Shown here: one piece after another, positions 1 to 44,484 of the stretch
Layout: each line of letters opens with the position of its first letter
Numbering within the stretch: the stretch's first letter is position 1
DNA from: a virus
Strand: one strand, 5' to 3'
IMG/VR virus record: IMGVR_UViG_3300010396_000022
Coordinates: 1 to 44,484 of that record
Length of the DNA: 44,484 nt
Made by a program: the position numbers and the translations under genes
The notes under the pieces: model-generated
Seen by the model: the letters and a program-made list of their open reading frames with translations, nothing else
What the model was told of the DNA's origin: nothing
The model's database searches: none

Positions 1-89
1 CTCGCCGTGATGGCCTGTTCTTCATCGCTGGTGCTGCAACAGCACTGTATGTGATTGGCGTTATTGCGCTGGCGGGGTGGGTGTCATGA
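1..89. repeat. Terminal direct repeat, left copy
   Basis: These 89 bases are identical to 44396-44484. The right copy contains the 3' end of the small membrane-protein gene at 44281, and the left copy contains the same 3' end followed directly by the next gene (ATGA overlap at 86-89). Gene order therefore continues across the join. This is best explained as assembly overlap of a circular or circularly permuted molecule; a true short terminal repeat is the alternative. Confidence 0.95.
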
Positions 90-370
90 GCGCGCGGATA
101 GTCGTTAGCAATCCGCCATCGCTCGTTGAGGCTGGTCGCTCATTCTATGAAGAACTGCGGCAAGTCAGAGCTGCCGAGCTAGACCGGCGCATCGAGGAGA
201 AGGCAGCAGCTTACATGCTGCGGGGTCCCTGTGCCTACGGGCATCCGGTGACGCTAGAAAACACGCAGCGAATTGGCACGGCTGGATATCGTTGCCGAGA
301 ATGCCGCCGCAAGATTGCGCGCGAAAGCGCTCGTCGCAAGGCCGCCAAAGCTCGCGGTGAGCAATCATGA
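86..370 (+). CDS. Small Cys/His-rich protein
   Basis: A 94-residue protein of unknown function. The ATG at 86 overlaps the stop of the preceding gene (ATGA), so it is preferred over an in-frame GTG at 77. Residues about 48-80 hold C-x3-H, then a conserved-looking ENT, then C-x2-C. This resembles the small zinc-binding segment found in many phage HNH-type proteins, but no HNH catalytic motif follows. The C-terminus is very basic (Arg/Lys/Ala rich). It is chained by overlaps into the rightward early operon. Zinc binding is inference from the spacing. Confidence 0.75.
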   Translation: MSARIVVSNPPSLVEAGRSFYEELRQVRAAELDRRIEEKAAAYMLRGPCAYGHPVTLENTQRIGTAGYRCRECRRKIARESARRKAAKARGEQS

Positions 371-603
371 GCGCGCCGTTCAAGCCAACCGGTAAAGCGC
401 TTCCCGCGTGGTTCCGTCAACCCGGCGAAAGCTGGCACGATTGGGACAAGCGCCGCATTGCTGAGAACGAAGCCGCGCTGGAAGCCAAGATGGCCGATTA
501 TCCCGCGCCACTCGATCACCTGAAAGCTGGTGGTCTTGGACTGGCCGTGGGTGTTGGAACCTACGATGCGAACGGTAATCCGAAAGGATCAGGCTGGTGG
601 TGA
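367..603 (+). CDS. Hypothetical protein, 78 aa
   Basis: Starts with an ATGA overlap on the previous gene and ends in a GTGA overlap with the next. The N-terminal half is charged and tryptophan-rich (WFRQPGESWHDWDKRR region), and the C-terminus is glycine-rich. There is no signal peptide or membrane segment. The overlap chain supports translation as part of the early rightward operon. Function not recognised. Confidence 0.7.
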   Translation: MSAPFKPTGKALPAWFRQPGESWHDWDKRRIAENEAALEAKMADYPAPLDHLKAGGLGLAVGVGTYDANGNPKGSGWW

Positions 604-1253
604 CGAACGCCATCCCATCTCTCCTAGAGGACGACCACAACAAGGGCGTTCCGGCTTCGCCGTCGGACCAGTCGGGCTCCGCCCCGAGCCCTGAAGGTCT
701 CGGCCATACGGCGACTGTTCCTAACGCTGCGTTCGAGCGCAGAGTGGACTTTATTCCCGCGTTCGACAGGCGCGATCCAAACCCGAGCCGAAATTACGGC
801 CTCGGATCAATGCGCATCAGGTTCGTTCTGAAGGGAGAACTTGGCGCGGTCCAGTGGATGATTGGGACTTCGTGGGACGTGGAGTCTGCGCGCGAACCAA
901 CTCCGTGGAGGGATGGCACGAAACCGGATGGTTGGGACTTGGGCTATCACAGCCCTCGGCCACTTTACGAAGGTCAGACCCATATGGATTCCTGCGACGT
1001 GTTGCCAGGGCCTTGTTATTATGATGGTTCTGGCCTCAACGCCGAACTGCTGATTGAGAACTTCATCAGCCAAGGCACCGACTATGTGTGGAAAGCGCTG
1101 GAAGCTTATTACCGCTGCACATTCGAGGATGCGGACTGGCCGTTTGACGATAGCGGCAATCTAAAAGCGTCAGCGATCGAAGCCTTTGGTCAAGACGCGA
1201 AGCGGCTTGATGTGGAGCACGAGAGCGCGGTCCCGCAGGGAGACGCCCGATGA
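600..1253 (+). CDS. Hypothetical phage protein, about 217 aa
   Basis: The GTG at 600 forms a GTGA overlap with the stop of the previous gene; a second in-frame GTG lies at 597. The first 50 residues look disordered (Pro/Ser/Gly rich). The rest is an acidic, aromatic-rich globular protein with four cysteines in the middle. No motif was recognised. It ends in an ATGA overlap with the next gene, so it is translationally coupled in the early operon. Confidence 0.75.
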   Translation: MTNAIPSLLEDDHNKGVPASPSDQSGSAPSPEGLGHTATVPNAAFERRVDFIPAFDRRDPNPSRNYGLGSMRIRFVLKGELGAVQWMIGTSWDVESAREPTPWRDGTKPDGWDLGYHSPRPLYEGQTHMDSCDVLPGPCYYDGSGLNAELLIENFISQGTDYVWKALEAYYRCTFEDADWPFDDSGNLKASAIEAFGQDAKRLDVEHESAVPQGDAR

Positions 1254-1474
1254 TCAGCACATCTCTCCTAGAGAGCGCACAGACACCCGAGCTTAGTTTC
1301 GCAATCTCCAAATTCACGGCGATGAGCGGCGAATGGGATCGTGCTGCGGCTGCTCTCAAGCAACGCGATTACGATGCCTTCGACCGGCACATGGCGAAAT
1401 TCAACGAGATCAAGGATTCCAACCCAGGAGGGGGCGCGTCCAATAAATGCGCCACACACAATCATGGCAACTAG
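1250..1474 (+). CDS. Small protein upstream of the ERF annealase
   Basis: A 74-residue, mostly helical-looking protein that starts in an ATGA overlap and whose 3' end overlaps the ERF gene by 11 nt. The C-terminus carries a short Gly/Asn/Cys/His tail. No family recognised. Its position next to the recombination pair suggests an accessory early role, which is inference only. Confidence 0.65.
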   Translation: MISTSLLESAQTPELSFAISKFTAMSGEWDRAAAALKQRDYDAFDRHMAKFNEIKDSNPGGGASNKCATHNHGN

Positions 1475-2105
1475 AGCACTAAAGACCGTCGAGAACATCA
1501 TCGACGAAGCGGACAGCAAGCGCAACATCGCGCAGCGGATCGCTGCCGTCATGGGCGAAGTCGATTACGTCCAGAAGGAACGCAAGCAGGGCATGAACTA
1601 CTCCATCGTGTCGCACGACGCGGTGACGGCCAAGGTTCGCCCGCTGCTCCACAAGCACGGGGTGATCTACTACCCCAAGGGCCTCCAGGTCCAGCAGAAC
1701 GGCAACCGAACCGAAGCCGTGTTCTCTGTCCGCTTCGAGAACATCGACGATCGCTCCGATTACATCGACGTTGAGACGATGGGCTACGGGGTGGATCCGC
1801 AGGACAAGGGGCCGGGCAAGGCGATCAGCTACGGCGTGAAATACGCGCTGCTGAAGGTGCTGGGGCTGGAAACTGGCGACGATCCCGACGAAGTTCAGGA
1901 CAACCGCGCCGACTTCAAGCCGGGGAACTTCATAACCGACCAGCAGCGCGATGATCTTGAAGCATTGGCTGGCGAGGTTGGGGCCGACGTTCCGCGCTTC
2001 TGCAAATACTTCGGCGTCAAGACCCTCTCCTGCATCCCCGCCGACCGATACGACGCCGCAGTCGAAGCGCTGAAGGCCAAGAAGAAGGAAATGGCAAATG
2101 CATGA
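1464..2105 (+). CDS. erf: ERF-family single-strand annealing protein
   Basis: A 213-residue recombinase of the ERF superfamily, which anneals complementary single strands during phage recombination and replication. The segment NYSIVSHDAVTAKVRPLLHKHG, the central F-S-V-R-F region and the D-P-Q-D-K-G-P-G-K-A-I-S-Y-G-V-K-Y block are typical of this family. The start at 1464 (ATG, MATRALKT) is preferred to a much longer upstream reading because residues before it lie in the previous gene. It overlaps the YqaJ exonuclease gene by 8 nt. The two should act as an exonuclease-annealase pair like lambda Exo/Bet. The C-terminal 50 residues would carry a partner-binding region. Confidence 0.9.
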   Translation: MATRALKTVENIIDEADSKRNIAQRIAAVMGEVDYVQKERKQGMNYSIVSHDAVTAKVRPLLHKHGVIYYPKGLQVQQNGNRTEAVFSVRFENIDDRSDYIDVETMGYGVDPQDKGPGKAISYGVKYALLKVLGLETGDDPDEVQDNRADFKPGNFITDQQRDDLEALAGEVGADVPRFCKYFGVKTLSCIPADRYDAAVEALKAKKKEMANA

Positions 2106-2730
2106 ACAAGGATCCCAAGAGTGGCTGCAAGAGCGCTGCGGCAAAGTCACGGCCTCACGGATCGCGGACCTGATGGCTCGCACCAAGAGCGGATATTCAG
2201 CCTCACGGGCGAACTATGCCTCGCAACTCATTTGCGAGCGCCTGACAGGGTGCGTCGCGCCGTCATTCACCAATGCGGCAATGATCCACGGGACCGAGAC
2301 GGAGCCGGAAGCTCGGCGGGCTTACGAGTTCTACATCGACCGTGACGTGGTTCAGGTCGGCTTCATGCCGCACCCGTCTATCGAGATGGCCGGCGCGTCT
2401 CCCGATGGCCTGATCGGCGACGACGGACTGTTGGAACTGAAATGCCCCAACAGCGCCACGCACATCGAAACGCTGCTCGGCGGGGTTATTCCTGACAAGT
2501 ATGTGAAGCAGATGCAATTCCAGATGGCCTGCACTGGCCGTCAATGGTGCGACTTCGCCAGTTACGACAACCGGCTTCCCGAGCGGATGCGGCTGTTCGT
2601 CAAGCGCGTTGACCGCGACGAGGAATTGATTGGCGAGATTGAGACCGAGGTTCGCGGCTTCCTTGCCGAAATCGACGAGACGGTGGCGCAACTCCGCGCC
2701 AGATACGAACAGCAACTGGAGGCAGCATAG
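2098..2730 (+). CDS. YqaJ-type viral exonuclease
   Basis: A 210-residue PD-(D/E)XK nuclease of the YqaJ/lambda Exo family, expected to resect 5' ends of duplex DNA for the adjacent annealase. Visible motifs are the N-terminal QGSQEWLQERCGKVTASRIADL (substrate-binding helix and TAS), the acidic SPDGLI at about residue 100, and the ELKCP catalytic Glu-x-Lys soon after. Q-M-Q-F-Q-M-A-C then matches the family's terminal helix. It starts at 2098, 8 nt before the ERF stop, and ends in a 1-nt TAGTG overlap with the next gene. Length matches lambda Exo-sized enzymes. Confidence 0.93.
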   Translation: MHEQGSQEWLQERCGKVTASRIADLMARTKSGYSASRANYASQLICERLTGCVAPSFTNAAMIHGTETEPEARRAYEFYIDRDVVQVGFMPHPSIEMAGASPDGLIGDDGLLELKCPNSATHIETLLGGVIPDKYVKQMQFQMACTGRQWCDFASYDNRLPERMRLFVKRVDRDEELIGEIETEVRGFLAEIDETVAQLRARYEQQLEAA

Positions 2731-3026
2731 TGGCTTACGAACAGCGCGACCTTAGCGGGTCGCTATTCAAGAACGACAAGCGCGAGAAGGACAGCCACCC
2801 GACCCTAACCGGAACGGTGATGATCGGCGGCGTCGAATACTGGGCGTCGGGCTGGACCAAGGAACGCGCCAACGGCGACAAGTGGATTAGCCTGTCGTTC
2901 AAGGTGAAAGAGCAGCGCAACGGTTCGCAGGGCGCTCCGATGCAGCGCGGTCGGTTTGACGATGATCTGGACGATTCCGTGCCGTTCGCTTCGTGCGACC
3001 CGGACTTGGAGTGGCGGGTCGGCTGA
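2730..3026 (+). CDS. Small beta-rich protein, possible ssDNA-binding or DUF736-like
   Basis: A 98-residue protein with a GTG start sharing one base with the exonuclease stop. Residues 8-60 follow the pattern G-S-L-F-K-N-x-K ... L-T-G-T-V-M-I-G-G-x-x-Y-W-x-x-G-W-x-K ... W-I-S-L-S-F-K-V. This is reminiscent of DUF736-type and OB-like small proteins that sit beside phage recombinases. The tail is acidic (DDDLDDSVPF), as in single-strand binding proteins. Position plus acidic tail suggest ssDNA binding; this is inference. Confidence 0.75.
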   Translation: MAYEQRDLSGSLFKNDKREKDSHPTLTGTVMIGGVEYWASGWTKERANGDKWISLSFKVKEQRNGSQGAPMQRGRFDDDLDDSVPFASCDPDLEWRVG

Positions 3027-3547
3027 TGCTCCGCAAGACAGCCATTGATTTACCGCCAGCTGAAATCCTTCGTGAATACCTCAGCTACGATGCTGAGACT
3101 GGTATTCTCCGTTGGCGGAAAAGAGACCAGCCCTCCCACCAACATCTGGTTGGGAAGGAGGCTTTGTCTGGCCCAACATCGCGTGGCTACAAGCGTGGTG
3201 GCCTATTTGGTCGGAACGTCATGGCGCACCGCGTTATTTGGAAGATGGTCTATGGCGATGACCCGCTTGAGATCGACCATATTGATGGCGACCCGACCAA
3301 CAATCGCCTGAGCAATCTCAGATCAGTTACTCGGCAGGACAACGTTAGAAACGTTCGTCGTAAAGTCGGCAATAAGAGTGGATGCACGGGCGTGCATTAT
3401 CGGCGTGGATATTGGATCGCGTCGATCAGGCATGATGGACGGCAGATCGAGCTAGGTTACTTCAAGGACAAGCAGCTCGCAATTGCCTCTAGGAAGTCTG
3501 CGGAACGGCAATTCGGATATCACCCGAACCATGGGAGGGACGCATGA
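3026..3547 (+). CDS. HNH endonuclease with AP2 DNA-binding domain
   Basis: A 173-residue protein starting in a TGATG overlap (3024-3028). Residues about 60-105 form an HNH module (HRVIWKM ... EIDHIDGDPTNNRLSNLR), with the central DHID as metal-binding centre. Residues about 115-170 form an AP2-like sheet (SGCTGVHYRRGYWIASI ... LGYFKD). This HNH-AP2 architecture is typical of free-standing homing-type endonucleases in phages. It lies inside the recombination operon with perfect start/stop overlaps on both sides, so if it arrived by homing it is now integrated into the translation chain. Confidence 0.92.
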   Translation: MLRKTAIDLPPAEILREYLSYDAETGILRWRKRDQPSHQHLVGKEALSGPTSRGYKRGGLFGRNVMAHRVIWKMVYGDDPLEIDHIDGDPTNNRLSNLRSVTRQDNVRNVRRKVGNKSGCTGVHYRRGYWIASIRHDGRQIELGYFKDKQLAIASRKSAERQFGYHPNHGRDA

Positions 3548-3888
3548 AGCGGAGCTCACCGTTAAACAGCCGCCGCAGGCACAAGCCCGCCTGCATCAAG
3601 CGCTATCACGATTGGGTCGCATCGATGGGCTGCTTAGTCTGTGGAGGAGCGGCTTGTGTCCACCACGTCACCGCTTACGCTGACAAGCCGGGACGCTTCT
3701 CGCGTGATGATTGGCTGGTGGTGCCCCTTTGCCCGCCTCACCATCAGAAGGTGTTCGATCCGAGCGCCAGCGATCCGATCAGCGTCGAGGGATTGGGCCA
3801 TCAGGGCTTCTTCGACAAATATGGGATCGACCTTCTCGCAGAGGCGATGGCCTTTGCCGAAACCTATCAACGGAGGGCCGCAGCGTGA
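3544..3888 (+). CDS. HNH-type nuclease, Ref/DUF968-like
   Basis: A 114-residue protein starting in an ATGA overlap. Residues about 28-66 carry C-L-V-C, then HH, then P-L-C-P-P-H-H, a zinc/HNH arrangement like that in Ref and DUF968 recombination nucleases of prophages. The N-terminus is basic. It ends in a GTGA overlap with the next gene. Its place just after ERF, YqaJ and the ssDNA-binding-like protein suggests a role in recombination or Holliday-structure processing. The exact family is inference. Confidence 0.8.
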   Translation: MKRSSPLNSRRRHKPACIKRYHDWVASMGCLVCGGAACVHHVTAYADKPGRFSRDDWLVVPLCPPHHQKVFDPSASDPISVEGLGHQGFFDKYGIDLLAEAMAFAETYQRRAAA

Positions 3889-4235
3889 ACGCTATCGCAC
3901 TACCGCTTGAGGAGAGACTGGAACGGGCGCTGCATACGCTCGGGCAAGTTCTCAGCCAAGCCGCCACGGCTCGCGCCGACGCGGAAACCAATGAGGCGAT
4001 CCTGAAGCAGAAGAAAGCCGTCCTGTTCCTGAAATACAAGTCGGGAGGAGAGAGCGCAGCCACTGCCGAGCAAATGGCCTTGGCCGATCCGGCTTATCAG
4101 GAAGCGCTCACCGACTGGACAAAAGCGAATCTCGCATACCGCCGACTGGATGCGGAGGCCGAAGCTGCGCGGTTGCGTTTCGAGGCGTGGCGCACCGCTT
4201 CGTCGAACAAACGCGCTGAACTTAACCTGAGGTGA
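3885..4235 (+). CDS. Coiled-coil early protein, 116 aa
   Basis: The GTG start at 3885 lies in a GTGA overlap; the longer upstream reading falls inside the HNH gene. The protein is almost wholly alpha-helical: two heptad-like stretches (residues about 5-45 and 60-110, rich in Ala, Glu, Leu, Lys) joined by a Gly/Glu-rich hinge. No membrane segment. Such small coiled-coil proteins are common beside phage recombinases, but no function is recognised. Confidence 0.75.
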   Translation: MNAIALPLEERLERALHTLGQVLSQAATARADAETNEAILKQKKAVLFLKYKSGGESAATAEQMALADPAYQEALTDWTKANLAYRRLDAEAEAARLRFEAWRTASSNKRAELNLR

Positions 4236-4239
4236 GAAC

Positions 4240-4380
4240 ATGATCTTCCGAAACAGCCGCGAGACGGAGAGGTCTTTCATGTGGAGGCCACATTGGCAGA
4301 CACCTGGAAGGAGAGAGTGGGTGCATGGTCGGGTGCACGAAATGCGGTGCAAATGCTCTCGTTGCCGGAGGGCGGCGTAA
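4240..4380 (+). CDS. Small Cys-containing basic protein, 46 aa
   Basis: An ATG at 4240 follows a good ribosome site (AGGTGAGAAC) placed just after the previous stop, and the stop TAA at 4378-4380 shares its last base with the next ATG (TAATG). The protein is strongly basic and tryptophan-rich and ends in C-K-C-S-R-C, so it may bind metal or nucleic acid. Both boundaries fit the tight gene chain, which is the main support. Function unknown. Confidence 0.6.
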   Translation: MIFRNSRETERSFMWRPHWQTPGRREWVHGRVHEMRCKCSRCRRAA

Positions 4381-4817
4381 TGGGCTTAGATACCTCACAC
4401 GATTGCTGGCACGCCGCATATTCGGCGTTTGGTAGATGGCGGCAAAAGGTAGCTGAAGTCGCCGGTTACGCCATTTGGAAAGTCAAATACGACGATTATC
4501 CAGCAACCGATACAGTTATGATCGATTGGGGCCACCTGCCGGAAAACGCCCTAATGGGAGACTGGCCCGAAACCCCGAGCGATCCTCTACTCGTTCTTAT
4601 CGCTCACAGCGACTGCGAAGGGATTATCAGACCGGAGCAAGGGGTGCCGTTGGCTGATAGACTGGAAGAGCTTCTTCCTGAACTAGAGGCTGTCGATGCC
4701 ACCGAGGGAAGCGTTGGCCATATAGAATATCACGGCGGATATGCCGGTGCAGCGCGAAAGTTCATTGCTGGGCTTCGATTGGCCGCAGCTGCGAACGAAG
4801 ATGTGGATTTCCACTGA
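4380..4817 (+). CDS. Conserved phage protein starting MGLDTSHDCWH
   Basis: A 145-residue protein. The start at 4380 (TAATG overlap) is preferred over an upstream ATG at 4281 because the text from MGLDTSHDCWHAAYSAFGRWR onward reads like a small phage protein family that begins this way; the preceding residues belong to the 46-aa gene. It is acidic and globular with no membrane segment. Function unknown. It belongs to the early operon upstream of the integration genes. Confidence 0.8.
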   Translation: MGLDTSHDCWHAAYSAFGRWRQKVAEVAGYAIWKVKYDDYPATDTVMIDWGHLPENALMGDWPETPSDPLLVLIAHSDCEGIIRPEQGVPLADRLEELLPELEAVDATEGSVGHIEYHGGYAGAARKFIAGLRLAAAANEDVDFH

Positions 4818-4851
4818 TGACCCAAACACCACCATCATCAGGCACACAGTC

Positions 4852-5070
4852 ATGACAGTATGGAAGACGATAGACACATACCCGTTTGACGGGACTCGCG
4901 TACTCGTTTGGAGCCGACTGGAGGGCGAGCGCGATGACGGCCCAACGCCGCTGCCAGCTTACTGCGATGCTGAAGACGGCATATGGTGGCTAGCGCAAGG
5001 ATTGGAGGAGGTGGATAGCCCAGACTGGTGGATGCCCTTACCCCCACCACCGGACAACACTGATGTCTAA
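4852..5070 (+). CDS. DUF551-like small protein
   Basis: About 72 residues. W-K-T-I-D-T-Y-P-x-D-G-T-R-V-L-V-W near the start and W-W-M-P-L-P-P-P-P at the end match the layout of DUF551-type phage proteins (an opening Trp motif, then a closing W-M-P-L-P). ATG 4852 is taken as start. ATG 4801 is also possible because it keeps an MWIS motif, but it would overlap the previous gene. The 3' end overlaps the Xis-like gene by 8 nt. Confidence 0.7.
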   Translation: MTVWKTIDTYPFDGTRVLVWSRLEGERDDGPTPLPAYCDAEDGIWWLAQGLEEVDSPDWWMPLPPPPDNTDV

Positions 5071-5398
5071 AGCCGCTCGCTTCTCGCAGGCTGACCGTCC
5101 CTATTCGCCGGAAACTTTAGCCGATCGCTGGTCTTGCTCATCGGAGACCGTTCGGCAAATGTGTCGGCGCGGGGATCTGAGCTACTTCCGGCTCGGCAAG
5201 CTGATTCGCATTCCCGCCAACGAGGTTGAGCGTGTCGAATGTCTGAATGGCGTCTCGTCAAGCACAGAGGACAATGGAGCCTCGCCTACGGAAATCCCCG
5301 CAAGCGAATTGCGACTGGCACGAATGATCGGGGACGGGCCGAAGCTATCGCTGGTGAAATATGGCGACGGCTCAACCGACCAGCGCAGGAACGGGTAA
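5063..5398 (+). CDS. Helix-turn-helix protein, likely excisionase (Xis-like)
   Basis: A 111-residue protein. Residues about 12-58 form a MerR/AlpA-type winged HTH (YSPETLADRWSCSSETVRQM ... LSYFRLGKLIRIP), the usual fold of phage excisionases that bend attP and set integrase direction. The 3' 160 nt are read in a second frame as the integrase N-terminus, so residues about 60-111 are constrained by the overlap and look low-complexity. It starts 8 nt before the end of the DUF551-like gene. Identity as excisionase follows from fold and position and is not proven. Confidence 0.82.
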   Translation: MSKAARFSQADRPYSPETLADRWSCSSETVRQMCRRGDLSYFRLGKLIRIPANEVERVECLNGVSSSTEDNGASPTEIPASELRLARMIGDGPKLSLVKYGDGSTDQRRNG

Positions 5399-6201
5399 CA
5401 GACCTGTGGGAACCCTACAAACAGGATCGCATAGCGAACGGCGGCTCGGAAGCGCGGCTAAAGTCGCTCTGGAAAACCCTGGAACCGGCGTTCGGATACA
5501 AGCTCGGAAAAGCCATAACGAAGCAGGATTGCCGGGACTATGCCGCCAAGCGGAAGAGGGAAGGGAAGTCGCCTTCCACAATCAAGACCGAGCTGGAAGC
5601 GCTAAGGGCCTGCCTCAGGTGGCACTATGGCAAGGATGCTCCGATTATCACGGCCCCCGCTCCTTCCAAGCCGAGAGAGCGGTTCCTGACGAAGGAGGAA
5701 GCCGACAAGCTTCTAGCGAGCATAAAGACGCCGCATGTTCGGCTGTTCGTAACGCTGGCGCTGGCGACGGGCGCGAGGATGAGCGCTATTCTCGACTTGA
5801 CGTGGGACCGCGTGGATTTCGAGGTTGGCACGATCGACTTCCGGCCAGCGGGCCGAAACGTAACGAACAAACGCCGGGTGATAGTGCCAATGAACCGCAG
5901 GGCTCGGGAGGCACTGGAAGAGGCGCGGAAGGGCGCTCTAACCGATCATGTGATCGAATATGGAGAGAAGCCGGTAAAGAGCATCAAACGAGCCATCGCG
6001 GCGGCGGCGAGGCGCTCCGGCGTTCAATGCTCGCCGCATGTGTTTCGGCATACAGCTGGAGTGTGGATGGCTCAGGCCGACGTGCCGATGCAGAAGATCG
6101 CGCAGTTCCTGGGACACACATCAACGAGGATCACGGAGACCGTGTATGCCCGATATTCTCCCCGGTTCATGGCCGATGCAGCGAGCGCTTTGGACTGGTA
6201 G
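5239..6201 (+). CDS. int: Tyrosine integrase
   Basis: A 320-residue site-specific recombinase of the lambda Int/XerD family. Residues 1-50 look like a small arm-binding domain, about 52-135 the SAM-like core-binding domain, and about 148-315 the catalytic domain. Catalytic residues are visible: Arg180 (TGARMSAILDL), His267-x-x-Arg270 (PHVFRH), His293 (LGHTS) and nucleophile Tyr303 (TVYARYSP). It overlaps the Xis-like gene by 160 nt and ends 60 nt before the tRNA-derived attP, the normal arrangement for a tRNA-targeting integrase. It should integrate the circular genome into a host tRNA-Val gene. Confidence 0.97.
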   Translation: MSEWRLVKHRGQWSLAYGNPRKRIATGTNDRGRAEAIAGEIWRRLNRPAQERVTDLWEPYKQDRIANGGSEARLKSLWKTLEPAFGYKLGKAITKQDCRDYAAKRKREGKSPSTIKTELEALRACLRWHYGKDAPIITAPAPSKPRERFLTKEEADKLLASIKTPHVRLFVTLALATGARMSAILDLTWDRVDFEVGTIDFRPAGRNVTNKRRVIVPMNRRAREALEEARKGALTDHVIEYGEKPVKSIKRAIAAAARRSGVQCSPHVFRHTAGVWMAQADVPMQKIAQFLGHTSTRITETVYARYSPRFMADAASALDW

Positions 6202-6261
6202 CCGGTTCACTGGTTCCAGTAGAACCTCTCGGGCGAATCGGAAGAAATGGCTGGAAACTGC

Positions 6262-6305
6262 GGTGGGCGGTGACGGGCTCGAACCGCCGACCCTCTCGGT
6301 GTAAA
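6262..6305 (-). other. attP: attP core: 3' 44 nt of a tRNA-Val(UAC) gene
   Basis: Read on the minus strand this gives the anticodon loop TTTACAC (anticodon UAC), the 3' anticodon strand CGAGA, variable loop GGGTC, T-arm GGCGG-TTCGAGC-CCGTC, acceptor strand ACCGCCC, discriminator A and CC. Just upstream (6306 onward) the 5' anticodon strand no longer pairs, so identity with a tRNA stops there. It lies directly downstream of the integrase gene. Integration would restore a complete tRNA at the host junction. Confidence 0.9.
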
Positions 6306-6358
6306 AGCGAGCCACCCCCGCCAAACCGCCATTTTCTCGACAATTTCAAAGAGCGTCA

Positions 6359-6380
6359 TGCTAAGCTGTCTCTCTTAGCA
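6359..6380 (+). promoter_or_regulatory. Inverted repeat upstream of the SLOG-like gene
   Basis: TGCTAAG (6359-6365) and CTTAGCA (6374-6380) form a perfect 7-bp inverted repeat with an 8-nt spacer, 20 nt before the GTG at 6401. A weak -35-like TCGACA lies at 6337-6342, and the repeat would overlap the -10 area. It could be an operator for the unit downstream of attP or an integrase-associated arm site. Function is inference. Confidence 0.45.
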
Positions 6381-6400
6381 CAGGCGCGGGGTGGTACCAA

Positions 6401-6829
6401 GTGAACCAGGCGTACATCTCGGAAAATCCGGTGTTCTATGCGGTGACTGGCGGCAGGGATTATGCCAACTGGGCGCACGTCAAACGGGTGCTGGACGAAG
6501 AGCGCCCCGGTGTCGTTGTGCAGGGCGAATGTCCGTATGGTGGCGCTGACAAGCTGGCAAAGCGATGGTGCCGGGAGAACGGCGTTCCGTGCATCGGCAT
6601 CGAGGCACTGTGGGATTACTACGGAGGTCGCGCAGCGGGGCCAATCCGCAATGGTTGGATGCTCGATCTATTTCCGATCTACAAGCTGATCGCGTTTCCA
6701 GGAGGAAGGGGAACGAACAATGCCGTGTTACAGGCCGAGAAACGCGAGACACTTGTTCGTGACGAACGCGGCGGCAACGCCGATGCGCCCACTCCCAGTA
6801 ACCCCACAGGAGAAGATGTAGATGGCTGA
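6401..6829 (+). CDS. DUF2493 (YspA-like, SLOG superfamily) nucleotide-binding protein
   Basis: A 142-residue protein with GTG start. Residues about 14-20 give V-T-G-G-R-D-Y. Then come V-V-V-Q-G-E-C-x-x-G-G-A-D-K-L-A-K-R-W (about 38-57), R-N-G-W-M-L-D and F-P-G-G-R-G-T-N-N-A (about 98-108). These are the Rossmann-like GGRD, G-GAD and GG-GT elements of the SMF/YspA branch of the SLOG superfamily, which bind nucleotide-derived ligands. The last 25 residues are an unrelated polar tail. It is the first gene after attP, a usual place for accessory genes. Its role in phage biology is unknown. Confidence 0.88.
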   Translation: MNQAYISENPVFYAVTGGRDYANWAHVKRVLDEERPGVVVQGECPYGGADKLAKRWCRENGVPCIGIEALWDYYGGRAAGPIRNGWMLDLFPIYKLIAFPGGRGTNNAVLQAEKRETLVRDERGGNADAPTPSNPTGEDVDG

Positions 6830-7019
6830 CGAACGCATCCGATACCGGCTCAGGCAAAACGGAACGGTCGTCGCATGGGCGGATGGTCCGACCGCAATGG
6901 CTGAGATCCAACACTACGCTCTCGTCTACGGCCAAGACGCTCCAGTGTGCATCGAGCATTATGAGCGCCATAAGTGGAGGTCACTCTCCCCACCCGTCCC
7001 CAACAAGGGAGGTAGGTGA
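6822..7019 (+). CDS. Hypothetical protein, 65 aa
   Basis: ATG at 6822 overlaps the previous gene by 8 nt. The sequence (R-Y-R-L-R-Q-N-G-T-V-V-A-W-A-D-G) looks like a small beta-hairpin protein, with a basic, proline-rich tail. No recognised domain. Confidence 0.65.
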   Translation: MADERIRYRLRQNGTVVAWADGPTAMAEIQHYALVYGQDAPVCIEHYERHKWRSLSPPVPNKGGR

Positions 7020-7020
7020 A

Positions 7021-7185
7021 ATGCCACAAGTAATCACCGGGCGCCCAATCGAGGACTGGGTACAGGACTATCTTGATCGCCAGAAGCTAGACGGGCCCGA
7101 TCCCATCGATGTTGTGGTGAGGCTGGTCACAAATGCGTTTCGTGAAGAACTAGCCAAGATAAAAGGTTCGTTAAATGACCAATAA
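7021..7185 (+). CDS. Hypothetical protein, 54 aa
   Basis: ATG at 7021 follows GGGAGGTAGGTGAA, a strong ribosome site, right after the previous stop. The longer upstream reading (from 6883) lies inside the previous gene and is rejected. It is a small acidic helical protein and overlaps the next gene by 11 nt. Function unknown. Confidence 0.65.
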   Translation: MPQVITGRPIEDWVQDYLDRQKLDGPDPIDVVVRLVTNAFREELAKIKGSLNDQ

Positions 7186-7573
7186 ATCCGCACTGCTGGA
7201 ACTGGCGTCCCGCTGCGAGGCTGCGACAGGGCCGGATCGCGATCTTGATTGGGCGATCACCCAAGTTCGACATCCCAGCGCGAATCCTCACCCCCGTAAT
7301 CCAGCGCTGTTTTTGCTCTGTGACGGACACTTCAGGCGGAGCGACTTTAACTACACCGCCTCGCTAGACGCAGCGATGTCACTGGTGCCGGAAGGGTGGG
7401 ATACTCAGCTTCGCACACACGTCACCACGGATGGTACGGCAATGGCTGTGCTAACCGATAAGGCTTGGTTTGATGAAGAGCCTCACGGGAGTTTGATACA
7501 GGCCGATGCCGGTACCGCATCGTTGGCTCTCACCGCAGCCGCACTCAGGGCACTAGCGGAGAAGGGGGAATGA
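7175..7573 (+). CDS. Phage ABA-sandwich domain protein
   Basis: A 132-residue protein. L-L-E-L-A-S-R-C-E-A-A-T-G-P-D-R-D-L-D near the start, Y-T-A-S-L-D-A-A-M-S-L-V-P-E-G-W in the middle and a closing A-L-T-A-A-A-L-R-A-L-A helix match the widespread small phage protein with an alpha/beta/alpha sandwich (Phage_ABA_S type). Members are found in early regions of many phages without a known biochemical role. It ends in an ATGA overlap with the next gene. Confidence 0.82.
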   Translation: MTNKSALLELASRCEAATGPDRDLDWAITQVRHPSANPHPRNPALFLLCDGHFRRSDFNYTASLDAAMSLVPEGWDTQLRTHVTTDGTAMAVLTDKAWFDEEPHGSLIQADAGTASLALTAAALRALAEKGE

Positions 7574-7887
7574 GCGAGCCCGAATTTATCGAACGCAACA
7601 GAAATCGCTTCTGGCTTGTGCTTCAAGAGCCGGGGCGAGTTCCGGAGCGCAAAGGACCGTGGCTGAGAACGGGGATGGCCCCGATACTTCGCGACTTTAT
7701 GAAGTTGCGCCCGACTGCCTACATCCACGTTCTTACCGTCGATGATTTTGGCGAGCCGTGGGTTGAACATGGCCCGGAGGCGCTTCAAATCCTTGACGCC
7801 CGCTCAATGGGGACCGGTAAAAAGCACAACGAGCGAGTTCGCGCAGCCCACGCTGAAGCGCGCGAACAATTAGGGCAAACCCAATGA
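7570..7887 (+). CDS. Hypothetical protein, 105 aa
   Basis: ATGA overlap with the previous gene. A soluble, basic, tryptophan-containing protein with a C-terminal charged helix. No motif recognised. Its stop is followed by a 116-nt spacer before the next confident gene. Confidence 0.65.
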   Translation: MSEPEFIERNRNRFWLVLQEPGRVPERKGPWLRTGMAPILRDFMKLRPTAYIHVLTVDDFGEPWVEHGPEALQILDARSMGTGKKHNERVRAAHAEAREQLGQTQ

Positions 7888-7924
7888 CCGACACACCCGA
7901 ACGCGAGCTGATCGAGGGTAGATT

Positions 7925-8002
7925 ATGAACCTGGTCCCGCTTTCGTGCTTCGCACCGCGCCAATCTACGGTGTCGCGGCCTATCGGCTTCAATCGGGGGT
8001 AG
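7925..8002 (+). CDS. Possible 25-aa leader peptide
   Basis: An ATG at 7925 opens a 25-codon frame whose TAG at 8000-8002 lies one base before the ATG at 8004. It is itself preceded by a 14-codon frame (7884-7928) joined by an ATGA overlap. No strong ribosome site and no recognisable sequence. It may only be chance spacing; listed because it fills the gap. Confidence 0.2.
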   Translation: MNLVPLSCFAPRQSTVSRPIGFNRG

Positions 8003-8003
8003 A

Positions 8004-8372
8004 ATGCGCGACAAGCCTGTCAGTGAGATCATCAAGCCAAACGCCGAAGATGAGATCGGCGACTATTGGGACCCGTGGGAGAGCTTGGGCCTGCGTTGCT
8101 GCTCGTATAATAGCGAGATCGACGCTCAGGCACTTGAGGTTCTACGCGGCATGGCGAAGGCCGAATACTGCGACGACATCGCCAAGCGCGCCGGAATGTC
8201 GCCGTCCCATGTCGAGCTATTCCAGAGCATTTTCTGCTCGGCAGGATGGGGAGAATATGGCACTAGTCCGCGCGGGTGCTGGCCGATAGACCGAGAAGGC
8301 TTTCCTGCGCTCATAGCGGCGTGGGAGGACTATTATCGCCGCCAGTGGAACGAGGAGCCTACCGCTTCCTAA
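8004..8372 (+). CDS. Hypothetical protein with HTH-like segment
   Basis: A 122-residue acidic protein. Residues about 45-75 (A-L-E-V-L-R-G-M-A-K-A-E-Y-C-D-D-I-A-K-R-A-G-M-S) read like a helix-turn-helix: two helices around a gly-met turn. The C-terminal part is rich in Trp and Tyr. It is the last gene of the rightward unit and overlaps the leftward gene at 8359-8541 tail to tail by 14 nt, so the two transcription units converge here without a visible terminator. Confidence 0.65.
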   Translation: MRDKPVSEIIKPNAEDEIGDYWDPWESLGLRCCSYNSEIDAQALEVLRGMAKAEYCDDIAKRAGMSPSHVELFQSIFCSAGWGEYGTSPRGCWPIDREGFPALIAAWEDYYRRQWNEEPTAS

Positions 8373-8541
8373 TCCGTCTCCGAATAGCCCATAATTCCGT
8401 GATTATGTCGTCAATCTCGGCAAGGCTGTAAAACCCTCCCACACTTGCTCCATCAACCGACGATGCGATGTAGGCGCTATCCGGGTGTTCAGCTAATATA
8501 ATGCGATGGCGATCACCGATGATGCGGGTGCGGGGGGTCAT
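8359..8541 (-). CDS. Hypothetical protein, 60 aa
   Basis: The start at 8541 gives an ATGA overlap with the metallophosphoesterase stop; an upstream in-frame ATG at 8571 is inside that gene. The sequence looks like a beta-hairpin followed by a basic helix ending R-R-R-I-R-K-R. It is the last gene of the leftward lysis operon. Function unknown. Confidence 0.6.
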   Translation of the reverse strand: MTPRTRIIGDRHRIILAEHPDSAYIASSVDGASVGGFYSLAEIDDIITELWAIRRRIRKR

Positions 8542-9713
8542 GCCGCCGCCTTGAGCGCTTGGATTCCGCACCGCAGACGGGTGATTTCTCCATACTCCCG
8601 ATGATAGATGATCGCCTTCATGTCGCGGCCAGACCGGTAGCCTTCGTGGGTATGCCAGCTATCCTTTGCCGCTAGCGTCCTATGTGTCTCGACCGTGCAG
8701 CCGGGACTTTCCTTGAGCGCGAACTTCTGGTCGTGGTGGAAGTGTCCGCAATGCCAATGGCGATACTCGGACGCAGCCCAATCCTGCGGAACGTCGGTCG
8801 CCATAATCAGCGGCAGCTCGCCCAGTTTGGCCCCGTCGCCGTGCGTTGATCCGATCAGAACCTTGCCGAAGCGATAGTAATAGAAGCTTGCCGGGGAAAG
8901 GTCGATTTCGACACTTTCAACGTCATGGTAATAGGCATTGAGGGCCATCGCCAGCATGAACGCCTGATGCGGATCGTGATTGCCGCGATTGCACCGGACG
9001 ATGACCTTGCGGTGCTTCTCTCGCATCCGATCGACGCAGCGGATCATGGCGCGGAAACCAACCGAGGCAATCTTTTGAAAGCGCCCGTCAACGTCCAGCG
9101 ACACGCCACTTCTGGGCGTTCTGTTCGTTGAATTATCCGCGTGGAAAAAGTCTCCGAGGTTCAGGAGCAGCGCGGTCCCGGCTGCGGGAACAAGGCTTGC
9201 CAGACGGTCCACGGCTTCGACCGTGACGCTTTCGGCAATGGAGAGGTCGAAATTGTCGCCGCACTCTCTGGCCCATGCGAGAAGTCCGAAGTGTGGATCC
9301 CCCATTGGAATGACGGCCAGCAGATCGTCATCGCAAACAGAGGGTGGCTTTACCGCCGGGGCGAGGCCGCGAATATCGGAGACAAGATCAGCCAGAGCGG
9401 CTTTGAATGCCTCTGCCGATTGCTCCTGGTGTGGAGACTGCCGCTCCCATGTGCGCTCAACCCCGCCCTCTGCGTTGCGCTGGACGGTGACTTTGCCCAT
9501 GAGGTAGCCGGGAGCAACGCCGTTGTTGAAGTGGCCCGGAGCATGGCCTTCACGGGCTTTCGTGACGCTGCGAGCCCGCGCCGTAGTGACCCGGCTTTGC
9601 ATAGTCGTTCTGGAAATACCGGCAGCGTCGGCAGCAGCGGTGATAGAGCCGTGAAGCTCGACTAGCCTAAGCGCTTCGTCGCAATCGGTATCTGATAGAC
9701 CGGGATTTGCCAC
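8538..9713 (-). CDS. Calcineurin-like metallophosphoesterase with N-terminal HTH
   Basis: A 391-residue protein. Residues about 5-50 are a helix-turn-helix (D-E-A-L-R-L-V-E-L-H-G-S-I-T-A-A-A-D-A-A). The catalytic part shows the full two-metal series: D-P-H-F-G (about 139), L-G-D-F-F-H-A-D-N (about 186), G-N-H-D (244-247), T-H-G-D (about 290) and G-H-F-H-H (323-327). The GTG at 9713, 20 nt after the Rz stop, is preferred; an ATG at 9800 would overlap Rz. It should hydrolyse phosphodiester or phosphate bonds on DNA or a nucleotide, with the HTH suggesting DNA. It is co-transcribed with the lysis genes, an unusual place for a nuclease-like enzyme. Confidence 0.9.
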   Translation of the reverse strand: MANPGLSDTDCDEALRLVELHGSITAAADAAGISRTTMQSRVTTARARSVTKAREGHAPGHFNNGVAPGYLMGKVTVQRNAEGGVERTWERQSPHQEQSAEAFKAALADLVSDIRGLAPAVKPPSVCDDDLLAVIPMGDPHFGLLAWARECGDNFDLSIAESVTVEAVDRLASLVPAAGTALLLNLGDFFHADNSTNRTPRSGVSLDVDGRFQKIASVGFRAMIRCVDRMREKHRKVIVRCNRGNHDPHQAFMLAMALNAYYHDVESVEIDLSPASFYYYRFGKVLIGSTHGDGAKLGELPLIMATDVPQDWAASEYRHWHCGHFHHDQKFALKESPGCTVETHRTLAAKDSWHTHEGYRSGRDMKAIIYHREYGEITRLRCGIQALKAAA

Positions 9714-9733
9714 GCATAGTCCCCCGCTACCGG

Positions 9734-10303
9734 CTATTTGGCCGGCGCTTCCGTAGTCTTCGGCCAGACCTTCAACACTTGATCGTGCCAGTCTCGCCAT
9801 GCCTTGTTCTCGTTCAGGAGTTCGTCGTAGCTTTTGCCGAATCTGATGGTGTCATCGAATGGCAGTGCGATGAGTTGGGGCCCTCTTGTGTCAGGCAATT
9901 GAGCCAAGGGAGCATCGGCGGAGGGAGCGGCTTGCTCGTGTCCACCGGGGCTGCTGGGAAGGGCGGGGCAGACAGCCTTACCCGGTCCCCGCAGGCGCAA
10001 AGTGTCAGCATCGCCAGCAATGCGGCGGTTTTCTTCATCGGTCCTATCCCTGAGTTGTTTGGAGATTTGCGCGGTTTGCTTTTCAGCCGCCTTGTTCTTT
10101 TCGGTTTCCGCGTCCAACTGTCTCCTATAGTTGACAGCCAAGCCTTCCCATTTCGCTGCCGAGTGCCGAGCGGAGACAAGCTGGAAGTGTTGAACACAAA
10201 TAAATACACATAGGCATATCGATAAGAGCTGCCACAGGGATGCATGGGATAGCCAACCCCACGCACGGCCCAGCATGGCTTTGGCGATTAGGAGTGCGGG
10301 CAT
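9734..10303 (-). CDS. Rz-like inner-membrane spanin
   Basis: A 189-residue i-spanin. A single N-terminal membrane anchor (residues about 22-40, L-W-Q-L-L-S-I-C-L-C-V-F) is followed by a long charged coiled coil (about 50-95) and a periplasmic domain. With Rz1 it would bridge the envelope and fuse inner and outer membranes in the last lysis step. It overlaps the protease gene by 16 nt and wholly contains the Rz1 gene in another frame. The Ala/Pro/Gly-rich middle (about 105-135) reflects the second frame. Confidence 0.88.
   Translation of the reverse strand: MPALLIAKAMLGRAWGWLSHASLWQLLSICLCVFICVQHFQLVSARHSAAKWEGLAVNYRRQLDAETEKNKAAEKQTAQISKQLRDRTDEENRRIAGDADTLRLRGPGKAVCPALPSSPGGHEQAAPSADAPLAQLPDTRGPQLIALPFDDTIRFGKSYDELLNENKAWRDWHDQVLKVWPKTTEAPAK
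9814..10038 (-). CDS. Rz1-like outer-membrane spanin lipoprotein, embedded in Rz
   Basis: A 74-residue protein encoded entirely inside Rz in another frame. It begins MKKTAALLAMLTLCAC: a lysine start, hydrophobic core and a lipobox ending at Cys (LTLC-A or LCA-C). A proline-rich region (A-P-P-F-P-A-A-P ... P-L-P-P-P) follows, as in lambda Rz1. The ATG at 10038 is preceded by AGGACC. The longer reading from 10266 is a shadow of Rz. Embedded Rz1 is the lambda-type arrangement. Confidence 0.87.
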   Translation of the reverse strand: MKKTAALLAMLTLCACGDRVRLSAPPFPAAPVDTSKPLPPPMLPWLNCLTQEGPNSSHCHSMTPSDSAKATTNS

Positions 10304-10845
10304 AACTTAGTGTCCTGTAGGGGCGTCGAGAAGCTCACTCCGGCCTCCCAATTCGCGGCGTTGACAGTGCCGACAACTTCACCCGATCCCGCATCCACCA
10401 CGGGACCGCCTGACTGCCCCGGTTGCGCCTCAAAGACCCCGATCAGCATCGCCTCACCATCCTGAGACAATCCAAGCGCGGTTAGGTCTACTGATGTCTC
10501 ACTGTCCAAGCCCCGAGCAAAGCCGTAAGCGATGTAATGGTGGCGGGGCAGGAAGCCGGAACAGTCGATCTTCAGCCAAGCGTCCGATGGCTTTTCGACC
10601 TTGAGCGCGGTAAAGTCGCCATGCCGGTAGGTGATCGTGAAGGGTGCACCATTTATAGTGCAACCCGCCATCGTTGCGACGTGCGCGACGGAGATCAGTT
10701 CGGTCGGCCCGACGCGAAAAGCCGTTCCCGATCCTGCCGTGCAATCGACCTTAACGATGACATCGCCAACGGGTTGAATGCCGCTCTCGGTTGATACCGG
10801 GTGAGCGGTCATCGCCATCAGCGGGACAAGGGCAAGCGCTCTCAT
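10288..10845 (-). CDS. Secreted trypsin-like serine protease
   Basis: A 185-residue protein with a short signal-like N-terminus (M-R-A-L-A-L-V-P-L-M-A-M-T-A-H). The trypsin-fold triad is visible: His55 in I-S-V-A-H-V-A, Asp77 in H-G-D-F-T-A-L-K-V, Ser145 in P-G-Q-S-G-G-P-V-V. Cysteines at 35, 62, 95 and 182 could form disulfides in the periplasm. It sits between the lysozyme group and the spanins, with an ATGA overlap to the gene upstream and 16 nt overlap to Rz. A role in lysis or in cleaving envelope proteins is inference from position and export. Confidence 0.88.
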   Translation of the reverse strand: MRALALVPLMAMTAHPVSTESGIQPVGDVIVKVDCTAGSGTAFRVGPTELISVAHVATMAGCTINGAPFTITYRHGDFTALKVEKPSDAWLKIDCSGFLPRHHYIAYGFARGLDSETSVDLTALGLSQDGEAMLIGVFEAQPGQSGGPVVDAGSGEVVGTVNAANWEAGVSFSTPLQDTKLCPHS

Positions 10846-11090
10846 TCCGGCATCTCCGCGACCTCAAGGCCGTGTTTTTGAAGCCAGCAGCCGATGAAAC
10901 ACATGTCGTTGGCCGATACGTTCGTCAGGGAGACGTGCGGGTGTCCGCGATCATCGAACAGGATGAGCATGGCCCCGCGCGGATCGGAGACTGTCGCGTC
11001 CACGAAGTCCGCAACCGAGTCCTCGCAAAAGCGAAGCGTGTCGCTCGTTATTGCGATAGGCAGATCGGGGCGGATCGGGACGACGCTCAT
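10842..11090 (-). CDS. Hypothetical protein, 82 aa, in lysis operon
   Basis: ATGA overlaps at both ends tie it to the protease downstream and the 79-aa gene upstream. An alpha/beta soluble-looking protein with three cysteines near M-C-F-I-G-C-W-L. No signal peptide. Function unknown. Confidence 0.7.
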   Translation of the reverse strand: MSVVPIRPDLPIAITSDTLRFCEDSVADFVDATVSDPRGAMLILFDDRGHPHVSLTNVSANDMCFIGCWLQKHGLEVAEMPE

Positions 11091-11326
11091 CGCCGCCTCA
11101 CATCCAAGCCCGACGCAGGGTCAGCAGACCCTCTGCGCAGGAGGTTAAGCTGGATGACCTCATAGCGTCCGTGTCCGGCAGTGTGCCACCACACCCGAGC
11201 GCAATCCCCGGTGATGTCGTAGATCCATCCGACTGGACCGCCCCAGACCGCGACCACGCAATCAGACGGGATAAGGTCCGGCTTGTCGTTTGCGAGCCAT
11301 CTACGCAGCGCGCGGCGGAAAGACAC
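11087..11326 (-). CDS. Hypothetical protein, 79 aa, in lysis operon
   Basis: The GTG at 11326 follows GGGAGG and lies right after the lysozyme stop at 11328; the long open frame upstream of it is a shadow of the lysozyme. The frame ends in an ATGA overlap with the next gene, which supports it against the competing frame at 11098-11433. Its middle (V-V-A-V-W-G-G-P-V-G-W-I-Y-D) is beta-rich. Function unknown. Confidence 0.65.
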   Translation of the reverse strand: MSFRRALRRWLANDKPDLIPSDCVVAVWGGPVGWIYDITGDCARVWWHTAGHGRYEVIQLNLLRRGSADPASGLDVRRR

Positions 11327-11327
11327 A

Positions 11328-11810
11328 TCATCCCTCCCGGTTCCCGTTGGTTGATTTGAGGCACAGAACCGCCTCCGCATTGCGCCTGCGGACCAGACCG
11401 TTGTGGACGCTGGTTCCGGGCATGGTGTGCCATGTGCGGAAGGCATTGCAGCCGCCAACCCAGTCGCTACGGTTGAACCGCTGGGCCATCGGGGAACGGC
11501 AGAAGGCGGAGACACCCGCATTGTAAGATGCATCCACTGAGGCAGCGAACGCCTCGCGCTTGTCGGCGAGGGCAGGAACGCACTTGAGGACACCGGGCGC
11601 GTAGTCGCGCTGTTGGCGCGTCTCCAGCAGCATCTGGCATTCTTCCGGCGTATAGGAGCGCATCTCGACTTCGGTATCGCCGAAGCATACAGTGAGCGTC
11701 CGGTGGTTGCCCGGATCGACGTAAGGCCGCGTCCGCAATCCCTCGAAACCGGCAGTCAGTCCGCACGCCAAGGCGCAGGCCGCGGCGATCTTCTGGCCCC
11801 GGCTAGCCAT
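11328..11810 (-). CDS. SAR-type GH24 lysozyme (endolysin)
   Basis: A 160-residue glycoside hydrolase 24 enzyme that cuts peptidoglycan. Catalytic Glu23 (G-F-E-G-L-R), Asp32 (Y-V-D-P-G) and Thr38 follow the E-8-D-5-T spacing of T4/P22-type lysozymes; C-F-G-D-T and Y-N-A-G-V-S-A-F-C are family motifs. Residues about 5-21 are a weakly hydrophobic Ala/Gly/Cys segment just before the catalytic Glu, as in signal-arrest-release endolysins exported by Sec and activated when the membrane is depolarised. ATG 11810 overlaps the upstream holin-like gene by 8 nt; the ATG at 11867 lies inside that gene. Confidence 0.93.
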   Translation of the reverse strand: MASRGQKIAAACALACGLTAGFEGLRTRPYVDPGNHRTLTVCFGDTEVEMRSYTPEECQMLLETRQQRDYAPGVLKCVPALADKREAFAASVDASYNAGVSAFCRSPMAQRFNRSDWVGGCNAFRTWHTMPGTSVHNGLVRRRNAEAVLCLKSTNGNREG

Positions 11811-12048
11811 TGGACTTGCCCTTGTAGATGCGGACAGCCCATCCGAATGCGAACCATGCCCCGGCAAGAGTGAACAGGAACGGCTTTCGCCACTCGGGAG
11901 GAATGCCGTAAACGAGGTTGTTCAGCGCATTGGGATTGTCGATAACATAGGCAAATGCTGCCGTGCCGATCCAGTGAAGCCAGACGCTTCCGAACTTCCA
12001 CGATTGCCGCCAGTCGTTGATAAGGCGTGATTTTATCACCTCAAGCAT
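11803..12048 (-). CDS. Holin-like membrane protein
   Basis: 81 residues: a charged N-terminus (R-L-I-N-D-W-R-Q-S-W-K), a membrane segment at about 22-38, an extramembrane loop N-P-N-A-L-N-N-L-V-Y-G-I-P-P-E-W-R, a second membrane segment at about 55-72 and a basic tail. The W-R-x-x-W opening and P-P-E-W loop resemble DUF7940-like phage holin families. It sits directly upstream of the SAR endolysin with an 8-nt overlap. Confidence 0.75.
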   Translation of the reverse strand: MLEVIKSRLINDWRQSWKFGSVWLHWIGTAAFAYVIDNPNALNNLVYGIPPEWRKPFLFTLAGAWFAFGWAVRIYKGKSNG

Positions 12049-12343
12049 CGGAACCGTCCGAAGCCGAGTGCGTTGAAAGCACTGCGTTCAATTTATGAGG
12101 TTGGGCGCCATGGACCGCATGGATTTCGCGAGAAGTGCGGTCAGCGTGCCGAATATCACTCTCCGGCTGAGTAAGACGCCCGCTGGACGCCCCCCCGCCT
12201 CCAGTCCCATCGTCCGAAAGGCCGGAGAGTATCTGATGAAACCGGCTCGGTATTCCCTCCGAGATAACAGGGTCCCACAATTCACCGAGGATTACGTCCA
12301 TCGCGTGGCCGTTGCGCCAGTGCCGGAGGACAGATGCTCTCAC
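12041..12343 (-). CDS. Small lysis-operon protein with NepR-like helix; possible frameshift
   Basis: A 100-residue frame with ATGA overlap to the gene upstream and 8 nt overlap to the holin-like gene downstream. Residues about 15-45 (V-I-L-G-E-L-W-D-P-V-I-S-E-G-I-P-S-R-F-H) resemble the L-x2-L-x3-V-x2-E-x-I/V-P-x-R-F pattern of the NepR anti-sigma helix of alphaproteobacteria. After a run of seven G (7 C on the plus strand near 12189-12196) this frame becomes polar. Another frame (ending at 12088) instead encodes a hydrophobic segment L-L-S-R-R-V-I-F-G-T-L-T-A-L-L. A slip at the homopolymer would join the two. Confidence 0.55.
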   Translation of the reverse strand: MRASVLRHWRNGHAMDVILGELWDPVISEGIPSRFHQILSGLSDDGTGGGGASSGRLTQPESDIRHADRTSREIHAVHGAQPHKLNAVLSTHSASDGSDA

Positions 12344-12576
12344 GACGGCCTCACCCCGTCATGGGTTTCATCGGCTGCATTGATTATTCGAGAGGCGTTC
12401 AGCTTCCTTCGGTTGAGCAGCCATTCCTGCCAAGCAACACCGATTCTGAGGATAATCCAGATCGCGGCAAGTAACGCTGTAAGGTTTGGCAGTAAGTGGA
12501 AGAATGCAGCGACCGCTCCGGTCAATGCTCCAGCGTCGGCCAAATGGACGATGACACTATTATTATGACCGTCCAC
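12340..12576 (-). CDS. Holin-like membrane protein, first gene of lysis operon
   Basis: 78 residues with two hydrophobic stretches (about 15-30 and 33-52, L-T-A-L-L-A-A-I-W-I-I-L-R-I-G-V-A-W-Q-E-W) and a basic C-terminus. The A-A-I-W-I-I-L-R-I motif recalls class II phage holins. It starts 34 nt after a good leftward promoter -10 element. Which of the two holin-like proteins makes the hole, and whether one is an antiholin, cannot be told from sequence. Confidence 0.75.
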   Translation of the reverse strand: MDGHNNSVIVHLADAGALTGAVAAFFHLLPNLTALLAAIWIILRIGVAWQEWLLNRRKLNASRIINAADETHDGVRPS

Positions 12577-12609
12577 GACGCAACTTCCCCCGCCGCGTCC
12601 TCCTGATCC

Positions 12610-12638
12610 TTTATATCAAGCCATGCTTTGTTTACCAA
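12610..12638 (-). promoter_or_regulatory. Sigma70-like promoter for the lysis operon
   Basis: On the minus strand TTGGTA (12638-12633), 17 nt, then TATAAA (12615-12610). The -10 is 34 nt before the ATG at 12576, and an AGGAGG-like ribosome site lies between. This is one of the best host-type promoters in the window and would drive the leftward lysis genes. Confidence 0.75.
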
Positions 12639-12659
12639 TAGTTATTTCTGGCGTATTGT
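12631..12659 (+). promoter_or_regulatory. Divergent promoter for the 12694 operon
   Basis: On the plus strand TTTACC (12631-12636), 17 nt, then TATTGT (12654-12659), 35 nt before the GTG at 12694. Its -35 overlaps the -35 of the leftward lysis promoter, so the two could compete. Weaker match than the leftward one. Confidence 0.45.
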
Positions 12660-12693
12660 GTATTTGGAGATGCTTATCGAGGGGGACCATTAG

Positions 12694-13014
12694 GTGAGTT
12701 CCATTACTGCCGCAGACCTGAAACTCGGCGGGAGACTTGTCACCGCCTGCGATGCAATGGGGAGCGGGCATTTCAGGCGAGCCGCCGGGATATTCGCCGA
12801 GATTGCCGATGACCTGAACCGGGAAGCCGAAGAGGTGGACGGCCTCATGTCGGACGATACTCCACCCCCTCCCAAGGTTGAAGCTCCACCCCCCGTTCAC
12901 AGCATGGAGTTCTGCATGAAGAACGTCCACTGCTTCGGTCCCGTGGACGAGCGCGGGTGGAGGGTATGCGTCACCTGCGGATACGTGAATGTTGCCCCGC
13001 CGGAGGACGCATGA
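12694..13014 (+). CDS. Hypothetical protein with C-terminal zinc-ribbon-like Cys
   Basis: 106 residues, GTG start after a GAGGGGGA ribosome site. Residues 1-55 are helical. A proline-rich linker (T-P-P-P-P-K-V-E-A-P-P-P) is followed by a segment with four cysteines (F-C-M-K-N-V-H-C ... V-C-V-T-C), a probable small zinc site. First gene of a three-gene rightward operon between the lysis and virion modules. Function unknown. Confidence 0.7.
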   Translation: MSSITAADLKLGGRLVTACDAMGSGHFRRAAGIFAEIADDLNREAEEVDGLMSDDTPPPPKVEAPPPVHSMEFCMKNVHCFGPVDERGWRVCVTCGYVNVAPPEDA

Positions 13015-13448
13015 AGTCGGCGCTCAAATCCAGCGTAGCTGCCAATCCGAGCCTCCGCGTCGAGGTCGCCGATATGATCCGCCAGCAATGGTGGGCGCGG
13101 TGCCTCCTTCAAACGGAGTCTGACAAGCTCGGGCTAATCTTAAGAGCCGTCATGGCAATGCCGACCAACAATCCCCCGTGGCTTGGCCCCTCTGCAATCA
13201 TCGACGACAAGGGGATCGTCCTCTCCAACTATGTCGATGAACAGAACCGGCGGCAGTTCGCTTACGCCGTCTGCCACATCGACGAACTGCTGGATAACCT
13301 GAGAAGGCTGGTCGATCACCTGAAGCTGTCCGACGTTCAGGCGCACGCGCTGTTCGCTCAAGTCCGGGGCTGGATCAAGGAAGACGCCAGACCGGAGACC
13401 GAACAGGCGGAAGATCGTGTGCCGATTGAATATCGCCGCGTGAACTGA
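13011..13448 (+). CDS. Hypothetical protein, 145 aa
   Basis: ATGA overlap at 13011-13014 fixes the start; the longer reading from 12957 lies in the previous gene. A soluble alpha/beta protein with a helical C-terminal half and a Glu-rich end. No motif recognised. Confidence 0.7.
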   Translation: MKSALKSSVAANPSLRVEVADMIRQQWWARCLLQTESDKLGLILRAVMAMPTNNPPWLGPSAIIDDKGIVLSNYVDEQNRRQFAYAVCHIDELLDNLRRLVDHLKLSDVQAHALFAQVRGWIKEDARPETEQAEDRVPIEYRRVN

Positions 13449-13501
13449 TTGCCTGCCGAGTTTCTAGGGGTTAGTGTGGTGGCGCTCGGGTTAGGAGTAT
13501 C

Positions 13502-13669
13502 GTGAGCGCGAGAGACCTTCTCAAATATCTTGAAAACACGTTCTCTCTTGAAAGGCTGATCCGTGAGGAAGCCAAGCCGATCAAGGGCATACTGTGGGGG
13601 TTTTTGCTCAGTGCGCCGTTCTGGATATTGCTGCTGTTCCTGATTCGAGCTTGGCGCGTTAGACACTAG
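13502..13669 (+). CDS. Small membrane protein, 55 aa
   Basis: GTG at 13502 preceded by TTAGGAGTATC. The N-terminal half is a charged amphipathic helix; residues about 32-50 (I-L-W-G-F-L-L-S-A-P-F-W-I-L-L-L-F-L) form one strong membrane segment followed by basic residues. The stop is 5 nt from the end of the convergent tail-fibre gene. It could act in envelope-related processes; function unknown. Confidence 0.65.
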   Translation: MSARDLLKYLENTFSLERLIREEAKPIKGILWGFLLSAPFWILLLFLIRAWRVRH

Positions 13670-13674
13670 CTCGG

Positions 13675-14883
13675 CTACATGTGTCCATAGAGGCTAACCA
13701 CTGAGTTGTCGGAAAAATTACCAGACGAAAGGAGAATATCGATCTGCGTAATTGCCGCAGTGTTCAGCCATTCTCCTGAGTAGAAATCCCTATTCTGAGT
13801 GGTGGCAGTCGTCCCGTCTGATCGACCGCTTTCAGATGTATAGTATTTGAAGAAATTGGTGTCGCGGTAGTTATATATTATCGCCCTGCCCCCACCCGCA
13901 TGTGTGCTGGCCGTCGGGAGGGTCGCCAGTCCGATCGTGGTCTGCGCGACTTGGCCTAGTCCCGTGAATGTCGTGTTATTTACCCGGCCAAACTCCCACT
14001 GATAGTTCGCGCCTGTATCGCTATTGAACCGCGCCAGAACGTTCACCGCAGCGCTAGCATGTCCTCTGATTACGACAATCAAATCACGATATGTCCCTGG
14101 TATCGAGGAGAAGGTGATTGTCGATTGTGAGCCTGAAGTAACCACTTCCTTAATCAGGGTTACTGCACCGCTTCCACCACTAGAAGAGATGACACCACCA
14201 GTTGCTGTAATAGTCGTTCCGTCTACCTTGACCAATCCGAACTGTGACGATGACGCTTTCTGGATCGCGGGGGCAGCATCCGACCGCATGAACGTTGTGG
14301 CCGTTCCGTTTACCGCCGTATCGGAAGCCGTTGCCGTGGGGTTGGCCGCCGACTGGTCGCCGGTATTCGTTCCTGAGAGGTTTGATCCAGTAACCGTTCC
14401 CGTCGCCGCCACACTGGACGGGGTTATTGCTCCGAGGGTGAGCGTGATCGCCGGGGTCGTGGTCGAAGTTGCGACTGTACCGCTAACACCGTTTGCCGTG
14501 ACGACACTGACGCTTGTGACTGTCCCGCTGCCACCCCCGCCAGTCCCGTTAGAAGCGGCGGTAACGTGCCCGTCCGCATCCACGGTGATGTTGGCGTTGG
14601 TGTATGATCCCGCCGTTACCCCGCTCGCCGCATGGGAAAGGGTAAGGTCCGCCGAGAGAGGTCCGCCGCCAAGGATCGGCGAGGTTGTGTGAATCTGGCG
14701 CGTGTTCGGGACGTAGGTGGTTGAGATGCTGGAGGTTGCAGCAAGCCCCATCTGCTTCAAATGGGTAAGGCTAAGAAGCTGCGCAGGCCCCTGTCCTGTG
14801 CCGGGGAGACGACCAAGCACATATCCGGCGGGAACGCCTATACCCCTGTTCAATCCTGGTATGACGACTTTGGGCGGCTTCAT
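13675..14883 (-). CDS. Tail fibre protein
   Basis: 402 residues, ATGA overlap with the large ejection protein gene. Residues 1-70 likely attach it to the tail. About 70-215 are Gly/Thr/Ser/Ala-rich repeats typical of trimeric fibres, including G-T-N-T-G-D-Q, a motif common in phage fibres. About 240-402 form a beta-rich C-terminal receptor-binding domain ending V-V-S-L-Y-G-H-M. Last gene of the leftward virion operon, as expected for the host-range protein. Receptor unknown. Confidence 0.85.
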   Translation of the reverse strand: MKPPKVVIPGLNRGIGVPAGYVLGRLPGTGQGPAQLLSLTHLKQMGLAATSSISTTYVPNTRQIHTTSPILGGGPLSADLTLSHAASGVTAGSYTNANITVDADGHVTAASNGTGGGGSGTVTSVSVVTANGVSGTVATSTTTPAITLTLGAITPSSVAATGTVTGSNLSGTNTGDQSAANPTATASDTAVNGTATTFMRSDAAPAIQKASSSQFGLVKVDGTTITATGGVISSSGGSGAVTLIKEVVTSGSQSTITFSSIPGTYRDLIVVIRGHASAAVNVLARFNSDTGANYQWEFGRVNNTTFTGLGQVAQTTIGLATLPTASTHAGGGRAIIYNYRDTNFFKYYTSESGRSDGTTATTQNRDFYSGEWLNTAAITQIDILLSSGNFSDNSVVSLYGHM

Positions 14884-17800
14884 TGCGCCACCGCCGTTGC
14901 GGTCTGGATCTGCTGGTTCTCGTCAAGCTTCTGGAACGCTTCGCTCGGCTTTTTCCCCTGTATCTGGGCGACGATCCCCGATCCCGTGACCGAGAGCTGG
15001 ATCATGCTATTCAGGATTTGATCGACCGCCTGCGACTTCTCCTCGGGCCGCATGGTGGTGTCCGTGTTGACCGCAGAGATTGCGGCCGACTGGACCTTTA
15101 GAGCAGCCGCGATCTTGCCGACAATCCGAAGACCGTAGAACGGTCCCTTCGTGGCTGTTGCGATCTCTCCTTGGTCACCGTGCTTCAAGGCCAGCGCGAA
15201 GTCGGTATGCGCCGCCTCCATCGCTTTGAGGTCGGTGTAGAAATCCTCGATCTGCTGGGCGTGCATATCGGGATTGCGGACGAAGAATGTTCCGACAATC
15301 GGGGTGTCCGCCATCTGGTGCGGCGGCTTGTAGTCCGTCATCCGCCCATTGACGGCTTTGAGGATTCCCATACCCACGGGGCCGGTCCAGCCATCCACCC
15401 AATGCTCCAGTTGAATGGGCGAGAAGTTGGCGACGTTGACACCCGGAGGTCCGAGCCATCGCGAAATGGCTTTGGCCGGTTCGGTCGTGGCGTTCGTGTA
15501 TTGCATGTAGCCGTCCGCTGCCTCGACGGACGAGGGCACAATCGGGTGGCCGGTCATGAAGTTGTAGTTGGCAATCGATTCCAGCGGCGTCTTAATCGCC
15601 GTGGGCATCATCTCCTGCGGCTTGTATTCGCCGAAGAGGCCCGACGCCCAATCGTCAAAGGCGTGAGGATCGTCCTTCTTCCAGGAGTCGAGGAAGCGGT
15701 TGACCAGTCCGCCGAAGGGCGTCCCGACAACCGGAGGGTAGGGAAACTGGATTCGCGCTCCCGCAATCGGAGGGGTGATGTAGTGCGTGTCCCTTATCCA
15801 GCGGGGAATCGCATCATACCGCTGATCTTCAGGCAGGTATTTGTCGTAATAATAGTTGGCCGCGTAGAGGAGCATGGTCGGGACGGTGACTGTGGCGACC
15901 GTGAGGCCCAGCGTCCCCTTCAGTCCGAATTTCGCAAAGCCTTTCGGATCGTTGGCGAAGGCTTCGGCGAATTGTTTTAGGCCCAGTATCTTCGGGCGGA
16001 AGAACGGAACCTTCCGAGCGATGCTGTTCACCGCCTGAAGCGAGGCTTTCTCGGCGTAATCCAGATAGGCTTCGCGTGAGAGGGTCGCGGACTTCAATGG
16101 GGACAGCCCCATGTCCAGCCCCTTCTTGTAGGCTCCAACCCTGGCCGCAGCGTCCATCCGCTCGGCAACCCACTGGTAGGCTTCCAGCGGGTGCTTCACC
16201 GTATTCCACAGGCGGTTGTAAATCCCTTCGTCCTCGAAGGTCTTTTCCATGTCGCGCTGGAACCACTTCACGTCCATGTCGGCCAAGGCCGTTCCAGCTC
16301 CTCCGTTGGCCATCCATGACTGAAACACGCCGTTCTGTGTCAGCACGTCAGATATGCCGCTCATCCATGTGAGGAACGGGGGCGGGTGAAGCGGTGAGGC
16401 AATGTAGGCGGTGATCTGGTGGCGGAGGGTGATCCGAGTAGGGAAGGAGGGATCGAGAACAACCCCGGCCCGATCCAGTGCCGCGATCTTGTCCAGAGCC
16501 CTGCCGATGATATTGGCTTCACCGGCATTGCTCGTTCTCTTCATCAATGCCGCTAGAGCGGGATCGTTGGCCTTCCACCGCTCGGGCACACCATTGCGAT
16601 AATAGATGAACTCGTTGGGCTTGAGCTTCCCGAATGCTCGCTCTGCCAGAAGAGGTTCGTAGGGTGTTTCATCGGTAATCCCGTAGGGCGCCAGAGCCTT
16701 CGACTTTGGAACGTTCGCGTCCTCAATCTTCTCCAAACCGAGGTCGGGGAGATTGCCCCTCTCCACTTGGCCGATGATCGAACCGATGGCGCGGTTCCTG
16801 TCCGCCATCGCGACAATGACTCGAAGGTTATCCAGTGTGGCACGAACCGGGTCGATGATCTGCCGATCCGACCCCTCCATCTGGCGAAGGGGGTCTCTGG
16901 TGTTGAACTTGCCCGCGCCGGTCCCGAACGCCTCATCGTCGCCGATCACCCGGCGCATGGAAATGTAGGCGGGATTGTCCCGCTTCATCGCCTCGATCTG
17001 GGCCTGGCTGAACAGGCCGCTGTCCCGGCCATATTCGAGCCCGCCGTTCATCACCCCATTGAAGGTCTGCGTGGCCTTATCGTATTTGCTTTGCTCCCCG
17101 GAATCCTCCGCGAGAACCTTGGCCGCGTCGAGGTTGAAGCCGGTCTTGATCCCCTGCTTGTCCTTGTCCACGGTTCGCTTGGACAGCATGTAGGCGACCC
17201 AGCCCCGCATATCGCCGCCGGACTTCCGAACTTCTTCCACCGCTTTCTCAATCGAGGGACTATCCTTCACCACCTCGATTGCGTTGTTCCCGATCCTGAG
17301 GACGCCGTAGCGCATGAAGGCCCCGGCGCGGGTATCGGAGGCGTAGGTCTGGCGAAACATATCGCGCTGTCCCACGTCTCTATTTCGGTCGATTGCTCCC
17401 TCTTCGACCAGGCGGCTGTCGATATTGTAGGCGGGCTGAAGCTCGCTCACATATTGCTGGAGTATCTTCTGCGGATTGAGGAGGCTCGGGGGTTTCTGAG
17501 GTTCCCCGATGTTCGTCATGATCTCATCGGTTGCTTGTTCTGGCGTGTATTTCGGTCCTTCTTCCGGTCCTTCGAGGCTAGGGGGTTCGTCGCCGGGAGG
17601 CTCGTTTCCGCCTCCTCCGCCTTCTCCGCCACCACCCTCTCCGCCGCCGCCCATTTCCGCATGGTTCTCTTCGGACGGGAAGACGCGAAAAACGGGAAGG
17701 TTGTTGCCTCCTTCACCACCACCGGCCATCTCCGTAGCTTGTGAAGCCCCACCAGACCGTCTCCGTCCGTTGGCGAGATACTTCTGGGTCTCCATCGGGA

Positions 17801-19451
17801 GCCAGCTTTCATCACGCGCAGACGGAACGCTCTCGTAGCGGATTCCACCACGCGCCGTTTTATCCGGGATGGCCTCAAGCATCGTCCCCGGACCCTTGGT
17901 GAGATACTCTCCCGCTCGTCCCGGCCCGGCGTTATAGGCGATTAGCATGGCGTTCATGTCGCCGTGGAACCTCGCGTGGAGGTCGGCGGCGATCTTGTGG
18001 AACACCATCGCGTTGTTGTTCGGATCGTGAAGCCACTGTGCCAGCTCAGCCTGGCTCATACCCTCCCCGAACCCATATTGGCGGGCCGTGCCCACCATGA
18101 TTTGATGCTTGCCGATAGCCCCCTTGGGGGACACGCTGTCATCGCGGGATCCCTCAAGCGCGGTGGACAAATCCTCAAATGATGTGACCTTGGGAGAATG
18201 GCCCGGAGTCACGTTCTTCATCCCCGGTCTGGACTCTTCCTCACCTCCTATCTTGATTGGGGGAGGTTCAGGAGGAGCGACGGCGTGCGTCCTTGGGGCA
18301 ACGCTGTTGCCGTTCACGTCCTGCTGCAGAATCTCCTGCCTTAGTCCAGCGTCCTCTCTGGCTTTATTGACCGCATCCCATGGAGCCGTTCCGTTGCGCC
18401 GGTAAATTTCCTCGAGATTGTTTGCAGCGTGGAGAACCTCAGGCGATGGACGGAAGACACCGTGAACGACCACACCGGCCTTCCAGACGCCGTGAGCGAT
18501 CAGCATGGTAGCCGCCGCAGTCACGAAGTCCTGCGCGTCAGGCATACGCTGATTGATCGCAGCGCCCGTTCCTACACCCGCAACCGTAGCGCCGCCGATC
18601 CCCCCGACCGTGGCCGCGACGGGCTTTGCCCCGATCTCAGCCAGCTTCCCGGCAATCGGACCAGCCAATCCGAACGGCGCGTTCTCAGCCCCCGATTTTA
18701 GCGTGCGGATCGTGCTGGCGCCGACAACATGAAGGAAGTCGCTGACGTTGTGGATTTGCCCGCGATTGTAGGCGTCGAGAAGGACCTCCCTTGTCCCCTG
18801 TGATGCGATCCCCATGCCCGCCGCACCAGCAACCGCCCCTACAACCTCAGAGGCTCCAGTCTCGCCAACACCCGGAACAGCAGCGCCCGCCGCCGCTCCA
18901 CCGAAGAAACCCAATACGTCAGTTCCGATGTCTCCTGCGGTCTGTCCCGCAGCCATTGCGAGATTGTTGAGCAGTCCGTGACCGGGCTGAACCTGGAACG
19001 CCTTGTTTGGATCTTCACCCATCACCATGTGGGTCGCGATACCGGCGACCGACGTTCCCCATCCTGCCTCGAACGCGGCCAGCGGGCCGTGGGCTTCCGT
19101 AACTCCGGACTGGCGGACATTGTTGGCGACGTAGTTGGAGACTTCCGGGGAATGCGGGTCAGTTGCCCCCCAATGCGCCTCAACGTCCTGAACCGAGAAG
19201 CCCGCATCCAGAAGCTTCTGGGTTGTTCGTCTCTGGTAGTCGGCGACCTCCTGATCGGAAAAACCCGCTGCATGTAATTTTGCTATGTCGGCAGCGCCGG
19301 GGGCAATCGGCTGAGTCTTGGCCTGCCCCAGCGCCCTGTCATCGTGGAGGTGACCGGTGAACGTATCGACGAGGTAATCCGCGACCCCTGCGGCGGGGTT
19401 AAGCGTGTTCAGCAGCCCCTTGACTGCGTTTGCGACTGGTGCGTCGGGCAT
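14880..19451 (-). CDS. Large ejection (internal virion) protein with lytic transglycosylase domain
   Basis: 1523 residues, like T7 gp16-type ejection proteins. Residues about 160-300 are Gly/Ala-rich and hydrophobic and could insert into membrane. About 423-560 form an SLT lytic transglycosylase-like domain: candidate catalytic Glu433 (A-L-E-G-S), S-P-K-G-A-I-G-K-H-Q-I-M (441-452) and Y-N-A-G-P (506-510). A Gly/Glu-rich linker (about 585-620) precedes a long helical C-terminal half. During infection it should be expelled, cut peptidoglycan locally and help form the DNA channel. Joined by TAATG to the upstream ejection protein. Confidence 0.88.
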   Translation of the reverse strand: MPDAPVANAVKGLLNTLNPAAGVADYLVDTFTGHLHDDRALGQAKTQPIAPGAADIAKLHAAGFSDQEVADYQRRTTQKLLDAGFSVQDVEAHWGATDPHSPEVSNYVANNVRQSGVTEAHGPLAAFEAGWGTSVAGIATHMVMGEDPNKAFQVQPGHGLLNNLAMAAGQTAGDIGTDVLGFFGGAAAGAAVPGVGETGASEVVGAVAGAAGMGIASQGTREVLLDAYNRGQIHNVSDFLHVVGASTIRTLKSGAENAPFGLAGPIAGKLAEIGAKPVAATVGGIGGATVAGVGTGAAINQRMPDAQDFVTAAATMLIAHGVWKAGVVVHGVFRPSPEVLHAANNLEEIYRRNGTAPWDAVNKAREDAGLRQEILQQDVNGNSVAPRTHAVAPPEPPPIKIGGEEESRPGMKNVTPGHSPKVTSFEDLSTALEGSRDDSVSPKGAIGKHQIMVGTARQYGFGEGMSQAELAQWLHDPNNNAMVFHKIAADLHARFHGDMNAMLIAYNAGPGRAGEYLTKGPGTMLEAIPDKTARGGIRYESVPSARDESWLPMETQKYLANGRRRSGGASQATEMAGGGEGGNNLPVFRVFPSEENHAEMGGGGEGGGGEGGGGGNEPPGDEPPSLEGPEEGPKYTPEQATDEIMTNIGEPQKPPSLLNPQKILQQYVSELQPAYNIDSRLVEEGAIDRNRDVGQRDMFRQTYASDTRAGAFMRYGVLRIGNNAIEVVKDSPSIEKAVEEVRKSGGDMRGWVAYMLSKRTVDKDKQGIKTGFNLDAAKVLAEDSGEQSKYDKATQTFNGVMNGGLEYGRDSGLFSQAQIEAMKRDNPAYISMRRVIGDDEAFGTGAGKFNTRDPLRQMEGSDRQIIDPVRATLDNLRVIVAMADRNRAIGSIIGQVERGNLPDLGLEKIEDANVPKSKALAPYGITDETPYEPLLAERAFGKLKPNEFIYYRNGVPERWKANDPALAALMKRTSNAGEANIIGRALDKIAALDRAGVVLDPSFPTRITLRHQITAYIASPLHPPPFLTWMSGISDVLTQNGVFQSWMANGGAGTALADMDVKWFQRDMEKTFEDEGIYNRLWNTVKHPLEAYQWVAERMDAAARVGAYKKGLDMGLSPLKSATLSREAYLDYAEKASLQAVNSIARKVPFFRPKILGLKQFAEAFANDPKGFAKFGLKGTLGLTVATVTVPTMLLYAANYYYDKYLPEDQRYDAIPRWIRDTHYITPPIAGARIQFPYPPVVGTPFGGLVNRFLDSWKKDDPHAFDDWASGLFGEYKPQEMMPTAIKTPLESIANYNFMTGHPIVPSSVEAADGYMQYTNATTEPAKAISRWLGPPGVNVANFSPIQLEHWVDGWTGPVGMGILKAVNGRMTDYKPPHQMADTPIVGTFFVRNPDMHAQQIEDFYTDLKAMEAAHTDFALALKHGDQGEIATATKGPFYGLRIVGKIAAALKVQSAAISAVNTDTTMRPEEKSQAVDQILNSMIQLSVTGSGIVAQIQGKKPSEAFQKLDENQQIQTATAVAQ

Positions 19452-21100
19452 TAGCCGCCCGTTCGCTTGAGATAGGCGTCAGTGGATTCGTTTGCTCCCC
19501 TTGGAGGGGCCTGTCTCACACCTCCCGGCGGGGCGACAATCGGCTGCGGCTTGCCAGAGGAAATCGACTGGATAACCGATTTCAGTCCGGCCTTGCCGTC
19601 ATGCACCTGATATTGCGGGATGAAGTGATATAGCCCCCTTGGATTGCGGGGGTCAGTCATCATCGTGAGGGCGTGTTCCGGATCATACCCGGCAGCGATC
19701 ATCTGCTTAAGCTTCTGGGTCGCGTCCCACGAGAAATAGGAGAAGTTCTGAACGCCCGTCTGGTCCAAGTTCCCGAGCAAGGGATTGGACTTGTCGATCA
19801 TCGGCTTGATTCTAGTCAGCCACTGATTGAGTTCGGTGAAGGCATGGACCGCCTTTGGAGCGGACTGCTTGCTGTCCACCGCCGAGGTTCTGAGGAAATA
19901 ATAATCCTTTTCCTCCAGCTTGCCTTGGGCGTAGGCTTTATCGACTTCGGTTGTGGTGAGGGGGTTTGCGCTGGACCCGATCTCCGAGGAAAGCTGAACG
20001 AACGTCGAGTGATCGGTGACGGTCTCCTTGCCCGCAAGCTTGTCCTGAGTTGCGGTGTGCATTGCATTCAGGAGCGCTTCGATCTTCTCCGGGTGCTGTT
20101 TTGCTCCGGGCATCTGTGCTGCCCTTTGAACAGCCTCAAGCGCCTGCGGGGTGACAGCCATCGTAACCCCACCCGCTCCGTTGTCCTGAAACAGCGACGT
20201 CTCAATGGGGAGAATCGCTGCGTCGAAGTCGTCGGAATCCTTCTTCCTTTGTGCGGCGTCTGCGGTGTTGAACAGTTCCTTGCCCTGCCGAACGGCTTCA
20301 TCACGCAGCTCGAGAACAGCGGTCTGCTGTGTCGGCGACAGATTGTCGAACCCCTCCTTCTTGGTGGTGGCGTCGTCGAATGCCGCAAGCGCCTTAGACT
20401 GCGTTTCGTCTCCCATCTCGCCAATCTGATTTTTGGCAGCCAGGGCCATTCCGCGATACCGGGCTATGGTAAGCTCGGGTAGAAAGTCCTTGATGCGTTG
20501 GGTGTACGCACTCTCCCGAATTTCAACGTCAGAGATATGGGACACGCCCTCTCTGGCCAGTCCCTCCACGGTCCCAACCACCTGTTCGTAGTTGGACTCA
20601 GAGGGGTCATCGATCAGCGAAGCCGACAGATGGTTGATCGTTTGAAGGTCATTGGTTTGAAAATGTGAGAGGTCCATGGCGGCCTGACCGGCAGCGGCCC
20701 GGCGAAACACATTAGTGCGGATTTGAGCGCCCATCTCGGCTGCAATTTGCTTGCCCCGGTCGGTTGATGCGCCTGACGCCCATTTATCGATAACAGGGCC
20801 GACATTGGCCATGAAGCGATCAGCGAAATGGGGATCGTAGCCCCCGGTCTTTTCAGATTCCGCGCTCTGCTGCGCAAATTGCTGGTTTAGGTTGAACTCC
20901 AATTCAGTCCCGGTCTTATACAGCTCTGACGTTTCCATGACGCCCATGTGCTGCTCAACAGCATCCCCGACGCCTTTCACATCGTCTGCTAACTGGTGGT
21001 AGAATAGGCCGATCCTGCGCCCCGCGACCTCGGCGGCCTGTATCCCACGGTCGGTAGGTTCTAGGTTCGACTGAGCATTATATTCGACGATATTTGGCAC
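19451..21100 (-). CDS. Internal virion / ejection protein, 549 aa
   Basis: A soluble, highly alpha-helical protein (long Ala/Glu/Gln/Lys stretches across residues 20-420) with a proline-rich C-terminal tail. It lies between the small gp14-like protein and the large transglycosylase, the slot of T7 gp15-like core protein. No enzymatic motif. Role as ejection protein rests on position, size and composition. Confidence 0.75.
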   Translation of the reverse strand: MPNIVEYNAQSNLEPTDRGIQAAEVAGRRIGLFYHQLADDVKGVGDAVEQHMGVMETSELYKTGTELEFNLNQQFAQQSAESEKTGGYDPHFADRFMANVGPVIDKWASGASTDRGKQIAAEMGAQIRTNVFRRAAAGQAAMDLSHFQTNDLQTINHLSASLIDDPSESNYEQVVGTVEGLAREGVSHISDVEIRESAYTQRIKDFLPELTIARYRGMALAAKNQIGEMGDETQSKALAAFDDATTKKEGFDNLSPTQQTAVLELRDEAVRQGKELFNTADAAQRKKDSDDFDAAILPIETSLFQDNGAGGVTMAVTPQALEAVQRAAQMPGAKQHPEKIEALLNAMHTATQDKLAGKETVTDHSTFVQLSSEIGSSANPLTTTEVDKAYAQGKLEEKDYYFLRTSAVDSKQSAPKAVHAFTELNQWLTRIKPMIDKSNPLLGNLDQTGVQNFSYFSWDATQKLKQMIAAGYDPEHALTMMTDPRNPRGLYHFIPQYQVHDGKAGLKSVIQSISSGKPQPIVAPPGGVRQAPPRGANESTDAYLKRTGG

Positions 21101-21103
21101 GGC

Positions 21104-21409
21104 CTACACCTTCCCTTCGACAAGGGTTTTCAGTTCGGCGTGCATCTCCTTGATCTCCGCGAACTCGCCCATGATCATCTCATGGTCCTGCTCGGCTCTG
21201 GCTTCCGACTTGGCCCCCAGAAGGTTCTGCCCGACCATGATTATCGGAAGGAGGACCAACTGGAAGCAGTTGGAGACGTAGAGAATATCCCCCTGATAAG
21301 CCGGGAACATCAGCGGCAGGAGACAGAGGACGAAGAAGGTGTAGAAGCACCACACCGTCCCCGCCGCCAAGGTCATGTGCAGCGCCAGCCAGTTGTTTAC
21401 CCTTGTCAT
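21104..21409 (-). CDS. DUF1003-like small membrane protein
   Basis: 101 residues with two membrane segments (about 8-33 and 45-62), then a charged helix. The second segment and what follows (L-L-P-I-I-M-V-G-Q-N ... A-R-A-E-Q-D-H-E) mirrors the DUF1003 layout (P-x-x-M-x-x-Q-N ... A-E-x-D-x). It overlaps the neighbouring ejection gene by an ATGA, so it is made with virion proteins; it may be a virion membrane-channel part or a superinfection factor. Inference. Confidence 0.75.
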   Translation of the reverse strand: MTRVNNWLALHMTLAAGTVWCFYTFFVLCLLPLMFPAYQGDILYVSNCFQLVLLPIIMVGQNLLGAKSEARAEQDHEMIMGEFAEIKEMHAELKTLVEGKV

Positions 21410-21867
21410 ATGAACGGGAGGACCGCTGCGGCGGCCTTGAAGATTCCGCCTATGATATCGCCGGTTCCCGCTTCTTTGGCAGCGGTCGCCATGCCTTTGA
21501 ATTGCGCCGCCTGCTCCTCATAGCCGGTGACGTTGATCTGGGTCTGCTCGTTGACAATCGCCTTTTCCAGCGATCCCTGAGAAATGCTTGAGCGAAGAAC
21601 GTCCTGCGCGCTCCCGCTCTCCGCTAGTCCGGCTCCGGCGTATTGCGCTTTCTGCGCACCAAGGGTCCTATAGATCGCGCGCTCGGTCTGGAACGACTTG
21701 ATCTGCCCCGCCTCTTCAGAAACGACGGCGTTCTGCTTAGCATATTTCGCAGCCTGGCTATAAGCCTTCCCTTCAGCGTAATCGCCAAGTCCAGCGAAGA
21801 TGCCTGAGAATAAATCTCCGACACCGCCAGCGATTTGTCCTGCCCCTCCCGCGCTGATCCCACCCAT
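21406..21867 (-). CDS. Small internal virion protein (gp14-like position)
   Basis: 153 residues. The N-terminus is Gly/Ala-rich (G-G-I-S-A-G-G-A-G-Q-I-A-G-G-V-G), then a long helical region with Gln/Ala repeats (about 35-130), and a hydrophobic C-terminus (G-G-I-F-K-A-A-A-A-V-L-P-F-I). This pattern, with hydrophobic ends around a coiled middle, matches podoviral gp14-like ejection proteins that form the outer-membrane pore. Joined by overlaps to both neighbours. Confidence 0.75.
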   Translation of the reverse strand: MGGISAGGAGQIAGGVGDLFSGIFAGLGDYAEGKAYSQAAKYAKQNAVVSEEAGQIKSFQTERAIYRTLGAQKAQYAGAGLAESGSAQDVLRSSISQGSLEKAIVNEQTQINVTGYEEQAAQFKGMATAAKEAGTGDIIGGIFKAAAAVLPFI

Positions 21868-24227
21868 CAGACGTTCTCGTTAGCCTTGTGCTGAAGCTCG
21901 ACTGCAACAACCGTGCATGGATATGGACGACAGACTTCCCAGCACCACATGTTATCATAATTTGAGTTGGCGTCTACTGGTGACCAGTAAATACCAGAGA
22001 AGGTTTCTGTTAGGGGAATACTTACAGTTCCGCCAGTTGACTTGAAGTCGCACGTCCGCATCGTCATGAAGTCTACGCCGACCTTGACCCCTTGGGCGTC
22101 GTTGAACAAAACACCCGACGACGTTGCTCTGCGATACTTGCCGAGCGACGGCCCGGTTTGCGTCATGCTCTCGTTTGGAGTGACGGGCCTTAGTATCTGC
22201 CCCTTGCTGCAATAGGTCTTCCCGATGCAGAACGGGACACAATAGAGCGCGGGGTCGGCGAACGACAATTTCATGAACGGAGAGGTGGCGCTTGAGGTCG
22301 TGTCCCCCCTGTCCGCAACGCACTGGTTGTAGCGAACCGCGAAGGTCGTGTTGAACTTGCACCAGACCGGCTCCTCAGCCGCGAGCCAGATTGCATTGCC
22401 AGTTCGATCCCAGATTCCGGGAGCAAAACTGTCAGGGTAACTCAGGCCCCCGGACGTTCCACCGGCAACAGCCTGGTTATACTGAGAGCCGGAGACAACC
22501 TGCGACCTTCCCAGAGTTCCGGCATAGCCGGTGTAAACCGTGTCCCATCCGGTCTCGGGGATAACGCTTACGACCTGCGGGGCCGAGCCGTAGGTGAACT
22601 TGTAATCGACAAAGACCGACAGGTGATAATTGGACGCATCGACTATGGAACCGCCACTCATCGCGATACAGTCGAAGCGGAACCTTCGGACGGTATAATC
22701 TACCGAATGAACGTAGTCGCTGCGGTCGAGGTCTATATCCAGCGGATCGCAACCGGTAACGAGATAGGCCGCTCCCGCCTGATCGGTGACGGCCCAGTTC
22801 GCGTCCATGAACCCGCCGACCATATGTTCGTGATAGTCGAAGGTCGCGCCTGAGAGATTGTAATAGGTGCAGTCGATCCTGAACCTTGCTCCCAGTGTGG
22901 CAACCGTTCCCCCGGCTCCTCCGGTATAATCTCCAGGGGCAAGGCAGGAGAGGAGAACAAGATCGTTCGGTAATTGAAGGATCGCATTGCCACCGAAAGC
23001 GGTCTGGACCCAGCTCGCACAATCGCTATTCGGTCCGGTCGAAGAGGACCATGGCGTCAGGTCAGTAAAGCCGGAACCGGGGACGCACTTCCACAGCTTG
23101 AACGCCTTGGTCGTGTTTTTTGAAGCGAAGATATAGAGATTGGAGTCGGCTCCGACCGACCAGCCCCACGGGAAGATATCGGTCTGGTAAAGCCTGTAGG
23201 TGCTGTCAGGAACCGCATAGGTGTAGGTGGCCGTCAAAGCATCTGCGGAAATCTCAGACGATGATGGCGTGCTTGGCAGGACAAGGATTTCCTGCCCGCT
23301 GCTTACACCGGGAGTCGCGTTGGAATTGGCATAGACATAGGCCCAGTTAGCCGTCGTCCCGATGGGCGCGGCATTAGCCGAACCGCTGTTCCTCGCGATC
23401 TCCAGCGGCCCGATTGTTGAGGCATAGTTGTTGGAACGCTGGAAACAATGGACCTGCTTGTTCCACGGCGCGCACCAGAAGTTGCCCGTCCTGGGATCGG
23501 TGACAGCCGACTGCTCGATACTTCCGCCGAACAGACCAAGATTGCTATTGCCGTTTGAAAGGCCCGCAACAACCGACCGGCCCCAAGACCCGTCAGACCC
23601 GGAGTTGACGGCATCGACGGTTATGTAACCCTGTCCAGCCGTCCCCCAGTAGAGCCTGTCCCCGACTGTGTAGCCGTGCCCGATGTTCCAGAGAGTGACA
23701 CCCGTAACTACCCCAGTAACAGGGTCTCCGGTGACGGCGGCACTCGCCCCCTCTCCGGTCCCTCCGGTGAGGTAATTGGGCTCGGTCGTCCCGAAGGCGA
23801 AGGAGGTTCCGGAGGTGAGGGTAAAGCTGGTAACGCCTCCTGACCCCTTCCCCGAAGGAACGGTTTTCGAGGCGTCGTAGGCCGGGTAGAAAGTGACAGA
23901 TCCGGAATCGATATTCTTGGCCGCGGTCTGGAACGTGAACTCTTGGCATAGATCGATGGTGTTTCCCGGCGGAGTAGCCCCATGCCCCGACCACAGGGTC
24001 TTCCCTGTCGCATTGACCTCATAGACTGCGCTGAACTGGTCGGGATCGGCCGTCTGACTGGTGATCGTCGTCCAATACATGATGTTGCGGCGAACACGGT
24101 CGAAGGCCGTCCCGAGGCAGTATTCATTGCAGGTGCAGAAGTTGGGCGCGGTGCTGTTGGAGAACTGCCCCGCGATGACGGAGGTATAATTCTCCTCTGC
24201 CGACATGACATAAGCGACAGCGCTCAT
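21867..24227 (-). CDS. Large tail/virion structural protein, 786 aa
   Basis: A beta-rich protein with high Gly, Ser, Thr, Tyr, Trp content and no long helices. It overlaps the nozzle-type gene upstream by ATGA (24224-24227) and the small ejection gene downstream by one base. N-terminal 40 residues contain F-C-T-C-N-E-Y-C. Its place between tail nozzle and ejection proteins suggests a tail accessory or spike-like protein. No polysaccharide-degrading motif recognised. Confidence 0.75.
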   Translation of the reverse strand: MSAVAYVMSAEENYTSVIAGQFSNSTAPNFCTCNEYCLGTAFDRVRRNIMYWTTITSQTADPDQFSAVYEVNATGKTLWSGHGATPPGNTIDLCQEFTFQTAAKNIDSGSVTFYPAYDASKTVPSGKGSGGVTSFTLTSGTSFAFGTTEPNYLTGGTGEGASAAVTGDPVTGVVTGVTLWNIGHGYTVGDRLYWGTAGQGYITVDAVNSGSDGSWGRSVVAGLSNGNSNLGLFGGSIEQSAVTDPRTGNFWCAPWNKQVHCFQRSNNYASTIGPLEIARNSGSANAAPIGTTANWAYVYANSNATPGVSSGQEILVLPSTPSSSEISADALTATYTYAVPDSTYRLYQTDIFPWGWSVGADSNLYIFASKNTTKAFKLWKCVPGSGFTDLTPWSSSTGPNSDCASWVQTAFGGNAILQLPNDLVLLSCLAPGDYTGGAGGTVATLGARFRIDCTYYNLSGATFDYHEHMVGGFMDANWAVTDQAGAAYLVTGCDPLDIDLDRSDYVHSVDYTVRRFRFDCIAMSGGSIVDASNYHLSVFVDYKFTYGSAPQVVSVIPETGWDTVYTGYAGTLGRSQVVSGSQYNQAVAGGTSGGLSYPDSFAPGIWDRTGNAIWLAAEEPVWCKFNTTFAVRYNQCVADRGDTTSSATSPFMKLSFADPALYCVPFCIGKTYCSKGQILRPVTPNESMTQTGPSLGKYRRATSSGVLFNDAQGVKVGVDFMTMRTCDFKSTGGTVSIPLTETFSGIYWSPVDANSNYDNMWCWEVCRPYPCTVVAVELQHKANENV

Positions 24228-26473
24228 CCCGTTATCTCCACGGAAAGCGGGGTGCAGCCAGCAGCGGTGATGCTTGCAAGAAGGCTATCGGTGAACAGCG
24301 AGGACGTGGCGTTCAGGGGAATGTCGATCGTCCCACCAGAAGAAACGGTGAAGTCCCCGAGATCGAGGCCCGCGCCCCACGCGGTCACACTCTCCCCGAT
24401 CATATACCAGAGGCCGTAGATGCGAATGACAGTCACACCATCGACCGTCATCTTGTCGGCGCCAACGGGGATTGCCCCGCCGTCCACATACCAGGCAGTC
24501 AAAAGGCTATCGCTATCGTCCCACAGGGTCTGAAGGAACTCGACGTAGCAATAGGTGGTGGACGGGTCCTGAGTGGCAAGAGAGATGGTATCCGTCTCTC
24601 CCCCGTTGGCTGGACCGCCCTGTATGGAAATGACGTTCCTTCCAGTCCCCAATGTATGACGGTGCCACCCGTTGAACTCTATGGGTTTAATGGGATCGTC
24701 GTGCTTGTAGGTGCAGCCGATCAGTCCCCCGTTATTCAGGCGGCACCAGATGACGGGGGTGAGTTCCCGCATGTAGGCAAGTTCCGCCACACCACTGACG
24801 GAGAGATGCTTGGAGCGGAGGATCAGATTGTCGGCGACGAACTTCTGCGTGAAGTAGTTCGCCATATATTCATAGACCTTGCGCCCGTCGCGCTGGACGA
24901 AGACCGTAACCCGGTCGATCTTGATGGCTGGGGTATTGACGCTCCCGTAGTGCGTCATTTCCCGAGTTGCTATTGAGGTCGGAGTGATCGGCTCGCCGCC
25001 GCCCGAAGAGGCGATGATCCATTCCCCGCTTTGAGTCCCCGCTAGAACCCCCTGTTCGTCGGGGAGCATCCACAGGAAGTTCTCGATTTCCTTGGCGTTC
25101 AGGGTGCCCGATATGCCGTTGTTGTCGGCGACCGTTCCATCGAGGCCGGTCGGGGCAAAGTTGATGTAGCCGTTGACGGAGAAGTCGTTGGAGACCGAGG
25201 CATCGAAGCGGTTCTTGACCGCCCCCCCTAACCACACACGGCCTTGGTAATAGGCTCCGCACGAAGGATAGCCGGTGGTGTCGCAATAGGTCCCGAGCTG
25301 CCATGCGGTGATCGGCGTGGTGTAGAGGAGGTTGCCAGAGGCTACGTTGTCTGGATAGGTGACTTCCGTTACCGGCGTCCCGACAAACTCCGTGGTGGAC
25401 GTGACCGATGAAATCGTGCCCCACGTCCACGCCGCCGCACTGGGGTCAATGACCCAGTTGGTTCCGTTGTCGGTGCTGGGCTGAACGCCGGTAGATGACT
25501 GAACGGCTTTCCAGTAAGTCCCCGCTTCCTTCACCAGATTGCCCGACGAATAAGCCGTCCCCGAGGCCCATGCGGCAGGCTCCGAAAAGACGCGGAACAT
25601 GCGCCCAACATCAGTCGCGACAAAACCCTTCCCGTCGTTGATTCCAGAGGCGGAAGAGGCGGTAAATGTAATCGACCCAGACGTTGCGCTTGGGGTTAGG
25701 GTGGTCCCGTCCGAGGGAATGTCGAGATAGGGTCCGTCATGGAACGTCGCGAGCGTAAGGGAGGCTGTCGTGAACGAGCCGTCCGTCGCATTGGTCAGCG
25801 AGAAGATACGGGGCGCGTGGCTGTTGTGAAGGAGAAGGGCGTCAGTCCCGTCCTGAAGGATTCTAACTTGCTGTAGGTCGGTCTCCGCATAGGGCGTGGC
25901 AATGTCCACGATCTTATAGACCGTGAGGGTGTTGAGGTTGCCGAAGGTGATCAGGGTTCCGTCAATCGCCGCGCCCGTCAAAGCGTCGGTTACGGTGAAG
26001 GTATTAGTGTCTATCGCCGATACTGCGAGCTGGCGCCCAAGGACCTGATCGATACCGGCATATACAGTCGCACCGCCAAGCGTGAAGATGGCCTGATCCC
26101 CGGTAGCCATCCCATGAGCTGGAGCGGTGAAGACAGCGGGGTTGGCAGAGGAAATCGCCGTGACCTGCGTTCCGGACCACACGACTAGTCCCGCTCCAGA
26201 CCGCCACAGTCTCAGATGGCCGGCAGTCAGTTCCAGAACATAGGGCTGAGCCTCATCGACGTTATATTCTCTGAGGACCGCATACGCACCGTTCCGGGTC
26301 ACTCCACCCAGACGGGTTCCCGACCTGCGTGGAGCAGCGCCCTCCTCGATCGGGATCACATTCAAACAGACGTTTAAGCCCGTTCTGTAATCTTCCCGGT
26401 CGAAGCGGCCCTGCATCTGAGGCGACCATTCGCCCCCCAGAAACGAAGTTTGGGAGAAGCTGGCAGTCCCCAC
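24224..26473 (-). CDS. Tail nozzle protein (T7 gp12 / tail tubular B-like)
   Basis: 749 residues. The opening F-S-Q-T-S-F-L-G-G-E-W-S-P-Q-M-Q-G-R-F-D followed by Y-R-T-G-L-N-V-C-L-N-V-I-P and R-R-S-G-T-R-L is the classic start of podoviral nozzle proteins (GGE-SP, R-D-Y, GL-N, RRPGT). The rest is beta-rich. Around residues 300-345 an insert (A-W-A-S-G-T-A-Y-S-S-G-N-L-V ... Y-W-K-A) resembles a CBM5/12-type carbohydrate-binding module. It forms the distal tail tube below the adaptor protein encoded just upstream. Confidence 0.9.
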   Translation of the reverse strand: MGTASFSQTSFLGGEWSPQMQGRFDREDYRTGLNVCLNVIPIEEGAAPRRSGTRLGGVTRNGAYAVLREYNVDEAQPYVLELTAGHLRLWRSGAGLVVWSGTQVTAISSANPAVFTAPAHGMATGDQAIFTLGGATVYAGIDQVLGRQLAVSAIDTNTFTVTDALTGAAIDGTLITFGNLNTLTVYKIVDIATPYAETDLQQVRILQDGTDALLLHNSHAPRIFSLTNATDGSFTTASLTLATFHDGPYLDIPSDGTTLTPSATSGSITFTASSASGINDGKGFVATDVGRMFRVFSEPAAWASGTAYSSGNLVKEAGTYWKAVQSSTGVQPSTDNGTNWVIDPSAAAWTWGTISSVTSTTEFVGTPVTEVTYPDNVASGNLLYTTPITAWQLGTYCDTTGYPSCGAYYQGRVWLGGAVKNRFDASVSNDFSVNGYINFAPTGLDGTVADNNGISGTLNAKEIENFLWMLPDEQGVLAGTQSGEWIIASSGGGEPITPTSIATREMTHYGSVNTPAIKIDRVTVFVQRDGRKVYEYMANYFTQKFVADNLILRSKHLSVSGVAELAYMRELTPVIWCRLNNGGLIGCTYKHDDPIKPIEFNGWHRHTLGTGRNVISIQGGPANGGETDTISLATQDPSTTYCYVEFLQTLWDDSDSLLTAWYVDGGAIPVGADKMTVDGVTVIRIYGLWYMIGESVTAWGAGLDLGDFTVSSGGTIDIPLNATSSLFTDSLLASITAAGCTPLSVEITG

Positions 26474-26476
26474 GGC

Positions 26477-27616
26477 TTACAACCGGCAGACCAGATAATC
26501 ATCTAGAGGCGGCTCGACGGAACCTGTTTCGATCCCGTTCACGTTGCGGGCGTCCCCCATCATGGTCTTGTAGATTTGGCTGATCGTGCCTAGCTTGGAA
26601 TCCGACTGGGTAAGCGGCTCGCAAATCTCCAGTCCTATTCTCGCTGCAAGACCCTCGCAGAACATCGGGTCCATCTGGCTAACGTCCTGAATGTCGGCGA
26701 CCGACCTTAGGATGATGACCTGACTGTCCGAGGTCGTGATGTAGTCACCCTCGAACACCCAATCGTCGTAGGGCAGGCCGGAAGGTGCACCGAGATAGGA
26801 CGCGACACCCTGCTTTGGGTCCTGCGGTGCCTCCCTCAAAAACCCATAGGGAAGGCGAAAGACATTGCGGCTTGCCGACTGGTCCCGAGGTCCCGCGTCA
26901 ATCGGATACTGGAACCGCTGGTATCGGACTGTGGCGTTGATCTGTAGCCAGCCTTGGCCGATCTGGGTTGCCGCCTGATTGGTGACTGGAACGGCGGTCC
27001 AGTAGGTATCCTCAGACGGCGTGTTATTGGTATTGAGATCGACCTTCGACTGCCACGTGGAACTGGAATAGGATACCGTGTCGCCGATGTTGTAGGTCGT
27101 CGCCGCATCCCACGCGATCGCTCCCAAAGTGGGATCGTCCGCTGTTCCTGAAATCAGGCACTGGTAGACGTTCACTGTCCCGGCAACGACGTTGTAGACA
27201 AGCTCACCGGCATAATACTGGGTCGTGGAGTCGTACTTCGTGACGGTCTGCGGGCCGAAGTAGACCGTCCAGTACGCTTCATCGGGGCTACCCGGAGGCG
27301 TGTTCGCAGGCACGTATTGCGCCGCGAAATAGAAGGTATTGTTGTAGGAGATAATGGAGCCCTGTGGGTAGACCGCAGTGGAACCCCACGCAGCGGGAAC
27401 GAGGAACATGGTGCTCTCGTCCACGGCCCTTAGAGCCGCCTTCCTTACGGAGAAGCGCCAGACGTTGCGGCGAAGCTCGGCAACACGAAGCTTGTCATAG
27501 ACCGCGTTGGTGTAGAGAGCGCCCTTCGCGTCATCCGTGAATGCGGAGATATTGGGAACGCCGCAGTGATCGAGAGCCCGGTTGGCGATGTCCAGAGGGA
27601 CGCGATATTCCGCCAC
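26477..27616 (-). CDS. Tail adaptor (T7 gp11 / tail tubular A-like) with CBM5/12-like inserts
   Basis: 379 residues. Residues 1-65 (I-A-N-R-A-L-D-H-C-G ... R-R-N-V-W-R-F-S-V-R-K-A-A-L) and about 225-379 form the usual adaptor fold (L-P-Y-G-F-L-R, C-E-G-L-A-A-R-I-G-L-E-I-C-E). Between them are two or three modules of the type W-x(n)-Y-x-x-G-D/E-x-V-x-Y-x-x-x-x-Y-x-x, as in chitin-binding CBM5/12 domains. The adaptor joins the portal to the nozzle. The inserts would project outward and could bind cell-surface sugars; that is inference. Confidence 0.88.
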   Translation of the reverse strand: MAEYRVPLDIANRALDHCGVPNISAFTDDAKGALYTNAVYDKLRVAELRRNVWRFSVRKAALRAVDESTMFLVPAAWGSTAVYPQGSIISYNNTFYFAAQYVPANTPPGSPDEAYWTVYFGPQTVTKYDSTTQYYAGELVYNVVAGTVNVYQCLISGTADDPTLGAIAWDAATTYNIGDTVSYSSSTWQSKVDLNTNNTPSEDTYWTAVPVTNQAATQIGQGWLQINATVRYQRFQYPIDAGPRDQSASRNVFRLPYGFLREAPQDPKQGVASYLGAPSGLPYDDWVFEGDYITTSDSQVIILRSVADIQDVSQMDPMFCEGLAARIGLEICEPLTQSDSKLGTISQIYKTMMGDARNVNGIETGSVEPPLDDYLVCRL

Positions 27617-27619
27617 GGG

Positions 27620-27904
27620 TTACTCTCCTGGAATGCGGGTTACACTCGCATAGACAGCAGTGGCCGTGGCAATCGTGAGCTGATACTTGCCCGGAGTGAG
27701 GCTCAACGCCCCAGACGTTCCATTGGCCGTCATGGACGTGGCTGCGTCGATCAGGGTAGAGCCGTCAGGGCCTACGCGCTGAAGCTTGACCGACCCGCCG
27801 CCCCATGTCGCGACCGCATCCAGAGCATAAGTTCCGCCAAGGAGGCTGAACTGGGCCGGTGTGGCGCTGATGTTGCTCCATGCGAAGCTCTCGTGAGCGC
27901 GCAT
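27620..27904 (-). CDS. Small beta-sandwich virion protein, 94 aa
   Basis: Between head and tail genes. Compact beta pattern (A-V-A-T-W-G-G-G-S-V-K-L-Q-R-V, then L-T-P-G-K-Y-Q-L-T-I), like small head decoration or tail accessory proteins. Shares one base with the upstream gene. Function inferred from position. Confidence 0.7.
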   Translation of the reverse strand: MRAHESFAWSNISATPAQFSLLGGTYALDAVATWGGGSVKLQRVGPDGSTLIDAATSMTANGTSGALSLTPGKYQLTIATATAVYASVTRIPGE

Positions 27905-28122
27905 TACAGCTCCTTGAAAGTCTTGGGACCGTAGTTCTGGTCGTTGACGAACCAGTCGAGCTTTTCTAGCGCGAGGAAGATTTGCTTGAGGCTCGGCACG
28001 TTGGCCGTGTTCACCCGAAGCTCAATGTCTCCCGCACCCGGAGCCGAAGTCCCGACCGTGATGTTCTCGGGGTTGACGTCTTCGATCTTATCGACCGTGA
28101 AACTTAGCGAGACACTGGCCAT
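27904..28122 (-). CDS. Small virion-module protein, 72 aa
   Basis: A beta-rich N-terminus and helical C-terminus. The ATG at 28122 follows CAGGAGCC, a strong ribosome site, right after the two hairpins at 28141-28202. No family recognised. Confidence 0.7.
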   Translation of the reverse strand: MASVSLSFTVDKIEDVNPENITVGTSAPGAGDIELRVNTANVPSLKQIFLALEKLDWFVNDQNYGPKTFKEL

Positions 28123-28140
28123 TCATGGCTCCTGATGTTT

Positions 28141-28202
28141 GGTCGCCGACCCCGTTGAAGGAGGACAAGACCGCAAGGTCGGCGACCTCGGGGAGACCCC
28201 GA
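28141..28202 (-). promoter_or_regulatory. Two stacked perfect hairpins between head genes
   Basis: An 11-bp perfect inverted repeat (arms 28141-28151 and 28177-28187, 25-nt loop) is followed by a 6-bp stem with a 3-nt loop (28188-28202). Both fall in the only real gap of this part of the leftward operon. No U-run follows on the minus strand, so this may be an attenuator, RNA-processing or stabiliser element and not a full terminator. Confidence 0.6.
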
Positions 28203-28204
28203 TA

Positions 28205-28765
28205 TTAATTCACCGTCGAAAGGTTGATGCTGACATTCCCCGCAACGCCCGTCGCTGCGGCGGTGTGAACAGCAAGAACAACGTCGATGTATCCACCCGG
28301 ATCGGAAGTGAGGCCGACCTGCTTCCACAAGGGCGAGGTGCGAAGATTGGCATCCAGATTAGAAAGCGCGTCAATCTTCGATCCCGAAGTGGTCTGGGCG
28401 AACGCCTTGGCGGCAACGAAGCAGTTGGCGGAAATCTGAGTACCCTGGAGGGAGGCAGGCGTTCCGTCAGTCGTGCTATCCGAGTAGTAAGCCCCCAGGT
28501 CCACGGCCAGCGTCGGCGAACCGTTGCTGTCCATCTGGCCCTTGGTGAACAGCCAGCCGTCTTTCATGACGGTGGTCGTCGCCAGTCGAACCATCTTGTA
28601 GAGCGAGGAGGTCGAAGCCAGACCGGCAGCCGTCGCGGCCACATAGTCAGAGTGATTGACCTCGCGGCCCGGTCCGCCAATGCCCTCGGTAAGCTGGGTA
28701 GCGGAAGCCGTCCCAACACTGTCGAGAGTGGTGACCGAGGCGGATTTAACAGAGTCAGCAGCCAT
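28205..28765 (-). CDS. Virion structural protein, 186 aa (head decoration candidate)
   Basis: An Ala/Thr/Ser-rich protein with alternating helical and beta stretches, located just downstream of the major capsid gene in the leftward operon, the common place for a decoration or head-stabilising protein. It is followed by strong hairpins, consistent with separate control of an abundant product. No direct family match recognised. Confidence 0.7.
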   Translation of the reverse strand: MAADSVKSASVTTLDSVGTASATQLTEGIGGPGREVNHSDYVAATAAGLASTSSLYKMVRLATTTVMKDGWLFTKGQMDSNGSPTLAVDLGAYYSDSTTDGTPASLQGTQISANCFVAAKAFAQTTSGSKIDALSNLDANLRTSPLWKQVGLTSDPGGYIDVVLAVHTAAATGVAGNVSINLSTVN

Positions 28766-28793
28766 TGCTCAATGTCCCTTACGGAGTGATCAG

Positions 28794-28821
28794 TTGACAG
28801 CCGTAAGCTGTCGGGTAAGAT
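28794..28821 (+). promoter_or_regulatory. Promoter of the inserted HNH gene
   Basis: Perfect TTGACA at 28794-28799, 16 nt, then TAAGAT at 28816-28821. The ATG at 28830 is only 8 nt after the -10, so the transcript would be leaderless or nearly so. GACAG/CTGTC arms inside the spacer (28796-28812) could form an operator. Confidence 0.6.
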
Positions 28822-28829
28822 GAAACATT

Positions 28830-29216
28830 ATGAGAACTCTTGAAGAACAAGCTGCCATCCGCGCTAAGAACGCGGAATATCAGCGTCGGTACCGCCTGAC
28901 TAATCGCGGAAAGGAAAGAACAGACGCCTACGAACGATCGAATAAGGCTCGCGCCAAAAGATGGCGCGAAGAACTTAAGCGATGCTACGGAGTTACGCCA
29001 GAGTGGTACGAAGAAACTCTTGCAGCCCAGAACAACGGATGCGCGATTTGCGGGCGTGACCCCGACAAACGCCGACTGGCCGTCGATCACCATCACACGA
29101 CTGGCCAAGTGCGCGGACTTCTCTGCGCAAGGCATAATATCATGATTGGTGTTCTTGAGCATCCTGATCTTTCCAAATTACTCGATTATCTTGAGTCCTA
29201 TAAAACTAAGGCGTGA
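28830..29216 (+). CDS. HNH / recombination endonuclease VII-like protein, antiparallel insert
   Basis: 128 residues. About 1-50 form a very basic helical region. About 66-110 hold C-A-I-C-G, D-H-H-H-T-T-G-Q-V-R-G-L-L-C-x-x-H-N, the zinc and catalytic signature of the endonuclease VII family. It runs against all surrounding virion genes, has its own promoter, and its 3' end overlaps the major capsid gene tail to tail by 11 nt. It is more AT-rich by eye than its neighbours. It looks like a homing-type or selfish insertion beside the capsid gene. Confidence 0.9.
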   Translation: MRTLEEQAAIRAKNAEYQRRYRLTNRGKERTDAYERSNKARAKRWREELKRCYGVTPEWYEETLAAQNNGCAICGRDPDKRRLAVDHHHTTGQVRGLLCARHNIMIGVLEHPDLSKLLDYLESYKTKA

Positions 29217-30126
29217 TATCTGCCCCGGTTGAGTCGGCGCAGTTGACTTGCAGAACCTTACCCGGCTGCGTGCGGGTCGAGCCGAACGAAGTCTGGGTGT
29301 AGATCTGATAGGGATGACCGGAGAGGTCGTTGCGCTGGCTGGCGATGTTGGTCATGTCGCGCCAGATGCCGAGATACAGGCCCGACTTCGCGAACGCGAT
29401 GCAGTTCCTGATGCTGGAGGCCACCGCAAGCCGCTCGGAAACGACGATATCGAATCCGAGGAAGCGGGTGATCTTGCCATCGGTGAGAACCGGGCGGTCG
29501 TTGAACTCGGTCGAGACAACCTGAACCTGCTTGAGCAAGTCGGCTTCCTGAGACGAGCCGATCACGAGGCACAGCGGATCGCTGTCAATATCGACGTGAT
29601 AGTGACGGAAGATGCGCTTGGCTTCGATGAGCTTGGCAACGGTAAGGCCCACCGAGGTCGCGCCCGCGCCGAAGGTATCGGCGATGCGGAAGTTGGTGGT
29701 GTCGAACGTCTCGGGAGTGAGAGACGCTGCGTCCTGCCCGGTCTGTGCCGTAGCGAAGGCATTGGCGATAATGCAGTCATCCCAGCCACGGCCGACAGCC
29801 TGGGCGGCGTTGTCGGAATACTGCGACTTGGGATCGACAATCGTTTTCAGTTCATCGAAGCTGTCGATGAGCTGGGTAAGTTCGCCGTCCTGCGGGAATA
29901 CCCAACGCCGGGTGAAATCCGGGTCGGTGCGCTGGATGGGAGCGAAGCGTCCTGCCGGAGCTTTGAGCTGGACCGCGCCGATCTGGTTGACCGGCGATGC
30001 CATCTTGCCGACATGGAAGCCCTCGCGAAGCTTGCCGCGAAGTTTCGACCCCATCTGCTGGAGCTTCAGCTCAAGAACAGTCGAGAATTGGGTCGTGTAA
30101 AGTTGATAGAGACCATCAGTAGCCAC
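29206..30126 (-). CDS. Major capsid protein
   Basis: 306 residues from a GTG at 30126 with a TGGAG ribosome site; a TTG at 30141 is possible but lacks one. Contains P-A-G-R-F-A-P-I-Q-R-T near residue 60, F-D-E-L-K-T-I-V-D-P-x-S-x-Y near 95, and a C-terminal G-L-Y-L-G-I-W-R-D-M block. These fit the HK97-fold capsid proteins of Bcep22/BPP-1-like podoviruses. Scaffold upstream and head accessory genes downstream agree. Confidence 0.87.
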   Translation of the reverse strand: MATDGLYQLYTTQFSTVLELKLQQMGSKLRGKLREGFHVGKMASPVNQIGAVQLKAPAGRFAPIQRTDPDFTRRWVFPQDGELTQLIDSFDELKTIVDPKSQYSDNAAQAVGRGWDDCIIANAFATAQTGQDAASLTPETFDTTNFRIADTFGAGATSVGLTVAKLIEAKRIFRHYHVDIDSDPLCLVIGSSQEADLLKQVQVVSTEFNDRPVLTDGKITRFLGFDIVVSERLAVASSIRNCIAFAKSGLYLGIWRDMTNIASQRNDLSGHPYQIYTQTSFGSTRTQPGKVLQVNCADSTGADITP

Positions 30127-30234
30127 GGAATGACTCCACAATCAAAGTGATCGTTTGGAGACCGTATCCGGGAACCGGGGGTCGGATGACTTATCGAGCG
30201 GCCCAAATGGGTGTGCGCTCTTATGTCAGCACCC

Positions 30235-30263
30235 TAAATCCTATAACTGTTACTCGTTGTCAA
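30235..30263 (-). promoter_or_regulatory. Possible promoter before the major capsid gene
   Basis: On the minus strand a perfect TTGACA (30263-30258) lies in an unusually AT-rich spacer between scaffold and capsid genes. The matching -10 (GATTTA at 17 nt) is poor. It could boost capsid transcription. A perfect 6-bp inverted repeat (30271-30276 / 30283-30288) overlaps the scaffold stop just upstream. Confidence 0.3.
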
Positions 30264-30271
30264 GCTATTTC

Positions 30272-31132
30272 TTACGAAACTCCGTAAGCAATGGCACTAA
30301 GATTTTCCATTTCCTTCTTCTCAGCCATTCCACCGGCAAGATAACGAGCAGTCCAAGTAGTATCCGCTTTCAATTCATTGATGCGGACCACTGCGGTTTC
30401 CTTGGTGTAGTAAGTATTGCCGGAAGGACCACCACCGCCAACGAACGTATCTTCGCCAAGCTTCTTGCCGATCGTCAGAAGAAGCTGCATCGTTTCCGCT
30501 TTGCCTGCGGTTTCACCGAGCTTTTGAATGGCCGCAGTCATCTTGGGCTGGTCGAACCCGGCTTCCTTCATCAGCGCTTCGTAGGCGCGATCGGCAATGA
30601 CCTTGTAGGCTTCGTAGTTCGGCCCCCATGATTGCTTGAGCTGTTCCAGCGCCTTTGTCGCGGCGGCGGTTTCCTCTGCCGTGGACGCGGCCCTGGTGGT
30701 ATCCAGTTGTTTGATCGTGTTCTCTGCGAGCTTCTGCGCGGCAGCGGGTGAGAGCTTCAGTTCACTCGCTTGTACGCGGATGAAGTCCTTCATCGCGTCG
30801 TCTACGTCGGTGCCGTCCGCGTGCTTTAAGCCTTCGAGCTTGTAGTCGTCGGCGTTCTTGGAATAACCCAGTCGCTCGTAAACCGAATCCCATTCCTCGG
30901 GCGGGGCATCGGACTTGGGGAGCTTGAGAAGCTGTTCCTTGGGAACCCCGATATAGGCTTGAGCCTCTTTATGGGCCTTGGCGGTATCCAGGAACGCCTG
31001 AACCGGGTCCTTGTCTGCTAACCCACGGGACGTGATGTAGCCCTGCGTGTCGGCGTCGAGAGCGGAATACCACTTGTCTGCCGTTGCCGTAACCGTGCCG
31101 GTGCTTTCAACCGTGATTGTTTCTTCACTCAT
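30272..31132 (-). CDS. Scaffolding protein
   Basis: 286 residues, acidic and helical, immediately upstream of the major capsid gene. Contains an alternating Ala/Glu/Lys coiled coil (about 105-170) and a charged C-terminal region. The ATG at 31132 overlaps the upstream gene by 8 nt; the ATG at 31150 is inside it. Scaffold identity is from position, size and composition. Confidence 0.75.
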   Translation of the reverse strand: MSEETITVESTGTVTATADKWYSALDADTQGYITSRGLADKDPVQAFLDTAKAHKEAQAYIGVPKEQLLKLPKSDAPPEEWDSVYERLGYSKNADDYKLEGLKHADGTDVDDAMKDFIRVQASELKLSPAAAQKLAENTIKQLDTTRAASTAEETAAATKALEQLKQSWGPNYEAYKVIADRAYEALMKEAGFDQPKMTAAIQKLGETAGKAETMQLLLTIGKKLGEDTFVGGGGPSGNTYYTKETAVVRINELKADTTWTARYLAGGMAEKKEMENLSAIAYGVS

Positions 31133-31436
31133 CGTCTTCCCCCTCTTCATATTTCACGACCACGGCGGAATCGCCGAGGCGTCGTTGCATCAATTCTTCG
31201 ACTGTAAGGTTTTTCTGCGCGTCGATCCTAAGCCAGACCTCTCTTCGCCCTTCCAGAACCGCGTGGAGCCTTGGGTCGGCATGGAAGCAGGTTTCATTGG
31301 CTCGGCAGAAGCGTGAGAGATCATTCAGGACCATTGCCCCCGATGGACCGGAGAACGCCATCAGGTAAGCCTTCTGGAGTTCGGCGGTGTTGTCGAACAG
31401 GGCTTTCGCCTGCTCCTCAGTGATCGGCTTTGGCAC
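31125..31436 (-). CDS. Bbp19-like phage protein
   Basis: 103 residues. F-S-G-P-S-G-A-M-V-L-N-D-L-S-R-F-C, then D-P-R-L-H-A-V-L-E-G-R-R-E-V-W-L-R-I, is the typical pattern of the Bbp19 family from Bordetella phage BPP-1 and relatives (often with E-T-x-F-x-x-D). Acidic tail. Found between portal and scaffold genes in these podoviruses; exact role unknown. Confidence 0.85.
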   Translation of the reverse strand: MPKPITEEQAKALFDNTAELQKAYLMAFSGPSGAMVLNDLSRFCRANETCFHADPRLHAVLEGRREVWLRIDAQKNLTVEELMQRRLGDSAVVVKYEEGEDDE

Positions 31437-31767
31437 TGACTTCCTTTGCCGCGCGTGCGGCCTGAATCGGAGACTGCCAGTCCCAGTATCCGTTGCCGTT
31501 CTGGGCCGGGTGGTTGGTCCCGTCCCCGGTCACATGCTCGGGTGCCTTTTCCTTGTGCGGGACGCTTTCCAGCTCGACCGAATTGACGCCGGGAAAGTAA
31601 ATCCGAAGCGTCAGGCCATGACCGAGGTTGTTTGTGACCAAGGCCGCATAGGGACCGTCATAGCGTTTCCCATAGCCTTCGGTGAACCCGATCCTCTGCA
31701 TCAGCCGTGGATTGTAGTAATCCACGAACGTTCCGATCCGGGGCTTACCCGGCACATGATCGACCAT
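31417..31767 (-). CDS. Conserved head-module protein, 116 aa
   Basis: The ATG at 31767 shares a base with the portal stop (TAATG). Long frames upstream are shadows of the portal. V-D-Y-Y-N-P, G-K-R-Y-D-G-P-Y-A-A-L-V-T and L-R-I-Y-F-P-G form a beta-rich core; the C-terminus is polar. It overlaps the Bbp19-like gene by 20 nt. Function unknown; position as in BPP-1/Bcep22-like phages. Confidence 0.75.
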   Translation of the reverse strand: MVDHVPGKPRIGTFVDYYNPRLMQRIGFTEGYGKRYDGPYAALVTNNLGHGLTLRIYFPGVNSVELESVPHKEKAPEHVTGDGTNHPAQNGNGYWDWQSPIQAARAAKEVSAKADH

Positions 31768-33518
31768 TATTGTCCTCCCGCTTGTTGTGGCACGGGCTGT
31801 CCGGCCCCCGGAGGTGCCTGTTGGCCGCCAGCTTTCGCCACCGTGGCTTGGGCTTTGATCATTGCAGCCTGCGCGGGTAGAGATTGAATCTGCTGCTGCT
31901 GCGCGGCCTGATCCGCCCTTGCTTTCCGTTTCTTCTGGATTGTCGCGTCGTCGTTGAGCCACCGTTCCGGCACGGCCTGGATCATGGCGATCTCACGAAC
32001 CGCTACGTCGAAGTTGAACACGTCCAAGACAGAGGGGTCCTGTGTCGCGTTGACGATCTCTATCACACTCTGCTGGGTGCGCTGGAAACCCGCTACGTCC
32101 TGCGCCCGCTGGGCTCTTGCTAGAGGCGACGTATAAACGACGTTATATTCGCCCTGCGCTTCCCGGATCACGTCGGGCATCGGCGGGAACTTTTTCATGC
32201 GTGAAAGAAGGTCCAGCTCCCGGTGGATCATCGGCCCGAGGTATTCAGACTGCTGCCGTCCCACCGTGGGGGCGATCAGTATACCCTTCTCGTTCGTCCG
32301 CTCGATCACCTCGGTCGCGGTCATCTGCGGCGTCTCGGTCAAAATCTGGAACAGGGTGACAAGGAAGGCGTCGTTGATGAGCGCCCGTTCCTCGTCCATC
32401 ATCTCCTTCGTGACCTGAATCTGCCCGGTGGGAAGAATCCCGATTAGCGGCTTTCCATCCGCCGACATGCCGCCCTTGTTCACCGCTCCCGGCTTCATGG
32501 TCGGGTCAATGAGGCCGTCATCGTAAGTCAGGAGGGTCGGGTCCGCCGCCCGGTGGCCGACCTTCAGGAACGTGGTCTTCTCGGCGTTCAGGGTCTTGAG
32601 GGCCGGGAGAACTTCCATCGCCGGGGACCGGCCATAGGTCTCCATCGGCGTCTGGATATACCGTCCTACCGCATAAGGAAAAGAACGATAGCCGCCTTCT
32701 GAAAGTAATGCCCTGCCCTGAATAGAGATGTACTGAGACGAGTAAGGCATTCCCTTGACGCCCCACTCGCCCTCTTCGTAATCCGTCTGAGGCTGGACGC
32801 AATGGAGGAAGTCATACATCTGCTCCGACTTCTGTTCCATTGCCGCCAGCAACATTGCCGGAATGCGATCACCGAACTTCTGGTAAGCTTGTCTTGGCGT
32901 CATCTTGAACCAGCGAATAACTTTATCCACTCGTCCCTGATGATTCTCGCTAATGAACAATTCCCCAATAGGAATGTTCTTGTAGCGTAGCTTATTTACT
33001 GGACGATTCCAGTCATCAACAGCCTGATCGATGAATAAACCACCAGTTCCATAAGCACCAATACTTCTATACGACCGCTGATTACCTGCGGTGAAGTTGG
33101 CAATAGCGTCATAGCGCTCCTGAAATAGTATCTTAGTGACTGCCTCATACCACAAACGAGCGTCACGGTTCTTCATGATGTCTGGATTGTCCGACGCCAA
33201 CTGGTGCCAGATTTGATTCCTAGGGGTGAGAAGGCTGTCGAGGATGGCCGAGAACCTTCCAAGAGCCATCATTCCCGTGGCGTCTACCTGGCGATCGGTC
33301 TTCTTCTGTCCAGGCCAGTTGTAATTGCCGTAGTAGAAGGTGTTTCGCGAGGCTGGATCTATGAGTTCAGCGATCTCTTCCCAATGGGAAGCCGTGGTGT
33401 TGCGCCACAGGTTCATCTGCCCGAACTCAGCGAGCCGGGTCGTTACGATCTCTTCTTCATATCCCGATTGTGCCGGTGCAGCGAGCTTCTCCTCGTGCAG
33501 CCGGACAAGCTCACCCAT
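31767..33518 (-). CDS. Portal (head-to-tail connector) protein
   Basis: 583 residues of the podoviral head-tail connector family (T7 gp8-like). Diagnostic stretches: W-E-E-I-A-E-L-I-D-P near 48, L-T-P-R-N-Q-I-W-H-Q-L near 97, Y-G-T-G-G-L-F-I near 155, E-V-L-P-A-L-K-T-L-N near 300 and M-T-A-T-E-V-I-E-R near 405. The C-terminus is a Gln/Ala/Pro-rich tail. It forms the dodecameric portal through which the terminase loads DNA. It overlaps the small gene upstream by 8 nt. Confidence 0.95.
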   Translation of the reverse strand: MGELVRLHEEKLAAPAQSGYEEEIVTTRLAEFGQMNLWRNTTASHWEEIAELIDPASRNTFYYGNYNWPGQKKTDRQVDATGMMALGRFSAILDSLLTPRNQIWHQLASDNPDIMKNRDARLWYEAVTKILFQERYDAIANFTAGNQRSYRSIGAYGTGGLFIDQAVDDWNRPVNKLRYKNIPIGELFISENHQGRVDKVIRWFKMTPRQAYQKFGDRIPAMLLAAMEQKSEQMYDFLHCVQPQTDYEEGEWGVKGMPYSSQYISIQGRALLSEGGYRSFPYAVGRYIQTPMETYGRSPAMEVLPALKTLNAEKTTFLKVGHRAADPTLLTYDDGLIDPTMKPGAVNKGGMSADGKPLIGILPTGQIQVTKEMMDEERALINDAFLVTLFQILTETPQMTATEVIERTNEKGILIAPTVGRQQSEYLGPMIHRELDLLSRMKKFPPMPDVIREAQGEYNVVYTSPLARAQRAQDVAGFQRTQQSVIEIVNATQDPSVLDVFNFDVAVREIAMIQAVPERWLNDDATIQKKRKARADQAAQQQQIQSLPAQAAMIKAQATVAKAGGQQAPPGAGQPVPQQAGGQ

Positions 33519-33765
33519 TTGGCATCCCAGTCCCCATTAGCGCCTGAAGCGCCATTCCCCCGGTATTCCCGACCCCCGAGACCCCAGACAAAGCCAACGC
33601 CCCGAACGCCCCAGGCTGCTGGTTGGCGACAAGCAAAGCCCGCTTTCGCCGGTCCAGAATTTCACTATCGACCTGCTGCTGAAGATCGGCTCCCAAGCCC
33701 AAATCGATCCCAGCCTGCGAAAAGGCTCCGGGGTTTGTAGGAATTAAAGGACTTGGCTGGGCCAT
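33511..33765 (-). CDS. Small protein between terminase and portal, 84 aa
   Basis: ATG at 33765, 6 nt after the large terminase stop. A helical middle (about 25-50) with a Gly/Ala/Met-rich C-terminus. Small genes in this place are common in podoviruses, but the role is unknown. Confidence 0.7.
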   Translation of the reverse strand: MAQPSPLIPTNPGAFSQAGIDLGLGADLQQQVDSEILDRRKRALLVANQQPGAFGALALSGVSGVGNTGGMALQALMGTGMPNG

Positions 33766-33771
33766 GACTGA

Positions 33772-35298
33772 CTATAAACCAGTAAAGGGGTCTATGTCTA
33801 CACCATGAGCCATGAAAACACCATCGCTCGATTGAATGTTTTTTCTTGCGAAGTCTTTCCAATGCTGTCCACCCAACGATCCCATTGGTATTCCGCCGAC
33901 GCAAAACCTCTTCGCCATCATAACTAATATTCTGGTTGCAGACATAAGGTCATCGTGGACTTTGACGATGTTTCCGGTTTCGTCGCGGTGATAACTTACG
34001 AACTCTTCCCACCAGTCGATCAAATGCGAGCAGACCTTCAATCTTCCTGAAGTAAATCTCTGCTGCATTTCCATGATACCGGCTTCGGTCGCATACCCCC
34101 CGGTGGGGAAGGTGGCGTGGGTCGCGAACATTCTAAGGCCCAGCCCCCGGTAGAGACCTGCCGTCGTCTCCGGTGAATCGTCTCTGGTCTGCCGGTGGCC
34201 GTCGTGGGGCCAGAATACCGGGGCTCCGGCGCACACCCGCTTCATCGCGTCGGCGTGCTGGATCGGCATCATGTTCTTTAGCTGGAGGGCGTGCGCAATG
34301 TAGAGAATATCCGTGATCGGATCATAGAACCCAAGGACGGCAGCAAATGGATGGCTAAACTTTCTAGAAGCGCCTCCCATTCCGCCGAAGTCAACTCCCC
34401 ACCCAAGTCGCCAGTGGCCCAGTGGTTCCTCAATCGGTGGTATCTCGATGCTTTCTCTAAGTATCGGGAAGATAGCACCCGATCCCATAATCGGGCGACC
34501 AGACCTGCGGGCTGCCTGTTCGTGAGCGGGAAAGCTTTCGATCGCTCTGTCATAGGACTCCCTCGTTAGGTGGCTGTGGGGTTCGGCGAGAACATCGTCA
34601 CCGGTCATGTTGACGAACCCCTTGTCCGCATCCGTGGCACGGGCGAAGGACTGATACAGCTCCGTCTCACCCTGAAGCGGAGTGAAGGTGATCATCATCG
34701 ACCCGCCGGTCGCGAGAAGACGGGCCTGACATTCGGTGTAGACCTTGAAGTCGTCCGGCTCCTCGTCGAGCCAGATGAAGCTTACGCCGTCACCCTGGAA
34801 CTTCTGCCAGCCCTGCTCATACGACTTGAACGCAAGCGTCGAATAGCTTCCGCTTACGTGTTTCACAGCAACGCTTGCAAAAGCACCCGTAGTGCCCCGG
34901 CCCAGCACAGGATCGGTTACGAAGCACGACTTCGGGATCAAACCCGTCCCAAGAGTATCGGGGGTGTTCGGTTTCCCGCACAGCTTGAGCTGGTTGATCC
35001 CCATCGTCTTGTCGGCAGTGAGACCGCACGCCCACGCCAGAATGGGTTTGTCGAATCTTAGGCCCTTCCACCATGGCGGGTATATTCCTGTTACGTGACA
35101 CGCGGTTTCGTAGGCTCCGGCGTCGGACTTCCCGAGCTGGTTCCCGGCGTTGAACATTCGCTCGCGTTTCGTCGCCCCAAGCTCGAAGAACTCTCTCTGC
35201 TTGGCGTAGGGGACGAACTGTTCGAGGCGGTTGTATTTCTTGAACTCGACCGCAGCCGACAGGACCTGCGCCAGTCTGGCTAGGCGGTCCTCACTCAT
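33772..35298 (-). CDS. Terminase large subunit
   Basis: 508 residues, ATPase plus nuclease of the packaging motor. Walker A is A-G-N-Q-L-G-K-S (51-58), Walker B is F-I-W-L-D-E-E (Asp178, Glu179). RNase H-like nuclease acidic residues are visible at Asp303 (G-W-G-V-D-F-G), Asp366 (W-P-H-D-G) and Asp449/450 (V-H-D-D-L). It translocates DNA through the portal and cuts concatemers. It overlaps the small subunit gene by 8 nt. Terminases of this branch are usually headful or short-repeat cutters; which applies here cannot be told. Confidence 0.96.
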   Translation of the reverse strand: MSEDRLARLAQVLSAAVEFKKYNRLEQFVPYAKQREFFELGATKRERMFNAGNQLGKSDAGAYETACHVTGIYPPWWKGLRFDKPILAWACGLTADKTMGINQLKLCGKPNTPDTLGTGLIPKSCFVTDPVLGRGTTGAFASVAVKHVSGSYSTLAFKSYEQGWQKFQGDGVSFIWLDEEPDDFKVYTECQARLLATGGSMMITFTPLQGETELYQSFARATDADKGFVNMTGDDVLAEPHSHLTRESYDRAIESFPAHEQAARRSGRPIMGSGAIFPILRESIEIPPIEEPLGHWRLGWGVDFGGMGGASRKFSHPFAAVLGFYDPITDILYIAHALQLKNMMPIQHADAMKRVCAGAPVFWPHDGHRQTRDDSPETTAGLYRGLGLRMFATHATFPTGGYATEAGIMEMQQRFTSGRLKVCSHLIDWWEEFVSYHRDETGNIVKVHDDLMSATRILVMMAKRFCVGGIPMGSLGGQHWKDFARKNIQSSDGVFMAHGVDIDPFTGL

Positions 35299-35791
35299 TA
35301 GGGACTTCCGTAAACTCGCCCTCGACTACCCCGACCCCCGCAAGGAGCTGTTTCGGGTCCAGCTTCAACTCCCGAGCCATGCCCTTGATCTGCTCGATGA
35401 GGTCTCTTTTGTCCTCGGTCACATGCTCGACCCTGATCCTCTGTTCCGCCGTGAACCCGTTGATGGCAGCAAGCTCCTTCGCCGCCTTAAACCTGTCCTT
35501 GTGATCCTCTGACTGCGCGATCTCCAAGAGAACGCTGACCCCGACAATCGCAGCCCCGGTAAGCCTCTTGACCGACTCCTCGTGTAACGCGGCAATAACG
35601 CCCTCGTCCCGCATAAGGTGATAGCCGTAGTCCGGCCTATACCCCGCAGCCTCAGCCGCCTCCATCACCATAGCAGGGTTCGCATTCCTCTTGAGCATTT
35701 CAAGAACAAACCCGCGCTGACGATCCGGCAACGCACGCATCGACTTGCCGTCGAACTTACGATCCGTCTGAATAGCTAGTTCCCGCCCCAT
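35291..35791 (-). CDS. Terminase small subunit
   Basis: 166 residues, first gene of the leftward virion operon. Residues about 15-70 hold a helix-turn-helix-like DNA-recognition region (A-M-V-M-E-A-A-E-A-A-G-Y-R-P-D-Y-G). The middle helix pair would oligomerise, and the acidic C-terminus would contact the large subunit. It should bind the packaging start site, which may lie in the adjacent non-coding stretch. Confidence 0.87.
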   Translation of the reverse strand: MGRELAIQTDRKFDGKSMRALPDRQRGFVLEMLKRNANPAMVMEAAEAAGYRPDYGYHLMRDEGVIAALHEESVKRLTGAAIVGVSVLLEIAQSEDHKDRFKAAKELAAINGFTAEQRIRVEHVTEDKRDLIEQIKGMARELKLDPKQLLAGVGVVEGEFTEVPNE

Positions 35792-35807
35792 TCGACTAGA
35801 GTATCAC

Positions 35808-35830
35808 AGTATTTGCGAAATCCAAATACT
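35808..35830. promoter_or_regulatory. Perfect palindrome upstream of the terminase operon
   Basis: AGTATTTG (35808-35815) and CAAATACT (35823-35830) are perfect inverted arms with a 7-nt spacer, 17 nt upstream of the terminase small subunit ATG. It would sit on the leftward late promoter. Candidate operator for a late regulator or a terminase-binding site. Confidence 0.6.
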
Positions 35831-35850
35831 TTAGGAATCCGCTAAATTTC

Positions 35851-35891
35851 TGAAAACCCGCGATTTTTTAAGGGACCCGATTTTTGAAAAC
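35851..35891. repeat. AT-rich paired direct repeats
   Basis: TGAAAAC occurs at 35851-35857 and 35885-35891, and ACCCG(CG)ATTTTT at 35856-35868 and 35875-35885. They lie beside the terminase small subunit gene. Could be packaging-site repeats or promoter UP-like elements; function is inference. Confidence 0.4.
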
Positions 35892-35959
35892 GCCGGATAG
35901 ATTGGTTGATGGCACAACATAACACGCTCGCAACTTTGGGGGTGCCCGCCACCATGCCC

Positions 35960-35976
35960 CGGTCTCTTTGAGACCG
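35960..35976. promoter_or_regulatory. Perfect 7-bp hairpin with TTT loop
   Basis: CGGTCTC-TTT-GAGACCG. There is no U-run on either side, so it is not an obvious terminator; it may separate the divergent units or be a protein-binding site. Confidence 0.4.
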
Positions 35977-36059
35977 ACGCCACATGAAGCCGATGCATCG
36001 TAATGGTCTAGGCCTCGACCGCATGTGTCCAGGTTGCGGCGGGATCAGCGCATCCCGTG

Positions 36060-36077
36060 CCGGTAACCCGCTACCGG
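36060..36077. promoter_or_regulatory. Perfect 6-bp inverted repeat CCGGTA / TACCGG
   Basis: CCGGTA-ACCCGC-TACCGG, 70 nt upstream of the -35 of the rightward promoter. A candidate operator, possibly for the 55-residue HTH protein at the end of that operon. No direct evidence. Confidence 0.4.
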
Positions 36078-36146
36078 TGCGACGTGAATTGCAGATGTGT
36101 GATGATGCGGGAAATGAGTTATTCCCACCCTCATAGCATTCGATGC

Positions 36147-36175
36147 TTGACAGGACCAACGGACCTCATTACATC
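36147..36175 (+). promoter_or_regulatory. Promoter for the small-gene operon
   Basis: Perfect TTGACA (36147-36152), 17 nt, TACATC (36170-36175). Start of transcription would fall just before the first GGGAC-N3-GTCCC hairpin at 36186. Drives the rightward genes from 36222. Confidence 0.6.
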
Positions 36176-36185
36176 AATGCGCATC

Positions 36186-36198
36186 GGGACATTGTCCC
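36186..36198 (+). promoter_or_regulatory. Leader hairpin copy 1 (GGGAC-ATT-GTCCC)
   Basis: A 5-bp stem (6 bp if the inner A-T closes), followed by AC and, 23 nt later, the ATG at 36222 with GGGAG. Copy 1 of three leader hairpins that precede successive small genes. Confidence 0.6.
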
Positions 36199-36221
36199 AC
36201 CTAACCCAAGGGAGAATGGGA

Positions 36222-36419
36222 ATGAAGAAAACCATCTACGCAGAGGTAAACTACCTCACCGGCTCCAAGATGCCTCACCCTACTGGTATCACCAGGCAGA
36301 GAGCTGATCGCTTCACCATGTATGCACCTGGCTATCGGCCAATGGCATTCAGGACGCTTGAGGCAGCGAAGGCTAAGCTAGAGCGTCATCCGGGCTTCGT
36401 GCGCTGGTTGGAAGCCTAA
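36222..36419 (+). CDS. Small protein behind hairpin leader 1, 65 aa
   Basis: ATG 36222 is spaced correctly from AAGGGAGA; an ATG six bases earlier is too close. A basic, beta/alpha protein (K-K-T-I-Y-A-E-V-N-Y ... F-R-T-L-E-A-A-K-A-K-L-E-R-H-P-G-F). The A-K-A-x-L-x-x-H-P motif looks like a compact phage inhibitor-type fold, but no family is recognised. First gene of the operon. Confidence 0.65.
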   Translation: MKKTIYAEVNYLTGSKMPHPTGITRQRADRFTMYAPGYRPMAFRTLEAAKAKLERHPGFVRWLEA

Positions 36420-36423
36420 CACC

Positions 36424-36436
36424 GGGGCGTTGTCCC
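36424..36436 (+). promoter_or_regulatory. Leader hairpin copy 2 (GGGGC-GTT-GTCCC)
   Basis: Same layout as copy 1, 4 nt after the previous stop. One stem base differs (G for A), giving a G-U pair that keeps the RNA stem but breaks the DNA palindrome. ATG follows after 25 nt with GAGGAGAATGG. Confidence 0.55.
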
Positions 36437-36461
36437 ACTCACGCCAGAGGAGAATGGCACA

Positions 36462-36662
36462 ATGATCGAGACCCTACATAGAGAGATAATCCGCACTGCG
36501 CTTCCGGGCGCTTCCAAGCGTGAATGTCCGGGCGGCTATGTCGCCTATATCGGCAAACACATTGACGATGGCCGGTGCGCTGTTGTCTATGTCCACCACA
36601 ATACGGATCAGCGCATCCACGATATGACGTGGAAGCAAGTTCGCGAGTTTGTGCTCGCATAA
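36462..36662 (+). CDS. Small protein behind hairpin leader 2, 66 aa
   Basis: ATG at 36462. A small alpha/beta protein with C-P-G-G-Y-V-A-Y-I-G-K-H-I-D-D-G-R-C-A-V-V-Y in the middle (paired beta strands) and a C-terminal helix. No family recognised. Confidence 0.65.
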   Translation: MIETLHREIIRTALPGASKRECPGGYVAYIGKHIDDGRCAVVYVHHNTDQRIHDMTWKQVREFVLA

Positions 36663-36664
36663 CC

Positions 36665-36678
36665 GGGACTACAGTCCC
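36665..36678 (+). promoter_or_regulatory. Leader hairpin copy 3 (GGGAC-TACA-GTCCC)
   Basis: Same element again, 2 nt after the previous stop and 18-21 nt before the next ATG pair. All three copies are followed by AC after GTCCC and by a GGAGAA-type ribosome site. Confidence 0.6.
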
Positions 36679-36696
36679 ACCTGATGAGGGAGAACG

Positions 36697-36888
36697 ATGA
36701 TGAATACCTTTGAACTTGCGCGCAGGCTTGGCGGAGGAGCTATGCTTAAGTCTCCTGGCGGGCAGCGCTATCGCATCTCTGATTGGTCGGTCGGCACTCG
36801 CCATGTGTTCGGCCATCCTGTCTTTCGCGATGGGTCGCTCGGGCAATATCAGGAGCTTCCATCTAACCTTCAGAGCGAGGAGGCTTGA
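36697..36888 (+). CDS. Small protein behind hairpin leader 3, about 63 aa
   Basis: Starts at ATG 36697 or the adjacent ATG 36700, after GAGGGAGAACG. A basic N-terminal helix (F-E-L-A-R-R-L-G-G-G) then beta strands (Q-R-Y-R-I-S-D-W). Ends 3 nt before the next ATG. Function unknown. Confidence 0.65.
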   Translation: MMNTFELARRLGGGAMLKSPGGQRYRISDWSVGTRHVFGHPVFRDGSLGQYQELPSNLQSEEA

Positions 36889-36891
36889 GCC

Positions 36892-37167
36892 ATGACTGAC
36901 CGCATGACGCCAGCCCGGCTTCGCGCACTTGTCGAGGAAGCTGGGCGCGAGCCTTACTTTTTCACCCGCGAGACAATGCGCTTCTTCGGTGACACCATGG
37001 CCAACTACAGCGTAAGCCGGGAGCCTGTTACCTTCCAGACATACAGCGGTGAAACCGTTACGTGCTGGGAACTGTGCCGCAAGCGCCCCGTGAAGCACGG
37101 CCTGCGCTCCCCTGCCTATTTTGACGTTGAGACGTTCCACAAGGTCTCTCGACCGGGAGCCGATTGA
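36892..37167 (+). CDS. Small phage protein, 91 aa
   Basis: ATG at 36892 after GAGGAGGCTTGAGCC. Starts like a helix (M-T-P-A-R-L-R-A-L-V-E-E-A-G), then F-F-T-R-E-T-M-R-F-F-G-D-T-M-x-N-Y, a pattern seen in small phage and plasmid proteins of unknown function, then a Cys/Trp-containing sheet. Its stop abuts the HTH gene. It lacks the hairpin leader of its upstream neighbours. Confidence 0.7.
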   Translation: MTDRMTPARLRALVEEAGREPYFFTRETMRFFGDTMANYSVSREPVTFQTYSGETVTCWELCRKRPVKHGLRSPAYFDVETFHKVSRPGAD

Positions 37168-37335
37168 ATGACCCCTCAAGAGTTCAAATCCATTCGCCTG
37201 CGGGCTGGCCTCACTCAGCGCCAGCTCGCAGCGCATTTGCGTATCAGTGACCATCGTACGATAAGGCGGTATGAGTCCGGTGAGCGCTCTATCAGCGGTC
37301 CAGTTGCCATCCTGATGGAGCAGCTCGACCACTAA
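37168..37335 (+). CDS. XRE-family HTH regulator, 55 aa (Aca-like by position)
   Basis: ATG directly after the previous stop. A single Cro/XRE helix-turn-helix: I-R-L-R-A-G-L-T-Q-R-Q-L-A-A-H-L-R-I-S-D then T-I-R-R-Y-E-S-G-E-R, and a closing G-P-V-A-I-L-M helix. It is the last gene of the small-gene operon, so it could autoregulate that operon, as anti-CRISPR-associated (Aca) proteins do. The function is inference. The tail overlaps the convergent gene at 37332 by 4 nt. Confidence 0.85.
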   Translation: MTPQEFKSIRLRAGLTQRQLAAHLRISDHRTIRRYESGERSISGPVAILMEQLDH

Positions 37336-37517
37336 TTCACCCTCCCGATCGCCATCTTCACCATCGTTGAGCTTAGCATCTGGGCTCTTACCAGATCCCC
37401 GTAGGCGTGGGACTTCAGCAGCTCTGCCATTGAGTGAAGCAGATTACCCATTGGCTGTCCGCGCCAGTTGAGCGATTCACTCTCGAAATGCTCTGCAAGA
37501 TTAAGCAAATCACCCAT
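37332..37517 (-). CDS. Hypothetical protein, 61 aa
   Basis: ATG at 37517 after TAGGTGACAGC. Wholly helical, amphipathic (L-L-N-L-A-E-H-F-E ... L-H-S-M-A-E-L-L-K). Last gene of the leftward replication operon, converging on the HTH gene. Function unknown. Confidence 0.65.
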   Translation of the reverse strand: MGDLLNLAEHFESESLNWRGQPMGNLLHSMAELLKSHAYGDLVRAQMLSSTMVKMAIGRVN

Positions 37518-37557
37518 GCTGTCACCTACATAAAATTGGCAGAAAAGTCAAAGAAAT

Positions 37558-38028
37558 TCAGTTGGTTTCGATGAAATACCTGGACCCGTCAGCGCGATAT
37601 CTGGCCTTGGCTTTCAGCGTCTCCAATATCCCGTTCAGCTCGGTTGTCTCTTCCTCACTCATCGGCTCACCGCGACGGTCCATAAGGGGCTTCTTCGGTG
37701 GCGGTCCCTCGATCACGGGCGCCGAAATATGCGCGCTCCGTCTCTCCCGCTTCACCGCAACCAGCTTGGCGATCTCCGGCACAATCTGCGAAGGGCGTGT
37801 GACCGAGCGGCGAACCTCCATTGAAACCGCAGCGACTTCCGAAGCGTGAATGCCTTGCAGAGCGTCGATGGCGCATGTGATCCAGATGGCTTGCTGGTCC
37901 GCGCTCATCGTGACCGGAGCGACCAAACCGAGCATCTTCGCCAGCTCAGTTGAAAGGATCTCCGCTTCGTATCGCGGCCTGGACTCTTGCAAGTGCTGTC
38001 CCGGTTGGGTTGGTGTCAGTTCGTTCAT
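37558..38028 (-). CDS. Replication-module protein, 156 aa (helicase-loader position)
   Basis: Follows the replication initiator gene and overlaps its 3' end by 83 nt in another frame if ATG 38028 is used. A later ATG at 37935 would avoid the overlap. Helical N-terminal half (L-A-K-M-L-G-L-V-A-P), charged middle and polar C-terminus. In lambda-like phages this slot holds a helicase loader, but no ATPase motif is seen; function is inference. Confidence 0.7.
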   Translation of the reverse strand: MNELTPTQPGQHLQESRPRYEAEILSTELAKMLGLVAPVTMSADQQAIWITCAIDALQGIHASEVAAVSMEVRRSVTRPSQIVPEIAKLVAVKRERRSAHISAPVIEGPPPKKPLMDRRGEPMSEEETTELNGILETLKAKARYRADGSRYFIETN

Positions 38029-38671
38029 TTCGCCGCGTCCGTTCGTTTAAGACCCATTCCAGCTTCACGGTCGTCCAACCTCGCTCCACAGCGAGGGCGA
38101 TCATCTCTCCAGGCGGAAAACCGTGCTCCGCGAGAACGACGAGGTTGTTCGTGATCCCGGCGTAAGCGGTCGCGCTCATCCCAGCCTTCCGCCGCTTCGG
38201 GCTATTCAGAAAGTCGCGCCAGACTTCTTCAGGAACATTGGGAGGAGCGGGAAACTCATCTCGCTTGCGCGCGGGTCTAGCTGAAGAAGCTTTAGCTTCT
38301 GAAGCTACTGGTTCCCTAATAGTATCCGTGTCCCGTTTTTGGGACTCTTTGGAGGAAAAAGTGGAACTGTTCCGTTTTTGGAACTGTTCCGTTTTTGGGA
38401 CGCTTTCAAGGTGGAGCGAATAGACCTTTATTTGGCCCGTTTCCCCGCTACGCCTGCCTGTGTCGCTGATGAGGTTGCTGCGCTCGAGTTCGTCCAGCGC
38501 AGCGATAACAGTTTTACGGTTGAGCCCAGTCCAGTCAGCTATCCACGCCGTTGATGGGCGTGACGCATTCTCTTCAGTGTTGTGCCTATCGGCGAGCGCG
38601 AGAAGCACAAGCTTTCTCGCCGCCGTTCCCGGCTGGCATTTTCCAGCCCATGCGAGAGCATCGAAGCTCAT
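37946..38671 (-). CDS. Replication initiator with winged HTH (lambda O-like role)
   Basis: 241 residues. N-terminus (about 10-85) is a winged helix-turn-helix: K-L-V-L-L-A-L-A-D-R-H-N, S-T-A-W-I-A-D-W-T-G-L-N-R-K-T-V-I-A-A-L-D-E-L-E-R, then a beta wing I-K-V-Y-S-L. A linker (about 90-130) is encoded by the iterons at 38330-38401. The C-terminal domain carries F-P-P-G-E-M-I-A-L-A-V-E-R-G-W. The combination of an origin-type DNA-binding domain, in-gene iterons and a loader-like partner downstream indicates replication initiation. Confidence 0.82.
   Translation of the reverse strand: MSFDALAWAGKCQPGTAARKLVLLALADRHNTEENASRPSTAWIADWTGLNRKTVIAALDELERSNLISDTGRRSGETGQIKVYSLHLESVPKTEQFQKRNSSTFSSKESQKRDTDTIREPVASEAKASSARPARKRDEFPAPPNVPEEVWRDFLNSPKRRKAGMSATAYAGITNNLVVLAEHGFPPGEMIALAVERGWTTVKLEWVLNERTRRNERTDTNPTGTALARVQAAIRSGDPFN
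38285..38300. repeat. Palindrome AGAAGCT / AGCTTCT next to iterons
   Basis: Perfect 7-bp inverted repeat with 2-nt centre inside the replication initiator gene, followed by a further GAAGCT half-site. It may be part of the origin. Confidence 0.45.
38330..38401. repeat. ori: Three palindromic iterons inside the replication gene: candidate origin
   Basis: Copies at 38330-38345 (GTCCC-GTTTTT-GGGAC), 38369-38384 (GTTCC-GTTTTT-GGAAC) and 38386-38401 (GTTCC-GTTTTT-GGGAC). Copies 2 and 3 start 17 nt apart; copies 1 and 2 are 39 nt apart. They lie in the linker part of the initiator gene, the arrangement known for lambda ori inside gene O. Confidence 0.78.
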
Positions 38672-38692
38672 GCCGGAAAATTACACGATTGA

Positions 38693-38711
38693 GGCCACGG
38701 GAAGCGTGGCC
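38693..38711 (-). promoter_or_regulatory. Hairpin upstream of the replication initiator
   Basis: GGCCACG and CGTGGCC form a perfect 7-bp stem with a 5-nt loop, 22 nt before the initiator ATG (38671). No U-run follows. It could attenuate or regulate translation of the initiator. Confidence 0.45.
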
Positions 38712-38753
38712 GATATTTCATTAACTTGTCAGGATCGGCGGTTTTCCACAGCT

Positions 38754-39020
38754 TCATGGGCGCTCGTCTCCGTACGCCTCTGGAGAGCGCTGTTCTCGAA
38801 GGAGCTTCTCCAACAGCTCCAACTCTTCCTCCCGATGGCGCTCAAGAATTTCGCCGTGCGAGGATTCCAGCATGGTTTCGAGCTTGTGAAACTGCTTGTG
38901 AAGGGCAGTGTGGCTTCTGCCGAACTCCGTCTGCAATCTCTTGAACGGAGCGCCATCGATCTTCTTTCGCCGGACAAGCCTAACGCTGTCCTCGGGTTTC
39001 CAACGGGGAAGAGCAGTCAT
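38754..39020 (-). CDS. Myb/SANT-like DNA-binding protein, 88 aa
   Basis: ATG 39020 makes an ATGA overlap with the small HTH gene; the longer reading from 39095 lies inside it. R-W-K-P-E-D-S-V-R-L-V ... G-A-P-F-K-R-L-Q-T-E-F-G-R-S-H-T-A-L follows the W-x-x-E-D and G-R-S-x-x-A-L pattern of Myb/SANT or GcrA-like helices. Residues about 45-80 are a strong coiled coil. A regulator is likely; target unknown. Confidence 0.72.
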   Translation of the reverse strand: MTALPRWKPEDSVRLVRRKKIDGAPFKRLQTEFGRSHTALHKQFHKLETMLESSHGEILERHREEELELLEKLLREQRSPEAYGDERP

Positions 39021-39166
39021 CGCGCCTGCCACCCATATCTGGCGCAGACCTTCGACCATGCCCTTTGAACAGCCTTGTAGCTTATCCCCAGACACTCAGC
39101 GCATTGTGATGGTGTTCCACCATAGGCGGCCATCCATTCGGATACCTGGTCTTGACGGGGAGTCAT
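39017..39166 (-). CDS. Small HTH protein, 49 aa
   Basis: ATG 39166 overlaps the VRR-NUC stop (ATGA) and its own TGA overlaps the next ATG (ATGA). The sequence shows an HTH of the sigma-region-4 type (S-Q-C-A-E-C-L-G-I-S-Y-K-A-V-Q-R-A-W) with a basic tail. Both overlaps give strong support for such a short gene. Likely an early regulator. Confidence 0.72.
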   Translation of the reverse strand: MTPRQDQVSEWMAAYGGTPSQCAECLGISYKAVQRAWSKVCARYGWQAR

Positions 39167-39519
39167 CGCCATCCCCACTGCGCCAGCGTCTCAGTCGCAT
39201 CGGCAATCGATCGAACGACCGCATAGGGAATGTGCCAGACGCTCTCGCACAGATTGGCAAATGTCTTCTGTGAAGCCTCCAGCCTTCCGCCTTCGCGCTT
39301 GATCTCGAAGAAGCCGACACGGCGCACAAAGCGGCGGTCCAGCAATAGGAGGTCCGCAGCTCCAGGCATTAATCCAGTAGCCTTGAGCTTTGCCATCTGA
39401 CGACAGCGTGAGGCTTTATCACCGGCAAGGACAGCGCCGTTCGGTATGGCGAGCGAGTCAATGCCGACGCGCGCCAAATAGGCTCGAACGTCTTTTTGAA
39501 CGGAGGCTTCGGATTGCAT
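39163..39519 (-). CDS. VRR-NUC domain nuclease
   Basis: 118 residues. P-N-G-A-V-L-A ... G-L-M-P-G-A-A-D-L-L-L-L ... F-F-E-I-K-R-E-G-G-R-L-E-A-S-Q is the PD-(D/E)XK core (Asp then Glu-x-Lys) of the VRR-NUC family, small phage nucleases linked to branched-DNA or Holliday-junction cutting. Joined by TAATG to the deaminase upstream. Confidence 0.88.
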   Translation of the reverse strand: MQSEASVQKDVRAYLARVGIDSLAIPNGAVLAGDKASRCRQMAKLKATGLMPGAADLLLLDRRFVRRVGFFEIKREGGRLEASQKTFANLCESVWHIPYAVVRSIADATETLAQWGWR

Positions 39520-39842
39520 TATGCTGCCTCCTCGGGCGGAGAACCGATGACGATCTCGACGCCGTGTTCAGCAGCTACGCGCTTGCAGTTGTCGCAGGCG
39601 TAGTAATGGCCCTCCAGGTAAAGCGTGCCGCCGCGAGCGCGGTCTCCGGCTGCCAGGCAGGCGTTGACTTCAGCATGGGCTGGCTGGTCACAGATGCTCT
39701 TGCAAAGCTCATATCCGACGCCGGTAGGCATTCCCTCGCGCGGACACATTCGCTGCGGATTGCGGACGTAGTTTGTGCCGACGTATCGGGAACCGTCCGG
39801 AGCGATGATCGTGGCTCTTGTGGTGAGTTTGGCGCAGGTCAT
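39519..39842 (-). CDS. Cytidine/deoxycytidylate deaminase-like protein
   Basis: 107 residues from ATG 39842 (ATGA overlap with the methyltransferase-like gene). Zinc site is complete: His56-Ala-Glu58 (A-H-A-E) and Cys83-x-x-Cys86 (A-C-D-N-C-K). An extra N-terminal Cys/Arg-containing region (about 25-50) resembles dCMP deaminases. It could convert dCMP to dUMP or act on another base or nucleotide. Linkage to a cytosine methyltransferase-like gene may point to nucleotide-pool or base-modification use. Confidence 0.82.
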   Translation of the reverse strand: MTCAKLTTRATIIAPDGSRYVGTNYVRNPQRMCPREGMPTGVGYELCKSICDQPAHAEVNACLAAGDRARGGTLYLEGHYYACDNCKRVAAEHGVEIVIGSPPEEAA

Positions 39843-40459
39843 GCTGCCTGCCTTTCGGTAAGCAGTGATCCCCATTGATCGGCCATCGCGTCGGCAACAG
39901 ATGGGAAGAACTTTGCCCGCTCTTTTGCGTTCTTACCTTGATGGAAGTAGGCGCGGTAAATTTGGCCGGCTCTCGCGCCGCTCTTGCGGACGTATTCAGC
40001 TTTGGGAGGAGCTTCGACGATCGATGTGGCGAACAACGGCGGAAGGTTATTCAGCCATAGACATATGCGCTTACGCTCCGGCGTTCCGAACTCGAACGGG
40101 TTGATTTCCTGATCTGGCCGGCGAAATGCTTTGCAGGCGTATCCGCGCGGGTTTTCCAGTGCCACATGGGGAACTGGAGCATTGTAGAGGGCGAGAAAGA
40201 ACTTCAGCGCATGCTCGCGAAGCTCCGCTCTTCCTTCGTCGTTCCAGTTTGCAGCTCCGGCGTAGGTCAGATAGGTGCACGGCGGGAAGCCGACGAGCAA
40301 ATCCCACCCGTTGCCGACGATGTCGAAAACGTCTCCTTGGTAGTGCGGACCAGGAGATTCGGTCGGTAACAGATCGCAGCTCATTGCGTCGTGTCCGCGT
40401 GCTAAAAACGCATCGCGAACGACCTCTGAATATTCGCACGCAATGAGAACCCGAGCCAT
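39839..40459 (-). CDS. DNA cytosine-C5 methyltransferase-like protein
   Basis: 206 residues. L-I-A-C-E-Y-S-E-V-V-R-D-A-F (SAM-binding), C-D-L-L-P, D-L-L-V-G-F-P-P-C-T-Y-L (catalytic Pro-Cys, Cys61) and A-L-E-N-P (102-104) are the C5-methyltransferase motifs in order. It is short, lacking a large target-recognition domain, like many phage-type Dcm-like proteins. It may protect phage DNA or regulate genes. Some members of this group may be inactive; activity is unproven. Confidence 0.85.
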   Translation of the reverse strand: MARVLIACEYSEVVRDAFLARGHDAMSCDLLPTESPGPHYQGDVFDIVGNGWDLLVGFPPCTYLTYAGAANWNDEGRAELREHALKFFLALYNAPVPHVALENPRGYACKAFRRPDQEINPFEFGTPERKRICLWLNNLPPLFATSIVEAPPKAEYVRKSGARAGQIYRAYFHQGKNAKERAKFFPSVADAMADQWGSLLTERQAA

Positions 40460-40492
40460 CGCTCTACACCGCCCTGTTATATGAGGGGGGAG

Positions 40493-40789
40493 TCACTGGT
40501 TGAGCCGCAGCTCGCGCTGCTTGGCGCGGAAGGATTTCTCGGCTTCGTCGAGATTGTAGATCAGCCGGTCCTGCAGCTCTGGCCATTTCGCGACCGCCTT
40601 GAGCCAACAAGACATTGGCATTTCAGCCCCGCCGCAGATATTCTGGTGGACTGATTGCGCCTCTCGTTCGATAGCCTTGCCGATCTTGGAGAGCGTAAGT
40701 TCGTTGGCGTTCTTGAAGTGCAAAAGAGCAACAGCCATCGCGGCCTGAATCGCCTCGCAATCGTATTCAAGGAAAATTGAATCGGTCAT
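40493..40789 (-). CDS. Hypothetical protein, 98 aa
   Basis: ATGA overlap with the upstream small membrane gene. A helical protein (E-A-I-Q-A-A-M-A-V-A-L-L-H-F-K-N-A-N-E) with several conserved-looking Trp/Gln residues and a basic C-terminus. Function unknown; spacer of 33 nt before the methyltransferase gene. Confidence 0.7.
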   Translation of the reverse strand: MTDSIFLEYDCEAIQAAMAVALLHFKNANELTLSKIGKAIEREAQSVHQNICGGAEMPMSCWLKAVAKWPELQDRLIYNLDEAEKSFRAKQRELRLNQ

Positions 40790-40962
40790 GGGTTAGGTGC
40801 GCCCCCGAAATGACCGAGGGCATCATCTGGAACGGGGACGTTCGGCCAGTCGCCGTAAGCCTCGCCGTGCGCGTCAATCTCGGGCTCGTGCGTAACAAAC
40901 CACGCCAGCGATCCGAGAAAAGCGAACCACAGAATAAGGGAGATGATGGAGGCGGGTTCCAT
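40786..40962 (-). CDS. Small membrane protein, 58 aa
   Basis: ATG 40962 directly follows the stop of the upstream membrane gene and the stop overlaps the next ATG (ATGA). One N-terminal membrane segment (S-I-I-S-L-I-L-W-F-A-F-L-G-S-L-A-W-F-V), then an acidic tail. Function unknown. Confidence 0.65.
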   Translation of the reverse strand: MEPASIISLILWFAFLGSLAWFVTHEPEIDAHGEAYGDWPNVPVPDDALGHFGGAPNP

Positions 40963-41163
40963 TTATGCGGTCTCCGCGAACGCAGCCGCGAGAAACAGGC
41001 CAGCCATCCCAAGGAACGCCGCAATCATGCGCGCTTCTATGGGCCAATCCCCGGCGTCGAAGTCCCACATTACGAAGCTTACGCTGAGATAAACCAGCAA
41101 CTGCCAGAGGCTGAACACCATCGCGCCCCACTGAACCGCTCGCTTGGTTCCCCCGCCGCTCAT
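40963..41163 (-). CDS. Small membrane protein, 66 aa
   Basis: ATG 41163. Two membrane segments (about 15-33 and 46-63) around an acidic loop (D-F-D-A-G-D-W-P). Stop immediately followed by the next ATG. In early leftward regions such proteins often act on the cell envelope or in superinfection exclusion; inference. Confidence 0.7.
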   Translation of the reverse strand: MSGGGTKRAVQWGAMVFSLWQLLVYLSVSFVMWDFDAGDWPIEARMIAAFLGMAGLFLAAAFAETA

Positions 41164-41331
41164 CTACAAGAACCTTGCAACCAGTATCGGATGGGGTGTG
41201 GCGTTGCCGCTCTTCGCTGCGCACATGACGGGATCTGCAACCCGCGCGCCGGAGCAGCGTTTACTCATGAGAGCAGAGCGGCCATTTTCAACGCCGCCAC
41301 TGTCGTTGGTTTGGAGCTCCAGCGCTGCCAT
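41164..41331 (-). CDS. Possible small protein, 55 aa
   Basis: ATG 41331 lies 3 nt after the previous stop and the TAG abuts the next ATG, so it fits the gene chain, but the sequence has no clear fold. Its 3' end shares 15 nt with the 3' end of the 50-aa gene at 41617 and encodes the same last residues (P-I-L-V-A-R-F-L), suggesting duplication or rearrangement. Confidence 0.4.
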   Translation of the reverse strand: MAALELQTNDSGGVENGRSALMSKRCSGARVADPVMCAAKSGNATPHPILVARFL

Positions 41332-41334
41332 GTT

Positions 41335-41604
41335 TCAGCCGATGTGCGCGAGGGTTTCGACGCGCGCTTCGAGCGTGCCGATTGCGTCGAAAAGCGAGTC
41401 GAGGTCGTTACGGTAGCAATCCTGCGACGGGTCGGTGGCTTGGGCGGTCTCCGGCGATTGGCCGTGGAAGTTGTCGAGGAATGTCTGAACCTTCCACGAT
41501 GCGACAGAAACGCGCTCGGCAGCGGCTTTCAATCGCCCAAGTTCGGGCTGCGGCCTGACAGCTTGTTGGACAGCCTGTGCGGCAATTTGGCCAGTCGCGT
41601 TCAT
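41335..41604 (-). CDS. Hypothetical protein, 89 aa
   Basis: Three ATGs in a row at 41610-41604 follow AAGGAGA; the third gives the best spacing. An alanine/glutamine-rich helical protein with a central polar region and a C-terminal coiled coil (L-F-D-A-I-G-T-L-E-A-R-V-E-T-L). Function unknown. Confidence 0.65.
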   Translation of the reverse strand: MNATGQIAAQAVQQAVRPQPELGRLKAAAERVSVASWKVQTFLDNFHGQSPETAQATDPSQDCYRNDLDSLFDAIGTLEARVETLAHIG

Positions 41605-41616
41605 CATCATTCTCCT

Positions 41617-41769
41617 TCAAAGAAATCGTGCAACCAGTATCGGAACCAGCTTGGGAACCGACAAAAGCACCGCCTCGAATATGCAACCGGCAGTCCAGAA
41701 GCAGAGGCCGACAAGCTGCCATTTGAGAAGCTTGCCGTAGCTACGGGCTATGGTGGTGAGAGCGCTCAT
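41617..41769 (-). CDS. Small membrane protein, 50 aa
   Basis: ATG 41769 makes an ATGA overlap with the Cro-like gene. One or two membrane segments (about 16-36 and 38-50, L-V-G-L-C-F-W-T-A-G-C-I-F-E-A-V-L-L). Ends P-I-L-V-A-R-F-L, the same residues that end the frame at 41164. Function unknown. Confidence 0.6.
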   Translation of the reverse strand: MSALTTIARSYGKLLKWQLVGLCFWTAGCIFEAVLLSVPKLVPILVARFL

Positions 41770-42005
41770 GCTGCCTCGCGCTCTTTCGGCGGCGTCCACG
41801 GGTCGTGCCGCTCGAACACGGCCATTTCATCTTCAGTCAGCGGCGCGATTGTCGGGTGCTTCCACCCCGTTCCCCTAAAGATCGCAATCGCCAGCGAGCG
41901 CGGCGGGATGCGGCGCTTCTCTGGATCGTCGCTCAAGATCATGCTGGCGTAGGACGAGCTGATGCCCGTAGCATCGACCAACTGCTTGGGAGTGGGGGAA
42001 TCCAT
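41766..42005 (-). CDS. Cro-like HTH regulator, first gene of leftward operon
   Basis: 79 residues. K-Q-L-V-D-A-T-G-I-S-S-S-Y-A-S-M-I-L-S-D-D is a Cro/YdaS-type helix-turn-helix, followed by R-S-L-A-I-A-I-F and a Trp/Pro-rich acidic tail. It is transcribed divergently from the CI-like repressor across operators O1-O3. By analogy to lambda it would shift the switch towards lytic growth. Confidence 0.82.
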   Translation of the reverse strand: MDSPTPKQLVDATGISSSYASMILSDDPEKRRIPPRSLAIAIFRGTGWKHPTIAPLTEDEMAVFERHDPWTPPKEREAA

Positions 42006-42014
42006 CCCCCACTT

Positions 42015-42029
42015 GTCACATATTGTGAC
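42015..42029. promoter_or_regulatory. Operator O1: GTCACA-TAT-TGTGAC
   Basis: Perfect 6-3-6 palindrome overlapping the -10 of the leftward promoter (TAGTCA on the minus strand, 42031-42026), 10 nt from the Cro-like ATG. Confidence 0.8.
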
Positions 42030-42054
42030 TACTAGCGCAAGCCCCGATTTTCAC
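42026..42054 (-). promoter_or_regulatory. Leftward early promoter (Cro-like / replication)
   Basis: On the minus strand GTGAAA (42054-42049), 17 nt, TAGTCA (42031-42026). Both hexamers sit within operator O2 or O1. The arrangement matches the rightward promoter at 42648, including a GCTTG-x-CG block in the spacer. Assignment is by this symmetry. Confidence 0.55.
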
Positions 42055-42064
42055 AGCCTGTGCG
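42050..42064. promoter_or_regulatory. Operator O2: TTCACA-GCC-TGTGCG
   Basis: TCACA-N3-TGTG with one mismatch in the outer half; overlaps the -35 of the leftward promoter. Confidence 0.65.
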
Positions 42065-42075
42065 TGCCGCATCTT

Positions 42076-42090
42076 GTCACAGAATGCGAT
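42076..42090. promoter_or_regulatory. Operator O3: GTCACA-GAA-TGCGAT
   Basis: One perfect and one degenerate half-site, ending immediately before the repressor ATG at 42091. It could mediate repressor autoregulation. Confidence 0.55.
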
Positions 42091-42423
42091 ATGCGCTGTA
42101 TGGACGGCGACAAAAACGGTGGCCCGGTCTATCTGCGGGCCTGGCGCGAATATCGCAAGATGACGCAAGAGCAACTTGCGGAGGCGGTCGGAACGAACGC
42201 TAACATGATCCAGTATCTGGAGACCGGAGAGCGCGGATTATCTGCCAAATGGGCCAGAAGGCTAGCCCCGGCGCTGAAAACGACTCCAGGGATGCTCCTC
42301 GATCACAATCCTAACGACCTAGACAGCGACACGCTCGAAATGTGGGCCAACGCAGATGTGCGCCAAAAACGCCAGCTCTCTGAGATCGCGAAGGCGCTTC
42401 TCCGCACGGGGACTAACGACTGA
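42091..42423 (+). CDS. CI-like repressor, HTH only
   Basis: 110 residues from ATG 42091 (ATG 42100 also possible). An XRE helix-turn-helix (M-T-Q-E-Q-L-A-E-A-V-G-T-N-A-N-M-I-Q-Y-L-E-T-G-E) is followed by a short helical region, with no LexA-type peptidase domain, so induction would not be by RecA-stimulated self-cleavage as in lambda. It lies between two operator groups that fit a lysogeny repressor. Overlaps the next gene by one base (TGATG). Confidence 0.88.
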   Translation: MRCMDGDKNGGPVYLRAWREYRKMTQEQLAEAVGTNANMIQYLETGERGLSAKWARRLAPALKTTPGMLLDHNPNDLDSDTLEMWANADVRQKRQLSEIAKALLRTGTND

Positions 42424-42638
42424 TGAAGGTGCGTTGGGAGCTTCTAGTTGGAGCGGCCCTGATTGCTGGCAGCATTGCTATCACGAACCGATGGCAAATA
42501 GCAGTAGCCCCCGCGCAGATATACAGGCTGGATCGGTGGTCAGGGACCGTGACGGCCTGCAACGCGGCTCCCGGAGGAAACGGAAACATGGCCTTGTTCC
42601 AGCCGGGCGCTGATGTTCCATGCAAAGCGACCCCGTAA
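42423..42638 (+). CDS. Small membrane/secreted protein co-transcribed with the repressor
   Basis: 71 residues. N-terminal membrane or signal segment (L-L-V-G-A-A-L-I-A-G-S-I-A-I-T), then a short external domain with Y-R-L-D-R-W-S-G-T-V-T-A-C and two cysteines. TGATG coupling to the repressor predicts expression in the lysogen, so it is a candidate for superinfection exclusion or lysogenic conversion; inference. Confidence 0.72.
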   Translation: MKVRWELLVGAALIAGSIAITNRWQIAVAPAQIYRLDRWSGTVTACNAAPGGNGNMALFQPGADVPCKATP

Positions 42639-42653
42639 TTCACAATATGTGAA
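42639..42653. promoter_or_regulatory. Operator O4: TTCACA-ATA-TGTGAA
   Basis: Perfect 6-3-6 palindrome right after the stop of the 71-aa gene; overlaps the -35 of the rightward promoter. Confidence 0.8.
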
Positions 42654-42676
42654 AAAGTAGCTTGACGATCTAATCA
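42648..42676 (+). promoter_or_regulatory. Rightward early promoter
   Basis: TGTGAA (42648-42653), 17 nt, TAATCA (42671-42676), inside operators O4 and O5. Same order of blocks as in the leftward promoter, so both should respond to the same repressor. A TTGACG at 42662 has no good -10 at normal spacing. Confidence 0.5.
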
Positions 42677-42687
42677 CAATATGTGAC
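42673..42687. promoter_or_regulatory. Operator O5: ATCACA-ATA-TGTGAC
   Basis: Palindromic TCACA-ATA-TGTGA core, identical to the core of O1 read on the other strand. Covers the -10 and start region of the rightward promoter. Confidence 0.78.
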
Positions 42688-42697
42688 AACTCTCCTC

Positions 42698-42716
42698 AAC
42701 GCACAAGCGTGGAGGA
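42698..42716 (+). repeat. Repeated leader AACGCACAAGCGTGGAGGA, copy 1
   Basis: Identical 19-mer at 43337-43355. It contains a small CGC-ACAA-GCG hairpin directly before the GGAGG ribosome site, and ATGG follows after 5 nt. Sets the start of the next gene at 42722. Confidence 0.8.
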
Positions 42717-42721
42717 AAGAG

Positions 42722-43300
42722 ATGGACCCCGACGAGGAATATGTTTCTCCAACCTCAATCTCAGAGGTTGTCGAACGTGAGGATGGGACTCACGAAATAC
42801 GCATTCGCATTGAGCCGCCGTCGCGCGAGGAAATAGCTGATGCTTTGGCTCGCCGCCTGTTTGCCGATTATTCGAACAGCAAAGCCATTCGCGAAACCGC
42901 ACTGGCGGCGTTCGAGAACATGGTCGTCGCCGCTGTCAACTCAGAGGCCAAGGCTGCAATTGCAGACGCGCTAGGGCTCCCTCGCCAGCCAACCGACGAG
43001 TTTGGCAACCCCACGGGCCAATCACGCACATTCGCCCAAATGCTCGGCGAGCAGGTGAAGGCGTGGCAGGAGGAAACCGTCAACGCATATGACGGCAAGC
43101 CGAAGCGTAAGGATGCTTACAACTCCTCAGATATCATCACTAGGCGCGAATACCTGATCCGCCAAGTCGGCGCTGCTGAGTTTGAGAAGCTCGCCAAGGC
43201 TGAAGTTGCCAAGGTTCGCGCCGAAGCGAAGGCCAAGGTTGAAGCCTCGATCAAAAGCGCTGTCGCAAGTTCGCTTACGGCAATGGCGTCTGCGCGATGA
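42722..43300 (+). CDS. First gene of the rightward early operon, 192 aa
   Basis: ATG 42722 after TGGAGGAAAGAG; the reading from 42683 would start inside operator O5. Acidic N-terminus, then a long helical region (about 70-190) ending in Lys/Ala/Glu-rich coiled coil (A-K-A-E-V-A-K-V-R-A-E-A-K-A-K-V-E). A Q-T-F-A-Q-M-L-like segment and N-A-Y-D-G-K-P lie in the middle. No family recognised. Being first under repressor control, it may be an early takeover or regulatory protein. Confidence 0.75.
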   Translation: MDPDEEYVSPTSISEVVEREDGTHEIRIRIEPPSREEIADALARRLFADYSNSKAIRETALAAFENMVVAAVNSEAKAAIADALGLPRQPTDEFGNPTGQSRTFAQMLGEQVKAWQEETVNAYDGKPKRKDAYNSSDIITRREYLIRQVGAAEFEKLAKAEVAKVRAEAKAKVEASIKSAVASSLTAMASAR

Positions 43301-43319
43301 CCCTCCGTCTCGTCACAGA
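43297..43319 (+). repeat. 23-bp direct repeat (copy at 44281-44303)
   Basis: Exact 23-nt repeat covering the first codons of the gene at 44281. The two copies are 984 nt apart, each placed at the end of an upstream gene through an ATGA overlap. Confidence 0.8.
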
Positions 43320-43338
43320 CAATACCCCCAACAATTAA
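43297..43338 (+). pseudogene. Truncated 13-codon copy of the 44281 gene start
   Basis: ATG 43297 makes an ATGA overlap and encodes M-T-L-R-L-V-T-D before diverging and stopping at TAA 43336-43338. The first 23 nt are identical to 44281-44303, the start of the small membrane-protein gene. It is either a decayed duplicate or a real short coupling peptide. Confidence 0.5.
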
Positions 43339-43355
43339 CGCACAAGCGTGGAGGA
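43337..43355 (+). repeat. Repeated leader AACGCACAAGCGTGGAGGA, copy 2
   Basis: Identical to 42698-42716. It precedes the ATG at 43360 with the same spacing class (4-5 nt between GGAGGA and ATG). Confidence 0.8.
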
Positions 43356-43359
43356 TGAG

Positions 43360-43689
43360 ATGGCTGGCGAAGACTCCAAGATACCTGACGCCGAAACGTT
43401 CACTGAGCGGTGTCGCAGGATGCTTACCGCACAACCAGAGCGACAAGAGTTCACGCTTTCTCGCGCGGGCTTGGAAGTTCTGGTTGTAGACAGCGAGCGC
43501 TACGCGACCGCCAACAAGGAACAGAACGAAGTTTTGTTAGCGGCCAGAGAGGTTGCCGCCAGCACGACAATGGTCACTTCGGATTCTGACGCGCTGCTTG
43601 ATGGGCGCTGCGATCACTGGCTTCCTCACATGTTGCGTGACATGGCCGTGGGTAAGCTTCGCGCCGTTGGTTCGGAGCAGTCAGCATGA
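43360..43689 (+). CDS. Hypothetical early protein, 109 aa
   Basis: ATG 43360 set by the second leader repeat; the GTG at 43348 lies inside the ribosome site. A soluble helical protein (E-R-C-R-R-M-L-T-A-Q-P-E ... L-L-A-A-R-E-V-A-A) with a His/Trp-containing C-terminus. Function unknown. Confidence 0.68.
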   Translation: MAGEDSKIPDAETFTERCRRMLTAQPERQEFTLSRAGLEVLVVDSERYATANKEQNEVLLAAREVAASTTMVTSDSDALLDGRCDHWLPHMLRDMAVGKLRAVGSEQSA

Positions 43690-43838
43690 CCCGGAAACAA
43701 ACTTCCCCTGAACGGAAAGAAGTTTCCGACATACTGCGTGCGTGGCTCGCGCTTCCAGACGGAAAGCGCGGCGAGCGCTTATGTCTGGACCACGAGACGG
43801 TGAGTAAGATTGCCGCAGCGCTGGACGATGCGAGATGA
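43686..43838 (+). CDS. Small early protein, 50 aa
   Basis: ATGA overlap at 43686-43689 and another at 43835-43838 with the next gene. A helical protein (V-S-D-I-L-R-A-W-L ... T-V-S-K-I-A-A-A-L). The T-V-S-K-I-A motif hints at a small HTH but is not conclusive. Confidence 0.68.
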   Translation: MTRKQTSPERKEVSDILRAWLALPDGKRGERLCLDHETVSKIAAALDDAR

Positions 43839-44284
43839 GCGTTATCCAAGACACCGCGCTCGATACAAGTATTAAGTATCTGCTGCTGTCACAAGAGAAT
43901 CGGCGGCTCGTAGCCGCCGCCGAGCGCACCATGCGCGAATTACGCGATCATGCCGAAAATCTCAGCCCGAGGCTTCACGCATACCCCGCAGATATGATGC
44001 TCCGTGAAGCGCGGCGCTTGGAAGCCGCTCTCTGCCGTCAAGCGAAACTTTCTTCCGAAAACGGGCAACTTCTTTCCGGCAATGATGCGCGCACGGAACG
44101 CTATCGCGTAACCGCCAATATGTTCGGCGGCTCAGCGCGCGGAGGGCGGGTCTACTGCGTCGTTGGGGTTGGAGATGATCCTTACACGACGGGCGATTTG
44201 GCTACCGCCGAGCGCGTTGCGGACGAATGCCGGGCGCTCCCTCAAAGCTACCGCGAAGTGCGGATCGAACAGGTGTCGGCATGA
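43835..44284 (+). CDS. Hypothetical early protein, 149 aa
   Basis: ATGA overlaps at both ends. Residues 10-75 form a helical coiled coil (E-N-R-R-L-V-A-A-A-E-R-T-M-R-E-L-R). C-terminal half is alpha/beta (R-V-Y-C-V-V-G-V-G-D-D-P ... A-D-E-C-R-A-L). No family recognised. Confidence 0.7.
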   Translation: MSVIQDTALDTSIKYLLLSQENRRLVAAAERTMRELRDHAENLSPRLHAYPADMMLREARRLEAALCRQAKLSSENGQLLSGNDARTERYRVTANMFGGSARGGRVYCVVGVGDDPYTTGDLATAERVADECRALPQSYREVRIEQVSA

Positions 44285-44484
44285 CCCTCCGTCTCGTCAC
44301 AGATCGCACCATCGGCACACCCGAGGACGAATGGCGTAGGCTTCGTAACGAGGTCGCCTTGCGTCGGCAGCGTGAGTCTGCGCGATCAGAAGTCTCTCGC
44401 CGTGATGGCCTGTTCTTCATCGCTGGTGCTGCAACAGCACTGTATGTGATTGGCGTTATTGCGCTGGCGGGGTGGGTGTCATGA
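44281..44484 (+). CDS. Small membrane protein spanning the circle junction, 67 aa
   Basis: ATG 44281 in an ATGA overlap. A charged N-terminus (M-T-L-R-L-V-T-D-R-T, then E-W-R-R-L-R-N-E) and one C-terminal membrane segment (F-I-A-G-A-A-T-A-L-Y-V-I-G-V-I-A-L-A). Its last 89 nt form the right terminal repeat and are repeated at 1-89, where its stop overlaps the next gene. Function unknown. Confidence 0.7.
   Translation: MTLRLVTDRTIGTPEDEWRRLRNEVALRRQRESARSEVSRRDGLFFIAGAATALYVIGVIALAGWVS
44396..44484. repeat. Terminal direct repeat, right copy
   Basis: Identical to 1-89. See the left copy: it closes the sequence into a circle of 44395 unique bases. Confidence 0.95.

Follow-up and report, generated by a model that had tools for sequence, protein, structure and literature searches.

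A probable attP site carrying the 3' half of tRNA-Val(UAC) beside a tyrosine integrase gene in a virus contig

Positions 6204-6424 of the window (the whole 44,484-base linear virus record IMGVR_UViG_3300010396_000022) almost certainly serve a temperate phage as attP: its tyrosine integrase would carry out exchange with the host tRNA-Val(UAC) gene at the anticodon loop and leave the tRNA restored. In the proposed mechanism, the integrase would bind core sites that surround the anticodon loop and the arm-type repeats that flank them, and strand exchange with the identical sequence of the host gene would be confined to some 7 bp (TTTACAC). Integration would join the host 5' half to the phage-borne 3' half, giving a working tRNA-Val gene at the integrase end, and would displace the host's native 3' half to the far prophage end. 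The arrangement is ordinary, even textbook, and is an addition to a known class. It assigns the virus contig a place of integration and a likely group of hosts, and supplies a tyrosine integrase/attP pair for sphingomonads.

The tRNA-Val half and the attP region

Read on the minus strand, positions 6262-6305 are TTTACACCGAGAGGGTCGGCGGTTCGAGCCCGTCACCGCCCACC, which occurs once in the record and starts 60 bases past the stop of the integrase reading frame. The segment reproduces tRNA-Val(UAC) positions 32-75 exactly over 44 nt, and whole tRNA-Val(UAC) genes of many bacteria have it as their 3' part (e.g. GGGCGGTTAGCTCAGTTGGTAGAGCATCTCG followed by the 44-mer); a match of this exactness and length rules out chance. 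The preliminary description had taken the 44 bases after the integrase gene for the 3' half of tRNA-Val(UAC) and proposed a search for bacterial genes with the exact 44-mer, and both the single copy in the record and the matching whole genes bear it out. It had also placed the end of the match inside the anticodon stem, which needs correction: identity begins at the stem/loop border, with position 32 (the first anticodon-loop base), and runs to the CC of the CCA end. Upstream of the 44-mer the phage has GCTCGCT where the host has CATCTCG, which sets the boundary of the tRNA match at that border. The half ends in CCG in the window and its six close relatives, against CCA in host genes. Coordinates are given in Table 1.

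Table 1. Features of the integration module and attP of the window
Feature	Coordinates	Strand	Basis and remarks
HTH_17 protein, likely excisionase (recombination directionality factor), overlapping the integrase start	5063-5398	+	Pfam HTH_17; weak PHROG excisionase match (7.6e-5)
Tyrosine integrase, 320 aa	5239-6201	+	Pfam Phage_integrase (PF00589), 3.7e-24; PHROG integrase, 2.5e-51; relatives align from the same start
Integrase-proximal arm-type repeat (GGTTCACTGGTTCCAGTAGAACCTCTCGG)	6204-6232	+	Direct-repeat family with 6406-6422; counterparts in L002, L005, L006 and L007
tRNA-Val(UAC) 3' half, tRNA-restoring part of attP	6262-6305	-	Exact match to whole tRNA-Val genes; ends CCG, without the final A of CCA
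Putative core-type half site C' (CGAGAGG, 3' anticodon stem)	6292-6298	-	With 6306-6312, makes up an imperfect inverted repeat that encloses the overlap
Putative 7-bp overlap (crossover) region TTTACAC, the anticodon loop	6299-6305	-	Invariant in six attP relatives; cleavage points putative
Core-type half site C (GCTCGCT), phage-specific, replacing the 5' anticodon stem (host CATCTCG)	6306-6312	-	CTCGC kept in relatives; GCTCGCT also in URHD0057
Distal arm-type repeat (GGTACCAAGTGAACCAGGCGTACATCTCGGAA)	6393-6424	+	Direct-repeat family; conserved counterparts in relatives

Both TTTACACCGAG and CTCGC are unchanged across six attP sequences. TTTACAC is enclosed by the half sites GCTCGC(G/T) and CGAGAGG, which are imperfect inverted repeats of each other. 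A directly repeated element (near GAACCGnnCGAACCTTTCGGA) lies about 85-105 bp from the core on each side; the arm repeats are significant against shuffled sequences in L002, L005, L006 and L007 and are weaker, but still recognisable, in the window. The window attP has the arm-core-arm layout familiar from lambda-type tyrosine integrases; arm-site binding, the exact cleavage points and the activity of the window phage are predictions.

The HTH_17 protein encoded ahead of the integrase is probably the excisionase, and a homologue (87% identical) adjoins the integrase gene in the prophage of Sphingomonas sp. URHD0057. Elsewhere the window encodes a head-to-tail connector, a terminase, a major head protein and an SLT-domain protein of 1523 aa (Pfam, PHROG). 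A DNA-similarity search of the phage collection returned just two short matches, both to unannotated records.

The phage might instead encode a complete tRNA of its own at 6262-6331 (tRNA-Stop, anticodon TTA), used for stop-codon reading or tRNA-dependent lysogeny. ARAGORN does call a 70-nt tRNA-Stop(tta) there and makes tRNA calls at this place in L003 and L007 as well, and shuffled 5' flanks joined to the tRNA half yielded a call in only 10 of 1000 trials. The program makes no call in L002, L005 or L006, however, and the 5' acceptor strand of the called tRNA is not conserved in the attP alignment; RNA folding of the segment favours a non-cloverleaf structure, Rfam gives no tRNA at the gathering score, the TTA reading requires a mismatched anticodon stem, and a spare tRNA is unnecessary where the attP restores that of the host. 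We consider this reading very improbable, and a phage-encoded tRNA was rejected for its unconserved 5' part despite the 1% shuffle rate.

Displaced tRNA halves at prophage ends look much like the half described here, so the window could be bacterial chromosome at the end of a prophage and the half a displaced host fragment. There is hardly any chance of this: phage genes flank the half on both sides, with structural genes beyond 6331, which makes this an uninterrupted attP; the flanking CTCGC and both arms match the attP of relatives; and the flank reads GCTCGCT, as on the phage side of the URHD0057 junction.

A natural lysogen in Sphingomonas sp. URHD0057

The decisive evidence comes from an integrated relative. 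Sphingomonas sp. URHD0057 carries an integrase (L113) 81% identical to that of the window, and beside its gene lies a whole tRNA-Val(UAC) gene (G001:C3:243226-243300), with a second half at 290613, 47,356 bp away (L197/L199). This lysogen bears out the attP and the insertion site predicted in the preliminary description, and the second partial copy that was to be sought is present where the prophage ends on the other side.

In the whole gene the half has the sequence ...GGGTCGCAGGTTCGAGTCCTGCATCGCCC; that of the displaced half is ...GGGTCGGCGGTTCGAGCCCGTCAGCGCCC. Of the two, the displaced half alone is fully paired with GGGCGCT, the acceptor strand of the host. Added to the host 5' half, it recreates the native GGGCGCT...AGCGCCC gene, which many genomes of the order carry, and the empty site is cleanly reconstructed. 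The displaced half is therefore the original one, and that in the restored gene is phage-borne. From the loop onward the two have TTTACACCGAGAGGGTCG (18 bp) in common and nothing more, which bounds the crossover to the anticodon loop or the 3' stem; with so short a shared stretch, exact-match att searches will miss real hosts.

The window aligns to the URHD0057 prophage over 5126-6305, a stretch that opens in the excisionase gene, takes in the integrase gene and closes with the tRNA half; window 6262-6345 matches the other junction (84 bp, 87%). Beyond the integration module (window 5063-6424 against L201-L203) the two phages are mostly unrelated, so the integrase gene, excisionase gene and attP move between phages as a module. 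No lysogen of the window phage itself was found.

The chimeric tRNA-Val(UAC) of URHD0057 differs in the T arm, and C6 and U67 are mismatched in its acceptor stem. A pattern search found no other tRNA-Val(UAC)-like match in this genome, so the sole detected tRNA-Val(UAC) is the phage-host chimera; the C6 mismatch was found in none of the other 149 of 150 sampled family genomes, URHD0057 alone matching. It is improbable, in our estimate, that phage tRNA-Val 3' halves evolve independently and that lysogeny gives the host a rewritten version of the sole tRNA-Val(UAC) detected in it. If this were true, lysogeny by the window phage would leave a tRNA gene ending in CCG rather than CCA, and the rewritten tRNA-Val(UAC) could change translation in lysogens.

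Related integrases, their target tRNAs and the host

Among the close relatives of the integrase, six have sequence beyond the integrase gene (L002, L003, L005, L006, L007 and L008; 76-83% identical); all have a tRNA-Val(UAC) half directly after it. The same half lies by the integrases of L102 (75%), L088 (70%), L086 (58%) and L085 (57%). An Altererythrobacter segetis element (integrase 59%) has a restored tRNA and a decayed second copy 7,260 bp apart. The half beside the L009 integrase (62% identical) reads as tRNA-Val(GAC), the L117 integrase gene (52%) adjoins tRNA-Ala(GGC), and in remoter relatives across Alphaproteobacteria the tRNA is Val, Thr, Ala or another. These L009 and L117 cases could suggest that the window integrase targets another tRNA and that its tRNA-Val(UAC) half is left over from a former host, but we give this almost no credence, as all integrases at least 70% identical with a known flank, and several at 57-59%, are at tRNA-Val(UAC).

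About a dozen more viral contigs end on the same tRNA-Val half, with integrases of only distant similarity (mostly 27-33% over the aligned parts). The presence of several distant integrase lineages (L082-L111) on this half marks tRNA-Val(UAC) as an integration hot spot. One contig (L082/L105, IMGVR_UViG_3300049170_000121) apparently contains the two junctions of a prophage whose integrase is only distantly related, and its restored tRNA ends in CCCACGG, without an encoded CCA. The phage tRNA-Val halves at L003:3130-3173 and L006:1753-1796 have a T arm that diverges in sequence (CCACAGGTTCGARTCCTGT) and keeps its stem intact, and no native source for them was found within 2 mismatches in 385 sampled alphaproteobacteria.

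In the order sample, tRNA-Val(UAC) has three common acceptor alleles (C6-G67, A6-U67 and G6-C67), all paired among the matches listed. The window half fits the G6 allele, and a host 5' half joined to it is called as tRNA-Val(tac) with all stems paired. The exact 44-mer occurs in five of 240 sampled alphaproteobacteria, four of which have other D-arm sequences, and its use as a sphingomonad marker was rejected on that account. The preliminary description had narrowed the host to bacteria with that tRNA; the tRNA identity stands, but the exact 44-mer does not fix the host, given how little the URHD0057 halves share and given its presence in alphaproteobacteria with tRNA 5' halves unlike those of sphingomonads. 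Since a host need not carry the full 44-mer, the lack of a shared one would not have refuted the attP reading. The host of the window phage is likely a sphingomonad, a prediction drawn from the relatives of the integrase and not from the 44-mer alone.

Comparison with known systems

Williams is said to have described, in 2002, an anticodon-loop class among the attP sites of tRNA-targeted tyrosine integrases, which is class A of the Islander database. Islander holds 2083 islands with anticodon-centred sites (PMC4383910). The window resembles class A in its 3' tRNA half by the integrase gene, a putative crossover at the anticodon loop, and one junction with a restored tRNA and one with a displaced 3' fragment, and differs in host group and isoacceptor only. 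The traits of the class seen in the window itself are the adjacent tyrosine integrase, the identity block from the loop to the 3' end and the flanking arm repeats; the restored tRNA and displaced fragment are seen in integrated relatives (URHD0057 and the A. segetis element).

Phages with tRNA-dependent lysogeny, such as Fionnbharth, likewise target the anticodon region of a host tRNA gene, where the integrase acts on a core of about 10 bp and a whole tRNA gene is brought in (PMC10865867). These phages do not rebuild the host tRNA, whereas the window half does (all stems paired, G6 allele), and they carry a whole tRNA, whereas the window phage has no credible one: a whole tRNA of the same isotype is absent, and only the unconserved tRNA-Stop call overlapping the attP is present.

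Other precedents are the mycobacteriophages Omega, whose common core in tRNA-Leu is 44 bp long, and Boilgate, whose 43-bp core has five differences from its tRNA-Lys target and whose half remakes a working tRNA (PMC10865867). Like the window phage, they carry a 3' tRNA half in attP; their integrases and hosts are other ones, and the window group has more divergent halves (L003, L006 and the URHD0057 prophage). Because such precedents exist, a phage half unlike the host copy is a twist on a known pattern and not a new kind, and URHD0057 provides a small natural experiment in which the phage half need not match that of the host beyond the anticodon arm.
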